Below, one piece after another: positions 1-64,000 of a stretch of 64,000 nt of DNA. Both the position numbers and the translations under genes were made by a program. Location of the stretch: assembly GCF_000787575.1 (NCBI RefSeq), contig NW_012236519.1, positions 781,937 to 845,936 of the forward strand, in the 5' to 3' direction. This DNA comes from Acytostelium subglobosum LB1 (Eukaryota; Evosea; Eumycetozoa; Acytosteliales; Acytosteliaceae). Every line of letters starts with the position of its first letter. Position 1 is the stretch's first letter. The notes under the pieces are model-generated. The model worked only from the letters and a program-made list of their open reading frames with translations. It did not search any database and was not told the DNA's origin.

Positions 1-326
1 GTGAGATCTGGATGAGAGAGCAACAGGTGCTACCCAAGCGTACACATCCAACAATGAACATGGATGGATCATCTGGCTATCTATTGTCATGTATCAAGGT
101 CAAGACCAGTACCAACACTACCACTACTACCCCAACAACTTCAACATCCTCGACATCTACGACAACCTCCACAGATACCAACAACAACGACAATAACAAT
201 AATAACAATAACAACACAGAGGAGACAGTAACTACTGCTGATGCTGAAGAAGGCGATCAACATGCAATGAAGAAGAGAAAGAGAGACGGAGAGAATGGCG
301 AGCAAGACGAAGAAATGGACAACTAA
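1..326 (+). CDS. 3' end of an unidentified gene (partial)
   Basis: An open frame enters from the left edge (in frame from base 3) and stops at 326, so only about the last 107 residues are visible. It begins with a structured-looking stretch (EIWMREQQVLPKRTHPTMNM), then turns into a Thr/Ser/Asn-rich low-complexity tract and an acidic/basic tail with a possible nuclear signal (KKRKR). Homopolymer-like Thr and Asn tracts are common in dictyostelid proteins and say nothing about function. I do not recognise the family. The next gene, Ku70, starts 232 bp downstream on the same strand, and I see nothing specific in that spacer. Confidence 0.55.
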   Translation, partial: EIWMREQQVLPKRTHPTMNMDGSSGYLLSCIKVKTSTNTTTTTPTTSTSSTSTTTSTDTNNNDNNNNNNNNTEETVTTADAEEGDQHAMKKRKRDGENGEQDEEMDN

Positions 327-558
327 AGGACTAATCGATCAAATAAACTTTAAGTGCGACATCATTCATCACAGGCTCATAAAGACCTTCATCAAAGTAA
401 TTGCCAATTGGGCTTTGGTGATCTCAAGAACAGTTACTTTGAAATTTGAATTCAAACTTTGATCAGTTGGGGCACGCAGTTCACAGCACTTAATCAATCT
501 TTGAAGATCATTAACTTCATTTACAAATAGATATTTATACACACAAGAGAGAAATAGG

Positions 559-3086
559 ATGACATCAACCAATACAGCAGGCACAAGTGCCTCGATGTCT
601 GGTGCACAGTACTTCAACTATGTAGAGGAGGATGAGGAGGCAGGCTGGGATGCTTTGTTTGCAAACAATGAGGATGGCGAGGAGAATGATCGTGAGGACA
701 GAGGCGCAGCCTACCAATCAATGCGTGACTGTATCATCTTTCTAATCGATGCCTCGCCTCCCATGTTTGAGCGTGATCCCATCACCAAAGAGCGAGCCTT
801 TGACAATGCCATCAAGTGTCTCATTCAAACAATCACAGACAAGATCATCACAAGTGACAGTGACCTCATTGGTCTATGTCTCTATGGTACTGTAAGTATA
901 AGTTAAGTGACATCTGGGATGATTCCACTCACTCACTCAATTAATCAATCAATCAATACTGTGAATAGGACAAGAACAAGAACTTGAATGACTTTGAGAA
1001 TATATATGTTATGTTCGATCTTGATATACCTGATCCAAAGACTATATTGCTGTTGGAAGATATACTGGAAGCAGACTACTCATCATTTGGAGGCAGCACA
1101 ACAAAGGAGTTTGCATTCTGTGATGCACTCTGGACATGCTCATCAATGTTCTCAAACTGGTATGTTTGATCGATTGATTGAGTGGACATTACAATCATAC
1201 TTACCTCCCTACCCTCCTTCATGGACCATCACGATCACAGCAACGTCAAGGTATCACACAAACGTATATTCTTGTTCACGAATGAGGACAACCCGAATGA
1301 GGACAATGACAACTTGCGCAATATTGCATTCCAGAGAGCCAAGGACTTGTCAGACTTGGGCATCGAGATTGAGTTGTTCTCAATGAACAAGCCTTTGAGT
1401 GACGATCCATTCGACTTTAATCGATTCTTCCAACGCATAATATTCTTTAGCGATGACATGGCCATCGACCAGGACTTCTCGGCCGTGACCAAGTTCGAAG
1501 CGCTTCGTTCCAAGCTGAAACGCAAGGAGTTCAAGAAGCGCTCTCTCGGTCGCATCCCACTCTATATCAAGGACAGCGTTATCGCTACTCAACTCTACAA
1601 CCTGGTCAGCACGACTAGCAAGTCGTCGCCCACCTTGCTCGACCCGGCCACCAACCTGCCTGTCAAGACGCTCACCAAGAATGTCTGTCTCGACACGGGC
1701 CAGGCGCTGCTGCCCTCGCAGATATCCTACAGCTACTACTACGGTGGCGAGCCCATCGTCTTTGACAAGGACGAGGTGGAGTCGATCCGCGCCATCGACC
1801 GCCAGGGCATCGTTCTGATGGGCTTCAAACCGCGCAGCGCAGCACTCAAGCGACACAGGAATATCAAACACGCGTCGTTCATCTTCCCCGACGAGCGAGC
1901 AATTGCAGGTAGCACAGTGGCCATCAATGCACTGATCACAGAGATGATGGCACGCGACAAGGTGGCCATTGCCAAGTTCTTGCCGCGTGTCAACACGTCG
2001 CCACGCATGGTGGCCCTGCTGCCCCAGGAGGAGGTGCTCGACGATCAGGGCTTCCAGGTGGTGCCGCGCGGTCTCCACATCATCTATCTGCCATACGCTG
2101 ATGACATACGCAACTTCCAGTTCGAGGTGACCAACCGCGCCACCAACGATCAGACTGACGCGGCCAAGCGAATGGTCAAGGCGCTCAAGATACAATACAA
2201 CGATCGATTCTTCCTTAATCCCGCACTGCAGAAACACTATGCCAACTTGCAGGCACTGGCACTGGAGCGCGACAAGGTCGAGCCCACCAAGGACCTGATT
2301 GCGATGCCTGATATCCAGGCGGATCAGCAGGACGAGCTAGACTCCTGGGCCTCGGCCGTCTACCCCGCCGACTATGTCGACGAGCTAGCCAGCTCCAAGA
2401 AGAGGGATCGCGAAACAAAGAACACATTGGCATTGATGAACTGGGAACAGATGGCCAACGAAGGCACGATCGCCAAGCTCAAGGTCGTGGAGCTGTCCAC
2501 ATTCCTCAAGAACCAGGGACAAAAGACGCCGAGCAAGTTCAAGAAGGCTGACCTTGTGGAGGCGGCCACAAACCTGATCCTCGAGGGCAAGTTCGACCCG
2601 ATAAAGCTTGCCGAGATGAAGGATGGTGATGCTCTCTATGATACGGCCAACCAAGACGACGACGAGAACGACAGACCCAAGAAAAAGGTTAGACAATCGT
2701 CATCACAAGACTCGACATTGTCTTCGTCGACGGCTTCATCAAAGAAGGCCGCCGCCAAGACTTCAACAACATCAACTACATCAACAACATCCACAACGGC
2801 AAAGGCTGCAGCCAAAACATCAAAGCCAGCTGCCCCAACTGTATCTGCATCCAAGAAGAAGCCTGCAACAACAGTGATAGTGGATGACGACGATGACATT
2901 ATGATGCGTCCAGTTGACGATGACGATGACGATACCTACATGCCACAGCCAACCAAGACCAGCACGATCCAACGCACGCAGAGTGACCTGTCCAACATGA
3001 GTTCCAAGCCCATCTGCAAGTACGACGGCAAGTGCTATCGAAAGAACGCTGATCACTTTGAGCAGTACCGCCATCTCCAACAATAA
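559..3086 (+). CDS. ku70: Ku70, DNA end-binding NHEJ subunit with C-terminal SAP and PBZ domains
   Basis: Predicted exons 559-891, 969-1159 and 1241-3086 give 789 aa with phase kept at both GT-AG introns. The N-terminus carries the Ku vWA-like domain (SMRDCIIFLIDASPPMFERD and onward), followed by the Ku beta-barrel core. A SAP-type DNA-binding helix pair lies at about residues 575-625 (LKVVELSTFLKNQG). A Ser/Thr/Lys and acidic linker follows, and the last ~25 residues are a C2H2 PBZ finger (CKYDGKCYRKNADHFEQYRH). Ku70 pairs with Ku80 to load the non-homologous end-joining machinery at double-strand breaks. A PBZ, which binds poly(ADP-ribose), on Ku70 is a known dictyostelid arrangement linking PARP signalling to Ku retention. 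The start was chosen at 559, after an A-rich leader and before the vWA domain. Confidence 0.95.
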
Positions 3087-3209
3087 ACTTCATCGATCGC
3101 CTGATCGAGGTGTCATTGTGTATGTACGTTTGTATGTATCTCTCTTGCTTGTTGTATATATAATAAGTATGTATTGAATCGATTCGCGCGCATCTTCTGT
3201 GTTGTTTGT

Positions 3210-3865
3210 TTAGAACAGGTTGCCTGTGAGCAACTCCTCTGAACGCTTCTTGGGCTTCTCCTTCTTCTTGTACACGATCTTTGATTGAGGGTCTTTGGAT
3301 GGAGGTGTCGTCGTCCAGAATGGTATCCAATCGGGTGCATCATCATGCGTATCGACCAACATCGCAGTCTTCCTCAGATCCTCTGGCAGTTCGGCAACTG
3401 CTTCCCATTGATAGTGTAGCTGATTGAGTGAATGGATGAATGAATGAACGAACGAGAATAAATGAGAATGAATATCCTACGTCCTGTGCATCACCTCGAT
3501 GATCTTACCTTTTGCTTCTCCTCAGCATCCTTCTTGTCGAGCAACTTCTGACGGTATTGCTCGTAATGATACATTGAGAGACGCAGTGCCTCCTCCTCCT
3601 CGGTAGGTGGTGCCTGCTTGGTGATGTCTGGTCGCTTGAAGGCTGCTGTGAATCTCTGTTTGATCTTGTCCATTGATGCCTTTGAGATTGTCGTCTCTGG
3701 CTCGCCCTGATCGTCGTCGGCAAAGTCATCGTCCTTCTTCAAATAGTCTGGGATCTTGCTTGCTCTTGCTCTACCACTGATGTGAATCGATGTGATTGCG
3801 CCTTGATACAGCTGTGCTGGTGTTCTTCCGCCACCAATCAATAATGATCTTCTTAGCATCATCAT
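3210..3865 (-). CDS. Probable mitochondrial protein, family not recognised
   Basis: Two predicted exons on the minus strand (3865-3509 and 3419-3210) encode 188 aa, with phase 0 at a GTAAGA/CAG intron. The start is one of three consecutive ATGs; I use the outermost. The N-terminus is basic and hydrophobic without acidic residues for about 35 residues (MMMLRRSLLIGGGRTPAQLY), as in a mitochondrial presequence. A charged helical middle (MYHYEQYRQKLLDKKDAEEK) leads into LHYQWEAVAELPEDLRKTAM and a Lys-rich end. The pattern is like a small mitochondrial ribosomal protein or assembly factor, but I cannot name a family. It converges with Ku70, with 123 bp between stop codons. A broken duplicate lies at 5809-6252. 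Confidence 0.7.
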
Positions 3866-4249
3866 TGTTTATTCTTATTATTATTTGTTTGTTATATGAA
3901 GAGAGTGAAATAAATGGACGACAGCAAAAAAGTGATCGTTTTTTGAAGTTTTCATTCTTTAGCCGACAGTGCAAGAGAGACCAGGTTTAGTATTCCTTTC
4001 CTACTGCAGGTTCAGACAACTTTGGATCTGTGGTTTAAAGTTGGATCTCGACCTTATAGGATATAAAATCCCTTATTTTAATAGTTTAAGAGAATGGAAT
4101 TTATCTGAATTAACAAATTATTAATATTCATTCAGATAATATTTAAATTCCAAACTGATTATTTGAATATAATAATAAATCTATAGATTTCAATACTTTC
4201 TCAGATCGCTATTATATTGACAAGTTGTAATTAAATTATATATTTAAAG
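3866..4249. other. AT-rich spacer, no gene seen
   Basis: Spacer upstream of the mitochondrial-protein gene. Bases 3866-3960 are the 5' flank that was also copied into the duplicate at about 6150-6252. Bases 4020-4250 are strongly AT-rich with an imperfect inverted repeat around 4093-4152 (GGAATTTA...TAAATTCC) but no supportable coding region. Confidence 0.5.
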
Positions 4250-5395
4250 TCAAAGTTGAGTAAATTTCATTCTCTTCGATATAAAAAAATATTATTAACA
4301 AGTATTTTTATTTTAATAATGAACAATATTGTCACATGTCAGGATAACGTTAATTTGGAAGTCATATGCATTGATTGCCAAATGATTTTATGTACTCTCT
4401 GTTATGTCACTAATCACACAACTCTGATCATATTGATAAAATAAAGCAATCTATAACAGAGAAAACAATCAACGAGTCATTCAACAAGAGGTTGAGTGAA
4501 TTATGGGATCTCAAACAGAGTGTGATGGCCACATACAAGTCACAAGACACTGCCATAGAGGAAATTGTCAATCATTTTCAAAATCAACACAATGAACTAG
4601 ACCAGGAGGAAATGATTTTAAAGAAAGAATCCTGGAAGAGAAGGAAAAATCAGAGGACATGGTGGAAGGTATCGCTTGGATTTTAATCACATCGTTGATA
4701 ATGGACATTGTACTGGAGATAGGGCTGAAGTTATTAGAGCAGCAAATCCCAGAAACTCAATCAACCAATTTGTCAAGTTGGTTCATGTCAGAGAAGATGA
4801 ACCACCAGACAACCTTACAATTATTACAAAATTTCTTCAATGTCATAACAATATCAATTCCAATCAATATTTTCAGAGTCGTCCATTCACGACCAAGATA
4901 AAAGATTATATCGATAATTTCACTGGAAGAAACAAATCAATTATTGAAGTGATTGATTCAAAGAAATCTAGTTATTCTCATCAACTGTCAAATAATATAT
5001 TCACTTTTAATGACCATGGAAATAAGTTCTTAGATCTAAAGACAGGAAAATTATTCTCTTTTGCAAACGATTATTCAAAGTTGGTGAGGAAGAGTGTTAG
5101 TACCTCAATAGTGTATGCCAGAGACAACATCTATGTGTTTGGTGGCGAAGGAGATATTATAGAGGATTCATTTGCCAAGTACTCAATGTCGGAAAAAAAA
5201 TGGAGTAGTGGACACATTTCAGGACCATCAGTGGTTGGAGGTCACGGAATATCAGTTTGTTATGATGGATGCAAGAACATTTACTTGGTTGGAGGTTGTC
5301 ACAGAGGAAGCATCCTGCATAGAATCGATTGTTTCAATTTGGATACTTATACATTCCGACATAAGTTCAAAGTATATATTGATCGTCTCCAAAGT
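4250..5395 (+). pseudogene. Decayed B-box / coiled-coil / kelch-type protein gene
   Basis: Pieces of one protein appear in order but in different frames. First comes a B-box-like zinc finger (CIDCQMILCTLCYVTNH, about 4360-4410). A helical segment follows from about 4424 (HIDKIKQSITEKT) to 4620. From 4676 there is a long segment with kelch-like repeats (IYVFGGEG, IYLVGGCH). Two frame changes, near 4415 and near 4620-4670, separate them. No introns explain the shifts, and similarity stops abruptly at about 5395 inside the propeller. Large families of B-box plus kelch-like proteins exist in dictyostelids, so this looks like a relic copy. A sequencing error could account for one shift but not for the missing 3' half. 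Confidence 0.65.
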
Positions 5396-5808
5396 CCATG
5401 GTGCGTCTGTAGCGAGGGTCCTTCTCGAAGGTGCATCCGACATCCTTGACTGCGGTGTACTTGCTCGATGTGACAGTCTGGTTTGTTGCAATTGGTGCTG
5501 TTTGTCATTGGTGTTGAAGGTTGCTCATTTGAAGTAGTGCCGCTGCTAGTCGTAGTCGTCTAACCATTGGGAAGTGGCCTAATTGCCCTTCAACTCTCAC
5601 CTAAGCTCACATTGATAAGTCTGCCACCAGTTTAGTCATCAATCAAACTCAATCAATCAATAAATGAGTGAATGTATACATACTCTTCATGTACCAGATG
5701 TAGATGGAGCGCGAGTCTGCCACCAAACCGATGAAGTTGGTATTGTTGCTGAGATGTGGTCGATGCGTATGCTCGATCTTATGATGCGTCCAGTGTTTGT
5801 TTAAAAAG
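5396..5808 (-). other. Mosaic of short coding-like fragments
   Basis: Directly after the truncated kelch pseudogene, the minus strand shows short protein-like stretches. Around 5399-5505 one reads KYTAVKDVGCTFEKDPRYRR, and around 5685-5775 another reads NNTNFIGLVADSRSIYIWYM, followed by a GTATGT-like donor. The second resembles a WD-type strand but is too short to assign. Neither has a start, stop or complete exon, so they look like scraps of other genes joined here. The intervening (ATCA)n/(TGAA)n repeats resemble local introns. Confidence 0.4.
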
Positions 5809-6252
5809 CATCATCATGCGTATCGACCAACATCGCAGTCTTCCTCAGATCCCCTGGAAGTTCGGCAACTGCTTCCCATTGATAGTGTAGCTAATTGAGT
5901 GAATGAATGAATGAATGAACGAACGAGAATAAATGAGAATGAATGTCCTACGTCCTGTGCATCACTCGATGATGATCTTACCTTTTGCTTCTCCTCAGCA
6001 TCCTTCTTGTCGAGCAACTGATCGTCTCGGCAAAGTCATCGTCCTGCTTCAAATAGTCTGGTATCTTGCCCACTGATGTGATTGCGCCTTGATACAGCTG
6101 TGCTGGTGTTCTTCCTCACCAATCAATAATGATATTCTTAGCATCATCATTGTTTATTCTTATTATGTGTTTGTATATATATATGTATATTTCTCAATGT
6201 AAAGAAAGAGATAAATAGATGAATGCAACAAAGTGATGGTTTTTAAGTTTTC
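5809..6252 (-). pseudogene. Truncated duplicate of the mitochondrial-protein gene at 3210-3865
   Basis: Bases from 5809 match 3342 onward almost base for base on the same strand. The match covers part of exon 2, the whole intron with its (TGAA)n repeats and donor, the end of exon 1 and the 5' flank up to about 6252 (parent to about 3960). About 160 bp of exon 1 are missing at 6019, and smaller indels lie around the start-codon region. Because the intron is kept, this was a DNA-level duplication, not retroposition. It cannot encode the parent protein. Confidence 0.85.
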
Positions 6253-6589
6253 ATTCTGGGTCTCAACAGTTAGAAGTTGCTCAAGGAGTAAGCGAATCAA
6301 TCTAGGATTGCTATTGCTAGCATGAAACCAAGATAGGATACTCGGATTCGGAAGTTCTTTTTTCAATCTGGTAACTAACAGAATCTTGCTCTGTTAAGAT
6401 TCAAAGGAACAAGCTAGTAACTTATCTAATCTCATAGTCAGATCTAGTATTAAATCTATACTATTTTATTATTTATACCTATCCTTTCAAAAAGGAACAC
6501 CAAAGAAGATAAAACTCACTGTTAGTAATCATAAACCCACGAAGGCCTTTCCGGTTAGAAATCAAATAGAATCACAAGATTCAATCAAG
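6253..6589. other. Spacer without a supportable gene
   Basis: A minus-strand open frame of 67 codons starts at 6366, but it has no recognisable domain and lies among relic sequence. It may be further decayed coding sequence. Nothing else was seen. Confidence 0.35.
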
Positions 6590-6905
6590 AATAGAGGAAC
6601 ATTACTAACAATTGCCAAAAGAGTTGTCGACAATGGCCATCGTGATGGAGAATGGGCGGAAGCAATTAGAGCAGCAAATCCGAGAAACACAATCCACATA
6701 TTGTCAAGTTGGTTCATGTCAGAGATGATGAACCTCCAGACAACTCGGACATCACAATGATCACAATGTATTACCATTCAATATTTTCAAAGTCGTCCAA
6801 TCTCTAACAAGTTAATAACATATATTGACAATTTCACTGGACAAAATAGATCAATCATTCATGTCATCGAGAACAAGTTGTCTTCTTCTTTACAAACTCT
6901 CTTTG
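6590..6905 (+). pseudogene. Second fragment of the B-box/kelch family
   Basis: This segment is clearly related to 4690-4975 of the first pseudogene. Both share the run encoding VDNGH, AIRAANPRN, WFMSE and a following piece (RPISNK / DNFTGQ in shifted frames). Stops and frameshifts break it repeatedly, and both ends of the gene are missing. It shows that at least two copies of this family decayed at this locus. Confidence 0.6.
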
Positions 6906-7931
6906 TCCCAACCCGGCAGGTAAACCATTCTGATCTTTGCAAGTTCAAGGGACAGTGATTGAATTGTACTCTTGGAGGAGCAAAGATCAGAATGACTTCC
7001 TAACTTTGCTCGCTTGTTGGGGCTGACAAGATAGTACTAATCTATACCTTTTTGGTAAGTCCTTGACGAAGTAGTTGATATGATTACGGACAGATTAATT
7101 ATTATTAATATTAAACTCTTCAATTGTCAACAGGGTATATGATTGAATGGAGTTCGCCAGATTATCTTGATAGCCTGTGATCGATGACCCAGCGCCTTGT
7201 TGATCAGTCACCTTGGAGCGGGCCTTAATGCCATTTGAATGAGTGTAGCTCCTCATCATCTGTACAATGCATCACCCACTGGAAATTGAGAACCTATGTG
7301 CGACCTTCCTAGGCATGACTGACTGGCTGTCTGATAGAAAAGAGCCAAACGATGACTGAAAGCCAGTAGGGTCACCAATCCAATGACGATAATATGGTTG
7401 ATCTTGTTCAAACTAGTTGATTAATTTGTCCAGCCATCATGATGTATATATACAATTCATTATATATTATAAGTACTGATGGCTGTTGTATGAATGAATG
7501 AATAAATGATTGATGTGTTGGATATATTTTGCTAATCATTGTATCTTGGGTATGTTCCCTCTCTGTTTTGGGTTATCAAAGTCTCTTGACCCTAAAACAA
7601 GTGAAGTTCAAAGTGTGGTGAAATTTGAATTTGAAATTCTCGCCCAACTGAATCGAAATAACGGTTGAGTTCAAAATGGTGGTTGGTTAGATGTGGTCCA
7701 CATGTCACTGTGAGACTGGGCCACTACTCATCTCATTGGCATAGCACTCACTCTCCTACTAGTACTCATACACATATACATATATATCTACTTATGCTTA
7801 TACATATACAAATACATCAATAATAAACAACACATTGACATGTATCACTCACCACGTTGTTCTGCCTTGTTGTCTCACTACTGATGATGAGTTACTATTG
7901 AGTGTGAGTTATGATATCAATCAATGAGTGA
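6906..7931. other. Gene-free stretch
   Basis: No convincing coding region was seen. Bases 7618-7695 hold a module (ATTTGAATTTGAAATTCTCG ... TAACGGTTGAG ... ATGGTTGGTT pattern) that recurs at 12740-12820 ahead of the second minisatellite field and, more loosely, at 35050-35100. A short TATA-like and CATATA-rich tract lies at 7765-7830. Confidence 0.4.
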
Positions 7932-9010
7932 GTACCAATAGACTTCTAATTGCACCACCATCTGCTGCTTACTTACACTATCCTCTTCTTCTCTTCTCTC
8001 TTCTCTTCTGCCTTCCCCTTGACCTTGTGCCTGTGTGGTCCTTGTCCAAGTCAGTGTTCACCACCTGTATCTCCATCACGTCCGCCGTGCTTCCATGTTG
8101 ACCACTGCCATGAACCACTGCCTTTGATGCCCAGAGTAGAGCTCTGCCAACAAGCTGCCTGACCACTGCCTCTGCCGCCATGCTGTCTGACCACTGCCTC
8201 TGTCTCCAACGAACAGACGGCCGCTATTGTGACACCGCCATGCTGCCTTGAGTGACCTTAGCCCTGAACCTCTGTCCCTCAATGAGTGAGTACTACTACA
8301 CCATTGATCGCACAGCTGCTCACCTATACTCTGCTGCTTACTTACACCATTCCCTTCTTCTCTCTTCTCTTCTGCCTTCCTTAACCTTGTGCCTTGAAGA
8401 CCGCTGTGTAGACCTTGTCAAGTCAGTGTCTCCAACTAGACAGACGGCCGCCTTTGCTCGACCATGCTACCAAGCTGTCCACAGCCCCGAACCTCTGTCT
8501 CCATCTAGAATGAGGTCGCCATGTGCCCTGACTGACCACAGCCCAGAACCTCTGTCTCCAACTTGACTGACTGCTGATCATGCTGCCAGTGTCATCATCC
8601 ATGAACATCTGTACCCAACAAGACAGACTCCGCCACGCTGACCGCCCATGCTACCAAGTTGTCCATCTCGAGTTGGACACAGCCCTGAACCTCTGACTCC
8701 AACTAGACAGCCACTATACGTTGACCATAGTCCAGGACCTCTGTCTCCAACTTGACAAACTTCCACGTTGACTACCGCCCGCCTTGTTGCCTGCCTCCAT
8801 GCTTCCAAGATGGCTACCGTCGACAACCTCTGACTCCAACCAGACAGACCGCCACGCTGACAAGTGCGACGCCATGCTGCAAAGTTGTCCATCTTGAGTT
8901 GACCACAGTCCAGAACCTCTGTCTCCAACTGGACAGATGCCACGCTGACAACCGCGGTGTTGCCATCATTGACTAACCGCCATCTTGCCAAGTTGACGAG
9001 TGTATCCAAC
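7932..9010. repeat. Degenerate minisatellite field A
   Basis: A two-step repeat. A leader of about 120 bp (AATGAGTGAGTAC ... CTGCTGCTTACTTACAC ... CTTCTTCTCTTC ... CCTTGTGCCT) occurs at 7932-8050 and again at 8281-8440. After each leader come diverged units built on GAACCTCTGTCTCCAACTAG / ACAGACGGCCGCC / TGACCACTGCC / CATGCTGCCAAG, with roughly eight recognisable copies from 8260 to 8950. Open frames through it exist on both strands only because the repeats lack stops in places. They have no domain content and I do not call them genes. The field ends near an AATAAA (9034). Confidence 0.7.
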
Positions 9011-9746
9011 TGGAGTGATCATAATCAAAGCATTAATAAACGATGAAGACAGGAGTTGTGCAAGTGTGACTTAAGGAGAATAACAGCAATTGGAAAAGTA
9101 CAACTCAATGATGTCGCCTGGGCACGGTTGCTGCCCAACGGCTTTAAAAAAAAATAAAGGCAGCACTTGTGACAATGAGAAGAAACTCTCAAAGTCAACA
9201 AAGTTGCTGCCATACCTGTCTCGACGTGCCCAAAGTCTAATAGCGACAGGTGTAGTCCCCAGGCCGTGCCCACCCCTCTTACATGATGGGCCCACCCGTC
9301 CCTCTTGCATGACAGGCCGACCCATCCCTCTTGCATGATGGGCCACGGCCACCTCCTTGCGGAGATGGCCAAATGGTGATGGGAGGAAAATGTTAGTATA
9401 CGGTCCTGGAAAGGTCCACCTCGGCTTGGCCTGGCTTGGCTCGGCGGTATGGCACACGGTCTGGCACGGCACTGGCACGGCACTGGATGACTTGGAGGGA
9501 ATAGACCTCGCAACGACAGGTCATCGTGTGAATGAATCACAACGTCTCCACTGTGTCATCTGGGTTCGGGTGATGGATGTAGGACCACTGATTGGTGCGT
9601 TGGAAATCGAATTTGTTGTTGTTGTTGTTCGTTGTTGTTGTTGATGTTGGTGGTTGATTGGTTTCAATCGCCAGCCGAGAGATATTTGGGTTATACCCAT
9701 CACTCATATGCTTGATCGAAGGCAATATAATATTAATAGAGGTGAA
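9011..9746. other. GC-rich spacer with short repeats
   Basis: Minus-strand open frames of 135-171 codons overlap here but look like by-products of base composition. Visible structures are a 26-bp triplet repeat (separate entry), CTGGCACGGCA repeats near 9460-9485, and a (GTT)n tract at 9613-9650. A minus-strand frame at 9521-9725 with Gln/Thr/Asn runs could be an exon, but nothing confirms it. Confidence 0.35.
9274..9351. repeat. Three tandem 26-bp repeats
   Basis: Three consecutive 26-bp units start with CCCTCTT(A/G)CATGA, followed by (TG/CA)GGC and a C-rich end. They are in register, with a few substitutions between copies. Confidence 0.8.
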
Positions 9747-10648
9747 TTACTGTTTGTTGAAAAGGTGAGGGACCAGAGGAGAGAATACAGGCTCATCCAC
9801 CTCATAATCTGGTGATGGTGGATATTGGTATCTGATTCCTAGGTGGTGTTGGCCTGTGTCTGCTTGGACGGCTGGATGATTGAATGGTTTAGGTGGTTGT
9901 GGCATCATCACTTGGTCTCCAGGTATTGGTCCGAGGTCATGTGGCTGTTGTTGGATGCCAATGTCTTTGAGTGACATGGATGAGAAGCATCAAAGGTGAT
10001 GATTGAATAGATGGTTAGTATTATTTTTTGAAAGTAGCATGCAAGTTCATTTGATATATACTTACCATTTGGAATTGGTTCCTGTTGACCATTGGGATGA
10101 TCTGGCAACTGGTTGTTCTCTGGTAAGTTTGTCCTCCCAATGAATAGAGTTTAATGGATCTCATTGTGTGGTGTATATGTTATCCTAATTGGATCATGGA
10201 CTCCATCAGTGCGCACAAGAAGTGTATAAATCACCTTTTTAGAAGATTGCTCGCCCAATAACAATGTCCTTGGTCGACTATCGAATAAACTTAGAATTGG
10301 GTACATTTTGATGACTGCTGTATAATGGTCAAAGTCTATCCTTATTAGGGTGATGACCCTGTGATTTAAGTCGGCCAGCAACAAGTTCTTGGGTATGTGC
10401 CTGTTGAACAAAGGTCGAATGAGTTTGGCTGGATTGTAAATATATTGATTATTATTATTATTAATATTATTATTCATTATTGATAGATTGATTGGTAGCG
10501 TTGGAAAACACTGTTGAGAAAGATATTCTTGTATAGCAGATAATGGTTTGGCAATAGCCGAAGTAAAGAGTCTATGATATTGAAGATATTGATAGATTGA
10601 TATTGATTGATTGATTGATGAATCGTTGGTGAGTAGAGAGAGAATCAA
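9747..10648 (-). CDS. Hypothetical protein, uncertain multi-exon model
   Basis: The 5' part (10648-10151) has a continuous frame of 165 codons with beta-strand-like repeats (KNLLLADLNHRVITLIRID, KKVIYTLLVRTDGVHDPI), weakly reminiscent of NHL-type propeller blades, after an Asn-rich tract. Further on, a segment ending near 10066 (LPENNQLPDHPNGQQEPIPN) joins in phase, across a GTAAGT donor and a CAAAG acceptor near 9967, to a Pro-rich tail ending at 9747 (PHDLGPIPGDQVMMPQPPKP). I could not find a clean junction between the first block and the second, because a stop at 10151 intervenes. It is either a gene with an exon border I missed or a decaying gene. Confidence 0.35.
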
Positions 10649-10890
10649 TGTTAGTATTATGAATTAGAATGATGATAGAATTATAATAACATAGTAATAA
10701 TGTTATATATGTGTACATACATGTAATAGTGTGATATGGTAATGAGTGATGTCAATGCCCACTTGTCCAAGGACATTCACCGCAATGAGAGAGTGTCTGT
10801 GAGTGGGTGAGTAGAGGCCCACACACACTCACACTCACACACACTCACACACACTTATAAACACTCATTTTGAATTAAATATTTAAATAT

Positions 10891-12179
10891 TTAATTAACA
10901 GATTGACCATTTAACGGTCCATTTGAATTTGTATCACTCAATACCATCTCAGTGTCATCTTCAATGAAGTTCACGTTGATGTGCCTTGATTGAGGCACGA
11001 TCGTTCCAACTGGACACTCTGATGAATGAATGAATGAGCTTTGTTGTAAGAGACTGCTCTGATGTCCATTGTGATCTTGATGAGCTTGCATGTGATCGGT
11101 AGTGGACTATGCGCGTGTTGATGAGTGCAAAGGGGGCCATGATGACTGAACGAGTGTATCGCTTCACCCTCAATTGGATGTGATGCTCTATCTTGCTGTG
11201 ACTGACTGATAGTCTGACTGACTGGGTGAGTGTTGGTTCGATGGTCAATAGTGATGCATGTCCCTATGAACAAGATGAGTTCAAGTTTGATTGGTTGTCC
11301 AGGTAATCGATTGAGTGTGCACTGTTGTTGTAGAAGCTGCAGTGAACGGCTCCTGAAGGTGTTGCAGGTTGGACTAGACATCATCATCTAGATGTGATGG
11401 CCCCAAAAACGGTGATCATTGAGTCGAGCATGGTGGTCGAGTTGTTGAGATGATTATCGAATGTTAAGACGAGAATCGAATGAGTTGGAGACGATGACAG
11501 CTTCTTGTCCAGGTCGTTCTAAGTAACGTCGACTGGGACTCGTGCACCGATATGATGCTGGAGATGCCCTGCTCCAGCGGCCCCTGCAGTGTGCGTCTGT
11601 GTTATAGCCGCTGCAGTTGGATGCAATGAGGATGAATATGCTCGATCTTGCTGTGACAGCATGACTGAGCGTTCAATTCTGCCATGAGATTATCTCCTTT
11701 ACGATGGCGTCCTCACTACGATGATTGTGCATCTTGATGTTGGTGGTGCCAAGGGCTTGGCGGGCAACAGCGAGAGTATCGTGAATGGGCTGGTGTGGGA
11801 GGTGAGACACAAAGGTGTTGAGTGATGAGATGAGAGTGTCCCAAGATGAGCTGTGTTAAACAATGACTCTCGACCAACAACGAGCTGTCTGTATGAATTG
11901 CACAGAGTGACCATACCCATCCCACTATCCAACTCGTTGACCACTGTGATCTGCCATATGTTTGGACGCTGCTGTTCATGGGGATGTGGCAGCCTTCTTG
12001 CCCTTTGAGGTGGGACTAGGCGCTGAATTGTGGAAAACCTCCTCGGTGATGGGGACCTCGCCTTGCTGCGTGTATCTTGGTCGAGACTGGTGACCGAGAT
12101 TGTCACTGGATCCAAAGAGCCATCTGGTCGGTCCGATCACATGCATGATGGGTTGGCGATTTGTCATAGCCCGGGTCAG
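10891..12179 (-). other. Possible fragmented gene running into an assembly gap
   Basis: Several minus-strand frames look protein-like but do not connect cleanly. One is upstream of the gap edge (SRPRYTQQGEVPITEEVFHN, about 11995-12090). Others contain LSQQDRAYSSSLHPTAAAI (about 11590-11650) and a related SQSQQDRASHPIEGEAIH piece (about 11150-11205). A last frame ends at 10891 (HINVNFIEDDTEMVLSDTN). The recurrence of the QQDRA phrase suggests exons or repeats of one Gln/His/Ser-rich protein. Without transcripts I cannot decide between a multi-exon gene, indel-ridden assembly and a pseudogene. Confidence 0.25.
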
Positions 12180-12329
12180 NNNNNNNNNNNNNNNNNNNNN
12201 NNNNNNNNNNNNNNNNNNNNNNNNNNNNNNNNNNNNNNNNNNNNNNNNNNNNNNNNNNNNNNNNNNNNNNNNNNNNNNNCCGATCACATGCATGATGGGT
12301 TGGGCGATTTGTCGATAGTCACGGGTCAG
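12133..12329. other. 100-N assembly gap flanked by near-identical sequence
   Basis: Bases 12180-12279 are exactly 100 Ns, a conventional placeholder. The 47 bases before it and the 50 bases after it start with the same CCGATCACATGCATGATGGG and end with CGGGTCAG, differing by a few small indels and substitutions. This is what two overlapping contig ends look like when they fail to merge. Alternatively it is the edge of a collapsed tandem repeat. Confidence 0.95.
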
Positions 12330-12919
12330 TGCTACTCCTGCATCAAAGAAGAACGAGATCAGACAGCACAGAGAAGACCAGCATAGCAGACTTGATTAGT
12401 TGAGCGGTAGCGTCTGTCTGTCATCATGACAACAAAAGTGTGATAGATGGATGGGATGACCTTCTGGGATACAATCCAATTCGGTCATGTCATTGTTTGG
12501 GTACCCATAGCATTACATTACATTACATTATATTATATATTACATTACACATCAATGCAATTGAATGTTTGATTGTATACAAACAAATGAAGCAATGAAT
12601 GAACCAATGAATGAAGCAATGTAGTTGTGTTTCTCAAGATCAACATACATAAATATCTTCCCCACTGTTTGGAATGAACTTCCACTCAGGTTTGAACATT
12701 TGAACTTCAGGTGTGAGTGGTTGGTGGTGTCAGTTATTGGGATTTGAATTTGACATTGTCGCGGTAACCAGGTTTGATAACGGCTGGGTTTCAAAATCCG
12801 TCAATGATGGTTGGTTGAATGGTGCGTGTGACACTCCTGGTGCGACATAGACAGCTATAAATACGAAGCACTCTCATTGATTCATTCATTCTTATCTCTC
12901 TCTTACAAATGTCTTGAAC
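12330..12919. other. Gene-free stretch with a pentanucleotide repeat
   Basis: No gene was seen. An (ATTAC)n-type tract runs through about 12510-12548. Bases 12740-12820 hold the module also seen at 7618-7695. A TATAAATA box-like sequence at 12855-12862 sits about 65 bp ahead of minisatellite field B, so the field could be transcribed, but this is inference. Confidence 0.35.
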
Positions 12920-13560
12920 CTTTGTTACCTTGTAGACCGGAACCTCTGTCGCCGCCATGCTGTTGACCTCTGTCGCCCGTGTTGACCTCTGCCATGCTGC
13001 CCATCCATGCTGACCTCTGCCGCCATGCAGCCTGACCTCTGCCGCCATGCAGACCTCTACCGCCGTGTTCGTTGACCTCTACTGTCCTGCCGTATGACCT
13101 CTGACGCCGTGTTGAACACTGCCACCTTGTTGAACTCTGCCACCATGGTGCTTGAACTCTGCCACCGTGCTACCCATCAATGCTATCTGACCCCTGCTGT
13201 CGTGACGCCATGCTGTCTGACCAATGTCCCGAACCTCTGACGCCAGACTGTCCGATCAGTGCCACCATGATGTCTGACCAATGCCCCGAACCTTTGCCGC
13301 CATGCTGTCTGTCCAATGCCCCGAACCTCTGCCGCCGTGCTTACCTCTGCCGCCGTTCTGTTGACCTCTACTGCGGTGGTCTGCCGCCATGCTGTTGACC
13401 TATGCGCCTTGTTGATGTCCCTCAGCCTCTGCCAGGAGCTACGCCGCCGCGATGCTGCCACTGATGTCCACCTGCACCGAACCTCTGTCCATCTAGACAG
13501 ACCTCTGCCATGCCTTCAAGTTGATCACAGCCTCTGTGTCTTACAACCATTAATAAAGTG
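12920..13560. repeat. Degenerate minisatellite field B
   Basis: A run of about 21-bp units of the form GACCTCTGCCGCCATGCTGTT, with variants (GTC/CAC/CGT changes and one-base slips), fills most of 12940-13400. Longer phrases follow (CCCGAACCTCTGCCGCC, CATCTAGACAGACCTCTGCC) that match field A. The field ends with ATTAATAAAG (13545-13554), like the end of field A. I read it as a relative of field A, not a gene. Confidence 0.7.
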
Positions 13561-14225
13561 TTTGGCTCTAATGCCATATCTTTCATTGTACATCGTGCTC
13601 TTGTTGTCGCCACTTTGTGTCCAGTGATCAATGAACTGTGTCTATGTCAATCGATGGATTGGTATTGAATGATTGAATGGAATGAACGAAAGTATGAACG
13701 AATGTATGAATGAATGACCTCATCATAAAGATGTCGTCAACAACACAAGGACAAGAATAGTTTTTATTTTAGATCTAGATAACTGGAGGACCATTTGACA
13801 TCCATCCCTAAATACCGCCTTAATCTATGGATGAAAGATAGCGCGCCAATCCAAAGCAGATGACCCATCTGATCAAGTGGGTGTTTTTGGATAATTGTTT
13901 GTTTGTTGATCAAACAACACACACACACCATACTTTTTCATCAGGATCACACACCTTTGATTTCAAATCCAATGGCATAGTGATCACTTCACCACTGTCA
14001 GTATCATTCATTCAGGCTGTTCAGTTCATTCAACACACATATCTATCCCATTGTTGTAATATATTATATATTTATATCTTGTATCTATATATCTCTAAAG
14101 ACTTAATAGTCTAACTAAAATGTAAGATTGATTGATTGAGTTGATTCGATATTAGTTGGAAAGTGGATGGATGGATCATTAACTAATAAATACATGTTCA
14201 ACTCCCTCCACCTCTAGTAAATAAG
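13561..14225. other. Spacer upstream of the dynamin-like gene, no gene seen
   Basis: The stretch contains (GAAT)n repeats at 13660-13720 and AT-rich sequence close to the start codon at 14226. An open frame at 13860-14114 has no features of a real protein. Confidence 0.4.
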
Positions 14226-16867
14226 ATGTCAGTGTTCAAAAAGAAAGATAAGACTGAGAAGGATGACAAGAAGAAGAAGCATGATGATGGTATGTGTCTG
14301 TGAATGATTGTGGGCGTGGGTGGCTGACTGCGTGTGAATGTTCCTGATTTGGATATGATCACATGATGTACCATGGTACATCCATCAATCAAAATAATAT
14401 TATGTTCCAGGTTCTAACCAACCAACTAATCAATCAATCAATCAAATAATAGACAAGTACTCACCAACCACCAGCTCACCAGTGAGCTCCACTCTTGGTA
14501 ATGTGGCTACACCAGTGCCATTCGCTGATGAGGAGAGAATCAGACGTGAGGAGGAGGAGAGAAAGAAGAAGTTGGACGAGCAGAAGCGCAAGGAGGATGA
14601 GGACCGCGCCAAAAAGGAGCAGCTCGAGAAGCAGCGTCGCGAAGAAGAGGAACGCAAGAAATCATCTGCAGCCAACGACGAGATGAACGAAGAGTTTGAG
14701 ATTCAAAGTTTGGACCAGCAAGGCAAGTCTGCCAGTGCCGGCACCCAAGACCTCTTCTCCTTCTTCCCAAATGAGGTCTACTCTGCCTATGACAAGCTCC
14801 AGGCATTCTCCAGAGAGTATGTAGTCGATCATGGATCCCCAATCAATCAATCAATCAATCACTAACATTACCGCCCGCCGCCACACAAACTACAGCCTTA
14901 ACACATCGATCGCTCAGCCAGAGATTGTGTTTGTTGGACCAAAGAGCTCAGGCAAGTCTAGCTTGGTTGAGGCATTCATTGGACGCCCATTGAACATTGT
15001 TGGCGCGCTGGGATGCTCAAAGAGATCGATCCACTTCCAGTTTGTTAACAATGCCGAGTGCGAGGTGGCCAAGGTCACCGTCAAGAGAGACGCCCTGATC
15101 AAGGAGCTCGACCACGACGTCGTCATCACCGTGGAGCAGCTAAACGACACTTTGAACCGTCGCAACACCGTCATCTCGGACGAGCCCATCTACGTGCTCA
15201 TCGAGTCCAGGTCCACACTCAACCTGACTCTGATCGACACCCCGGGTCTCGTGGCCGACGGTGCCAACGATCACGCCAAGATCGACGCTATAGTCAGCGC
15301 CATCCTGCGTCCCAACCACCGTCTGATCGTTGCCGTCGAGCCATGCGGCGACTGGGCCAACATGACCATGCTGCCATTTGTCAAGCGTGTGGACCCCGAG
15401 CTCAGCCGCTCCACCTTTGTCTTCACCAAGTTCTTCAACGTCATCCAGGACTTCAACTCGACTCGCTCCGTCAACCGCTTCCTTGCCGGCGCCGTCTCTG
15501 ACATTAAGAGTTTCTTTGTCACTATCCCCAACCACAAGATCCGCGCACGCTTCGCCGACCCAGCCAGCTTCCAGGAGAAGCTGGCCCAGGCATACAAGCG
15601 TGACATGAACGCACTGGAGCAGTTCCAGTACGATAAGCGCTATGAGCGCAACATTGGAGTGACCCCCTTCCGCAGATACATCCTCAACATCATCTGGAAG
15701 TCCTACCAGGACGGCATTCCCCGCATCCTCAAGCACCTGCGCGCCAAGCGCCAGGCCGCCGAGATCGCCCTGAACGATCTGCAGAAGCAGTCATCGTCGC
15801 TGGACGCCACCATGCTGCGCGCCGTCGCATCGCACTACACCGTCGGCTTTTTGCAGATCACCGAGAAGCTGCTGGCGGGTACCAGTGAGGGTAACCCCAC
15901 TGTGAATGGTCAAACACTGGAGGAGGAGAAGCACCAACAGGGCGACGGCGGCGACTGGGTCGACCTGTACAACCGCCCAATCAAGTTTGACGCTGAGGAG
16001 TGGGGCATCGCCTACTGGAACAGCAAGCTCTACGGAGGTCAGCAGTTTGAGCGTCTCATGTCTGAGTTCAAGGCCGTCTGCGACAACACCAAGATCACCG
16101 AGGTCACTCTGGACGACGTGGCCACCGCGTCGGGCATCAACAAGCTCAACAACATCCCCAACTACGCCTGGGCTGCTTGCGACCTCGCTCAGCAAAAGTC
16201 TCAGGACGCCATGGTGCCATTGATCGAGCAGCTCTGCGAGCGCGCCATCTATATCATGAAGCGTCTGGCCGACGTTGCCGACAAGGTGGTGGACTCAAGA
16301 AAGAAGAACCGCATCACCGCCAGCAGCGGTCTGGCCGGCGGCCGCTTCGACATGGAGAACATCGACCAGTACCCATACTTCACTCACCATGTGCGCGACC
16401 TGTTCTTCAAGTTCATTGAGCAGGCCAGCAAGATCTGCAAGGAGAAGTGCATGGACGAGTTCTACTCGACGCGCACCATCTACTGGGAGCTCACCGAGCA
16501 TCCAGACCAGTCGCTGCCCGTCGTAAGGAACGACCACCAGGACACACGCGCCACCGTCGAGCATCTGACAACACAGTTGTTCGAGTCAATCAGGAAGCGC
16601 ATCACCAAGAACGTGCTGTTGAAGTTCTACAACTTCTTCCTGGTGCCCATCCAGACCGACCTCTGGAGCGAGATCCAGGGCAAGATCACCTGTCTGTCCA
16701 ACGAGTCGCTCGAGCAGATCTTTGAGGTCAACGCCACCAAGGAGCAACTCAAGGAGGACGAGAAGAACCAACAGGTCATCCTCGAGAAGTACACCAAGAA
16801 CGACGAGCTCTTCTTGAAGGCTGCCTCACAGTTCTGTCATCCATTGTCAACTGCCTCAGTACAATAA
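14226..16867 (+). CDS. Dynamin-like GTPase of the ARC5/DRP5 (DlpA/B/C) type
   Basis: Predicted exons 14226-14289, 14453-14816 and 14896-16867 join in phase to 799 aa. The N-terminal ~60 residues are Lys-rich (KKKDKTEKDDKKKKHDD), followed by a highly charged predicted coiled coil (EERIRREEEERKKKLDEQKR). The GTPase domain begins near residue 150, with the P-loop GPKSSGKS, a DTPGLV G3 motif, and FTKFF in the G4 position. Stalk-like helices follow. The unusual P-loop and the position of the G domain well inside the protein match the Dictyostelium Dlp proteins, which are related to the plant plastid-division protein ARC5 and act in cytokinesis. That role is by family inference. The coding region is markedly GC-rich compared with its flanks, which suggests strong codon selection. 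Confidence 0.85.
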
Positions 16868-16937
16868 AGTACATCCTACATCTAACATTCACTAATCAAT
16901 GATTATGTTGTAGTAGTAATAAGCTCGGTTGGATTGA

Positions 16938-17988
16938 TCAATCCAATCGTTTATTCGTACTCTCAAAGGTGTATTCACGCTCGACTCTTGAGTTGTCGAC
17001 AATGATGTACTCTGCAGCATCGTTGATACCCAGTCCAGTGGCGTCAACAAGTGATCGCTTAGGTGAATTATCCAAACTACTATTGCTGCTACTACTGCTG
17101 TCGCCATCGTGATCCTCCTCTAGGATGAGAGGCAGTGCCTTCTCCAGGTCCAGGTCGATCATATCGTCCATCTCCACGGTGCTGTTCTCCTCCAGCATGG
17201 CTCTGTTCAATGTGCGTTTGGTGACAATGGTGATGACCAGAATGATGACCACTGTGAATATAGTTGCCACTGAGATAAATATCAGCTGTTCTTGCTTCTC
17301 GCCCGAATCATCCGAGTAGATCTCTGTCAAGTTCCTCATCAAACTGCCCAGATATGTGTATGCCACTGTACATGGAATAAGGCCAGCTGTTGTCGCCAGC
17401 CAATACTTGCTAAACTTAACCTTTGTCGCTCCAAATATATAGTTACAGATACCTATAATGTCATGTTAATGTTAGTGTTTGTTGTTGTTGCGTGTGGCCA
17501 ACCGACGGATAGACAGCTGTCTACTTACCAAAAGGTATGACTGGAGATAGACGTAAGAGGAAGATGATTAGTAGACCATTCTTGGCTACTGCTGTATCAA
17601 TCTGACTGTATCGTTTGTTTGACTTGATTTGTTTCTCGGCCCACTCTCGCGTCAGTGAACGTCCAATGAAGAAGGCAAGCACGGCACCAAGGTCGCAACC
17701 GACTACGGTGGCAAATGATCCGAGATAGACGCCAAACAGGAAGCCGGCGGCCAGGTTGATGGGTGTGCCGGGGAAGCAGAACACCAGCGACACAGAGTAT
17801 ATAAGCATTATTACAATACTGCCCCAGAATGGTGGCATGTTCTTTACGGTGTACATAAAGTTTAGAGTCATTGTCTGTACAGGTGAGTCTGGCACCATTA
17901 ACAATATAAACAATATAGTGATTGTTATCCCCAGAAGGATTACCAACGACAACTTTGTATACTTTCTCCAATCCATTCTTAAGTTCAT
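16938..17988 (-). CDS. VTT-domain (SNARE-associated Golgi / TVP38-TMEM64-like) membrane protein
   Basis: Two predicted exons (17988-17529 and 17452-16938) give 324 aa with phase kept. Hydrophobic segments lie at about residues 15-35 and 48-68, and the VTT signature region follows (FCFPGTPINLAAGFLFG, then GCDLGAVLAFFIGRSL and LRLSPVIPFG). After the intron comes NYIFGATKVKFSKYWLATTA, as expected for the family. A last TM near residue 225 precedes an acidic cytosolic tail. Family members act in Golgi/ER membranes, and relatives such as TMEM41B and VMP1 are lipid scramblases; the exact role here is unknown. The gene converges with the dynamin-like gene, 70 bp apart. Confidence 0.85.
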
Positions 17989-18034
17989 GTTATCGTTGTT
18001 ATATGTGTATGTGTATGTGTGTATGTGTTGTAAA

Positions 18035-18035
<1 letters not shown>

Positions 18036-18105
<70 letters not shown>
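18036..18105. repeat. (TCTA)n microsatellite in the 5' flank of the VTT gene
   Basis: About 17 perfect copies of the tetranucleotide TCTA, followed by (TGAT)n. It begins about 48 bp upstream of the start codon on the minus strand, so it is probably in or next to the 5' UTR. Confidence 0.95.
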
Positions 18106-18902
18106 GATTGATTGATTGAATGATTGATTCTCCTGTCTGTCTCTCTTTTGTTATAATGTTATATATTAAATGTATGATATAAGTTGTTTCTCTCTATTAA
18201 CCTGTAAATCTAATAAGCTCGGATGCTATACTAATACTAATACTAATACTAATAATATTGAGTAAGTAAGTAAGTCGGAGTCAGAGTGCAAGTTGACAGA
18301 GATAAAATGTATTGTTGCTGTTGTTGTTGTTTAAAGGGTGAGGGTTTATGTGTGTGTGTATTTGTAATTAAACACATAAATGTGAGTGGAATGAATGAGT
18401 GTAGAGGTACGATTAGTTGGAAGATAATGTATGTGTGTGTTTATAAATATTTGTGTGTATTAAAGCTGGCTAACTAACTTCATGCTATCATGGCGACGTG
18501 GGGGATGGGGGAAGCAACATAGATGACAACAACCCAGGGCTAAACTTGACACACCCAAAAGAAATCGGAGGCTTGGGAAGAGGGATATATTTGATTGATC
18601 ATATTTTCATTAATAAATATCTTTATTACAAATAAATATAAGAATCAATGAATGAATGAATGAATGAATGAATGAATAAATGAATGAAAGTGCAACTAAC
18701 TCATGATCTCATTCTATCCATCTATCTTAGATCAAACCTAACTTTAGTTTATGAGTGTAACACAAACTTGAAGTCAACCTATCATCTCAAGTGTTACATT
18801 TCATGTTCACAAAGTAACGAGAATGTATTATATATTCAAGGAGTCTGGAAATAATGCATTCAAATTTATTATTATTATTAACTATTATTATTATAATAAG
18901 AA
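18106..18902. other. Divergent spacer, no gene seen
   Basis: It holds simple repeats only: (ACTAAT)n near 18228-18255, (TGTTGT)n near 18309-18331 and (GAAT)n at 18647-18685. Bases 18480-18590 are locally GC-rich without a coding frame and might be a small RNA locus, but I see no defining motif. Confidence 0.35.
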
Positions 18903-19478
18903 ATGAATACTAAACAAATATTAGTAATACTCTCTATTATTACATTTATGTTTATAGGTACCTTGGCATTAAGTATATTATATTTTAGATATCAACTAGA
19001 CAGTCTAACTTCAACTCAATGTATTGTAACCAATTGTAATGTTCAATCTGCATCATGTATTGATAGACACAATTGGAAATCAGTCAAGAAGATGGAGTCC
19101 ACTCAAGACCAATCATCATCATCATCATCATCAATGTCAATTGGTACACCATGTTATATCGTAGAGATAACAATGTTGAATATATACAAAGGATTGAACT
19201 ACTCAAGGACAGAGAGATGGGATACATTCAACACCAAAGTGGATGGAGATTCATTCTGTGATCGAACACATAATATTACATGTTATTTCAAAAAACATGA
19301 TCCGGAGGATTTATCAACACAAAAGAGGAGGCCACTCACTGTCAGTATAATAATGGTATCAATATTCACTGTATTAAGTTTCCTCAGCTTATTACTCACT
19401 TTCATTATTTATAACATATATAATCCAATATGTTATTTACATCAATACCAATACCAATCAATTGATGACAATGAATAA
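18903..19478 (+). CDS. Two-TM Cys-rich membrane protein, paralog 1 of a tandem trio
   Basis: A 191-aa single-exon gene. TM1 lies at residues 7-28 and TM2 at about 148-170, with an extracellular-type loop between them. The loop has paired cysteines (CIVTNCNV ... CIDRH ... C ... FCDRTHNITCYFKK) and N-glycosylation sequons (NYS, NIT), plus a Ser run. Both termini are predicted to be on the same side of the membrane. The family is not one I can name. The short-tail, TM, Cys-stapled loop, TM layout resembles that of calcium-activated K-channel beta subunits, but this is a topological similarity only. Two paralogs follow directly downstream. Confidence 0.75.
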   Translation: MNTKQILVILSIITFMFIGTLALSILYFRYQLDSLTSTQCIVTNCNVQSASCIDRHNWKSVKKMESTQDQSSSSSSSMSIGTPCYIVEITMLNIYKGLNYSRTERWDTFNTKVDGDSFCDRTHNITCYFKKHDPEDLSTQKRRPLTVSIIMVSIFTVLSFLSLLLTFIIYNIYNPICYLHQYQYQSIDDNE

Positions 19479-19737
19479 TTAAACTTTGATTCATTTAAGC
19501 CCTGCAATGCAAAGACTAACCTCAAAGGGGTGAGAGCAATCACTGATCAGAATCGTGTGTGGGTGATAGTGTGATTGGTTGTTTGTAATGTGTGGTCAAT
19601 TGTAATAGTTTGAATGGAAGGTGTACTCAACAACATAAGTTGTGATGATAAGGTTGTAGTTGTATTGTATTATTATTGCAATCAATACTATATACAATAC
19701 TAAACAGATAAATATTAATATAAATAATAACAATATA

Positions 19738-20295
19738 ATGGCCAGAACTCTAACTTACTTGATAATACATGGATTCTTTACATTCTTGTCTTTGGCTGCA
19801 ATGATTGGATCAATATTTCTATATGTTTATCAAACTAATGGTGTACAAACATCAACATGTTTAATAACAGAGTGTCATGTACTAGGACACTATCATTGTT
19901 TTGGTAACAATGGAACATCATTCTATAAGTGTTACGTCAGTTCGGCAACCATCAATCTAGATTACGATGGAAGAAACTATACCAACTCTGGTCAGAACTT
20001 TGGCAATGCACCAACATATGATGGCGCCCAACAATTTTGTAGCAACACAACATATCTTGATTGTTACTACTCTTTACATAACCCGAGCGATGTATCAATC
20101 TCAAAGGGAAGGCCAGCACTTGGAGGATTCCTCTCAATAGTATTCGCCTGGGCTGTTGGAATCACTTTGGCAGTGTCATTCATTTATCACGCATATGTAT
20201 ATATTAGCAACAAAACAAGAGGAGGTTACCAGACTATTGAAGAAGGCTCTACACCAATGGGCACCCCAGATGGATGGTCATCAACTCCATTATAA
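19738..20295 (+). CDS. Two-TM Cys-rich membrane protein, paralog 2
   Basis: 185 aa, single exon. The start at 19738 was chosen because it follows an A/T-rich leader and directly precedes TM1 (the upstream in-frame start lies in leader-like sequence). The loop shows the same Cys pattern as its neighbours (CLITECHV ... C ... CYVSS ... FCSNTTYLDCYYS), with HNPSDVSISKGRP before TM2, matching HDPEDLSTQKRRP in paralog 1. A short cytosolic tail is rich in Gly, Thr and Pro. Confidence 0.8.
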   Translation: MARTLTYLIIHGFFTFLSLAAMIGSIFLYVYQTNGVQTSTCLITECHVLGHYHCFGNNGTSFYKCYVSSATINLDYDGRNYTNSGQNFGNAPTYDGAQQFCSNTTYLDCYYSLHNPSDVSISKGRPALGGFLSIVFAWAVGITLAVSFIYHAYVYISNKTRGGYQTIEEGSTPMGTPDGWSSTPL

Positions 20296-20486
20296 TCTAA
20301 TAACAACTCATTAAATCAAGTTAAAAACAGTGTTTGCAAAAAAGTGATCAAAATCAGGATTTCTCCAAACATTGTTCAAGTTACAAAGGCCTCAATTCAA
20401 TCAATGATTCCTATTCAAAACGGCGTCATTGATTGATTAGCCTTTCATTACTTACACATACACATACTCATAACATATACATAGAG

Positions 20487-21350
20487 ATGGAGTTGATCGA
20501 TGCCCTGAAAGAATGGTTCAAAGTTCAAACACCAGTCAAGATTAATTGGATAGTACTATTTATAACATTCACTATCTCATTTAGTATGCTATGGTTCGAA
20601 TCTGACATTTACTTTAATGGAATCGACACCATCAATGAGGCCCAATGTGTTCTCTACAACTGCACAGTACAACAAACAGATTGTGGAATCATCAATAGCA
20701 AAAGAAGACTGAATATCACCTCCTCCATCATCAAAAATAACATCATAACCTGTACTATTAATAATAATAGTATTAGTAATACAACACCTACCCCTGAGCA
20801 ATGTCCAAGTACTTCAGCAGAACTAACTGCAACAGCATCACCGATCACTGCAAGACATAAGTGCTACCAACCCATCTTTGATCTGGGTATCAAACTCAAT
20901 GGACAATGGTACAATTCATCTGGAAAGTCTTTCCACAACTCAACAGACACATGTCAGGAAGCCTGTGACTTTTGCAACAATGTACACAGTACTACATGTT
21001 TCTACGAACCAGGCAAACCCGATGTACTGGTATTGAAAAGGAATCATTACCAATATTGGTCATTCATTCTTACACTACTCTTCTTAATATATTGGTTGTC
21101 CGATGGTTTGGTGGCGGTCATCAACATTGGCAAGGCCATCTTTAGAGTTTTCCGTCCTATTGACCTCCAACAACAACAGCAACAACAACGCATGGGAAGA
21201 ACAAGCTACGATAGCCTCGAAGACCCTGACATGAATACGTACCAAACAAAATCAATCAGTGTATCTGAAAACCCATCACAAAAAGATGGTGAACCTGGAA
21301 GTAGTAATGGTGGACAACCAAATGATCAAGGTTATCAAATTATATCATAA
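20487..21350 (+). CDS. Two-TM Cys-rich membrane protein, paralog 3 with long tail
   Basis: 287 aa from the ATG at 20487; an in-frame upstream start at 20433 would add a His/Thr run that looks like untranslated leader. Same plan as the two preceding genes: TM1 near residues 22-38, CVLYNCTV and ITCTIN/CYQP cysteines, NNVHSTTCFYEPGKPDVLVL before TM2. The loop is longer, with an Asn/Thr insertion and several sequons. The ~85-residue C-terminal tail contains a Gln run and Ser-rich, probably phosphorylatable stretches. Increasing loop and tail length from copy 1 to copy 3 suggests divergence after tandem duplication. Confidence 0.8.
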   Translation: MELIDALKEWFKVQTPVKINWIVLFITFTISFSMLWFESDIYFNGIDTINEAQCVLYNCTVQQTDCGIINSKRRLNITSSIIKNNIITCTINNNSISNTTPTPEQCPSTSAELTATASPITARHKCYQPIFDLGIKLNGQWYNSSGKSFHNSTDTCQEACDFCNNVHSTTCFYEPGKPDVLVLKRNHYQYWSFILTLLFLIYWLSDGLVAVINIGKAIFRVFRPIDLQQQQQQQRMGRTSYDSLEDPDMNTYQTKSISVSENPSQKDGEPGSSNGGQPNDQGYQIIS

Positions 21351-21640
21351 GTAATAATAAATGATTTTTACAGGTAGTTTAGATGGTTCGGTTATACCTT
21401 CACACTACAGTGTGTCCACTTCTGATCACGATACCAGTGTGTGGGATATTTAACTTTTTGATCAAAACACAAGATCGATGCATTTTTCGGGGGTCAAAGA
21501 TATTTTTTCAAGTCCTTGGGTACCCATCGGTTTAGATACCTGTCTCGTTCACCAATCAGATATTCCTTAGTGAAGATATTCAATCATTCATACATCATAT
21601 CTTACTATCATACTATATATATTTATTTATTTAACAAATA

Positions 21641-24600
21641 ATGAATTATTACATCATTTATATCTTTATTACAATTATATCATTGATATCAGTCAATGCT
21701 CAGATATATCCATTCCCATCAAATAGTTTATCACCTCATTATTATGAGTTTGTAATGAATAATATGACATGGGTGGATGCCAATAACTATTGTAACTCTA
21801 GACTTGTTATGGATTTGAAAGGATACCTGGTAACGATCACAACGAATGAGGAGAATGACTTTATCGATAGAATGACCAGACAACTATGGTCACCATTATG
21901 GAGAAGTTATTGGATATCAGGCCTTAGCAAGTCACGTCCTGACAGAGACTTTGGAATATATTACTACAGCTCAGGTCCAGAATCTGGCACACTCATGTAC
22001 GATGTTTACACAGACAAGGTATGTTTTGATTGATTGATTGATTGAATGATCCCTTCCCTTTCCCATCCTAACATTCAATCAATCCTTCAATCATTCATGA
22101 ATCAAGTGTACAACTTTTTGTAACTTTGATGCTAGTGAACCAAACCTACAACCTGATGATAATGAGATATATCTAATGTCTTATCATTCTCTCAATGGAT
22201 CTTGGAACAATATTGAAGGTCCCAAAACTATGTTCTATTTTGTTTGTGAATATGGAGGACTCCAAGGTATGCCTGATCACTCACTCAACATTCAATCATC
22301 ATTCACTAACTTACAATAACTCAAACATCATCAGACCCATATATCCCACCGATCCGAATTGGTGCCGATCAAGTGATCAACATTACAAACTACTCTGGAA
22401 TAGACTTTAAAATACCAATAGATATTGAGTTCACCAAACGATCAACTGGTGAGAAGGTCAATTGTACAAATCCAGTTGGATCAAGTTATGGTGGAATCTA
22501 TTGTATATTAGACAAGTCAGGTTCAGGTTCATACAACGTTCGGATTACCAATGGTCAGACTATCTTGAACACAACATTCCAATATCGACCACCAAGGATA
22601 ACAGTAATCTATCCAGAATTCAACTCAACTGGATATGTTAGTTTGACAAAAGGATCAACTTTGACAGTATCTGGTGATAACTTTGCCTCTGATTCATTGA
22701 TGTCGATACACTTTGCCGATGGTACCAACTGTGCCAATATCTCAACAATCAAGACAGGAGTACTCAAGTGTACTTTGGACAAAGATATCCTTAATATTGA
22801 AAACTCCATACTTCCAATCACCATTATTGCCGACTCAATCTATGGACAATCAATCAAACCTGCCTTTGGTATGTTAACACTTCCTTCTCTCCTTTAGATC
22901 CTTATCCTAACAAGCAATCATTAATCAATCAAACATATAGCATTCAACAAAACAAGGTTTGTGTCTTGTTGGAAACCAAACAACTCATTCAATGACTCGT
23001 TGGATTATATTCATCGAATGGCAGTTGAGGGGCTTGGTGGATACATGACAGCGGTGGACTCGCCCCAGCTCTCTGATTTTATGATTCGACTTTGTAATCA
23101 TGTATTCTACAACCAATATTGGACGTCATTGTCATTTGATCAATCACAATCTGCTTGGACCAGGAGTGATGGTCCACCTGGTATCAAAGGCACTCAGGTC
23201 ACTCCCTACCCCAATGTAGCGCCACTGCCCTCCAACGAACCCAAAACATACTACTCATACGATGTATACTCTGGCCAATACACTCCTACCAATCAGAGTC
23301 AAGCAGAGATACTTTGGTGGGGAGTGATTGCTGACCACTATGCAAAAGGTATAGCATCACTCGAACACATGATCATTCAATCAATCAATGACCCTAACTC
23401 ATGATAATCAATCGATCAATTAATCAATGATGTAGCACCGAAACAAGTACGATCAACATTTTCATACCTTATGCCAACTGAAGGTGACATTATTGATGTT
23501 GGAATTATGGAAGCTGGAACACAGTTGGACACCAACTACTTTTATTTCCAAGGTCAGAAGCATGAGTATCAGAGGGACATGTTCTTGGAGATTGATCCGA
23601 CTGACATGTTGAGTCCCGATCACACCACAAAGATATGGATTAGAATCCCTCCAGGATATGGTCAAGGTTCTTTCCCCGTCTGGTTCTCAATTGAGAATCA
23701 ATACATCAACTTGACATCACCGCTCAACGAGACATTCGTTCAATACTACCGACCCAGTATTTACTCTGCAACACCACTTCTCTCTGATGGTGGATGGATC
23801 ACATTGACTGGTGCCAACTACTACAACACTTCTACATTGCTCAATGTTACCATCGGAGTGATGTCGTGTACCAATGTAATCATGTTGGTACCGCATTACA
23901 AAGTTGCATGTTACATCCCCGACCCAGTTGGGGAGATTTCCAGACCTATAAATATCACAGTCGAACTTGGTGGACAGATCAATGATCAATTCGAGTACCA
24001 GTTCAGTGCTCCACAGGTACTCAGCGCCAACTCTGGATTTGCCAACACTACCACATTGATCACAATCAATGGAAACAACTTTGGAACCAGACGTCTAAGT
24101 GTAACAATAGGTCCCAACAACGAACCTTGTTATAACTTGACTTACATCACCTCATCAAGAATCCAATGCTACTTTGATGGAGTCACACCTCAGATTGGCA
24201 ACACAACCATGAACATAACAGTCACCTCTGGTTTGCTATCGGGTATCAATCAAGTATTCTACTATAATCCCAAACAATGTCCAATGACCAATGGCAAACA
24301 ATGTAATGACAAGGGTGCATGTGTACTTGGAACATGTCGTTGTGATGAAGGATGGACTTTATTAGATGATTGTTCCAAACCTGGTACACCTGGAGGTGTT
24401 CCAACTATCATCAATGGCACCGTGGTCAACCCATCCAATGTCAACTTCACCAGCGCCATCATATACCTTCGAGAGTCTGATCAGATCCAGAATACAGTGC
24501 GATCAGTCAAGATGAGTGATGTCAAATGGACCTCAAACAATGTGACTGGTGAGTTGAATGGTACCCTGTCAGAGAACGTCGATCCCTTCTACATCTTGAT

Positions 24601-25228
24601 CAACATAACATTGATCCAACAGGCTAGAGAGATTGAGTTTGCTGGCGAGACACTATATCTCGAGCCCAACTCTGTCAAGTTCACCATCTCGATACATCAA
24701 TGGAAGTTCGCCAGCACTCTCAACACTTTGGAGCTCATCTTTGAGTCGAGGACAGCCAAGCAGGCGGATGATGGCTGCTCGAGTCGCGCCACCACCGTCA
24801 ACACATCAGACAACCAACTCTTTATTGAAGCAGGTACATCTGTATTCATTGGATCATTCGCCTCACATATGTATGTCGATGGTAGGGTAGTCACGTCCAA
24901 CCAGTATCTTCTCGACGCTACCGATCCCATTCTTCAAGAGTTGGTGTCGCAGTCCAAGGACTCTGACTTTGTTGTGGCGGCATCCATCCCCATCCCACAC
25001 TTTAACGATCATTGTCTGATCGATCCAACATTCCAATCATTGATTGTACCGAGTGAGACCAACTGTGGATTAGATCGTTGGAAGATTATCTTAATAGCTG
25101 TACTATGTGGTGCATTTGTTGTATGTGTGATCACCGCTGCATCCATCTTCCTCTACAAACGTATGAGTGATAGGAGGGACAACCAAAGGATTGAGATGAA
25201 GCTACGCAATGCTTCAGGACATAAATAA
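21641..25228 (+). CDS. Large adhesion-type receptor: two C-type-lectin-like domains, IPT/TIG repeats, EGF, ComC-like domain, TM
   Basis: Five predicted exons (21641-22018, 22107-22266, 22335-22868, 22941-23348, 23436-25228) join in phase to 1090 aa. A signal peptide (YIFITIISLISVNA) precedes a C-type lectin-like domain (WVDANNYCNSR ... FYFVCEYGG, about 25-180). IPT/TIG-like beta sandwiches fill about 185-355. A second lectin-like domain sits at about 358-493 (FVSCWKPNNSFNDS ... ILWWGVIADHYA). More IPT/TIG repeats (about 515-770) and an EGF module (CNDKGACVLGTCRCDEGW) follow. Then comes a long beta domain resembling the ComC/Tgr-associated supersandwich, one TM (about 1042-1064) and a short basic tail. 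Dictyostelid proteins of this build act in cell-cell communication and allorecognition; the ligand here is unknown. Exon borders coincide with domain borders. Confidence 0.85.
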
Positions 25229-25302
25229 ATCGAACCAATCAAACATAGTTAGTTATAAATATGTTTGCTTGATGTGATGAGTTAAAGTAGATATTGTTTA
25301 CC

Positions 25303-25470
25303 ATGAGGTCACATGTGGAGTTGGGAAGTCTCATTCTTGATACCACCGATCCAATCAAAAAATGTGATCTATTTGCTGCTCGAGGTCCAAGTGCAAAGAA
25401 AATGATGGGCTTTGTTGAGTCCATTTACCAAAATATCCATCAAGGTTCGACCACTCCTTCCAATGGGTAG
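25303..25470 (+). CDS. Possible small ORF or gene remnant (55 codons)
   Basis: An ATG-to-TAG frame between the receptor gene and the LysM gene has ordinary, non-repetitive composition (KKCDLFAARGPSAKKMMGFV). Its codon use looks coding, unlike the surrounding (ATCA)n spacer. No family was recognised. It may be a fragment of a larger gene or chance. Confidence 0.25.
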   Translation: MRSHVELGSLILDTTDPIKKCDLFAARGPSAKKMMGFVESIYQNIHQGSTTPSNG

Positions 25471-25593
25471 TGATCCAAGGGACAGACTAACTTCCAGCAC
25501 TTGGTATCCAACAACATGTATCATATCAATCATTCAAACAATCATTCAATCAATCAATCAGTTAATCACTCACTTATTCTCAACAAATAGACG

Positions 25594-26286
25594 ATGAGAT
25601 CATTCACTATAATCACATTGTTGTTGGCCTTGATGCTTAGTGCATCATTTGTATATGCTCGTATCCGATCTTCAACGGTGATTGGTGAGATGACATTCTA
25701 TGCAGCAGGAGACAACTGCCCACCAAGTGGTGAGATCGCTTATCCATTGCCAAGTCGTCCACAGGCTGGTGGTGTGGGCACTTACGCCAACCCCATCACA
25801 TTTGCCGCGTCAAAGGACGCCTTCCCTGTCCACTCCATCGTCTACGTGCCCGCCTACTCCAAGTACTTCATTATGATGGATGACTGCGCCGAGTGTGACG
25901 ACGACTGGAAGCACCACCACGAGTACCACATCGACTGCTGGATTGGCTCCGACTCGATTCAACGAGGCACTACCGACTGCGAGGTGGCATTGACACTGAA
26001 CGAGACCAAGATCATCGTCAACCCGCCCAACAACCTCGAGGTCGACCAATCGCCCTTCTTCAACAACGACGGAGACTGTCTCGTACCTGCACAGAACTGC
26101 ACCAACGTCGGCAATGAATGTGGCAACTCATGTGATCTCGACTACTCCATCACTTGTCAGAATGCAGCCAACCTATTCCTACTCTCACTCAATCGTTTCG
26201 AAGAGCTGAATCCCAACTTGAACTGCAACAACATCATACCATCAGGTACTGACATGTGTCAAGCAGGTTCATGTGGAGGTCCATAA
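25594..26286 (+). CDS. Secreted double-psi beta-barrel (3D/expansin-like) protein with C-terminal LysM
   Basis: 230 aa, single exon. Residues 1-22 are a clear signal peptide (MRSFTIITLLLALMLSASFV). The next ~110 residues resemble 3D/expansin-type double-psi barrels: GEMTFYAAGDNC, a GGVGTY loop and the DDCAECD strand with acidic and Cys residues. A Cys-rich linker leads to a LysM-like module (CQNAANLFLLSLNRFEELNP ... PSGTDMC). LysM binds N-acetylglucosamine-type glycans and double-psi barrels of this class act on or loosen wall polysaccharides. The product is therefore probably an extracellular protein acting on bacterial prey wall or the amoeba's own matrix; that role is inference. Confidence 0.75.
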   Translation: MRSFTIITLLLALMLSASFVYARIRSSTVIGEMTFYAAGDNCPPSGEIAYPLPSRPQAGGVGTYANPITFAASKDAFPVHSIVYVPAYSKYFIMMDDCAECDDDWKHHHEYHIDCWIGSDSIQRGTTDCEVALTLNETKIIVNPPNNLEVDQSPFFNNDGDCLVPAQNCTNVGNECGNSCDLDYSITCQNAANLFLLSLNRFEELNPNLNCNNIIPSGTDMCQAGSCGGP

Positions 26287-27413
26287 TCAATCAATAACTT
26301 CATTTCTCGTGATTGATTGGTTGATCCATTCATAAAGTGCACTACATCTACATTCATTCATTCTTTGTTGTTCTGTTGTGTTGTGTCATGTTTGAGTGAA
26401 TGACAAGTCCGTGGAAAGTTGTGTCTCGCGAGACAAACACAACTCAACGACATCCAACTCACTCATTCATTCATTCACTCATTCACTTCATTGTTCACAT
26501 TCAACTCAAAGATGTTGTATTATTTATTACTTATTATTAACATTGAATAACGTTATTCGTTGATTGTTGCCGACACAAACAAATAATACTTCTGAAACCC
26601 ATAAATTATGTAGACACTCGGTTTCATCTAGGTTGTCAAAGACAAGAAATGAGAAAGTAAATCTTCTAATTCACACAAGCCAGTGCAGTCCATTATGTAT
26701 AACCATATGTTTTGGTGGCATCACCGTGCACAGGTTTCGCGTGTAACATCGAAAAAATATTATTTCCTCTTTAATCAGTGGCCTATAGACTTAGTGTTGT
26801 GTCACTTTCATGCAGCGGAGACATTCATTTACCCAAACCATTCAATTTAAATCATAAAGATAAACATAAACATACACATGTAACAATCAAACAGATAAAT
26901 TCAAAACAAGTTATCTGTTCAACAAACTTCACACACACCCACTCCCACTCACTTAAACACCTTTACGAATTTTCGTAACACTTCAGTGATCAATCCATCA
27001 ATCAATCCAATCAATCAATCAAATATGAATGAATCACCATCAATCAATCAATCAATCCATCCAATGTAGTTGTTGGGCAATGACAACATCAATCATTCCT
27101 GGAGATAAACGATATTTGATCATTATGTTATGATAATTTTAAGTACTCAATGTCAATGTTATGAGTGGTTGTTGTTATACATCTCCTGTCATGTCCTTTA
27201 TGACAATGATCCACTCTTGATTGGATATATATCTTTCCAGCTTTGATCCAAACAATTCAACGATTGGCCAAACCCTCCATTTGATTGACAATGTCCACTA
27301 TGATAGGAATATCTATAAATACAGACATTTCCACTTAATTCAAAGTCATCCAAACAATCAAACCAATAATATACTAATTTTAACTAACAAACTAAACAAA
27401 CAATATCTTAAAA
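26287..27413. other. 1.1-kb spacer with a possible small RNA signal
   Basis: No protein gene was seen. There is a perfect 10-bp palindrome TCTCGCGAGA at 26424-26433, flanked by looser GTTGTG/CACAAC arms. ACCCATAA at 26597-26604 fits the (A/T)CCCA(C/T)AA upstream element of dictyostelid small RNA genes. It is followed about 60-150 bp later by a GC-richer stretch (about 26680-26745) that could be a small RNA. The rest is (ATCA)n-rich spacer and AT-rich promoter sequence. Confidence 0.3.
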
Positions 27414-27732
27414 ATGACTATCATGAGTAAGTAGTAGTAGTAGTAGGATCATTATAATCATCCAAAATGATTACTAATATGATGTTGTTCATTTAGAATC
27501 TATCTCATCCATGGGCAACGTTGCCTCTGCCTCCTCGATGACCAAGAGCACTGTGTCAGCCTCAAGCATTACTGGACTTGGACAGGGTGGCAATGAGAAT
27601 GCTGGACTCCTCGGATGTGGACTGACCAGAACTGTTGGTGGTACAGTCATTGCCGTTGAGAACGTTGTCAATGGAGTCCTGTTCACTGTCCTTGGACTGG
27701 TTGATGGTCTCTTGGGAGGTGTATGCTTGTAA
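27414..27732 (+). CDS. HssA/B-like small Gly/Ser-rich protein
   Basis: Exon 1 is only 13 bp (27414-27426, ATGACTATCATGA). A GTAAGT...TTTAG intron and exon 2 (27497-27732) follow, giving 82 aa. The N-terminus reads MTIMKSISSMGN, the hallmark of the dictyostelid HssA/B (2C) family, which also typically has an intron just after the start. A Ser/Gly-rich centre leads into a Gly/Val/Leu-rich hydrophobic C-terminus ending in Cys. Family members are small, developmentally expressed and of unknown biochemical function. In other dictyostelids they occur in large clusters; here the gene stands alone. Confidence 0.85.
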
Positions 27733-28013
27733 TGTTCTAGGACATTTACAACTACAACAACTACAATGTACATTGCAATCTTGTTAACATAATAATAAAC
27801 TTGAAGTTTCTAACTCATAAAGTGTCGAATGACATCATGTTGGTGTGAATTCGGGAAATGGATGACCTTTTGAATCTTGTGTGTGGTGGGTTCGCAATCT
27901 TGAATGAATCACTATTCAGTCATTATCTTCATTTACATTATTATTACTACATATATACAAATATATATATATATATATATATCTAAACAAATACATACAC
28001 ACATACATACAAG

Positions 28014-30372
28014 ATGTCTATGTTTAGAGATATTATCGATGGTGACTGTGGCGAACCGAATGCCTTGGGCAACTTTGTCCAACAGTTCACAACAGACAAG
28101 ACAGGTCTATATCATGTATGTTTGTTGTATTGTATTGTATTGTCTTGACATGATATGACATGTTATTAATCATTGAATTCTGTATATATAGGACAAATGG
28201 GAACATAGAGGCGAGCCACAGTTTAGACAAGATGAGCTGTATGATGATCACAGACAGTTTGATGATATATTCGATCAGCAACACGAAGATGACTTTGACT
28301 CAATGTTGGATAGGAACTTGATGGATCGTCATGGTCCCAATCAGATGTTTATGAAGGAGAATGGTACGTTGTCTATGCATTGATAATGATTGATACATTG
28401 AATGATTGATTGACTTACACATTGAACGTTCAACACAGAGTTCCGTTTGCCAGGCGAAGGTAACATGATATCAGGCGAGCTACAAAACTTCTTCAAAGAC
28501 TTTATCCTATCATCACAGGCACATGTATGTATTGGTTGTCATCAGGTCATCACATCACATCACATCACTCACTCACTCATTCAATCAATCTCTAGCATCT
28601 TCTTCCACCAATACCATTCGGAGGTGAGATTAGACTATCACAGCACGACAAGGCAAAGATTAGAAATAGAAGCGAAGTATTGTTTAGGCAGTTGAACGAA
28701 GGTATGTGTGTAGAGTGTGGCAACGCTTGACTGACCTACTCAATCACTAACTCACTTCACTCATCACAATGTAGTACAAGATAAAGGTTATGAGAGCGAT
28801 CAGTTGAATAGACTATTCGATGCACTTGGCTTTGAAGCAGAGGACAAGTTTGAGGACTTTGATGCACATTGGGATGATCATGGACATGAACTTGATCATC
28901 ATGATTTCCATCATCATCATCCAACATCGACTACAACAACAACATCGAACAACCATAGGATTCACGAGGGTCTGCCTTGGGAGACAGACTACCTGCAACA
29001 AGACCAAGGCGTGCCTCAGGGATTGGTGGAGGAGCATCACGAGACATATGAGCAGGCTTGGGAGGACGCAGAGCACGACGACGACTTTGACAACGCCTGG
29101 TTCAGAGAGGAGGACCTGGAACCATTCGATCACGCATGGAACGAATCTGAGGATCTGGATGCAGCGTGGGACCAGACAACCAAGCAATCACTGAGCGAAA
29201 TCACCGAGTCCATTGGCAGGATCAACGACCCCAAGCTCAAGAAGTCAAACTTTATGCGATTCATCAATCAGCTGAACAGTGGCGAGGCGCAGATCGTCGG
29301 AAACACCGTCGTACACAACGAGAACTTTGTTCCGCAGGCATTGGAGGAGGACAATGAGCTGTGGGAGGAAGGGTACACCAACTTCCACGACACTGTCTCT
29401 GACGAGCGACTGCAAGAGTATCAATTCATCATTGATCACCCACGCGAGGAGGACACGTTCGAGTCTGGCATGGACCTGTTCAATCAAGGTCTAATCAACG
29501 ATGCCATCGTCACACTGGAGAGCGAGGTTATGCGCAACCCGGACAACGCCGAGGCCTGGATGTTCCTTGGCATTGCACACGCCGAGAACGACAAGGATCA
29601 ACAAGCAATCACATGTTTGCTAAAGTCAATCGATCTTGATCCAACCAATTTGAAAGCAAGAGTATGTTATGTCCATCAAGCCAGCGACCATGTTGGATAC
29701 TGACACAATCAATCATTCACCACTCTCTAGCTTGCATTGGCAGTCAGCTATACAAATGACTACCAGAAGGATAGAGCATTAGAGACATTGGAGGAGTGGC
29801 TAAAGAGGAGCCAACAGTATAGACACATCAACATTGAGATACCTCACGATGAGGATGGAGAGGGATCGTACATGGACACTTGGCGCAGACATCGTCATAC
29901 GTCCGAGTTGTTCCTGGAAGCTGCAAGGATACGCCCCAATGACCCAGACCCCGAGGTGCAGACGGCATTGGGTCTGCTCTACAACATGTCCTACGAGTAC
30001 GACAAGGCAGTCGATTGTTTCAAGGCGGCGCTGCAGAACAATCCATCTGACTACCAGCTGTGGAACAAGCTGGGCGCCACCCTGGCCAACAGCAACCGCA
30101 GCCAAGAGGCATTGGGCGCATACTTTCAAGCACTCGAGCAGAAGCCCAGTTATGTGCGCGCTCGCTCCAATCTAGGCATCAGCTACCTGGCGCTAAACAT
30201 GTATAACGAAGCTGCCCAAACGTTCTTGGGTGCACTGTCCATCCACCCCGAGGCCGTCCACATCTGGGACAACCTCAAGATGGTGTTCCGTCTGATGGGT
30301 CGCGACGACCTTGTCGAGAAGGTCGAGCGCAGAGATGTCAATGAATTTGCCCAAGACTTCAAGTTTATGTAA
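28014..30372 (+). CDS. pex5: PEX5, peroxisomal PTS1 import receptor
   Basis: Six predicted exons (28014-28115, 28192-28363, 28439-28524, 28596-28701, 28775-29661, 29731-30372) give 664 aa with every phase consistent. The N-terminus has the conserved DCGEPNALGNF segment with Cys12, the position that is monoubiquitinated for receptor recycling. WxxxY motifs (WETDY, WEEGY), which bind PEX14/PEX13, lie in the acidic, disordered middle. The C-terminal half is a TPR array (AEAWMFLGIAHAENDKDQQA, NYQLWNKLGATLANSNRSQE-type repeats) that binds the SKL-type signal. Length is close to the animal long forms. The 3' end lies 31 bp from the converging FNIP gene. Confidence 0.93.
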
Positions 30373-30403
30373 ATAAAGATGGTTTAGTTTGGCTTGGCTT
30401 GAA

Positions 30404-32322
30404 TTATTCGATCCACTCACTGAGGTCATATGAACCGCTTACAGAGCTCTCGTTATCCGATGATACATCATCGTTCTGGTGATGTTTTTTATCGTAGGGA
30501 GGATAGAGCTCGTTCAACCCTGTGTCCGATGCTGAGAGGAAGTCGACAAGATTGAGGAACATCAACTTGCTGGTATCAGACATGCCATATATATAACTGA
30601 CCCATGCAGCAAACCATCCCTTTTGGGAGTCCAGAATTAGCACTTCGAAGCGATAGACTCCAAGTCTCATACTGATGCTCGTGACTTGTTGATTCACTTC
30701 CAGGAGTGACTTGAGATATTGTTTGAGTTGTATGGCATTAGTCTTGAACTTCAACTTGATTGAGTGAATGCCATCAGGGATCAAGACCTCGCTGATATCA
30801 TCAATGACACGGATCTTCAATCCCTTAATCGATTGGCATCGGTTAAGAAAATTGGAATGATTGACAAAAGACAGAATGTTAATGTATCTCAGGCTACTTG
30901 GAGGTGTATCCTTTGACTTTGGATCATAGTCTCGATTAATGCAAAGAGTTTCAAGTGATTGTGGCCATGACACTGATTGATTGAAGCATTTTCCGAACTT
31001 GAGGCTCAACAGAGTAGTTGGCAACACTCCCCACTCGATTGGGATGTTGAATTCATATCCGAGCTTCAACTTTGTAAGAGAGGAAGGGAGGAGGCCAATC
31101 CCCAGCCTCTGATTGAAGTTGTATCCCAATTTGAGTTGGATGAGAGAGCGTGGCAGCGTGCCTGGCTCAAGCTCAATGTTGTACCAGGTGGGGAACCTCA
31201 ATCGTTGGACCGAGTGTGGCAGGACACCGGGTGTGATTGGGATCTTGAGAATGATCTTTCCAAGGTCAAGCACAGTGAGCGACGATGGCAGACAACCAAC
31301 TTGAAGTGGTTCGGAATAATGGTGGCTAAAGCATAGCATCTTGAGTGTGTCTGGTAGGGCGCCAGGTCTGATTGCCTCGAAACCCTCAATGGTCACACTG
31401 ATGACAGGCAGGTGGGGAACAAAGGACTCATTGCCAGCCAAGCCAAATATATCCTCAATCTCTAGAATATGATCGTTCACTTCAAGTGTCAGCTCCATAC
31501 CATTAATGCTGCCGGCGTGTTGTAACTGTTGCCTCTGGAACCATTTATAATGCTCAGACGGTGTCCTATAACGTAGAACTTGGATCGATTGAGGAATGAT
31601 TGTAGGAAGAATCCAACCCCTTTTGCAGGCAATGTATTGAAGGCCGTCAGGCAGTGCTCCTTCTTCGACCCTAGTACGATGATTTCTACAGTGTACATTG
31701 TAAGAGGCAGGGTCATCGTAGGTTGGATTGCCTTGGTAACCAAGGTCCATGCGTAGGAGTGATGTGGGCAGCACATCACGCTTGATAGGTTGAGCAAATG
31801 AGGTGCCAAAGGTGAGATCCACCAAGCCGGGAGGGAGGCAGCCACGTCCAATGGTTGATTGAACGAATGACCAAATCTAAGCTTGGTCAATGAGTGAGGC
31901 AATGTATTGGGTGTGATGGGTTGAGAGAAGTCACCATGGATACATAGCTCAACAAGTGATTGAGGGTATGCGTCACTGGTCATCCGATCAATGTACCTGC
32001 TATGTGTCTCCAATCGAGTGAGTGAAGAAGGTAGGTCGCCAGGTAGGATTACCGCAGAGTGTCTGACTCCTCCTACAACGCAATAGACCCAATTATATTG
32101 TGTAGTTGTTGTTGTTGCTATCTTTGTGTGTGACTTGTCGACAAAGGATACCCATCGCATGCATTTGAAGATTATGTTGTAAAGAGTCTTGCAAGTCAGT
32201 GAGAGTGACAGTACATCGATATCATGATCCAATCCATTGACAATGTACTTGGTAAGTATTTGTGGTAGTTTATCCATATTTGAACGAGTTCTGATGATCA
32301 TCTGATTGATCAAATTTGTCAT
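30404..32322 (-). pseudogene. FNIP-repeat protein gene with one frameshift
   Basis: The N-terminus has an F-box-like segment (MDKLPQILTKYIVNGLDHDI), preceded by a possible earlier start at 32322; the alternative start is 32277. FNIP leucine-rich repeats follow (PHSLTKLRFGHSFNQPLD, GLLPSSLTKLKLG, GVLPTTLLSLKFGKCFNQ). A second domain starts near SLETLCINRDYDPKSKD and the tail is acidic. The frame breaks near 31840, in FNQPLDV/LPxGLVDLTFG, consistent with loss of a single base; both sides otherwise align without gaps to the neighbour at 32370-34294. It is either a recent pseudogene or a one-base assembly error. FNIP proteins are abundant in dictyostelids and mostly uncharacterised. Confidence 0.75.
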
Positions 32323-32369
32323 TTCAAAGTCGGATGGTCCTTGGAACACTAAGTCGACTTCTTTATTAT

Positions 32370-34294
32370 TTAATAATCATTCTGATCAGAATCATCATCG
32401 TCAACATCATCACTTGGTGGCTCATCGTCACTAAAGTCGTATGAATCGCTTCCACAGGTCTCGTCATCCCACGATGAATTCTCATCCCTGTGATCCTGAT
32501 CATAGTAGGGAGGATAGAGCTCGTCCAACTCGATAAACTCTGAGAGCAACTCGTCGAGTCGGATGTTCACCAGCTTGCTGGTGTTGCGCACGCCATGAAT
32601 ACGACTGACCCACGCAGCCAACCTGCCCGATTGGACGTCCAGTATGCGCACATCGAAGCGATAGACTCTCTGCCTCATGCTGATGCTTGTTAAATGAGGG
32701 TTCGCTTCAAGCAGTGTCATGAGATTGTTCTTCAAATTCTCTTCGCTGGTCTTGATTCTCAACTTGACCGAGTGAATGTTGGCCGGGACGCGGACCACAT
32801 CCATGCTGGACCTCTTTCGTTTGTAATGTGTCTCATTGACACGGATCTTCAATGCTTCGATCGATTGGCACTTTGAGAGATACCTGGAATGTTTGGTGCG
32901 TGCCAAAATGTTCATGTATCTCAGTCCACTTGGAAGTATGTCTTTCGACTTGGGATCATAATCGCGACCAATGCGTAGGAGTTTCAAGTGATTGTGGCCA
33001 TGCCACTGATTGATTGAAACATGCTCCAAACTTGAGGCTCAAAAGTGTCGATGGTAATACGCCTGACTCGATGGGCATGTTGAATGAATATCCCAGCTTC
33101 AACTTGATGAGTGTAGCAGGGAATAGACCAATGGACAGTGGACTGTTGAAGTTCTGCCCCACCACAAGATGTGTGAGTGAGCGTGGCATTGTGCCAGGGG
33201 CAAGCTCCTTGCTGAAATAGTCTGGAATCTTCAATCGTTGGATGGAGTCCGGCAGGAGACCTGGTGTGATGGGTGATTCGGAAACTACTCCCATGTCCAG
33301 CACAGTGAGAGAAGAGGGGAGAGTACCAACCTCAAAGTCAGACTCGTAGTATATGCCAAAGGAGAACATCTTGAGTGTGTTGGGTAGTGTACTGGGTGCG
33401 ATCGGACCTGAATCCTCCCAGATCAGACTGGTCAGGGGCAGGTGCGCCACACCAGACTCGCGTCCATTTATATCCTTGCGTTGATCAACTACCAATTCAC
33501 AACCGGCAATGCCTGTGACCATCTGTTGTCTGTCGAACCATTTGTATTGGTTCCGTGGTGCTCCATGACGAAGTAGTTTGATCGATGAAGGAATGAGTGC
33601 TGGTAAGATCCAATATTCTTGGCAGGCCAGATATTGAAGACCCTGTGGGAGTGCACCTTCCTCGATAACCCTGGACTTTTTGGGTATCGAGAAATTCTCA
33701 CGCAGAAGGTATAGATTGTTGTAGGAAGATAGTTGGTGCCCCAGGTCAAGGCTTCGGAGTGAGCTGGGAAGCACATTACATTTGATGGTCTGGGAATATG
33801 AGATGCCAAGGGTGAGCTCCACCAAGTTGGGAGGCAGTGAGCCTTCCTCCAGCGGTTGATCGAATGAATTGCCAAATCTCAGCTTGGTCAATCAATGAGT
33901 GAGGCAGTGAGTTGAGTGTGATTGATTGTTTGAGTCCTTTGGTAATACATAGGTCCAAAAGTGAAGAAGGGAATATATCACTGGTCATTGGTTCAGGGAA
34001 CTGACAACGCAACCCCAATCGCGTGAGTGATGATGGTAGACCTCCAGGTTGGAATATCTTTAAGTTATTATACTGGTAATGTGCCAAAGTCCATTGATTT
34101 GTTGTTGGTGTTGTTGTTGGTGTTGTTGGAGGGTAGTCGATGTTGGAGTCAAGATTGATGATTACCCAATGAGTATATTTGTAAAGGTTGTTGTAATGTG
34201 ACTTGCAAGTCAATGCTAATGATAGTATATCAATATCATCTTCAAAACATTCAACAATCAACTTTAGTATTATTAATGATAACTTATCCATCAT
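32370..34294 (-). pseudogene. FNIP-repeat protein gene with two frameshifts
   Basis: A paralog of the preceding gene, head-to-tail, 48 bp away. It has the same layout: F-box-like start (MMDKLSLIILKLIVECFEDD), FNIP repeats, a C-terminal domain with RDYDPKSKDILPSGLRYMN, and an acidic tail. Near 33888-33895 the 4-bp tandem duplication TCAATCAA (one extra TTGA unit on the coding strand) shifts the frame within the SLTKLRFG repeat. Near 32975 a one-base insertion shifts it again, in SLETL/IGRDYD. Two independent lesions argue for a genuine pseudogene more than for sequencing error. All three pieces keep high similarity to the neighbour, so decay is recent. Confidence 0.75.
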
Positions 34295-34422
34295 GTCTTG
34301 GAAGTGAATAAATGAATGTATGAATGTGAGTGAGATTGGTGATGAGCAACTTTTGTTTACCATTCATTCAATCACTTCCCTCAACTTGTAAATAATATAA
34401 TACTAATAATAATAATAATAAG

Positions 34423-34967
34423 ATGTCGACGTCTTCTAACTTTATAGCATTGAGACCTCCACGCACATGCGAGTATGTGGACCTGAAGGACTACTTAGTA
34501 TACTCACGTAAAGAGAATGGTATGGTCGCGATCCCATCACTCATTCAATCGATGAGTCCACGACATCTACTGACACTATGGCATCATTATCATTATCATC
34601 GACTTCATCATCACTATTAGATAACTTTAACTATGAAATGAACAAGATAAAGAACATTGAAGAGTGTGGAAGTGTTTGGGATCGACTAAGTCTGTCATCG
34701 ACATTGCGTTTACAGATGATAGACAACTGTATCAAACAGACAGAGAGTGATCTGAGTACTATTACAACTGAGGATTCAAAATCAACATCACCATCATCAT
34801 CGACCTCATCATCAACATCGACTTCATCATCAACATCTTTCAACAACAATACCAAAGAACAAGTTAGACAACTGCGATATAAACTCAACCTGTTAAACAT
34901 GGAGAAGGACATTGAGCAAGTACTGCAAGGACATGCCAAGAAGACCTTCCACAAGATATGTAAATAA
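34423..34967 (+). CDS. mix23: MIX23 (CCDC58-like) mitochondrial intermembrane-space protein
   Basis: Exons 34423-34519 and 34621-34967 join in phase to 147 aa, with the ATTAG acceptor at 34620 restoring the conserved text. The start has CEYVDLKDYL, matching the C..F..F.ELL pattern of MIX23. The middle has ECGSVWDRL...MIDNCIKQT, matching C..LYESL...VIKNCIAQT. The end has LRYKLNLLNMEKDIEQVL...FHKIC, the family's C-terminal helix. Cysteines that would form the Mia40-type disulfides are conserved. A Ser/Thr run is inserted between helices, a common dictyostelid addition. MIX23 tunes mitochondrial protein import. No presequence is expected, and none is seen. Confidence 0.8.
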
Positions 34968-35367
34968 TATATAAAGTATATATACTTAACTTATTACTTG
35001 TACACGTATTTGATACATGTCATAGAAGAACTTCACATTGGACAAATGACCCAAATTTGAATTTGAATTTGAACTTGGCGCCGTTTTGTTTGTAACGGTT
35101 TAACACAGATGGTGAGCGCTCAAAGTGTTATCACGCTCATATCTTTGTTTAGTTCTCAATCAATCACTTGCAAGGTAGCCAATTGACATTATAAAATATA
35201 TATTTATACATACTCTTACTCTTTACATGAAGGTTAGTGAGACAACACTCTTTCATTATTTAAACCATCAATCACAATAGTTATTTAGTTAGTTAGATTT
35301 GGTTGAGCTGTATGTTCCAGGAGCAGTAACAGGCAACAGATAGACACATAGAGCAACACATAGAAAT
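34968..35367. other. Spacer upstream of the kinesin gene
   Basis: No gene was seen. Bases 35050-35100 hold ATTTGAATTTGAATTTGAA...TTTGTAACGGTTT, a relative of the modules at 7618 and 12740. TATA-rich sequence lies at 35190-35215. Confidence 0.4.
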
Positions 35368-38300
35368 ATGACATCATTGTACAAGCGGAACAATGATATA
35401 CAAGAGTCTCCCTTGGTCAAAAAGAGACAGATGGCTGATGATCTGTATGTTTGATTGAATGATTGAATCATTGATTGAATGATTGAATGAGTGAATGAAC
35501 GCTAACATACATGCTCGCCATCAGTTCCATAACATCACCAGCAATAAATAGAATATCAGCCATTACAACACCAGCTCAGAAGAAGAAGCTGGCGCAACAA
35601 CAACAACAGCAACAGCAGCAGTCACCAACAACTCCTCGCCAATCAACTTTGAACACAACACTTAATACTACATTAAATACAACAGTGACCAAGCTACGTA
35701 ATAGACCAGACGACTCGATCGAGCCCATCAAGGTATACCTGCGTATCAGACCTCTGTCAAACGATGAGACCAAGGCAAAGGAGCAGAACTGCTTTGCCGC
35801 GCTCACCCCCACCTCGGTCAACTTCCGCTCGTCCTCCGCCAGCAAAGACAAGTCCAGCACCAACAGCAACAATAACAACAACAATGAGTCTGCCGACAGC
35901 AAGTTCACATTCACTCAAGTGTTCAATACTACTGCATCCCAGCCACATATATTTAAGTAAGTCGTCTATGCATTGACTTGTGACCATGCATGTTCCCGCT
36001 TGCTAACCTCACTCTTCACGCGCCACTATCACTCTAGCAATGTATCCTACCCACTACTTCAGTCATTCCTGAATGGCCACAACATACTCTTGCTTGCTTA
36101 TGGAGTGACCAATGCTGGAAAGGTATGTTCTCTCTTGCGCGCAACACGTGCCACACTCACTCGCCACACACGCCACACGCGCCAAGCTATGATGTCTAAC
36201 TCAATTCTGAAACACATTTGACAGACCTTCACAATAACTGGATCCCAGAGACAACCTGGTGTAGTACCTCGCGCACTAAAGTTGTTATTCAAGACTATTC
36301 CAAGACATTTGATCAAACAGAATAGGTTCGACGACGAGGGCAACAAGATAGAGTCGGACAATGACGACGACGAGTGGGACGGAGACGACCCCAACACGGA
36401 CACGTCGGCAGAGTATGCCGACTCTATGTATGATGACGACGACAATGAGTTTGACGACGATACCCCGATGGACGAGAACAATGAGCAGTCTGCCAACGGC
36501 GCCACGCCCAACAAGCGCGAGCCCATCACCATGACCGAGGGCTACAAGTACCGCATCTGGATGTCCTACTACGAGATCTACAAGGATCAGATCTACGACT
36601 TGCTCGTGGACACGCCCACAAAGCTCAAGAGCCATCTGAAGCTCGAGTCATCGGCCACCGAGGCCGTCTCAATCAAGGGACTCGAGGAGCACCGCGTCGG
36701 CTGCATCGAGGAAGCCTACGACATCATTGAGAAGGGCATGTCAGCGCGTCGCGTTGGCGGCACCAAGCTGAACAAGGGCAGCAGCCGCAGTCACGCCGTG
36801 CTCACCATCAAACTGTTTGCCACGCCACTCGGCGTCAGCAAGAAGCACCTGACCGAGGCAGACATCCGCCTCAGCAAACTGACCATTGTCGATCTTGCTG
36901 GCAGCGAGCGTTCCAAGCGCACGGACACCAACGGTGAGCGTTTCAAGGAGGCCACCAACATCAACTCTTCGCTGCTGACGCTGGGCCGTTGCATGGAGGC
37001 GCTTCGCCTGAACAAACTGCGCACGGCCAGCCAGCAAGCTGTAGTGCCACCGTGGCGCGAGTCCAAGCTGACGCGTATCTGCCAGGAGTACTTTGTCAAC
37101 AGCGGCAAGGCGGCCATGATCGTCAACGTCAGTCCAACGCTCAGCGACTCGGACGAGACACTCAACGTGCTCAAGTTCTCTGCCGTGGCCAAGGAGATCA
37201 CCACACAGTCCAAGATCAACATGGGCAAGCCTACAATCTCCGCCGCCGCTGCTGCCGCTGCCGCAAAGAGTTCAGCAATCAAGAAGCGCAAGCCACAGGA
37301 CGAAGCAGAAGATGACTCATCGTTTGATCGTACGAACAAACGCCTAAACTTGGGTGGTCCGCTACTCAATCTCAACCCGGGCCTTAACTGCATCGACTAT
37401 GTGGCCATGAACAAGAACCAGTTGCTGGACCAGATACACGCCTTCCACGAGAAGTTGTGCGCCGCTGAGATCAAGGCCGCACAGATGGAGACCAGTATCC
37501 GCGAGCAGGTCGGACAGGAAGCCGCCATGGCCTTCCAAAACATGGAAGCTTCATTCAAGACACGTTTGGTGCGCGAGGCCAAGCTGATGGAGCAGACACT
37601 GCAGTCCAAGCTCAGCCTGCACAACAGACTCAACAATGTCCAGATCAAGGAGGACACGTCCAAGCGCGACCAAGAGTTCAACGCCAAGATTGAGTCGATG
37701 CGCGCTGAGAAGGACGAGCTGATGGGCCGTCTGGAGCAGGCGATCGCCGACTCGGAGCAGAACAAGAAGCACAAGGACGAGAACCTGATGAAGATCCTCA
37801 GCCTCAAGAACAGCAAGCGTGAGCTCGAGACCGAGAAGAACAACCTGATCGCCGAGCTGCTCAACTTCCAGACCAAGGGCTCGCTGCTACAGGAGCAGCA
37901 CGACCTGGAGATCGAAGAGAAGAAAGCCTCGATGGAGATTGAGCTGCAGCAGTACAAGGAGAAGATCGCCGCCGAGAACAACGTGCTACAGGGTCAGCTG
38001 CTTCAGGAGCGTCGCGAGAAACAGGCACTACAAGATGAGCTTGCCAAGCTGCGTCAGCGCATGGACGACTCGTCATTCCTCAGCCAGTCCTTCAACGACC
38101 AGCTCAAGGAGAAGGACAGCATGAAGCATCACAGCCTGGTCAACCAGCTGACGCCATTCAAGAACATGAAGAATGTGACACCGGCCAAGGCGCGCATCTA
38201 CGGTGCCAAGGTGGCCCTGATCAACGATGGCAACGACCACAGAACTCTGTACAAGGGCGATATCGAGAAGTCGGTCAGCGGCAACGGCTACTCAGTGCGC

Positions 38301-39719
38301 TTCACCGACACTGAGATCATCCCCGGCAGCAGCAACAGTCTGTTGGGCAACTCTAGCCCCGCACGCACAAACACTGTCACTGGCACGCCCACCACCATGT
38401 CGACCGTGTCCCAGTGGACACCTGATCGCTGCGTCACTGACCAATCGATCGATGGCAGTCTGCTCATGCAGGCCATGGACGACGAGGACATTGACTATGA
38501 GATCGCCCAGATCCAGATGGACGAATGGCAAGAGATAGACATCAGCGAGAAGGATGACGCTTCGATCAAGTCCTCCAAGAGCTCGTCAAAGTCCAAGAAG
38601 ATCCTGATGAAGACCAAGGACATGCTGTCAGCCTCAAGCAAGGACCTGGCCTCATCAGCCTCATCATTCCTACGCGACAAGGAGAGAGAGAAGGAAGTAC
38701 GCGACAAAGATCTGCGCGAGCGTGAGAAGGAGAAGGAGAAGGAGCGTGAGAGAGAACGCGAAAGAGAGAAGGAGCGTGAGCGTGAGAAGGAGAAGGAACG
38801 CGAGAGAGAGAAGGAACGTGAGAAGGAGCGTGAGAAAGAGCGTGAGAAGGAGCGCGAAAGAGAGAGAAAGGCTGAGAAGGAGAGACTCAAGGAGCGTGAG
38901 AAGGAACGCGAGAAGATGGAGAAAGAAAAGGACAAGAAGTCACTCTCGTCCAAGGGTAGCCGCAGCGACTCCAAGCCAAAGGAGCCCGAGAAGAAGATCA
39001 AACTGCTCTCCAAGGTGCTGCCAATATCGTCCTCATCCTCCAAGAAGACTACCACCACCGTGGCGCCAACAGTGTCTTCATCCGCCAAGTCCACATCGTC
39101 ATCTTCTCAAGTCAAGACCAAGTCCAGACCCACACCAATCATCATCGATGATGATCACTCAATACCTGCGTCAATGTCCAGCCCATCGCACCACCCAATG
39201 TCGCCAATCAAGTCGACCTCGTCACCACAACTGGCCATCTCGCCGCCCACCTCACCAATCGGTGCCGCCAAGAACAGCAAGCTCACCTACACCCTGTCCA
39301 GCCCATCGCGCCTCAACAAGACATCGTCGGCCATGTCCATCAACCAGACTGCTAGCAACACTGCCTCATCATCCACCAGCAGCTCGTCCACCTCGTCGTC
39401 ATCCTCCTCCTCACTGCTGGCCGACAACAAGTCGTACTCAAAGCGCAAGCTGGCGCCCAAGATCCAGCAACGCCTGTCGTCCAGCTCAGATGACGAGAGC
39501 GACGTGCAGGTCTCCAAACCCAAGACGTTGGTGTCCAAGACATCGGCCATATTTAAGCAGCCCGCCAAGACACCGGCCATCACGCCAATCAAGACAAAGG
39601 TCTTGAGCAGCAAGGCACCTGAGCCTCTGGGCACTGCGCCGGCCACACCTCGTTCAACTCTAACTCAACTTCGTCCACGTAATATGCTCAAACAAAAGAT
39701 CAAGTTTGAAATAGCATAG
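35368..39719 (+). CDS. kif12: Kinesin-6 family motor (MKLP/KIF20-like)
   Basis: Predicted exons 35368-35444, 35525-35956, 36038-36122 and 36225-39719 give 1362 aa in phase. The motor starts near residue 125 ([13 protein letters not shown]). The P-loop [10 protein letters not shown] spans the exon 3/4 junction, and its Val-Thr-Asn replaces the usual Gln-Thr-Gly, as in KIF20-type kinesin-6. Switch I is NKGSSRSHA and switch II is [14 protein letters not shown] ~60-residue acidic insertion (about 231-293) sits in loop 6, the usual kinesin-6 insertion site. Coiled coil covers about 590-820, an ER/KE single alpha-helix about 1020-1100, and a Ser-rich tail follows. Dictyostelium Kif12 is a kinesin-6 needed for cytokinesis; the assignment rests on family features. 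Confidence 0.9.
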
Positions 39720-39998
39720 TCATCGTCCAACATCCTGCTCCAGGAGTTCAATCAATCAATCCATCATCCTCCTCCTACTTAAGTTTAGAAGGCATCAATC
39801 ATTCAATCAATCAATCAATTCAACTCAATCATTCATCCGCTACTGATAATAAATCAAGTGTGTAAATATAGTATCTATTATCTATCCATGTGTCCAGTCC
39901 AGCCCTGTCCATTTCATGTGTTCCTTTGTTGTATTGACGTCACTAGAGTAAAGGCAAGGGAAGGGTTAGGGTTAGGAAGGGCAAAGTAAGAGATGGAT

Positions 39999-41390
39999 TT
40001 ACTTCTGGTTGTTGGTCTTTATTGCGATAATTTGTTTATCACGATGGAAATTATAGATACTATATATCAATGGTGGAATGTATTGAAGTCCATTGAATGA
40101 CCCAAAGCGAAAGTCATAGTCCAACTCACATCCTGTTGTTGCAGGTTGTTTGAACGAACAGCCAGAGAGGTCAAGTTTGTTGTTGACCATTGTCTTCAAA
40201 TGGACAACCATCGCCATATCTTGATGCCATGATTCCTCACTACGAACGTAGGGTTGCTTCAGCACCAGAGTGTTGATTGGTCGCTGTAGAGCTGGCAGTT
40301 CGATCGAGTCCGAGACCCTCAGTGTCAGATGCTGAACAGGACACGTGTCATCGGTGAACAGATAGTCCAAGATGTCCGACTCAATGTCCAGGAAACAACC
40401 CAATGCTAGGGTGTGGAAAGATGGTCTTTGCTCAATGAATGAGATTAGTTCGGCAAGAAATGATTGACGGTCCTCATCGGTGAGAGGGTCTTCGCGCTCC
40501 CTATTATCATTCTCACAAGATGCTTGGAATTTAAAGGAGAGTGACACGAGGTGTGGCAACTCATCTAGCATGCCAAAGAATTCCTCTGGTTTGCCAACGA
40601 CGTCGTTTGAGTATCCAGTGTGTTGGCTGCCACATTCATCAAAGATGCAGAGTGATTCTATGTTTGGGCAACGTTCAATCAACTCATTGCAATACAAACT
40701 AGCTTCGATCTTCTCGAAGGAGGCATCATACTCTTCTTTATCGCAGCAGGTTGGACCCAAAACTCTGAGGTCAAGTGTCTTGAGTTGGTTGTTGATTGGA
40801 AATCCCTCAACCATACTCTGGAATGTTTGAGGGAACAGATTATTGACATCCAGTGAATCAATTGATTGTGGATCCAGGGAATAGTTCTCAATCAGTTGAG
40901 CCACCTGTCCTGCAAACACGTGCCTCATGGCAACAGTGACATTGCTGTTTGGTCGAGCAGTCAGTGATTGAAACAGTGACTGGATACTCTTCTTCTTGTG
41001 TTCCAGTGATTGTGTTGGGTATGATGGCTTGATGATAGGTGAGTGTACTGGATCACCCTTGGGATCATCAACGCCTTGTAGTATGATCGTAGTGATGTGT
41101 TGTGATTGGTGAAGAGAGTACTTGTTGTCAAGATGGAGTGTTATATCGAACAATGAGTCAACCATTATCACGTCATCGTAGTCCAGTGGTCTTGCGTTTA
41201 GTTCATTATCATGATCACATTTTGAATGAGCATCAACATTGATTATGAGTTGAGTGTTCAATGATTGGATAATTGAATGAAATGACCAGTTTACCAATGA
41301 CAATGTCCTCGACCATTTCTTGTCCACATCATTAGATGTGCGCAACAACCTAACGATTGATGTCAACAACAAGTTGCTTAGAGTTGTCAT
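39999..41390 (-). CDS. F-box-like / LRR-like dictyostelid family protein, copy 1 (intact)
   Basis: 463 aa in a single exon. The N-terminal ~45 residues (LSNLLLTSIVRLLRTSNDVD, WSFHSIIQSLN) have the hydrophobic pattern of an F-box-like helix bundle. The rest contains irregular leucine-rich stretches (SLDPQSIDSLDVNNLFPQTF, LNKLPHLVSLSF-type phrases, IEQRPSFHTLALGCF, LPALQRPINTLVLKQP). F-box plus LRR proteins recruit targets to SCF ubiquitin ligases, but no catalytic or binding residues can be named here. Two close paralogs lie about 12 kb away on the same strand; copy 1 is the most diverged of the three. Confidence 0.65.
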   Translation of the reverse strand: MTTLSNLLLTSIVRLLRTSNDVDKKWSRTLSLVNWSFHSIIQSLNTQLIINVDAHSKCDHDNELNARPLDYDDVIMVDSLFDITLHLDNKYSLHQSQHITTIILQGVDDPKGDPVHSPIIKPSYPTQSLEHKKKSIQSLFQSLTARPNSNVTVAMRHVFAGQVAQLIENYSLDPQSIDSLDVNNLFPQTFQSMVEGFPINNQLKTLDLRVLGPTCCDKEEYDASFEKIEASLYCNELIERCPNIESLCIFDECGSQHTGYSNDVVGKPEEFFGMLDELPHLVSLSFKFQASCENDNREREDPLTDEDRQSFLAELISFIEQRPSFHTLALGCFLDIESDILDYLFTDDTCPVQHLTLRVSDSIELPALQRPINTLVLKQPYVRSEESWHQDMAMVVHLKTMVNNKLDLSGCSFKQPATTGCELDYDFRFGSFNGLQYIPPLIYSIYNFHRDKQIIAIKTNNQK

Positions 41391-41658
41391 CTTCTTCTTC
41401 TTTGTATATGTAATAATAACAATTATAATAATAAAAATGTCAAGTTTGTTTTGAGACTTACGTGATCAGGGAAAGGACTCGGAAGTAAAGACGGTGTGAT
41501 TGATTGATGACTGGTGTCCATGTTGAACGAACCTGTTTATTGCTAGCGCTCTTGGCAATGCATCAGTTGTTTAAATAACTATACAAATACAACATGTCAA
41601 CTTAAGTATGTCGATCGAATGAATGATTGATTGATTGAATGACATCGTGTCATGTTCT

Positions 41659-42385
41659 TTAGCTCTTCTGCTTCAACCTAGTGATCGATATTAGTTAGTA
41701 CATACTTGTCCTGAATGAAGCAAAGGAAAGCATGTAAGCTGTGATACATACTTGTTCAGTCTCTCGGTCAACTCGTCTGTCTCTACCTGTTGCACCTTCT
41801 CTGATGGTACGGAACCCATCTGCATGCCAACGTTGAGACCGTGCTCGTCGGCCACCTGTGAGATGAGGAGATCGACTTGGTCGGCTGGTGTGGAAAGGGT
41901 GGTGGTCTGGTTCATTGCGTTCTCAACGTAGACGGATTGGACGTCCAGGTCCTCAAACTGACGCTCGAACTGATCCATAACCTGTGTGATCTTCTCGAGG
42001 TCCATCGCACGCATCGACTTCTCCATGTTCTTGACGATGCTTGCCATCGATCCGGTCACAGCCTTCATTCTGATGGCTGTCTCGACACGAGATGCCACGG
42101 CATCGATTCTAGATGCCAATCTCAAGTAGTTCAAACTCTGGTTCTTCTCACGTATAGCATTCTGTGCATATATCTTTGCACCCTCCATATTACCCTGTTC
42201 AATAGCCTTCTTCAACTTCAATTTCTGAGCCTTCTCATTCTGCTCAGACTTCTTTGATTGTCTCTCCAATGTCTTTGATGTAAACTTTAGTTGAAACAGT
42301 TGATCTATATCATATCATTCATTCATTCTTGTTAGTTCATTCACTTGGCAAGACAGGCTTGATCAATGATGTACATACTCTCCAT
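41659..42385 (-). CDS. chmp1: CHMP1/Vps46 (Did2), ESCRT-III regulatory subunit
   Basis: Three predicted exons: 42385-42379 (only 7 bp, ATGGAGA), 42304-41752 and 41677-41659, giving 192 aa. The first intron splits MEN from QLFQLKFTSKTLERQS, and the last adds KLKQKS after ELTERLN. That yields a canonical C-terminal MIM1-type helix (ELTERLNKLKQKS) that recruits the VPS4 MIT domain. The Snf7-fold helices are clear (KAQKLKLKKAIEQGNMEGAK, YAQNAIREKNQSLNYLRLAS). Length agrees with human CHMP1 (about 196-199 aa). It acts late in multivesicular-body formation and in membrane scission. The tiny terminal exons are easily missed by gene finders. Confidence 0.93.
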
Positions 42386-43708
42386 TCTTTGTTATATTTG
42401 TGTGATTGATTGATTGTTTGTACAGGTACTACAACTAAGTAAAGGTTGTATTTGTATATATATATTATTGTTTATTTAGATTGATTAATATGAGAACAAA
42501 TTATAATTTGAATGAAAGTTTGTTCATCCAACAAACGCAACTGACACACTCACTCAGCGCAGCCTGGGATCATCTCAGTCTCAGCAATCGAAGTGTCTTT
42601 TCTTTCACACACCAAAGTCAGTCTTCAATTTTTCTTTGACAAGTCTTGTGTGTTTGAGTTAGCTTAACAATAAGTTGTGTTGTATCACTATGAATGAATA
42701 AACATAAACTAGATTAGATAAGTAGATCAAGGTCAAATATTCTACCTTTTACTAAAATAAATAACAAACTTTGCTTTGCACCTCAATGATTATAAATGTG
42801 CACACGCATGCGGATCTGGATTGGAGGTAGGAATACGATACTCATGGTGCTGGCTAGTTGGGAAGTGACTCATGGTGGAGCGTAGCGTGTCGCGTCTTGC
42901 GGCTAAGCCTTTGTTGTTGGTGGTGTGTTTATGACCAATTGCAACACATAAGTGGTGCCATCTTAGGGCAACTAATGTTGACACGTTGGGACCGTGACGA
43001 AGCCCCACACACTTTATTATTCCTCTCCTCCTGTTGCTCCTTCCTTGAGCTGGGGCTCGTTGTTCAAATATCTACCATATCGAGAGTGAGAAATTAATTC
43101 ATTTTAATTCAATTTGAACTGAAAAGTTTTGTTTTTATTGATTTAAAGTTTGCAATAGTCCCTTCTTCGTCTTCAACAATAAGAACCTCGATTAGTCATT
43201 GTTTGCTCTTCAGTTCACCTACCCACCCGTTTGTCGACAAATATATACCCATACTCTCATACAACTAGGTAAGCCTCCCCAGCCATAGTCCTCCTGTTAT
43301 CTCCTCTCTAGTAGTAGTGTCCAACACATTATAGTCGCGACTATTCGACCAGATACCTTATTTTGTCATACACTCTAGGGTAACCACAACAACCTCTACC
43401 TTACCCTTGTTGTTCATTCATTCATTGGATTACTGTTAACACGAAATGTTCATGATTGGATGGCATCACACATAACACCCCTAAATTTTGAAATGTACAA
43501 CATCATTCACTACACTCCCACTTCACTTCAATTTGTTTGTTCCGCCGAACAACACCAACCAACACTTCAGCAATCTTGATAATAATAATATAATAATGTG
43601 TGTTCTTTTTAAAACATCATCACTCATTCTCGACCATCTCTATCTCTATCTCTCAATCAAACAAATAATAATTAACTAACTAATTAATTAATAATATTTT
43701 AGAAAGAA
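42386..43708. other. 1.3-kb divergent spacer between chmp1 and sahA
   Basis: No protein gene was seen; open frames here lack features. Close to sahA, a CAACTAG|GTAAGC donor-like site (43269) and a TTTTAG acceptor (43697-43702), six bases before the ATG, suggest an intron of about 430 bp in the 5' UTR. This would be usual for a strongly expressed gene but is unproven. A locally GC-rich patch lies at 42830-43010. Confidence 0.35.
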
Positions 43709-45013
43709 ATGTCTGCTGAAAAGAAGCTTCCATACAAGGTCAAGGATATCACCCTCGCTGAGTGGGGTCGCAAGGAGCTCGACATTGCCGAGAATGAGAT
43801 GCCAGGTCTCATGGCTCTTCGCAAGAAGTATGGCCCAGCCCAGATCCTCAAGGGTGCCCGTATTGCCGGTTGCCTCCACATGACCATCCAGACTGCCGTC
43901 CTCATCGAGACCCTCACCGCTCTCGGTGCTGAGGTCCAGTGGTCCTCATGCAACATCTTCTCCACCCAGGATCAGGCCGCCGCCGCCATCGCCAAGACTG
44001 GTGTGCCCGTCTACGCCTGGAAGGGAGAGACCGAGGAGGAGTACATGTGGTGCATTGAGCAGACCCTCATCTTCCCAGACGGTCAGCCACTCAACATGAT
44101 CCTCGACGACGGTGGAGACCTCACCAACCTCATCCACGAGAAGTACCCCAACTTGCTCGCTGGAATCAGAGGTATCTCTGAGGAGACCACCACCGGTGTC
44201 CACAACCTCTACAGAATGCACAAGGAGGGCAAGCTCAAGCTGCCAGCCATCAACGTCAACGACTCTGTCACCAAGTCCAAGTTCGACAACCTCTACGGTT
44301 GCCGTGAGTCTTTGATCGATGGTATCAAGCGTGCCACCGACGTCATGATTGCCGGAAAGGTCGCCGTCGTTGCCGGTTACGGTGATGTCGGTAAGGGATG
44401 CGTCCAGTGTCTCGCCAGACAGGGTGCCCGTGTCCTCATCACTGAGATCGACCCAATCAACGCCCTCCAGGCCTGCATGGACGGCTTCCAGATCGTCACC
44501 ATGGAGGAGGCTGCCTCCCAAGGAAACATCTTTGTCACCACCACCGGTTGCCGTGACATCATCACCTCCAAGCACTTTGTTGAGATGAAGGAGGATGCCA
44601 TCGTCTGCAACATTGGTCACTTTGATATCGAGATCGACGTCGCCTGGTTGAACGCCAACGCCACCAAGATCAACGTCAAGCCACAAGTCGACCGTTACAC
44701 CATGAAGAATGGCCGTCACATCATTCTCCTCGCTGAGGGTCGTCTCGTCAACCTTGGCTGTGCCACCGGTCACCCATCGTTCGTCATGTCCAACTCCTTC
44801 TCCAACCAGACTCTGGCCCAGATTGCTCTGTGGACCGACATTGAGAAGTACCCAATTGGTGTCCACCTCTTGCCAAAGATCTTGGACGAGGAGGTTGCCC
44901 GTCTCCATCTCGATATCCTCGGTGCCAAGCTCACCGTCTTGACTGACGCTCAGTCCAAGTACCTCGACGTCCCAGTCCAGGGTCCATTCAAGTCCGACGG
45001 ATACAGATATTAA
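43709..45013 (+). CDS. sahA: S-adenosylhomocysteine hydrolase
   Basis: 434 aa, single exon. It converts S-adenosylhomocysteine to adenosine and homocysteine in the cytosol, keeping methyltransferases free of product inhibition. Visible signatures are [17 protein letters not shown], the [16 protein letters not shown] loop, [12 protein letters not shown] (catalytic Lys/Asp region), the NAD-binding GYGDVGKG and the C-terminal KSDGYRY that reaches the partner subunit. It lacks the ~40-residue insertion found in some bacterial and plant forms, as in animals and Dictyostelium. Codon use is strongly GC-ending compared with neighbouring genes, indicating high expression. Confidence 0.97.
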
Positions 45014-45463
45014 GAAGCAATTGATATTTATTTCATAAGTGTACCTTCCTAAACAAGGTACCTTCAATTGTTCGAATAAACATCCCTTACCTTATATCAG
45101 TTTCCTTTCGATCCAAACCCATCCCCTTTACGTAACAACATATTATTCTCTAACTCTATCTATGTTTGTGTGTGTCATCACTTAGCCACATGTGTGTGTA
45201 AGTGATTGATCAGGTTAGTGTGTTTGTTTGTGTGTGACTGATCAACAAGGTGTTTCCAGTTCCATACCACCCCCTTGTTGAGGTACTCAATGGAGGCCAC
45301 ATAACACTCATGCTCTACTCATTGATCATGTGATCATATAATATACATTGAAGCTGCCGTGGTGGCATTAACAACATCAAACAATCACATCAAGATGTTA
45401 ATCAACAAGGCCTCAATCAATCAGTCAATCAATCAATCATACATATAAATAATCAAATATAGA
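45014..45463. other. Spacer between sahA and the fucosyltransferase gene
   Basis: It contains an AATAAA at 45075-45080 just after sahA, a (TGTG)n-rich stretch at 45165-45235, and (CAAT)n repeats before the next start. No gene was seen. Confidence 0.4.
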
Positions 45464-47769
45464 ATGGACCCTGATCCTTTATTGGAAGGACTTGTAAAGT
45501 CCAACGCAAGATTGACAAGGAGAGGACCAAAGTTCTTTATAATAACAGGTGCATTGGTATTTGCAGTGTTCTGTTTCTTCCTCTACTTTGTGGTATTCCA
45601 AGACCCTTCAGTAGCATTGTCATCAGGCCCCATGGTTGTTAGTCTGGTTCATCATCGTCCAATTGAAAAGATAATACCAAAAGAAGAGATAACAATATTG
45701 TTATGGAAGGCACAGATTAAATCAAGAGATACCACTGGTATGATCAAGAGTCCAGTGTTGCCAGGTCCTACCAAATATATTGAACAACCGATCAATGTGG
45801 ACAATGATCAGACACCAATCCCCGGCACCGTTAGAGAGCTACACGACTTCATTCAGACCGAGGACAATAGGAGGATACCTTTGGAGGATAGAGTTGTCGA
45901 GGATGGAGAGTGCCAGGTATCATGTCTATTCACAGATGGACATGAGACAGAACTGACCAGCGCAGATATGGTGTTGTTCGATCCTTCAATGATGGGAGAG
46001 GGAAACAAGTGGAAGCATGTACCATTGTCCATCCCACAAAGGTACAAGCACCAGCGATTTGGACTACTCAACTATCATTCATCATCTCAATATGGCATTA
46101 TTGGAAATGACAAGTTTAGAGATATACTACAAGATGAGTTCAATCAAACATTAGAGTCACCTGTTCAAATGACCTTGGCATGTCCACCCAGTCATGATAT
46201 GTCAATCAACTCAACAATTCAACTCCTAATGCAAGAGTCCGACCTGATCACTCGTCCCAACAACTATGTATTCCTCTCATCCAATTGCAAGAATGCCAAT
46301 GCACATTCCAGGACGGTAAGGATCATCAATTATTTCAACCATTTATAATTGGTACTAACTATTCCACGTTAGTTATACATCAAGGAATTGATGGAACACA
46401 TTAGAATTGATTCGGCTGGTGATTGCCTGAACAATGTTGCCAAGTCCAAGGTGGAGTTTGGAGATAGGGATGTGTTCCAGAGAGTCAAGGACAACATTGA
46501 GGTGATGAAGAAGTACAAGTTTGTATTCACCTTTGAGAATGAGAACTCAACCGACTTTGTATCGGAGAAGGTATACAGTGCTCTCTATTCCGGATCAATT
46601 CCAGTCTATATGGGTGCATCAAACATTGATGATTGGGTACCAACAGGCTCAATCATCAAGGCTTCCAGCTTTGGTTCTCCTTCTCAGTTGGCAATCTACC
46701 TGGTCGACCTTCTCATCAATCCATTGAAGATGCGAACATTCTTTGAATGGAAATCAAAGCCAATTGAACAAAAGGTAATTGACAAGTTATCAAAGTGTGT
46801 TGGTGGATTCAAGACCAAGTGCGAGTTATGCAAGTATGCCTACTCTCAGTTATCTCAAGAGGCACATGACAACAAGTTGAATCGATTCAAGAACAAACTG
46901 GTGCATCAACCTTATGAATTGTCAATGCAAGGTCAGGGTGATCATATCCTAGTCAGCCAGGCAAAGATGTTCGATTTAACTTATCATTATACCCTCATGG
47001 CATGGGTCAAACCATTAACATTTGGAGACCAAAGACTAATTGACAAGGGTACCAATGGTGCCTTGGATGGTATGTATTCCACCAACTCATTTACTCAATG
47101 AAACTACCCTAATACTAACATACTTCATGACAATCTTATTATAGGTATCGACTTTGATTTACAAAGGACGTCTAAAGTTCGTGGAGAGTTGAGATTGTGC
47201 GCAGGTGGAATGTGCTTCCATTCAACAAAGTCAATTCCAGCCAATGTTTGGACTCATGTGGCAGTTGTTTATGATGTTGGAAACAAGGAGTTATTGGATA
47301 ACAAGGTGGTCTTTTACATTAATGGTGAGCCCGATGGATATACCAATCACTTTGAGCCAACAGTAATTAACAGATGGCCATTGGTAATTGGTTCGTCATT
47401 CTCATTTGGTCAGAGGTATGTTTAAAGTTGTTCAGGTCATCAACTATTTGATCACTAACAATATTCATCAACAGAACATCGGGTACATATCATGGAAGAA
47501 TGGATAATATTGCAATATTCAATAGGTCTTTAAGTGATGAGGAGGTCAAACATCTTGTGTGGAATGATCCCCAAATGGACACTGACAAGAGTTTGTTACT
47601 ATACTACGATATGGACGACTATGGAGATGGACACTTCGATGGTAACATAATATTTGATCGATCAATGCATAACAACAATGGAGCGAGGGTTGCCTCTGCA
47701 AGCAAGTTGGGAGAGTCCACCTTCGTCAAGTCCTATTCCAAAGAGATAGGCTTCAATAAATGTTTCTGA
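45464..47769 (+). CDS. GT10 alpha-1,3-fucosyltransferase-like type II membrane protein fused to a LamG-like domain
   Basis: Four predicted exons (45464-46315, 46373-47069, 47145-47415, 47475-47769) give 704 aa in phase. A single TM at about residues 24-46 after a basic N-terminus gives type II Golgi topology. A stem and a GT10 catalytic domain follow. The fucosyltransferase motif is well conserved at about 335-365 (FTFENENSTDFVSEKVYSAL, GSIPVYMGA), where the acidic and Lys residues contact GDP-fucose. A CxxC pair near 425 (CELCKYAYSQL) resembles the C-terminal CxxC of the family. The last ~220 residues are a concanavalin-A/LamG-like beta sandwich (YTLMAWVKP, WTHVAVVYD, GRMDNIAIFNRSLSDEEV). 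A C-terminal glycan-binding sandwich on a GT10 enzyme is unusual outside amoebae, to my knowledge. Confidence 0.85.
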
Positions 47770-47802
47770 TCGAATCAATCAATCGATCAATATCAATCAA
47801 CT

Positions 47803-50800
47803 TTATATCTCCATCAGGTCTTCCGAGTCCTCTGGAAGTGCATCATAAGAAGTGACCACTGGGATGCCTGTTGGTACTTCCTTTTGATGATCATCGTTGA
47901 GTGTGGCGGTTGGCACATTGGTGTTGTTGATTGTTGGGGAGGATGTGATTCCAAGTTGAAGACATAGTTGATCTATAATATTGTTGTCAATCGTCTGTTC
48001 CCATCTTGTGCCACTGATCAAGGTTACAATGGTCTGAGCATCCTTGTAACGTATCAAAATGGCCTCGGCTGCGGACATCCTTACGCGAGGATATTCATGC
48101 TTCATCAAGTGTATCAACACCTCATTGGCAATTCTCTTGGTGTTGTCGAAACAATCATTTGTAAAGTAGGCAAACCTGATTGTTAGGATGAAGAATATGT
48201 TGGTTAGTTCAATGAACATGCAAGTGAAGTATAGTTACATACAATGGAACTGATGCCATGAGGAGTACGATATCCTTGATTGATCGATATTCTTTGTGGA
48301 GCTTGGAGAATATGGAGTTGATGATGTCGGGCTGGCTTGACACCAGAGTGTCAAACTCATTGGTTTGGAATAGTATGGTCATGGCTTTGAATGTTGCAAG
48401 CAGTGGCCGCTCACGGATATGTTCCAGAATAGTGACCAATGTTGTTGCGATTCGAACAATGTTTTGTTGTTTGGTCTTAACATCATCAGGTTCATTGAGA
48501 TACAATTTGATTGAATCGATAGAGTCGTCGACCAAATACTTTGTTGATCCACCAATTGATGATAATAGTCCAAAGAGAAGAGGGTATATGTACCGATCGA
48601 TTGCCAACACTTTGCAAATGATTGGGAATGCCTCAATGCTTCGAGACCAGGTGATCTCCAAGTCCTGCTTGAATATCGACTGGAGTTGAGCAGAGTCGGG
48701 GACGAGCTGTGGTGCTCTCCACAGCAGACTTGACAAGATTGTACAAGATGTCATTCTAAGTTTGTCAAGCTTTTCTCCGGCAATCTGTATAAGCTTGCAC
48801 ATGTAGCGCTCGACAAATCCTTGTGGTAGGAGTGTCTCGACCTCCTGGGTGATCAATGTGTCGATGATCTTGATGGACGACTCCCTCACCCATGATCCAA
48901 CATCGCCTCTCTTGTCAATCGAGTAGTCCTGAGTCGCGCGCATTAGAGCTGACAGTAGTGCCTCCAATGTAGGTCCATCAATCAGTTTGTGTTGGTATAA
49001 TGACTTTGAGATGTTGTGAAGCGATGACAATGAGTTGACTCGCGTCTCCATGTCCTTCAGCTGTGGTCGCTCTTCAAACAATGATTTGACCAATGCATCA
49101 ATGACAGAGTGTAGCAGGTTGGGATGAGTTTGTAGAAGTTGGTAGGGAAGCACACCCAATAGCAATGAGGCACCTCTCCTCGTCGCATAGTTGGGATCAC
49201 TATGTAGCAGACTGATGTATTTGGTGACCAAGGTTGCCAACTGTTCAATCTTAGCTGTATCTGATACCATGTAGTTCTTGAACAATACCTCCAGTGCCAT
49301 TGATGCTTGTTGTTGTACGTCCTCGTGTGGATGTTGAATGCATTCAAGTAGATATGAGTATAGTGTCTCAAAGGCGTTAAGGCCCGATGCAGTGGCAGAG
49401 GCAGTGGTAGTTGGGTTGGTTGTTTGAGTGATTGATGGTGTAGATGTGTTGCGTGAGCCGGGTGTGGAAGCTGGAAGCTTACTGGCTTTAGCTTTCATCA
49501 TTTGTATCTTATCGCGTAGTGATGTGGATGCGTTTGATGTCGATGTTTCATCCTTGATCTCCCTGAACAATGAGAATTGACACAAACAAACTGATCTGAT
49601 CAACTTGCATATTCCAGTTCTGATGAGTACACCACCCTTGCCCTTATACAATCTTTCTAATCTCTTGTCCTTGATCACAGCAAGTATACTCTATATTGAT
49701 TGATTGAGTAAGTATGAGTGCGCGAGTATGGAGTGGGGATAACATACATTTGTGATATCATCAGACAGCAATATTGATTGATTGATTGAATTTAGTGCGA
49801 TAAGGATCTCGTGAAGTGCTAGTAGTGCACCGTGCTTGGAGGGGATCTGGTCTAGCTTGGTGGCCGCAATCACTTTGGGAAGTGAATCGACAATGGCCCG
49901 CGTGTCCAATGGTACGACCAATGCAAGTGTTCTCGTGGCCAACTCGCGAATGTCAGCATCCCAATGATATATCTTTGTTTGTAAAAGATGTGATATGATT
50001 GCTGGACGATACTCGACAAATGTTGCAATCTCTGGCGCCAGAACAAGATAGGCATTGCGTCTGTTGCCAACGGAAAAGTAGTCGGCCATCTGAACAATGT
50101 CGATGCCATGCGGGATTGCCGCGCCCTGTCGACCAACATTCTCTTGATAGGCCGCCGATGCAGACTTGCGACAGTTGATCTCGCGATCAAACAGTGACAT
50201 GACGACCAGATGCTGAGCCAGGAGGTACGAGTATGGTGACATGATCGATGGATGATAGGTGCGTGCCAACGCCCATGAGATGTAGCACGCTGCGTCACGT
50301 ACGTTATAGCCCACACTACTGTTGCCTCGCTGCACATCAAAGTACAGCGCCTTGACCACGATTGGAATGAGTTGGGCTAGGCGATCGGGGAGAATGAGGC
50401 CGCGTCGACAGAGCTCGGCCATCGCCAGACATCCTCCATGCCACGCCGAGTCCGAGTCGACATTGTCAAACAGCTGCAGCACAGACTCGATTACCTGGCC
50501 GCCCATATCTTTTGATAGCAGGTTGACCACGCGTCCAACACCTTTGGCGCTTGTCCATCTCACGATTGTGTCGCGATCGCCAAGCCCCTCGGATATCAGC
50601 AACTCAATGATCTCTTCAATCTCCTCGGGTATATCTTGTTCGTCCTCTGCACCATCATCATCGAGTTTGGATTGTGATTGATTGTGATCGCTCTCTGAGA
50701 AGTTGATCTGTTGTTGAGTGGCCAACAAAGGTTTGATTATTCGTTGGTATCGCCATGTGGCCGTTATTGGAGGCAGAAGGATGAGGCCCATGCGTTGGAG

Positions 50801-51880
50801 TAGCTTGACCAGTAGTTGTTTGCACATGCGCTCAATGTCGAGTGGCGTGCGAGTTGGGTCCAGCCCTTGCACGACCATTTGGTATAAAGTTTGATTGAGT
50901 GGTAGCAGTGCAGCCCTGTCGCCCTTCTTGTAGATGCTGGTCAGTGTGAGCAGCACACCCTTATAGAGATGGATGTCCACGTGGTCGGTGATGTGAGCCG
51001 AGCGACGCTGTCGAATGTCTGACATTGACCGAGAGCACCAATCAATGAAGGCCTGCAGGTTGCTGGTCATGTCGGGGCGGGCCAGAAGGCGAGAGAGTAG
51101 CTCAGAGAAGGACTCCTGTATCTTGGAGTGGTGTGTCAGGGCTTTCTTGGCGAGGGCGATGACTCGCGAGGCCAGACTCTCGACGTCATTGGTCGTGCGT
51201 CCATCAATCGACGTGAACTTGAACGGAATGATGATGAGCAGTGAGAGCCAGAGAGAGAGCACATACAGCTCCTCCCACGACACCATGTCCGTATCGCGAT
51301 GCTCCTTCTGTTGTTCATTCTGCATCTGAATGTCCAGTGCCTGCGCGTGTGGGCTGTTGAGGAAGAGGATGGTGCGCTGCTCGAGCAATGACGCCGTGGG
51401 AAGCAGCTCGACCACAGAGTGGGGCAGTAGCTTCACGATGGTCTTGTAGCCTCGTACCTTTGTCAAGAAGTACAGGAGACGATAGCAGTGTGATAGGTTG
51501 GCGGGAGGTCGTGTACTCGATGATACTGACACCTCTTGTTGTTCGTGACGCGCCATGATGTACGTGCGAATGACTTGTATGAGCGGGGTGACCATGCCGA
51601 CGAGATGCATGTCAAGTAGGTTCGATTGCTCTTGATATTGTTCGAGAACAGCGATGATTCGTGATGTTGCCGTGTCTAGTTGGTCCAATGGACCATTGAT
51701 TGAGAGGGCAATCATGTCGATCAACTGTTTGAGTTCTTCAGCCTCTTTTACAAATGTCTTTTGTTGAGGGCATTGATCAAGTTCCGAGTCCTCTGGTAAT
51801 ACATAGTCAACTGCTGTTGTTGCTGCTGCTCCTGTTGCTTGAGCATCAACATCATCATTATTTGTTGGCTCTTCATCCAT
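47803..51880 (-). CDS. tbcd: Tubulin-folding cofactor D
   Basis: Predicted exons 51880-49748, 49690-48243 and 48175-47803 give 1317 aa with consistent phases. It is built almost entirely of HEAT/ARM-type helical repeats. The family is recognised from DNWCSRS-like and GVGRVVNLLS segments (RWTSAKGVGRVVNLL), the block around NVRDAACYISWALARTY, and VALYFDVQRGNSSVGYNVRD-type text; a further typical stretch is DVGSWVRESSIKIIDTL. TBCD captures beta-tubulin from cofactor A, forms the TBCC/TBCE supercomplex with alpha-tubulin and, with ARL2, yields GTP-tubulin dimers. The protein is slightly longer than human TBCD (about 1190 aa), mainly through a Ser/Thr-rich linker near 49390-49560. The 3' end lies 33 bp from the converging fucosyltransferase gene. 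Confidence 0.9.
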
Positions 51881-52015
51881 TATCTATATGTCTATCTCTC
51901 TTTGGGCGCACCTAGACAATGAACATCATTTTCAAATTTGTTATGAGAGGGCAAGGGCAAGGGTAGGGTAAGGGTTTAATTCTGACTTCGACGCTGGAAT
52001 TTAATAATAAAAATT

Positions 52016-53413
52016 TTATTTATTGATTGAAATAATATCTCCATCACTATCGCTATATATCAATGGTGGAATATATTGACGTGGACCATTTAATGACACG
52101 AAGCGAAACTCATTGTCCAATTCACATCCAGTTTTTGGTTGTATCAGCTCAAAGTTAGCGAGGTCAAGCTTGTCATTGACCATTGTCTTTAAATGGGCAA
52201 TCATGGCCATATCTTGATGCCATGATATCTCGTTATATTTAGGACGGTACAATGTATTCAACACCAGTGTGTTGATTCGTCTCTGTAGAATGGGCAACTT
52301 GGCGCCCGAGAGCCAAAGTGTAAGGTGCCGCACAGGACAAGTGACATCGGTGAACAGGTAGTCAATGATGGGCAGATACTCAGACTTGGGCTCGTCGCCA
52401 TCGTCATCATTGCCATACGAATCAGTATCTTTAGGTAATTGCGCAGTGATAGTGTGAGGAATGATGATCTATGTCGCATGAATGAGACGAGTTCGGCAAG
52501 AAATGATTGATGGTCCTCATCCTCGAGTGGATCTTCGTAATCATGTCCACAAGATGAATCGAATCCAATTGAGAGTGACACTAGGTGTGGCAATTTATCA
52601 AGCGTGCCAAAGAATTGTTGTGATTCGCCAACGACGTACACTGAGTATCCGGTGTGACTACTGCTACATTTATCATTGATCCTGAGTGATGTCATGTTGG
52701 TACAGCGTTCAATCAACTCATTGCAATACAATTGAGAATGGTCCCCAACGTAGTCAAATGTCATAATACAGCAATATGAATTCAAAACCCAGAGGTCAAG
52801 GGTCTTGACTTGGTTGTTGGTTGGAAGTCGCACAACCATACTCTGGAATGCTTCAGGGAGCCGAATGTTGATCACCAGTGAGTCGATTGATTGTGGATCA
52901 AGTGAATAGTTCTCAATCAGTTGAGCCACCTGTCCTGCAAACACATGTCTGACTGCCACAGTGACAGTGCTATGAGGTCGAGCGGTGAGTGATTGAAACA
53001 GTGCATTGATATCGTTCTTCTTGTGTTCCAGTGATTTTGTTGGGAATGATCGTTCGATGGTGGACCAGGGTACTGGATCACCGGTGGGATCATCTTTACC
53101 TTGTAGTATGATCGTAGTGATGTGTTGTGAATGATATAAAGAGTACTTGTTGTCAAGATGGAGTGTTATATCGAACAATGAGTCAATCATAGTCACGTCA
53201 TCGTAGTCCAGTGGTCTAGCGCTTAATCTATGATCATGATCACATTCTGAATGAGCATCAACATTGATAATGAGTTGAGTGTTCAATGATTGGATCATTG
53301 AGTGAAATGACCAGTTTACCAATGACAATGTCCTCGACCATCTATCTCCTGTCCACATCATTAGATGTGCGCAACAACCTAACGATTGATGTCAACATGC
53401 TCAGAGTTGTCAT
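52016..53413 (-). pseudogene. F-box-like/LRR-like family copy 2, broken
   Basis: It aligns with copies 1 and 3 throughout but carries two lesions. The true start region is at 53413 (MTTLS then LTSIVRLLRTSNDVD). It runs into a stop because ATCT is tandemly duplicated at 53340-53347 (one extra AGAT unit on the coding strand). Near 52430, in LRNYLK/DTDSYGND, one base is missing, so the C-terminal third is in another frame. Downstream the text again matches copy 3 (LPILQRRINTLVL, SWHQDMAMIAHLKTMVND). With two lesions it is best read as a young pseudogene. Confidence 0.75.
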
Positions 53414-53589
53414 CTTCTTGTTTGTATAGATAGCTATTCTATTATATGTTTGATCATAATAAATAATATTCAAATCATATGTTCAACTTGATTTGAAGAG
53501 GTTCCAGACAAGGGTAAGGGTTTTATTTCCTACCTCTTAATATTAATTATGATTGGTTGACTGCAATAATACTATCCATCTCTATCTTA

Positions 53590-54954
53590 TCAATTTAACA
53601 ATGGTGGAATGTATTGACGTGGACCATATAATGACTCTAGGCGAAACTCTTTGTCCAATTCACACTCTTTTGGTCGTCTCATCGAGTAGCCAGAGAGGTC
53701 AAGTTTGTCGTCAACCATTGTTTTTAAATGGGCAATCATGGCCATATCTTGATGCCATGATATCTGGCTATATCCAGGACGGGACCATTCTTTCAACACC
53801 AGTGTGTTGATTCGTCTCTGTAGAACTGGCAACTTGGCGCCCCAGAGCTCAAGTGTCAGGTGCTGCACAGGACAAGTGACATCGGTGAACAGGTAATCCA
53901 AGATGGGCAGATGCTCTGACTTAGGCTCGTCATCGTTATCATCGTCATTGTCATACGACTCAGTGTCCTCCAGGTAATTGCGCAATGATAGTGTGTGGAA
54001 TGATGGTCTTCGTTGCATGAATGAGATGAGTTCGGCAAGAAATGATTGACGGTCCTCATCCTCGAGTGGGTCTACGTGATCATGTCCACAAGACGTATCG
54101 AATCCAAATGAGAGTGACACGAGGTGTGGCAACTGATCAAGCATCCCAAAGAATTGGTCTGCTTTGCCAACGACGTACTCTGAGTATCCAGTGTGACCGC
54201 TGCCGCATTCATCATAGATGCTGAGTGATGTCATGTTGGTGCATCGTTCAATCAACTCATTGCAATATAACTGATATTCGATCTTGATGAGGTCTTCCCT
54301 TTTAGAGCAGCACAACACTGTCAAGACTCTGAGGTCAAGCGTCTTGAGTTGATTGTTGATTGGAAGTCGATCAACCATACTCTGGAATGTTTGAGGGAAC
54401 AGATTATTGACCACCAGTGAGTCGATTGATTGTGGATCAAGTGAATAGTTCTCAATTAGTTGAGCCACCTGTCCTGCAAACACATGTCTGATTGCAACAG
54501 TGACAGTGCTGTTTGGTCGAGCAGTGAGTGATTGAAACAGTGCATTGATATCGTTCTTCTTGTGTTCCAGTGATTGTGTTGGGAATGATCGTTCGATGGT
54601 GGACCAGGGTACTGGATCACCGGTGGGATCATCTTTACCTTGTAGTATGATCGTAGTGATGTGTTGTGAATGATATAAAGAGTACTTGTTGTCAAGATGG
54701 AGTGTTATATCGAACAATGAGTCAATCATAGTCACGTCATCGTAGCCCAGTGGTCTAGCGCTTAAACTATGATCATGATCATATTTTAAATGAGCATCAA
54801 CATTGATTATGAGTTGAGTGTTCAAAGCTCGGATCATTGAATGAAATGACCAGTTTACCATTGACAACGTCCTCAACCATTTCTTGTCCACATCATTAGA
54901 GGTATGCAACAATCTAACGATTGATGTGAACAATAAGTTGCTTAGAGTTGCCAT
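53590..54954 (-). CDS. F-box-like/LRR-like family copy 3 (intact)
   Basis: 454 aa from the ATG at 54954 (MATLSNLLFTSIV), which aligns with the starts of the other copies; a few upstream in-frame codons would add MF. Same organisation as copy 1, with an acidic Asp-rich loop near residues 310-325 before DYLFTDVTCPVQHL. It is very similar to pseudogene copy 2, which lies 177 bp downstream in the same orientation, pointing to a recent tandem duplication. Function unknown beyond a possible substrate-receptor role in ubiquitin ligases. Confidence 0.65.
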   Translation of the reverse strand: MATLSNLLFTSIVRLLHTSNDVDKKWLRTLSMVNWSFHSMIRALNTQLIINVDAHLKYDHDHSLSARPLGYDDVTMIDSLFDITLHLDNKYSLYHSQHITTIILQGKDDPTGDPVPWSTIERSFPTQSLEHKKNDINALFQSLTARPNSTVTVAIRHVFAGQVAQLIENYSLDPQSIDSLVVNNLFPQTFQSMVDRLPINNQLKTLDLRVLTVLCCSKREDLIKIEYQLYCNELIERCTNMTSLSIYDECGSGHTGYSEYVVGKADQFFGMLDQLPHLVSLSFGFDTSCGHDHVDPLEDEDRQSFLAELISFMQRRPSFHTLSLRNYLEDTESYDNDDDNDDEPKSEHLPILDYLFTDVTCPVQHLTLELWGAKLPVLQRRINTLVLKEWSRPGYSQISWHQDMAMIAHLKTMVDDKLDLSGYSMRRPKECELDKEFRLESLYGPRQYIPPLLN

Positions 54955-55066
54955 AAACATCACGTTTATATTTATATATAATAATAATAATAATGACTAA
55001 ACTTTGATTGGATTTGACGCCAGTGATGTTGAGGTAAACCAACTTTCTTGTAATGGACACCAACCC

Positions 55067-55444
55067 TCATACTTTGAAGACGTAGGTCAATGATGAGACC
55101 TCCTCAGGAGTGCACATTACATTGATAAAATGAACTTCGGCAAGAGGCACTGTACAGAGCATGTTGGTATGTTCAGGGTCTTCAGTGTACATTGTCCAAC
55201 GGTATTGAGACTTCATCGATCCAAGACAGGTGTGCATAGCAGAGTCTGAAGGGAAGGAGAATAAGCATCCAGATTTTGACATCTCAACTCCCTGATGGAG
55301 AGAGATACACTCCATAATGGTCTTCTTGATGGCTTCCTTTGTGGACCTCTTTGGATCAGTTGTATCAACTCTTTCTACCAAGCCCTCTTCATTCCACATA
55401 TAAACTAATACAGGAATAGTATGTTCTAATACAGCCTCGGACAT
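55067..55444 (-). CDS. Hypothetical 125-aa protein
   Basis: Single-exon frame with even composition and no low-complexity runs. The start (MSEAVLEHTIPVLVYMWNEE) follows an AT-rich leader. The sequence alternates short beta-like and helical stretches (STKEAIKKTIMECISLHQ, VPLAEVHFINVMCTPEEV), so it probably folds as a small alpha/beta domain. No family was recognised. It lies between F-box-like copy 3 and the dCTP-deaminase-like gene. Confidence 0.6.
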   Translation of the reverse strand: MSEAVLEHTIPVLVYMWNEEGLVERVDTTDPKRSTKEAIKKTIMECISLHQGVEMSKSGCLFSFPSDSAMHTCLGSMKSQYRWTMYTEDPEHTNMLCTVPLAEVHFINVMCTPEEVSSLTYVFKV

Positions 55445-55847
55445 ATTAATAGAATATCAAACTAATTAAAGTATTAATATTAATAAGAATAGGTATATAG
55501 TTATAATATTATTTGTATTTTATAGTTATAAGTAAGTAGGTAAGCAAGTAAGTTTGTAAATAGAGAGTGAGATGGGGAGTGAATGAATGAATGAATGGAT
55601 TGAAGGATGGCTTATATCATCTCCTCATTGTACAAGAGTAGTAATCATTACCATTTTGGTCTTTGTAGATCCCACCCTCCCCTAATCAAGCCTAATGTCA
55701 TTCTGTCAATCAACCCACCTCCTAATATTCATTCTTGGACATTATTTTGAACTTCCTGCCAATCTTATTCAAGTTCAATCCAACTTTTATCATTCAATCA
55801 AAGAAGAAGAAGAGATAATAATTAGATATATATATAATACAAATATA
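55445..55847. other. Divergent AT-rich spacer
   Basis: It shows AT-rich promoter-like sequence, (GTAA)n at 55528-55560 and (GAAT)n at 55580-55597. No gene was seen; a frame entering from 55695 is the untranslated leader of the next gene. Confidence 0.4.
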
Positions 55848-56661
55848 ATGGAGAGAAGTTTATTAAGTGATAAGGCTATATTGAGCCATATGCAGAAGGG
55901 AACAATCACAATCTCACCATTCATTAGAGAGAACTTGTCTACAAGCAGTTATGATGTCACACTTGGTCCATACTACTATAGAGAAACACTGCCAGAGGCT
56001 GGGCAAGGTAAGTCGACGACTTATAGTGAGTGATGAATGACGACATGAACTGACATTGTAGAGACACACACACACACACATACGCACACTAGGTATCTAC
56101 AACCCATACAGTCAGACAATGGTCAATAGAGTATGGGGACAGTATCAGATCGCTGAGAAGGCAAAGGTGTGGTCAGAGCGATCAGGTATCAAGCTGGAGA
56201 ATATAGACGATGAGGACTACATCATTTGGATTAAGCCAGGCGAGACTATACTCGGTCACACCAACGAGTTCATTGGAGGCAACACCACAGTCACCACGAT
56301 GATGAAGGCGCGCTCATCGCTCGGTCGCAACTTTATCGAGGTGTGCAAGTGTGCTGGATGGGGCGACGTCGGCTACACATCGCGATGGACGATGGAGATC
56401 ACCAACAACTCACTCAGCTACTCGATCCCTCTGGTCGTGTTCCGTCGCGTGGCCCAGATCATCTTCTTTGACACCGAGGGCATTGTCGGCCCATCGTACG
56501 AGAGCAGCGGCAAGTATCAAGTGTCCAACGACGTCGAGTCCCTGAGGAAGCAGTGGCAGCCATCCGAGATGTTGCCCAAGATGTACAAGGATCGCGAGAT
56601 CAAGAACAAGAATCCAGTCTTCTCAATCAGCGACTATGGTATCGGTGTAGATAAACAGTAA
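55848..56661 (+). CDS. dCTP deaminase / dUTPase-superfamily protein
   Basis: Exons 55848-56007 and 56093-56661 give 242 aa. The N-terminus is typical of Dcd (LLSDKAILSHMQKGTITISP, then STSSYDVTLG). The nucleotide-site motif KARSSLGR is present, followed by a strand with TMEITNN, where the Glu lines up with the catalytic Glu of bacterial Dcd, and by FRRVAQIIFF in the place of GMRIAQLxF. The usual HxxDPGxxG turn is altered (CAGWGDVGYTSRW). The family makes dUTP from dCTP for thymidylate synthesis, mostly in bacteria and viruses. A eukaryotic host copy with an intron suggests old acquisition. Whether it deaminates, hydrolyses or only binds nucleotide cannot be said. Confidence 0.75.
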
Positions 56662-56808
56662 GCTCAACGCGCGCACGCACTCACTCACTCATTCACTCGA
56701 GAGTGTGGATGTAGTGTAGTGCATGATCAATCAACTTTATCATTCATCATCGTCTATATCTACTAAATCTATATTTAATTACATGCTCATGGATGGCAGG
56801 GATGAGGA

Positions 56809-59128
56809 TCAGTAACCTCTGATCTCTTGCAACACTTTGGCCACTTCGTTGGCGCTCACGCGACCATTGTGACTGTACTCCATTGTGAATGAAGCGTTGC
56901 CGTGTGTGAATGATCGCAGTTGGGTTGAGTATCCGATCATCTCCTTGAGTGGCACCAATGCCGAGATGATATGTGTGTTCTTCTCCATGCCCACCTCCTT
57001 GATGGTGCCGCGACGTTGGCGCGACAGGTCGGACAGAACGCTGCCCAGGTACTTCTCGTCGACCGAGATCTCCAGATTCATCAGCGGCTCCAAGATGACC
57101 GCGCCAGCTTGGTCGCCCAGCTTGAGTATCGACCTGATCACACAGTTGCGGAAGGCCATGGGCGGGGTCTCGGCCTCTGAGCGGTAGAAGATGCCGTGTA
57201 TTGTAACGCCCACATCGATCACGGGGAAGCCCAGTGGAAGACCACGCTGGAACGAGGACTCGATGCCCTCTGTAATTGATTGTTTCACGCGATCTAGTAC
57301 AGACTTCTCCATGGACTCGACGACCGAGTCTTCCAGCTCGAACTTGATCTGATTGCCTGTGCCCGGCTCCAGTGGCTCCATCGAGATTGACACGCCAGCG
57401 GTGTAGGTCTTAACGCCAGCTGAGGTCTGCACGTCGAACGACTCGACAATGTCATCCTCACGTATTGACTCCGATATCGTGCCCTTGTATGATACCTGCA
57501 TGCGGCCCATCGTGCAGGCCACCTTGAAGTGATTGTCCAGCCTATCCTTGATGATCTCCAAGTGCAGCTCGCCCATGCCACTGATCAATATCTGCTGTGC
57601 CTCAGAGATGTGATATAAGAATGAAGGATCCTCACGTTGAAGGATCTCCAACGCTTCGATCAGCGGGTTGTAATCCTTCTCTGTGTCGGGCTCGAGCGCG
57701 CAGAAGAATACGGGCGGCGGGTTGACAATGCCTTTGAGAACAGGCCGCAGCGCGCGGTCATTGGATGGCTCGTAGATCAGTGTGTCGCCCGTGCTAACGT
57801 CCCTCAGTCCAAGGATGGCGCCAATGTCACCTGCTCGCAGCTCGCTGATCTCCTCCATGTCGTCGGCTGCCACCTGCAGCAGCTTCTGGACGCGCTCCTT
57901 CTCGCCTCCCTTCTTGGCGTTGAATATTGTTGTGCCAGCCTTGAGCACGCCTGCATAGACTCGCGAGAACACAATTAGTCCACGACGCTTGTCGTGCACA
58001 ACCTTGAAGGCCAGTGCGACCAATGGGTCCTTGGTATTGGCTGCGATCGACACTGTCTTGTTGGTGCGCATGTCCACTGCAGTGGGCGGGTCGCGGTCCA
58101 GGGGCGAGGGCAGGTAGTGGATCACACTGTCCATCACCTGCTGCACGCCCTTGTTCTTGAGTGATGAGCCAAACATTGTGGGCACGGCCTTCATTGCAAC
58201 AGTGGCGCGACGAACTGCCGCGCGCAATGTAGTATCCGACACATCGCCATCCTTCTCAAAGTACTCTTGCATAAGTTGTTCGTCAAGATCGACCAAAGTG
58301 GTGAGCAACTGGTCGCGGTGTGCCTTGGCGCGGGCCATCAATTGCTCGCCACCATATGTTAGGATGTCGTGTATCTCGACCTGTTCGCCCTTGTCACCCT
58401 CCCATGTGATGACCTTCATGTCGACGAGGTCGACTACGGCGCCAAACATCGGACCGACATCGACAGGTATCTGCAACGGCAGGGGTACAGCATTGAGTCG
58501 CGCCTGCATCATCTTTAGTGTCTTCTCCGCTGTGGCACCCTCCCTATCCATCTTGTTGACAAAGGCGATGCGTGGCACCTGATAGCGATCGGCCTGATTC
58601 CAAACAGTGATCGACTGTGCCTGCACACCCGCCACAGCGTCAAAGATCGCGACGGCGCCATCCATCACACGGACACTGCGCTCGACCTCGACTGTGAAGT
58701 CGACGTGGCCAGGAGTGTCGACCAGATTGATTCGATGATTCTGCCAGGGGAATGTGATTGTTGCTGCTGTGATGGTGATGCCACGCTCTCTCTCCATCTT
58801 CAAATGATCCATCACTGTATCTCCTTTGTGCACCTCACCAATCCTTCTGATCATTCCCGAATAATACAACATTCGCTCGCATGTTGTAGTCTTGCCAGCA
58901 TCGACATGGGCAATGATACCTATATTCCTATACTTTGCCAACTCACTAGAGTCTAAGATTGATTGATTGATTGATTGAGTGAGTGAATGTGTCATGCGTG
59001 TCGGGCAATCAGTTGGACTTACACTTCTTCTTTGAGGCATCTTTCTGAGTGAAGTATGTTCGCGTGGACCAGGATGGTACTGACCTCGTAGCAACACCTC
59101 TGCATTGACTACGAAGTAGAGATAACAT
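56809..59128 (-). CDS. gfm2: Mitochondrial elongation factor G2 (ribosome recycling GTPase)
   Basis: Exon 1 (59128-59023) encodes an Arg/Ser-rich presequence (MLSLLRSQCRGVATRSVPSW). A GTAAGT...TTAG intron and exon 2 (58952-56809) follow, giving 749 aa. G motifs are AHVDAGKTT, DTPGHVDF and NKMDREGA, followed by domains II-V. Phrases such as RNIGIIAHVDAGKTTT, AVAGVQAQSITVWNQAD and SSLKNKGVQQVMDSVIHYLP match EF-G2 (GFM2/MEF2) better than EF-G1. EF-G2 works with mitochondrial RRF to split ribosomes after termination and does not drive translocation. The start at 59128 was chosen because it gives a targeting signal and a clean splice; a frame starting at 59097 reads through the intron. Confidence 0.92.
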
Positions 59129-59209
59129 AGTTATAATAACAAACACACTCTGACACGTGATGAACTGCTGGTGGTGTGACTCGTCTTTCGTCTTTTTGGG
59201 ACTTTGAGT

Positions 59210-60547
59210 TTATTTGTTTGAATTACTGATTGTGTGAGTGAAATAATCAATAAATGGGGAATGAACCAAAGAATCAATTGAAGGAGAATGTAACCTTGAG
59301 AGGTAAATCAAAACATGCCAAAGAATGAGTCCTGGAACATCTGATGATATGTTGCCATTGCTGGAGCTGATACAAATGATCCGAGGGGGACCACTCACAA
59401 CCTGAAGAACTATGTTATTGATCGATCTCTTTCTACTCTTGGTTATAATACGTAACTGGCCAGCTACACCATCGATGGAAAAGAACTTGGATGTAAAATT
59501 ATTACGATCCGGTCGGTAAGAAACAGAACCATAGTATCTTCTGGATGCCCTGACTTTGACTTTGTTGTTTGAGTAAACCAGAGGCTTTACTACATTAGGA
59601 ATCTTTAGAAGAGGTTCCAAAGGGATGAGTGGATAGACTTCTGGATGTGTTGGGACGGGCTTCAAGAAAGGCATCTTGGATATCATATCCAGGGTGATCG
59701 AGGCATACCTTACAACCAAACTCCAATCCTTAACAACACTACAGACGTTGTTGGTAGCGTTGACTGGATCCAGGACACGACGACCATTGATAGGACCAGC
59801 CACATTCTTCCAAGTTGACTTGAACCTAGCGCTCCAATTAATGTCAAAGGAAGGAGCAGCAAGTTGTTGCATTACAGTCTTGAATAAGTCATTCAACTGT
59901 TTGGTGCTGCCCAATGTCTCAAACACCTTCTTGGATATCAACTCCAAGAGGTATGAACTGGGCTGGTTCTTCTCCCGCTTGGACCACCCCCATATAGGTA
60001 ACCTTGTCCAGAGCTTCACCATTCTGATCAGGTCCTTGCCCTTGGCGGAGGTATTTCCTATGAACTGGACTTGGTCATGGGAGGCGGTTGCATGGGCATA
60101 TGGCAGCTGAGTCTTTCGGTTCAGTGTAGTGTACCACATTGATCTTTGAAGTGCTTTGCCATCAACAGGAGGTGGTGATGGCAATATGTCAAACTTGACA
60201 CCTTTATAGGTGACCTCAATACTTCTGAAGTGTATTTCGATCTGGCCTGATACAGGGTCCCCAACCGTCTTTGAATGCTCACTCTCCTGGACATTGGAAA
60301 ACTGGGGAGATGATGACAGGGCACTGTAGAGTAGAGCGACGTATTTCTTCATGTCTCGAGATGTGGGCATCATTCCGTAGAATATAACACAGATGTCCAC
60401 TTCATGTCGATCGGCACAGTTGGTACCCTTGCCCATTGAACCGCCCTTGAATGTCTCAGCTGGAGCAACACTCTGGAATGGTACATATCTCATTAATATA
60501 AGATTTAATGACCTTCTTGGTTTCTTGTATAGGACGTATGTTGACAT
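59210..60547 (-). CDS. OAS-like nucleotidyltransferase (CD-NTase superfamily)
   Basis: 445 aa, no intron visible. Residues 35-55 read GGSMGKGT...HEVDICVIF, the Pol-beta-type nucleotidyltransferase motif as in 2'-5'-oligoadenylate synthetases. A third acidic position is seen at KFDILPSPP (Asp120). Further OAS hallmarks are KDLIRMVKLWTRLP followed by PSSYLLELISKKVFE, and a PVNATNNV turn in the OAS1-C-like helical domain. Such enzymes make 2'-5' or cyclic oligonucleotides on sensing nucleic acid. Oddly, the first metal pair is Glu-x-Asp (E49, D51) instead of Asp-x-Asp. The last ~60 residues look like spacer-derived sequence, and the stop codon overlaps AATAAA. It lies 81 bp downstream of gfm2's start and next to the viral module, so it may be host or cargo. 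Confidence 0.72.
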   Translation of the reverse strand: MSTYVLYKKPRRSLNLILMRYVPFQSVAPAETFKGGSMGKGTNCADRHEVDICVIFYGMMPTSRDMKKYVALLYSALSSSPQFSNVQESEHSKTVGDPVSGQIEIHFRSIEVTYKGVKFDILPSPPPVDGKALQRSMWYTTLNRKTQLPYAHATASHDQVQFIGNTSAKGKDLIRMVKLWTRLPIWGWSKREKNQPSSYLLELISKKVFETLGSTKQLNDLFKTVMQQLAAPSFDINWSARFKSTWKNVAGPINGRRVLDPVNATNNVCSVVKDWSLVVRYASITLDMISKMPFLKPVPTHPEVYPLIPLEPLLKIPNVVKPLVYSNNKVKVRASRRYYGSVSYRPDRNNFTSKFFSIDGVAGQLRIITKSRKRSINNIVLQVVSGPPRIICISSSNGNISSDVPGLILWHVLIYLSRLHSPSIDSLVHSPFIDYFTHTISNSNK

Positions 60548-60686
60548 TGATCGTGTGTGGATAACTCATCGCCGCTGGCTTCGCAACATTACGCAGCTGG
60601 CGCTGCTTCATTTCATACTTCCAGATTCTTCTCTTTATAGTTTTATATACTTCAAAGTTATTAAAAAAGGTATCTGTATCAACAAT

Positions 60687-60785
60687 GTAGAATTGTAGTA
60701 GAAATAGAGTTTAGAAGTTCAAAATAATAAAAATAATTAATCCTAAATCCAGGAGGTAATTTTCCTAATTCTACTACAATTCTAC
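60687..60785. repeat. Palindromic-end unit, copy 1
   Basis: A 99-bp unit bounded by GTAGAATTGTAGTAGAA (60687-60703) and its exact reverse complement TTCTACTACAATTCTAC (60769-60785). The interior (ATAGAGTTTAGAAGTTCAAA...) is AT-rich and not self-complementary. The preceding ~25 bp (AAAAAGGTATCTGTATC) also resemble those before copy 2. It looks like a tiny inverted-repeat element or a processing/terminal structure. Confidence 0.85.
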
Positions 60786-60848
60786 TTTGAGTACCTGTCA
60801 CCGCCATAGCAGTGAGCATGATGGAAAAAGAGTATGTGTCTAATCAAT

Positions 60849-60948
60849 GTAGAATTGTAGTAGAAATAGAGTTTAGAAGTTCAAAATAATAGAATTAATT
60901 TAATCCTAATTAAAGAGGGTCATTTTTGTAATTCTACTATTATTCTAC
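60849..60948. repeat. Palindromic-end unit, copy 2
   Basis: Same left arm GTAGAATTGTAGTAGAA (60849-60865), the same following 22 bases, and a right arm TTCTACTATTATTCTAC (60932-60948) with two mismatches to the perfect complement. It lies in direct orientation to copy 1 with a 162-bp period and ends 37 bp before the stop codon of the packaging ATPase. Confidence 0.85.
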
Positions 60949-60985
60949 TTTCGATTCATGTTAGCGCTGTAAGTTAATTTCTATA

Positions 60986-61828
60986 CTAGTTGACAAGAAA
61001 ATTGGTATTAAAATCGATCCTGTAATCATCACCATTGCGAGAGATGTAAAAGAAATGATATTTCTCTTTGGTCGCTATCTGATACATCTTCATGAACGTT
61101 AGTAATGATACCGTCAAAGACAACTCGTCATATATTATCTTAAGAGTGTCGTCATTGATATTTTTGAACAATAATACATAATCCAGGTTACCTTTGCGAA
61201 TAGAGGCCGCAGTGTCCTTCCATGATTGGGTGCTAATAATAATTTTAGAACTGAAGTGCCTGTGGATCTTCATCAACTTGGGGATGGAAGGGTCCTTTAA
61301 CTCGTTGCTCAGGTCATCAAAAATAATTATATATTCTGGAGCAACATACATTGGCTTGGCAGGTTCTTTTGGAGGTGGCAGAGCGTATGGCCCGATCAGA
61401 GGATAAGACTTGATCATTGGGACAGAAGGGTCTCTCAATGGCATTTTGTTGGGATCGCCAGGAGAAACTTGAGGACTAGCCAGTTGTTGTAAAGAAGCAA
61501 TAAATTCATCCAATAAATTAATCTTGCCATCCTTGATGCTTGTGTATGTTTTAAATTCAATCCCACGTTTGGTCATGTCATCCTGGATGGCCACCCAACT
61601 GAGATCATTGTTTACAGTGGCGCAGAATATTATCACCTTGGTGTTCTTGCCTGCACACTCATCAATTATCTTCTTGATGGTTACAGTTTTACCACTGTTC
61701 TTTGGCGCACATATCAAAATGTTGGCATTGACCTGGTTGAAGAGTTTGGATCCTTTAATATTTTTTGGTTGTTTAGGTAGTTTAATTGGCTCTACCTCTA
61801 CATCATTTATTGTTTGTAGCTTGATCAT
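60986..61828 (-). CDS. A32-like DNA-packaging ATPase (FtsK/HerA clade) of a Polinton-like element
   Basis: 280 aa, no introns. The Walker A motif is APKNSGKT (residues 41-48) after hydrophobic NANILIC. Walker B is IIIFDDL (167-173). The Gln-containing sensor motif IISTQSW (197-203) and the downstream IRKGNLDYVLLF are characteristic of the A32/Polinton packaging ATPases, which pump DNA into preformed icosahedral capsids. Length is at the short end for this clade. It sits 19 bp downstream of the small virion-like gene and is the last gene of the module on this side. Codon use is AT-ending and lacks the GC preference of the conserved host genes. Confidence 0.85.
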   Translation of the reverse strand: MIKLQTINDVEVEPIKLPKQPKNIKGSKLFNQVNANILICAPKNSGKTVTIKKIIDECAGKNTKVIIFCATVNNDLSWVAIQDDMTKRGIEFKTYTSIKDGKINLLDEFIASLQQLASPQVSPGDPNKMPLRDPSVPMIKSYPLIGPYALPPPKEPAKPMYVAPEYIIIFDDLSNELKDPSIPKLMKIHRHFSSKIIISTQSWKDTAASIRKGNLDYVLLFKNINDDTLKIIYDELSLTVSLLTFMKMYQIATKEKYHFFYISRNGDDYRIDFNTNFLVN

Positions 61829-61847
61829 CTATATTATTTAGGTAATA

Positions 61848-62246
61848 CTATTGTTGTCCCCCATACTTGACAAACTCTAAAGCAATTGTAACAGCAACCG
61901 CCTCTTTAACACGTCCTCCCTTCTCATTCACACATTCAAAATAATAATTTCCTTGAATGTATCTTCCTGCTTTGTTCAAGAACTTGTAGTTAGGGGAAAG
62001 GAAACATATCTGCTCTGTGCTACAATACAACACGTTGTCAGGAATCAAATTGGATCTTATTTGAATTAGATTGGTGGTATCCCCTCTGTACATAACTTCA
62101 TAAGACTTGACAATAATTTGGTCTGGAACAAAATCAACATTTATTGGTACAGAGATTCTTTTATCAACAGGAGGGTTCTCTCCATCAGCTGGAAAAACAA
62201 GATTGACAAACACTGTCTTTATGCACATTTCTTTTGAGTATCCCAT
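61848..62246 (-). CDS. Small beta-rich protein of the capsid module
   Basis: 132 aa, no introns. It is dominated by alternating hydrophobic strands (KRISVPINVDFVPDQIIVKS, VAVTIALEFVKY) with a NLIQIRSNLIPDNVLYC centre. Such compact beta proteins with a PDQIIVKS-like phrase accompany capsid genes in Polinton-like viruses and adintoviruses and may be a minor capsid or penton-type protein. I am confident that it belongs to the module by position and strand, not of its exact role. Confidence 0.55.
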   Translation of the reverse strand: MGYSKEMCIKTVFVNLVFPADGENPPVDKRISVPINVDFVPDQIIVKSYEVMYRGDTTNLIQIRSNLIPDNVLYCSTEQICFLSPNYKFLNKAGRYIQGNYYFECVNEKGGRVKEAVAVTIALEFVKYGGQQ

Positions 62247-62264
62247 TTATATTAACTACCAGAG

Positions 62265-62292
62265 ATTTAATTGGAGATTGCTCCAATTAAAT
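62265..62292 (-). terminator. Perfect hairpin after the capsid gene
   Basis: ATTTAATTGGAG (62265-62276) and CTCCAATTAAAT (62281-62292) are exact reverse complements around a 4-base loop. The hairpin lies 19 bases after the stop codon of the 330-aa capsid frame and 19 bases before the next start. In mimivirus-type and virophage transcription, 3' hairpins mark the polyadenylation site. A comparable role is inferred. Confidence 0.6.
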
Positions 62293-62310
62293 CAGGCTTC
62301 GCGAGATTAT

Positions 62311-63303
62311 TTACACCAAAACAAGGCCATTAGGTGTGATGACCAGCTTACGTTTGCACACCACAGTTGATTGATGTGTCAAGTTGGTATTTTCGCTGAG
62401 GAAACCAATGAAATCCCATTTCTGCTCACCAAGGTTGAGATCAATACCAGTGATAGCGTTGTCCTTGTTGAAGTTGGAGGTGCCGTCGCCAAACTCCTCA
62501 ATCCAGCACCAGTTCCTGTTGTGGATTCTTGGTGTCAATAGTGACGAGTCTTTGAGGATCCATCGCAGTGCCATGTAATCGTCGTTAAGGTTCAAATAAT
62601 AATCATATTGCATTAACCTGTTATTGTTGATATTTGTGTAAAAGTGATCCAACTTGGTGTTTCTCCAGTTATTGTTGTAAATGGCTGTATTAGCTGCAGT
62701 TTGTGTTAGGAAAAGACTGTGATAGATCCTCTCCAACGTCATACCATTTTGTCGATTGACTCTGAGAGTCACCGATTGGTTCTGTCCAGTGAGCGCTGCT
62801 TGGTAAGAGTACGAGTAAGGTATCATCAAAGAGAATCCATCTGGACTGAAAATCTTGGTCTGGAGCTCATTGACAATCGCGAGGTTCTTTTCCACTGCCA
62901 GATAAATCGCCATGTTTGTGACATTAAATGCTGCCGGTGCGGGCAATGCAACTGGATTGGTTGTTGGGATTGGTGATGGGGGTGGTTGAATTGCTGGTGA
63001 TGGATCTGGGAGTGCTGCAGGTGGATCAGCAGCGAATGCGATATTAGCGAGCTCTGACCAAACGAATCTTACCAATAATGTCTCGTTCAACATGATGTCT
63101 TTGTCAACACAGAGAATTGATTCATAGAGTTCATTGAAAGGGATTGTTACAACAACATTGGTCTCACCGCCAGCGCCATCCCCAGCAAGTAAATACCTAG
63201 GCTCCACATAAGGGACTGCTGCTTCCTCTCCAGTGTAGTTGGGGTTGTAAACCATTCCAGCAGCGTATGAGTTTGGTAGTTTGGATGAAAGACATGGGAT
63301 CAT
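62311..63303 (-). CDS. Major capsid protein, C-terminal part (double-jelly-roll type)
   Basis: 330 aa. The text continues the fold begun in the upstream overlapping frame. It has strand-rich segments (VVVTIPFNELYESILCVDKD), a Pro/Ala-rich loop (residues ~95-125), and a second barrel region (YYLNLNDDYMALRWILKDSS, QKWDFIGFLSENTNL) near the C-terminus. The start ATG overlaps the stop of the upstream frame as ATGA (63300-63303). Together the two parts would be about 465 aa, a normal size for a Polinton/adintovirus-type capsid protein. This suggests that one gene has been split by a frame change or is expressed in two pieces. Confidence 0.65.
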   Translation of the reverse strand: MIPCLSSKLPNSYAAGMVYNPNYTGEEAAVPYVEPRYLLAGDGAGGETNVVVTIPFNELYESILCVDKDIMLNETLLVRFVWSELANIAFAADPPAALPDPSPAIQPPPSPIPTTNPVALPAPAAFNVTNMAIYLAVEKNLAIVNELQTKIFSPDGFSLMIPYSYSYQAALTGQNQSVTLRVNRQNGMTLERIYHSLFLTQTAANTAIYNNNWRNTKLDHFYTNINNNRLMQYDYYLNLNDDYMALRWILKDSSLLTPRIHNRNWCWIEEFGDGTSNFNKDNAITGIDLNLGEQKWDFIGFLSENTNLTHQSTVVCKRKLVITPNGLVLV

Positions 63304-63707
63304 AATTGATCGCTCGTCATTCTAAAAGATGCGAATGTGTTTTCTGTCTCGACCAATGGTTTGTTCCTCACTGTCACCATCTTGGCGTGGAGATGGAAGT
63401 TGGTATGATTCATCAAATCCAAACCACCTCCTATATACACCTGGATCTGTCTGAAGAATGGACAAAAGTCAGCAAACATCATTGTCTGTTTGTTTGCCAC
63501 GCCAGGCAGATTGAATATGAACCTAAAGTATGATCTTGACAAGTTGTATGCCTTGGACGGTGGGATCTCAAAGATTGTGTCATTGCCACCAGAGTAAACA
63601 GTTGTTGATGTTGTGCCTGACTGTGGGAACAGCCTCGTATATTCATACTCAGGTTCGGCAACGAGCAGGGGCGTGTAATCTAATTCCTTTGAAACGACGT
63701 TCTCCAT
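63300..63707 (-). CDS. Major capsid protein, N-terminal jelly-roll part
   Basis: 135 aa with an N-terminal segment of capsid type: GGNDTIFEIPPSKAYNLSRS, then FADFCPFFRQIQVYIGGGLD and LMNHTNFHLHAKMV. These resemble the first barrel of double-jelly-roll capsid proteins in Polinton-like viruses. It stops at a TGA that overlaps the ATG of the next frame, so it lacks the second barrel. It could be a frameshifted single gene (a sign of decay or a sequencing error) or a true two-part arrangement. I have not written out any joined form. Confidence 0.65.
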   Translation of the reverse strand: MENVVSKELDYTPLLVAEPEYEYTRLFPQSGTTSTTVYSGGNDTIFEIPPSKAYNLSRSYFRFIFNLPGVANKQTMMFADFCPFFRQIQVYIGGGLDLMNHTNFHLHAKMVTVRNKPLVETENTFASFRMTSDQL

Positions 63708-63730
63708 CTATTATATATTGTAACGATCGA

Positions 63731-64000
63731 TTATATTTCGCTGCTAATCTGGATGGTCTCATGCTCCTTGACCAACAAATAATTAATATATCCTCGTGTC
63801 AGCTCGTAGATGTCGTTGCGCCTGTACAATATCAACGTCAAGTTCATATCGACGCCATTCAAGAAGATCTCGACTCCATCCTTGTCTGTTAAATATATGT
63901 AGAACGTCTTTTTAGTCTTTGACACCAACTGCTTAGAGTATGCCTCCAAGTTGTGATTGGTCCAGTTTACATACGCAAAGTCAGGGACGCCAGCTGTGCA
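63731..64000 (-). CDS. Probable virion structural protein, N-terminus beyond the window
   Basis: The frame is open to the right edge; the visible 89 residues end at 63731. It contains FYIYLTDKDGVEIFLNGVDM followed by a strand-rich stretch (LTLILYRRNDIYELT). The x-L-T-D-x-D-G-x-x-I-x-L-N-G-x-D phrase occurs in structural proteins next to capsid genes of Polinton-like elements, but I cannot name the protein. Only 23 bp separate it from the capsid frame, so the module is compact and continues to the right. Confidence 0.55.
   Translation of the reverse strand, partial: CTAGVPDFAYVNWTNHNLEAYSKQLVSKTKKTFYIYLTDKDGVEIFLNGVDMNLTLILYRRNDIYELTRGYINYLLVKEHETIQISSEI

What the first reader, a model, noticed from the sequence alone, without database searches (positions are those of the whole stretch)
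60986..64000. Capsid/packaging module of an integrated Polinton-like or adintovirus-like element in a dictyostelid
Seen: four or five intronless genes on one strand with only 19-64 bp between them (or overlapping), in a window where most host genes have introns and looser spacing. The ATPase shows Walker A APKNSGKT, Walker B IIIFDDL and the STQ...R-x-x-N-L-D pattern of A32-type packaging ATPases. The next frames look like double-jelly-roll capsid and small virion proteins. Inference: an endogenous or still mobile DNA virus/transposon, cut by the window edge.
Basis: partly seen in the sequence, partly recalled or inferred. Interest (0 to 1): 0.85.

Follow-up and report, generated by a model that had tools for sequence, protein, structure and literature searches.

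The report
Broken Polinton virus-transposon in slime mould
The last 3.4 kb of this slime-mould contig is one end of a virus-like mobile element (a Polinton) whose relatives are scattered through the same genome; this copy has lost or broken several genes and is likely inactive, and elements of this kind were already known in slime moulds.

Summary
Real, and correctly read in outline. Window 60553-64000 is one end of a Polinton-type element in Acytostelium subglobosum LB1, cut by the contig end. It holds a 420-bp terminal inverted repeat, an A32-type packaging ATPase, a 132-aa protein of unknown fold, the major capsid protein (MCP) and the last 89 aa of a penton-like protein. The 135- and 330-aa frames are one broken MCP, intact (465 aa) elsewhere in the genome. 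The integrase, fibre-like and core-like genes are missing: the repeat runs straight into the ATPase. Other copies supply rve integrase, Ulp1-type protease, family B polymerase, an SF3-type helicase in two loci, and identical 6-bp target duplications in 4 of 4 copies read at both ends. A close relative of the MCP is predicted to fold as a double jelly roll. The PolB model best matches mavirus PolB and shows no conserved exonuclease site. Intact MCP copies differ at dN/dS 0.04-0.10. Dictyostelid Polintons, one in this species, are in print (PMC3671162, PMC4642659, PMC7805220). New member of a known kind; anatomy and copy census are the additions.

The parts
60547..60552 (.). TTGATC, the 6 bases outside the element end: candidate target-site duplication, second copy beyond the contig end
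   Evidence: Position of the repeat end; 4 of 4 copies read at both ends have identical 6-bp flanks. The second copy for this element cannot be seen.
60553..60972 (.). Terminal inverted repeat (420 bp) of the element; starts GTGTGTGG
   Evidence: 31 matches in the genome; aligns with both ends of the C21 copy, 386 of 420 and 345 of 419 bases identical; end motif shared by five elements
60664..60788 (.). First of two direct repeats inside the terminal repeat
   Evidence: 85.8% identical to 60825-60951
60825..60951 (.). Second direct repeat inside the terminal repeat
60973..60985 (.). Deletion junction: terminal repeat joined to the sequence just behind the ATPase gene; core-like, fibre-like and integrase genes missing
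   Evidence: Similarity to the C21 terminal repeats stops at 60972 and similarity to the C21 ATPase flank starts at 60977; the missing genes lie there in C21 and C46
60986..61828 (-). A32-type DNA-packaging ATPase, 280 aa, open
   Evidence: Motifs; 12 of 15 family members match Pox_A32, not the window protein itself; residues of Walker A and the DD of Walker B invariant in 15
61848..62246 (-). Conserved 132-aa protein of unknown fold, presumed virion protein by position
   Evidence: Aligned in 7 copies, 55-95% identical to the window protein; dN/dS 0.06-0.19 in the pairs not saturated; no family match
62311..63303 (-). Major capsid protein, C-terminal frame (330 aa) of a frame-broken gene
   Evidence: Covers residues 133-465 of the intact C21 protein at 98%
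63300..63707 (-). Major capsid protein, N-terminal frame (135 aa) of the same gene
   Evidence: Covers residues 1-135 of the intact C21 protein at 98%; double-jelly-roll fold predicted for a close relative
63731..64000 (-). Last 89 aa of a penton-like (minor capsid) protein, cut by the contig end
   Evidence: 94% identical to residues 189-277 of the 277-aa protein beside the C21 MCP; the label rests on position and sequence pattern only

Best explanation
Window 60553-64000 is one end of an integrated Polinton-type element of Acytostelium subglobosum, a lineage that likely alternates between a chromosomal copy and a replicating, packaged DNA form, and this copy is likely a dead deletion derivative. 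Shown: other copies carry rve integrase, a Ulp1-type protease, family B polymerase, MCP, penton-like protein and ATPase, and four copies are bounded by inverted repeats and identical 6-bp target duplications. Predicted: PolB, with its terminal-protein-like and vOTU-like N-terminal part, starts synthesis at the repeats by protein priming; an SF3-type helicase found in two loci helps it; the ATPase pumps the linear DNA into a double-jelly-roll capsid matured by the protease; the integrase inserts a new copy. Inferred for this copy: the loss of the integrase end and the frame break in the MCP leave it unable to integrate or build a capsid unaided.
Against: The window itself shows no polymerase, integrase or protease, and the second repeat lies beyond the contig end. 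The C21 PolB gave no Pfam match at E<=0.1 and only the C25 one did. No expression, particle or extrachromosomal DNA was tested. The one complete copy read end to end (C46) has stops or frame breaks in integrase, MCP, penton-like protein and PolB, and 31 of 40 PolB places lack the capsid genes and integrase, so activity today is unproven. The frame break in the window MCP could be an assembly error.
Confidence: 0.92

Rival explanations
1. It is a mavirus-type virophage provirus, kept as an inducible defence against a giant virus.
For: PolB model nearest mavirus PolB, no conserved exonuclease site, an SF3-type helicase gene in two loci and an rve integrase: the mavirus replication set as described in PMC11071308 (passages).
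Confidence: 0.06
2. The capsid genes are domesticated: the host keeps them for a function of its own and the element no longer moves.
For: Strong constraint on MCP and penton-like proteins; rows of this species form one clade in both trees.
Against: Intact MCP genes sit in several copies beside other element genes, not in one conserved host locus; the synonymous differences between copies (dS 0.8-3.3) fit diverging replicating lineages. Orthologous positions in other species were not compared.
Confidence: 0.03
3. The contig end is contamination or a free viral sequence wrongly joined to a host contig.
For: The stretch lies at a contig end.
Against: Copies with inverted repeats and target duplications lie inside contigs of 223 kb to 1.7 Mb of the same assembly, and the MCP and ATPase rows of this species form one clade within a dictyostelid clade.
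Confidence: 0.01

Closest known systems
Polintons already reported in dictyostelids (Dictyostelium fasciculatum, Polysphondylium pallidum, Acytostelium subglobosum): PMC3671162, PMC4642659, PMC4409740, PMC7805220 (passages and two sections seen)
   Same: Same host group, one in the same species; pPolB and RVE integrase near an MCP of the VC20 group (PMC7805220).
   Different: In what I saw of these papers there is no copy census, no target duplications for this species, no deletion derivatives and no PolB domain anatomy for it; supplements were not read.
Mavirus (Cafeteriavirus-dependent mavirus)
   Same: PolB model TM 0.69/0.70 over full length, E 1.8e-44; no conserved exonuclease site; separate SF3-type helicase; rve integrase.
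Typical Polintons / adintoviruses of animals
   Same: rve integrase, Ulp1-type protease, pPolB, double-jelly-roll MCP, A32-type ATPase, inverted repeats with 6-bp duplications.
   Different: PMC11071308 (passages) gives polinton PolB as TP-vOTU-exonuclease-palm; here the exonuclease site is not conserved. A 'MELD virus' PolB model is only rank 19 (E 4.2e-7) and an adintovirus capsid model rank 12 (E 2.9e-11).
VC20 group of polinton-like viruses (PMC7805220, passages)
   Same: That paper assigns the MCP of an A. subglobosum Polinton to this group.
   Different: I had no VC20 sequences to compare; the assignment is the paper's.

Membership tests
[quoted passage not shown]
   PF03175 5.4e-6 in the C25 copy, no Pfam match for the C21 one; model nearest mavirus and phi29-type polymerases. 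In sister copies, not in the window. Priming itself is inferred.
Polinton/Maverick | Retrovirus-type (rve) integrase | tested here: met
   PF00665 9.6e-8 in the C25 copy, PFV integrase 5e-6; 4 loci. Missing from the window copy.
Polinton/Maverick | Terminal inverted repeats and 6-bp target-site duplication | tested here: met
   4 of 4 copies read at both ends (C21, C46, C54, C28). The window shows one end; C25 (two stretches), C55, C47, C22 and C26 showed no such end in the stretches read.
Polinton/Maverick | Ulp1/adenain-type cysteine protease | tested here: met
   PF02902 6.6e-9 at the end of a 720-aa frame in C46; ASFV S273R 1.1e-7 for the C21 protein.
Polinton/Maverick | Double-jelly-roll MCP | tested here: met
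Polinton/Maverick | Single-jelly-roll minor capsid (penton) protein | tested here: inconclusive
   277-aa protein beside the MCP; no solved-structure match; not modelled.
Polinton/Maverick | A32/FtsK-type packaging ATPase | tested here: met
   12 of 15 relatives match Pox_A32; motifs.
Typical polinton PolB (TP-vOTU-exonuclease-palm, PMC11071308) | Exonuclease domain with conserved acidic site | tested here: not met
   In 19 aligned relatives only E308 is invariant between residues 178 and 333. The model aligns with phi29 polymerase from residue 199, so a remnant of the fold may remain.
Mavirus-type virophage | PolB without the exonuclease site, separate SF3 helicase, rve integrase | tested here: met
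   helicase seen in 2 loci, one of them with a stop.
Mavirus-type virophage | Virophage-type MCP | tested here: inconclusive
   Mavirus and Sputnik MCP rank below giant-virus capsid proteins; no tree with named virophages.
Mavirus-type virophage | Dependence on a giant virus | not testable with these tools
   Needs infection experiments.
Adintovirus | MCP and PolB closest to animal adintoviruses | tested here: inconclusive
   Adintovirus capsid model rank 12, 'MELD virus' PolB rank 19; no tree.
VC20 group of polinton-like viruses | MCP within the VC20 clade | not tested
   Stated in PMC7805220 (passages) for an A. subglobosum Polinton; sequences not at hand.

The most novel reading that the evidence does not exclude
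Dictyostelids carry a still-living virus lineage that joins a mavirus-type replication kit (protein-primed PolB without a working exonuclease, SF3-type helicase, rve integrase) to a giant-virus-like, non-virophage capsid: the sister group from which mavirus took its replication genes, and possibly an inducible antiviral system of social amoebae.
Probability: 0.2. Interest if true: 0.75.

Novelty: new member of a known kind. Interest (0 to 1): 0.42.

Why it matters
The genome paper of this species tabulates one DNA transposon and calls the genome rather static (PMC4334915, passages); here matches to one Polinton-type family fall in 55 joined places, 40 of them with PolB. Constraint on the capsid genes argues that the copies descend from elements that still needed capsids, so a social amoeba that grows in the laboratory may host a virus that can be looked for. 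The pairing of an exonuclease-less PolB with a helicase fits, in a different capsid background, the rule proposed in PMC11071308 (passages).

Tried and rejected
Searches that found nothing: IMG/VR scans with the window ATPase, the C21 MCP, the MCP alignment, the ATPase alignment and protein P0042 (5 of 5 empty) and one scan of prokaryote genomes. Profile scans of the five window proteins gave only weak or chance matches (best, a PHROG terminase family at 1.2e-5 for the ATPase). Solved-structure sequence searches: the ATPase gave none, the MCP profile one chance row at E 0.54, the PolB profile one at 0.35, the penton-like profile none, the 491-aa C46 frame none.

Rejected: that the 132-aa protein is a paralogue of the penton-like protein (profile comparison, probability 0.5%; both profiles are shallow). 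That PolB has no partner helicase: I first saw none, then found an SF3-type frame in C46 and a 32% identical one in C25. That capsid-less copies prove a transposon life: some are cut by contig ends (C45 ends at 889,228). That the repeat joined to the ATPase proves end repair during replication: an internal deletion before or after insertion explains it as well; C54 and C28 have shortened repeats joined to internal sequence too.

Dropped rows: the MCP match at C53:620941 (E 1.7e-4, 31 residues) was left out of the census; the matches were all entered. Twelve stretches were scanned for the exact end motif; six had an end (C54, C28, two of C21, C46, window), i.e. five elements. Window against C21 for the N-terminal MCP part gives dN/dS 0.55, but on dS 0.012. 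Absence from a fold list is not taken as exclusion.

Full report
What is there. The five minus-strand frames exist as described. The window is G000:C43:781937-845936 and C43 has 845,936 bases, so the window ends where the contig ends.

One gene, not two. A genome search with the intact 465-aa protein of contig C21 matches the window's two frames as residues 1-135 and 133-465, 98% identical each. The window copy therefore has a frame break in the capsid gene. Four copies keep an open frame of 463-465 aa: C21, C47, C55 and C25.

The left end. The stretch around the repeat has 31 matches in the genome, itself included. In the four copies read at both ends the 6 bases outside are identical: C21 76987-109250 ATTAAC, C46 977787-995815 CCTTTG, C54 1515549-1520143 AGGACA, C28 135429-140350 CTATGT. 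Repeat pairs within a copy: C46 463 of 485 aligned bases identical, C54 202 of 204, C28 127 of 127, C21 363 of 419. In the window the 420-bp repeat ends at 60972 and from 60977 the sequence is that just behind the ATPase in C21. In C21 and C46 a basic core-like gene, a fibre-like gene and the integrase lie between ATPase and repeat (both 'like' labels are mine, from the sequence). The window copy has lost them.

The rest of the element, from sister copies. Pfam finds rve integrase (9.6e-8, C25 copy), a Ulp1-type protease at the C-terminus of a 720-aa frame (6.6e-9, C46) and family B polymerase (5.4e-6, C25; the C21 polymerase gave no match). The protease resembles ASFV S273R (1.1e-7) and the integrase PFV integrase (5e-6). 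The C46 copy is 18,029 bp between its target duplications, with stops or frame breaks in integrase, MCP, penton-like protein and PolB. A 473-aa frame in C46 matches DUF5906 (6e-17), PHROG DNA primases (5.5e-14) and a solved primase (1e-6); it has Walker-like GVGKGQ and FDE motifs. I read it as an SF3-type helicase; that DUF5906 means this is recalled. A 32% identical frame with one stop lies at C25:101495-102952. Four places have integrase and two the helicase.

Copies and history. Joining matches at most 12 kb apart gives 55 places: 40 with PolB, 26 repeat, 17 protease, 12 penton-like, 9 MCP, 9 ATPase, 4 integrase, 2 helicase; 31 PolB places have none of ATPase, MCP, penton-like or integrase. 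The searches give lower bounds, one insertion may count as two places (C21 does), and several places are cut by contig ends. Pairs of intact MCP copies differ by dS 0.8-3.3 with dN/dS 0.04-0.10 (6 of 6), penton-like pairs by dN/dS 0.04-0.11 (6 of 6); many ATPase and 132-aa pairs are saturated at synonymous sites. Window against C21: dS 0.012 (MCP N-part), 0.081 (MCP C-part), 0.073 (ATPase), 0.229 (132-aa), which hints at mosaic copies on a small sample. The MCP tree (24 rows) and the ATPase tree (36 rows) each put the A. subglobosum rows in one group (100/100 and 100/99) within a dictyostelid group (100/100 and 100/99), with the unnamed environmental proteins outside. So the family most likely radiated inside the host lineage while its capsid genes were under selection. 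MCP relatives share stated contig lengths with PolB or ATPase relatives (17,893; 18,051; 19,038), which suggests, without proof, elements or viruses of similar size in the environment.

What is known. Searches for dictyostelid plus polinton and dictyostelid plus virophage found no paper; polinton plus Acytostelium found three. PMC7805220 (passages) says that 'Polintons' detected in A. subglobosum and Heterostelium album share an MCP related to the VC20 group, and that in two amoeba entities pPolB and RVE genes lie within 10 kb of the MCP. PMC4642659 (passages) and PMC4409740 (passages and one section in part) list A. subglobosum in legends of PolB trees. The genome paper PMC4334915 (passages) holds neither 'polinton' nor 'virus' and tabulates one DNA transposon. 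The kind is known and the species was named; the copy census, ends, deletion derivatives and polymerase anatomy are what this report adds, as far as these searches show. Supplements were not read.

Verdict. Real, ordinary in kind, informative in detail. The boldest reading left open is a living lineage with mavirus-type replication genes and a different capsid.

Noticed in passing
window 59210-60547 (-): Host frame with a 2'-5'-oligoadenylate synthetase C-terminal domain (OAS1_C, 4e-8), starting 6 bp outside the element. A paralogue at C34:316656-317432 aligns only from residue 26 of the window frame and has a longer, different N-terminus, so the insertion may have cut off the gene's 5' part.
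   Followed up: partly
contigs C43, C45, C26, C22, C21 (ends): Element matches lie at or near contig ends (C43 and C45 right ends, C26 and C22 left ends, C21 right end), so the assembly seems to break in these repeats.
   Followed up: partly
L035 (C25:103555-104571 and 107444-108460): Two frames of 338 aa with the same first 60 residues, in opposite orientation, flank a segment with the core-like and integrase genes that is inverted relative to C46: looks like an inversion between two copies of another transposon (Tc1/mariner-like by recalled pattern).
   Followed up: no
L019:2585-4999: Retrotransposon-like frames (integrase and reverse transcriptase pattern, recalled) lie inside the C21 element between its integrase and its right repeat.
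   Followed up: no
C46:986354-988516 and C25:112103-114271: The Ulp1-type protease is the C-terminal part of frames of 720 and 722 aa, while in C21 it is a separate 235-aa frame.
   Followed up: partly
C46:993307-994782: 491-aa frame near the PolB-side repeat with a weak AAA match (0.0052) and no solved relative: unexplained cargo.
   Followed up: partly
P0023 (Cavenderia fasciculata): A 676-aa protein named glutathione S-transferase matches the MCP over 47% of the query: perhaps a gene model that fused a capsid fragment to a host gene.
   Followed up: no
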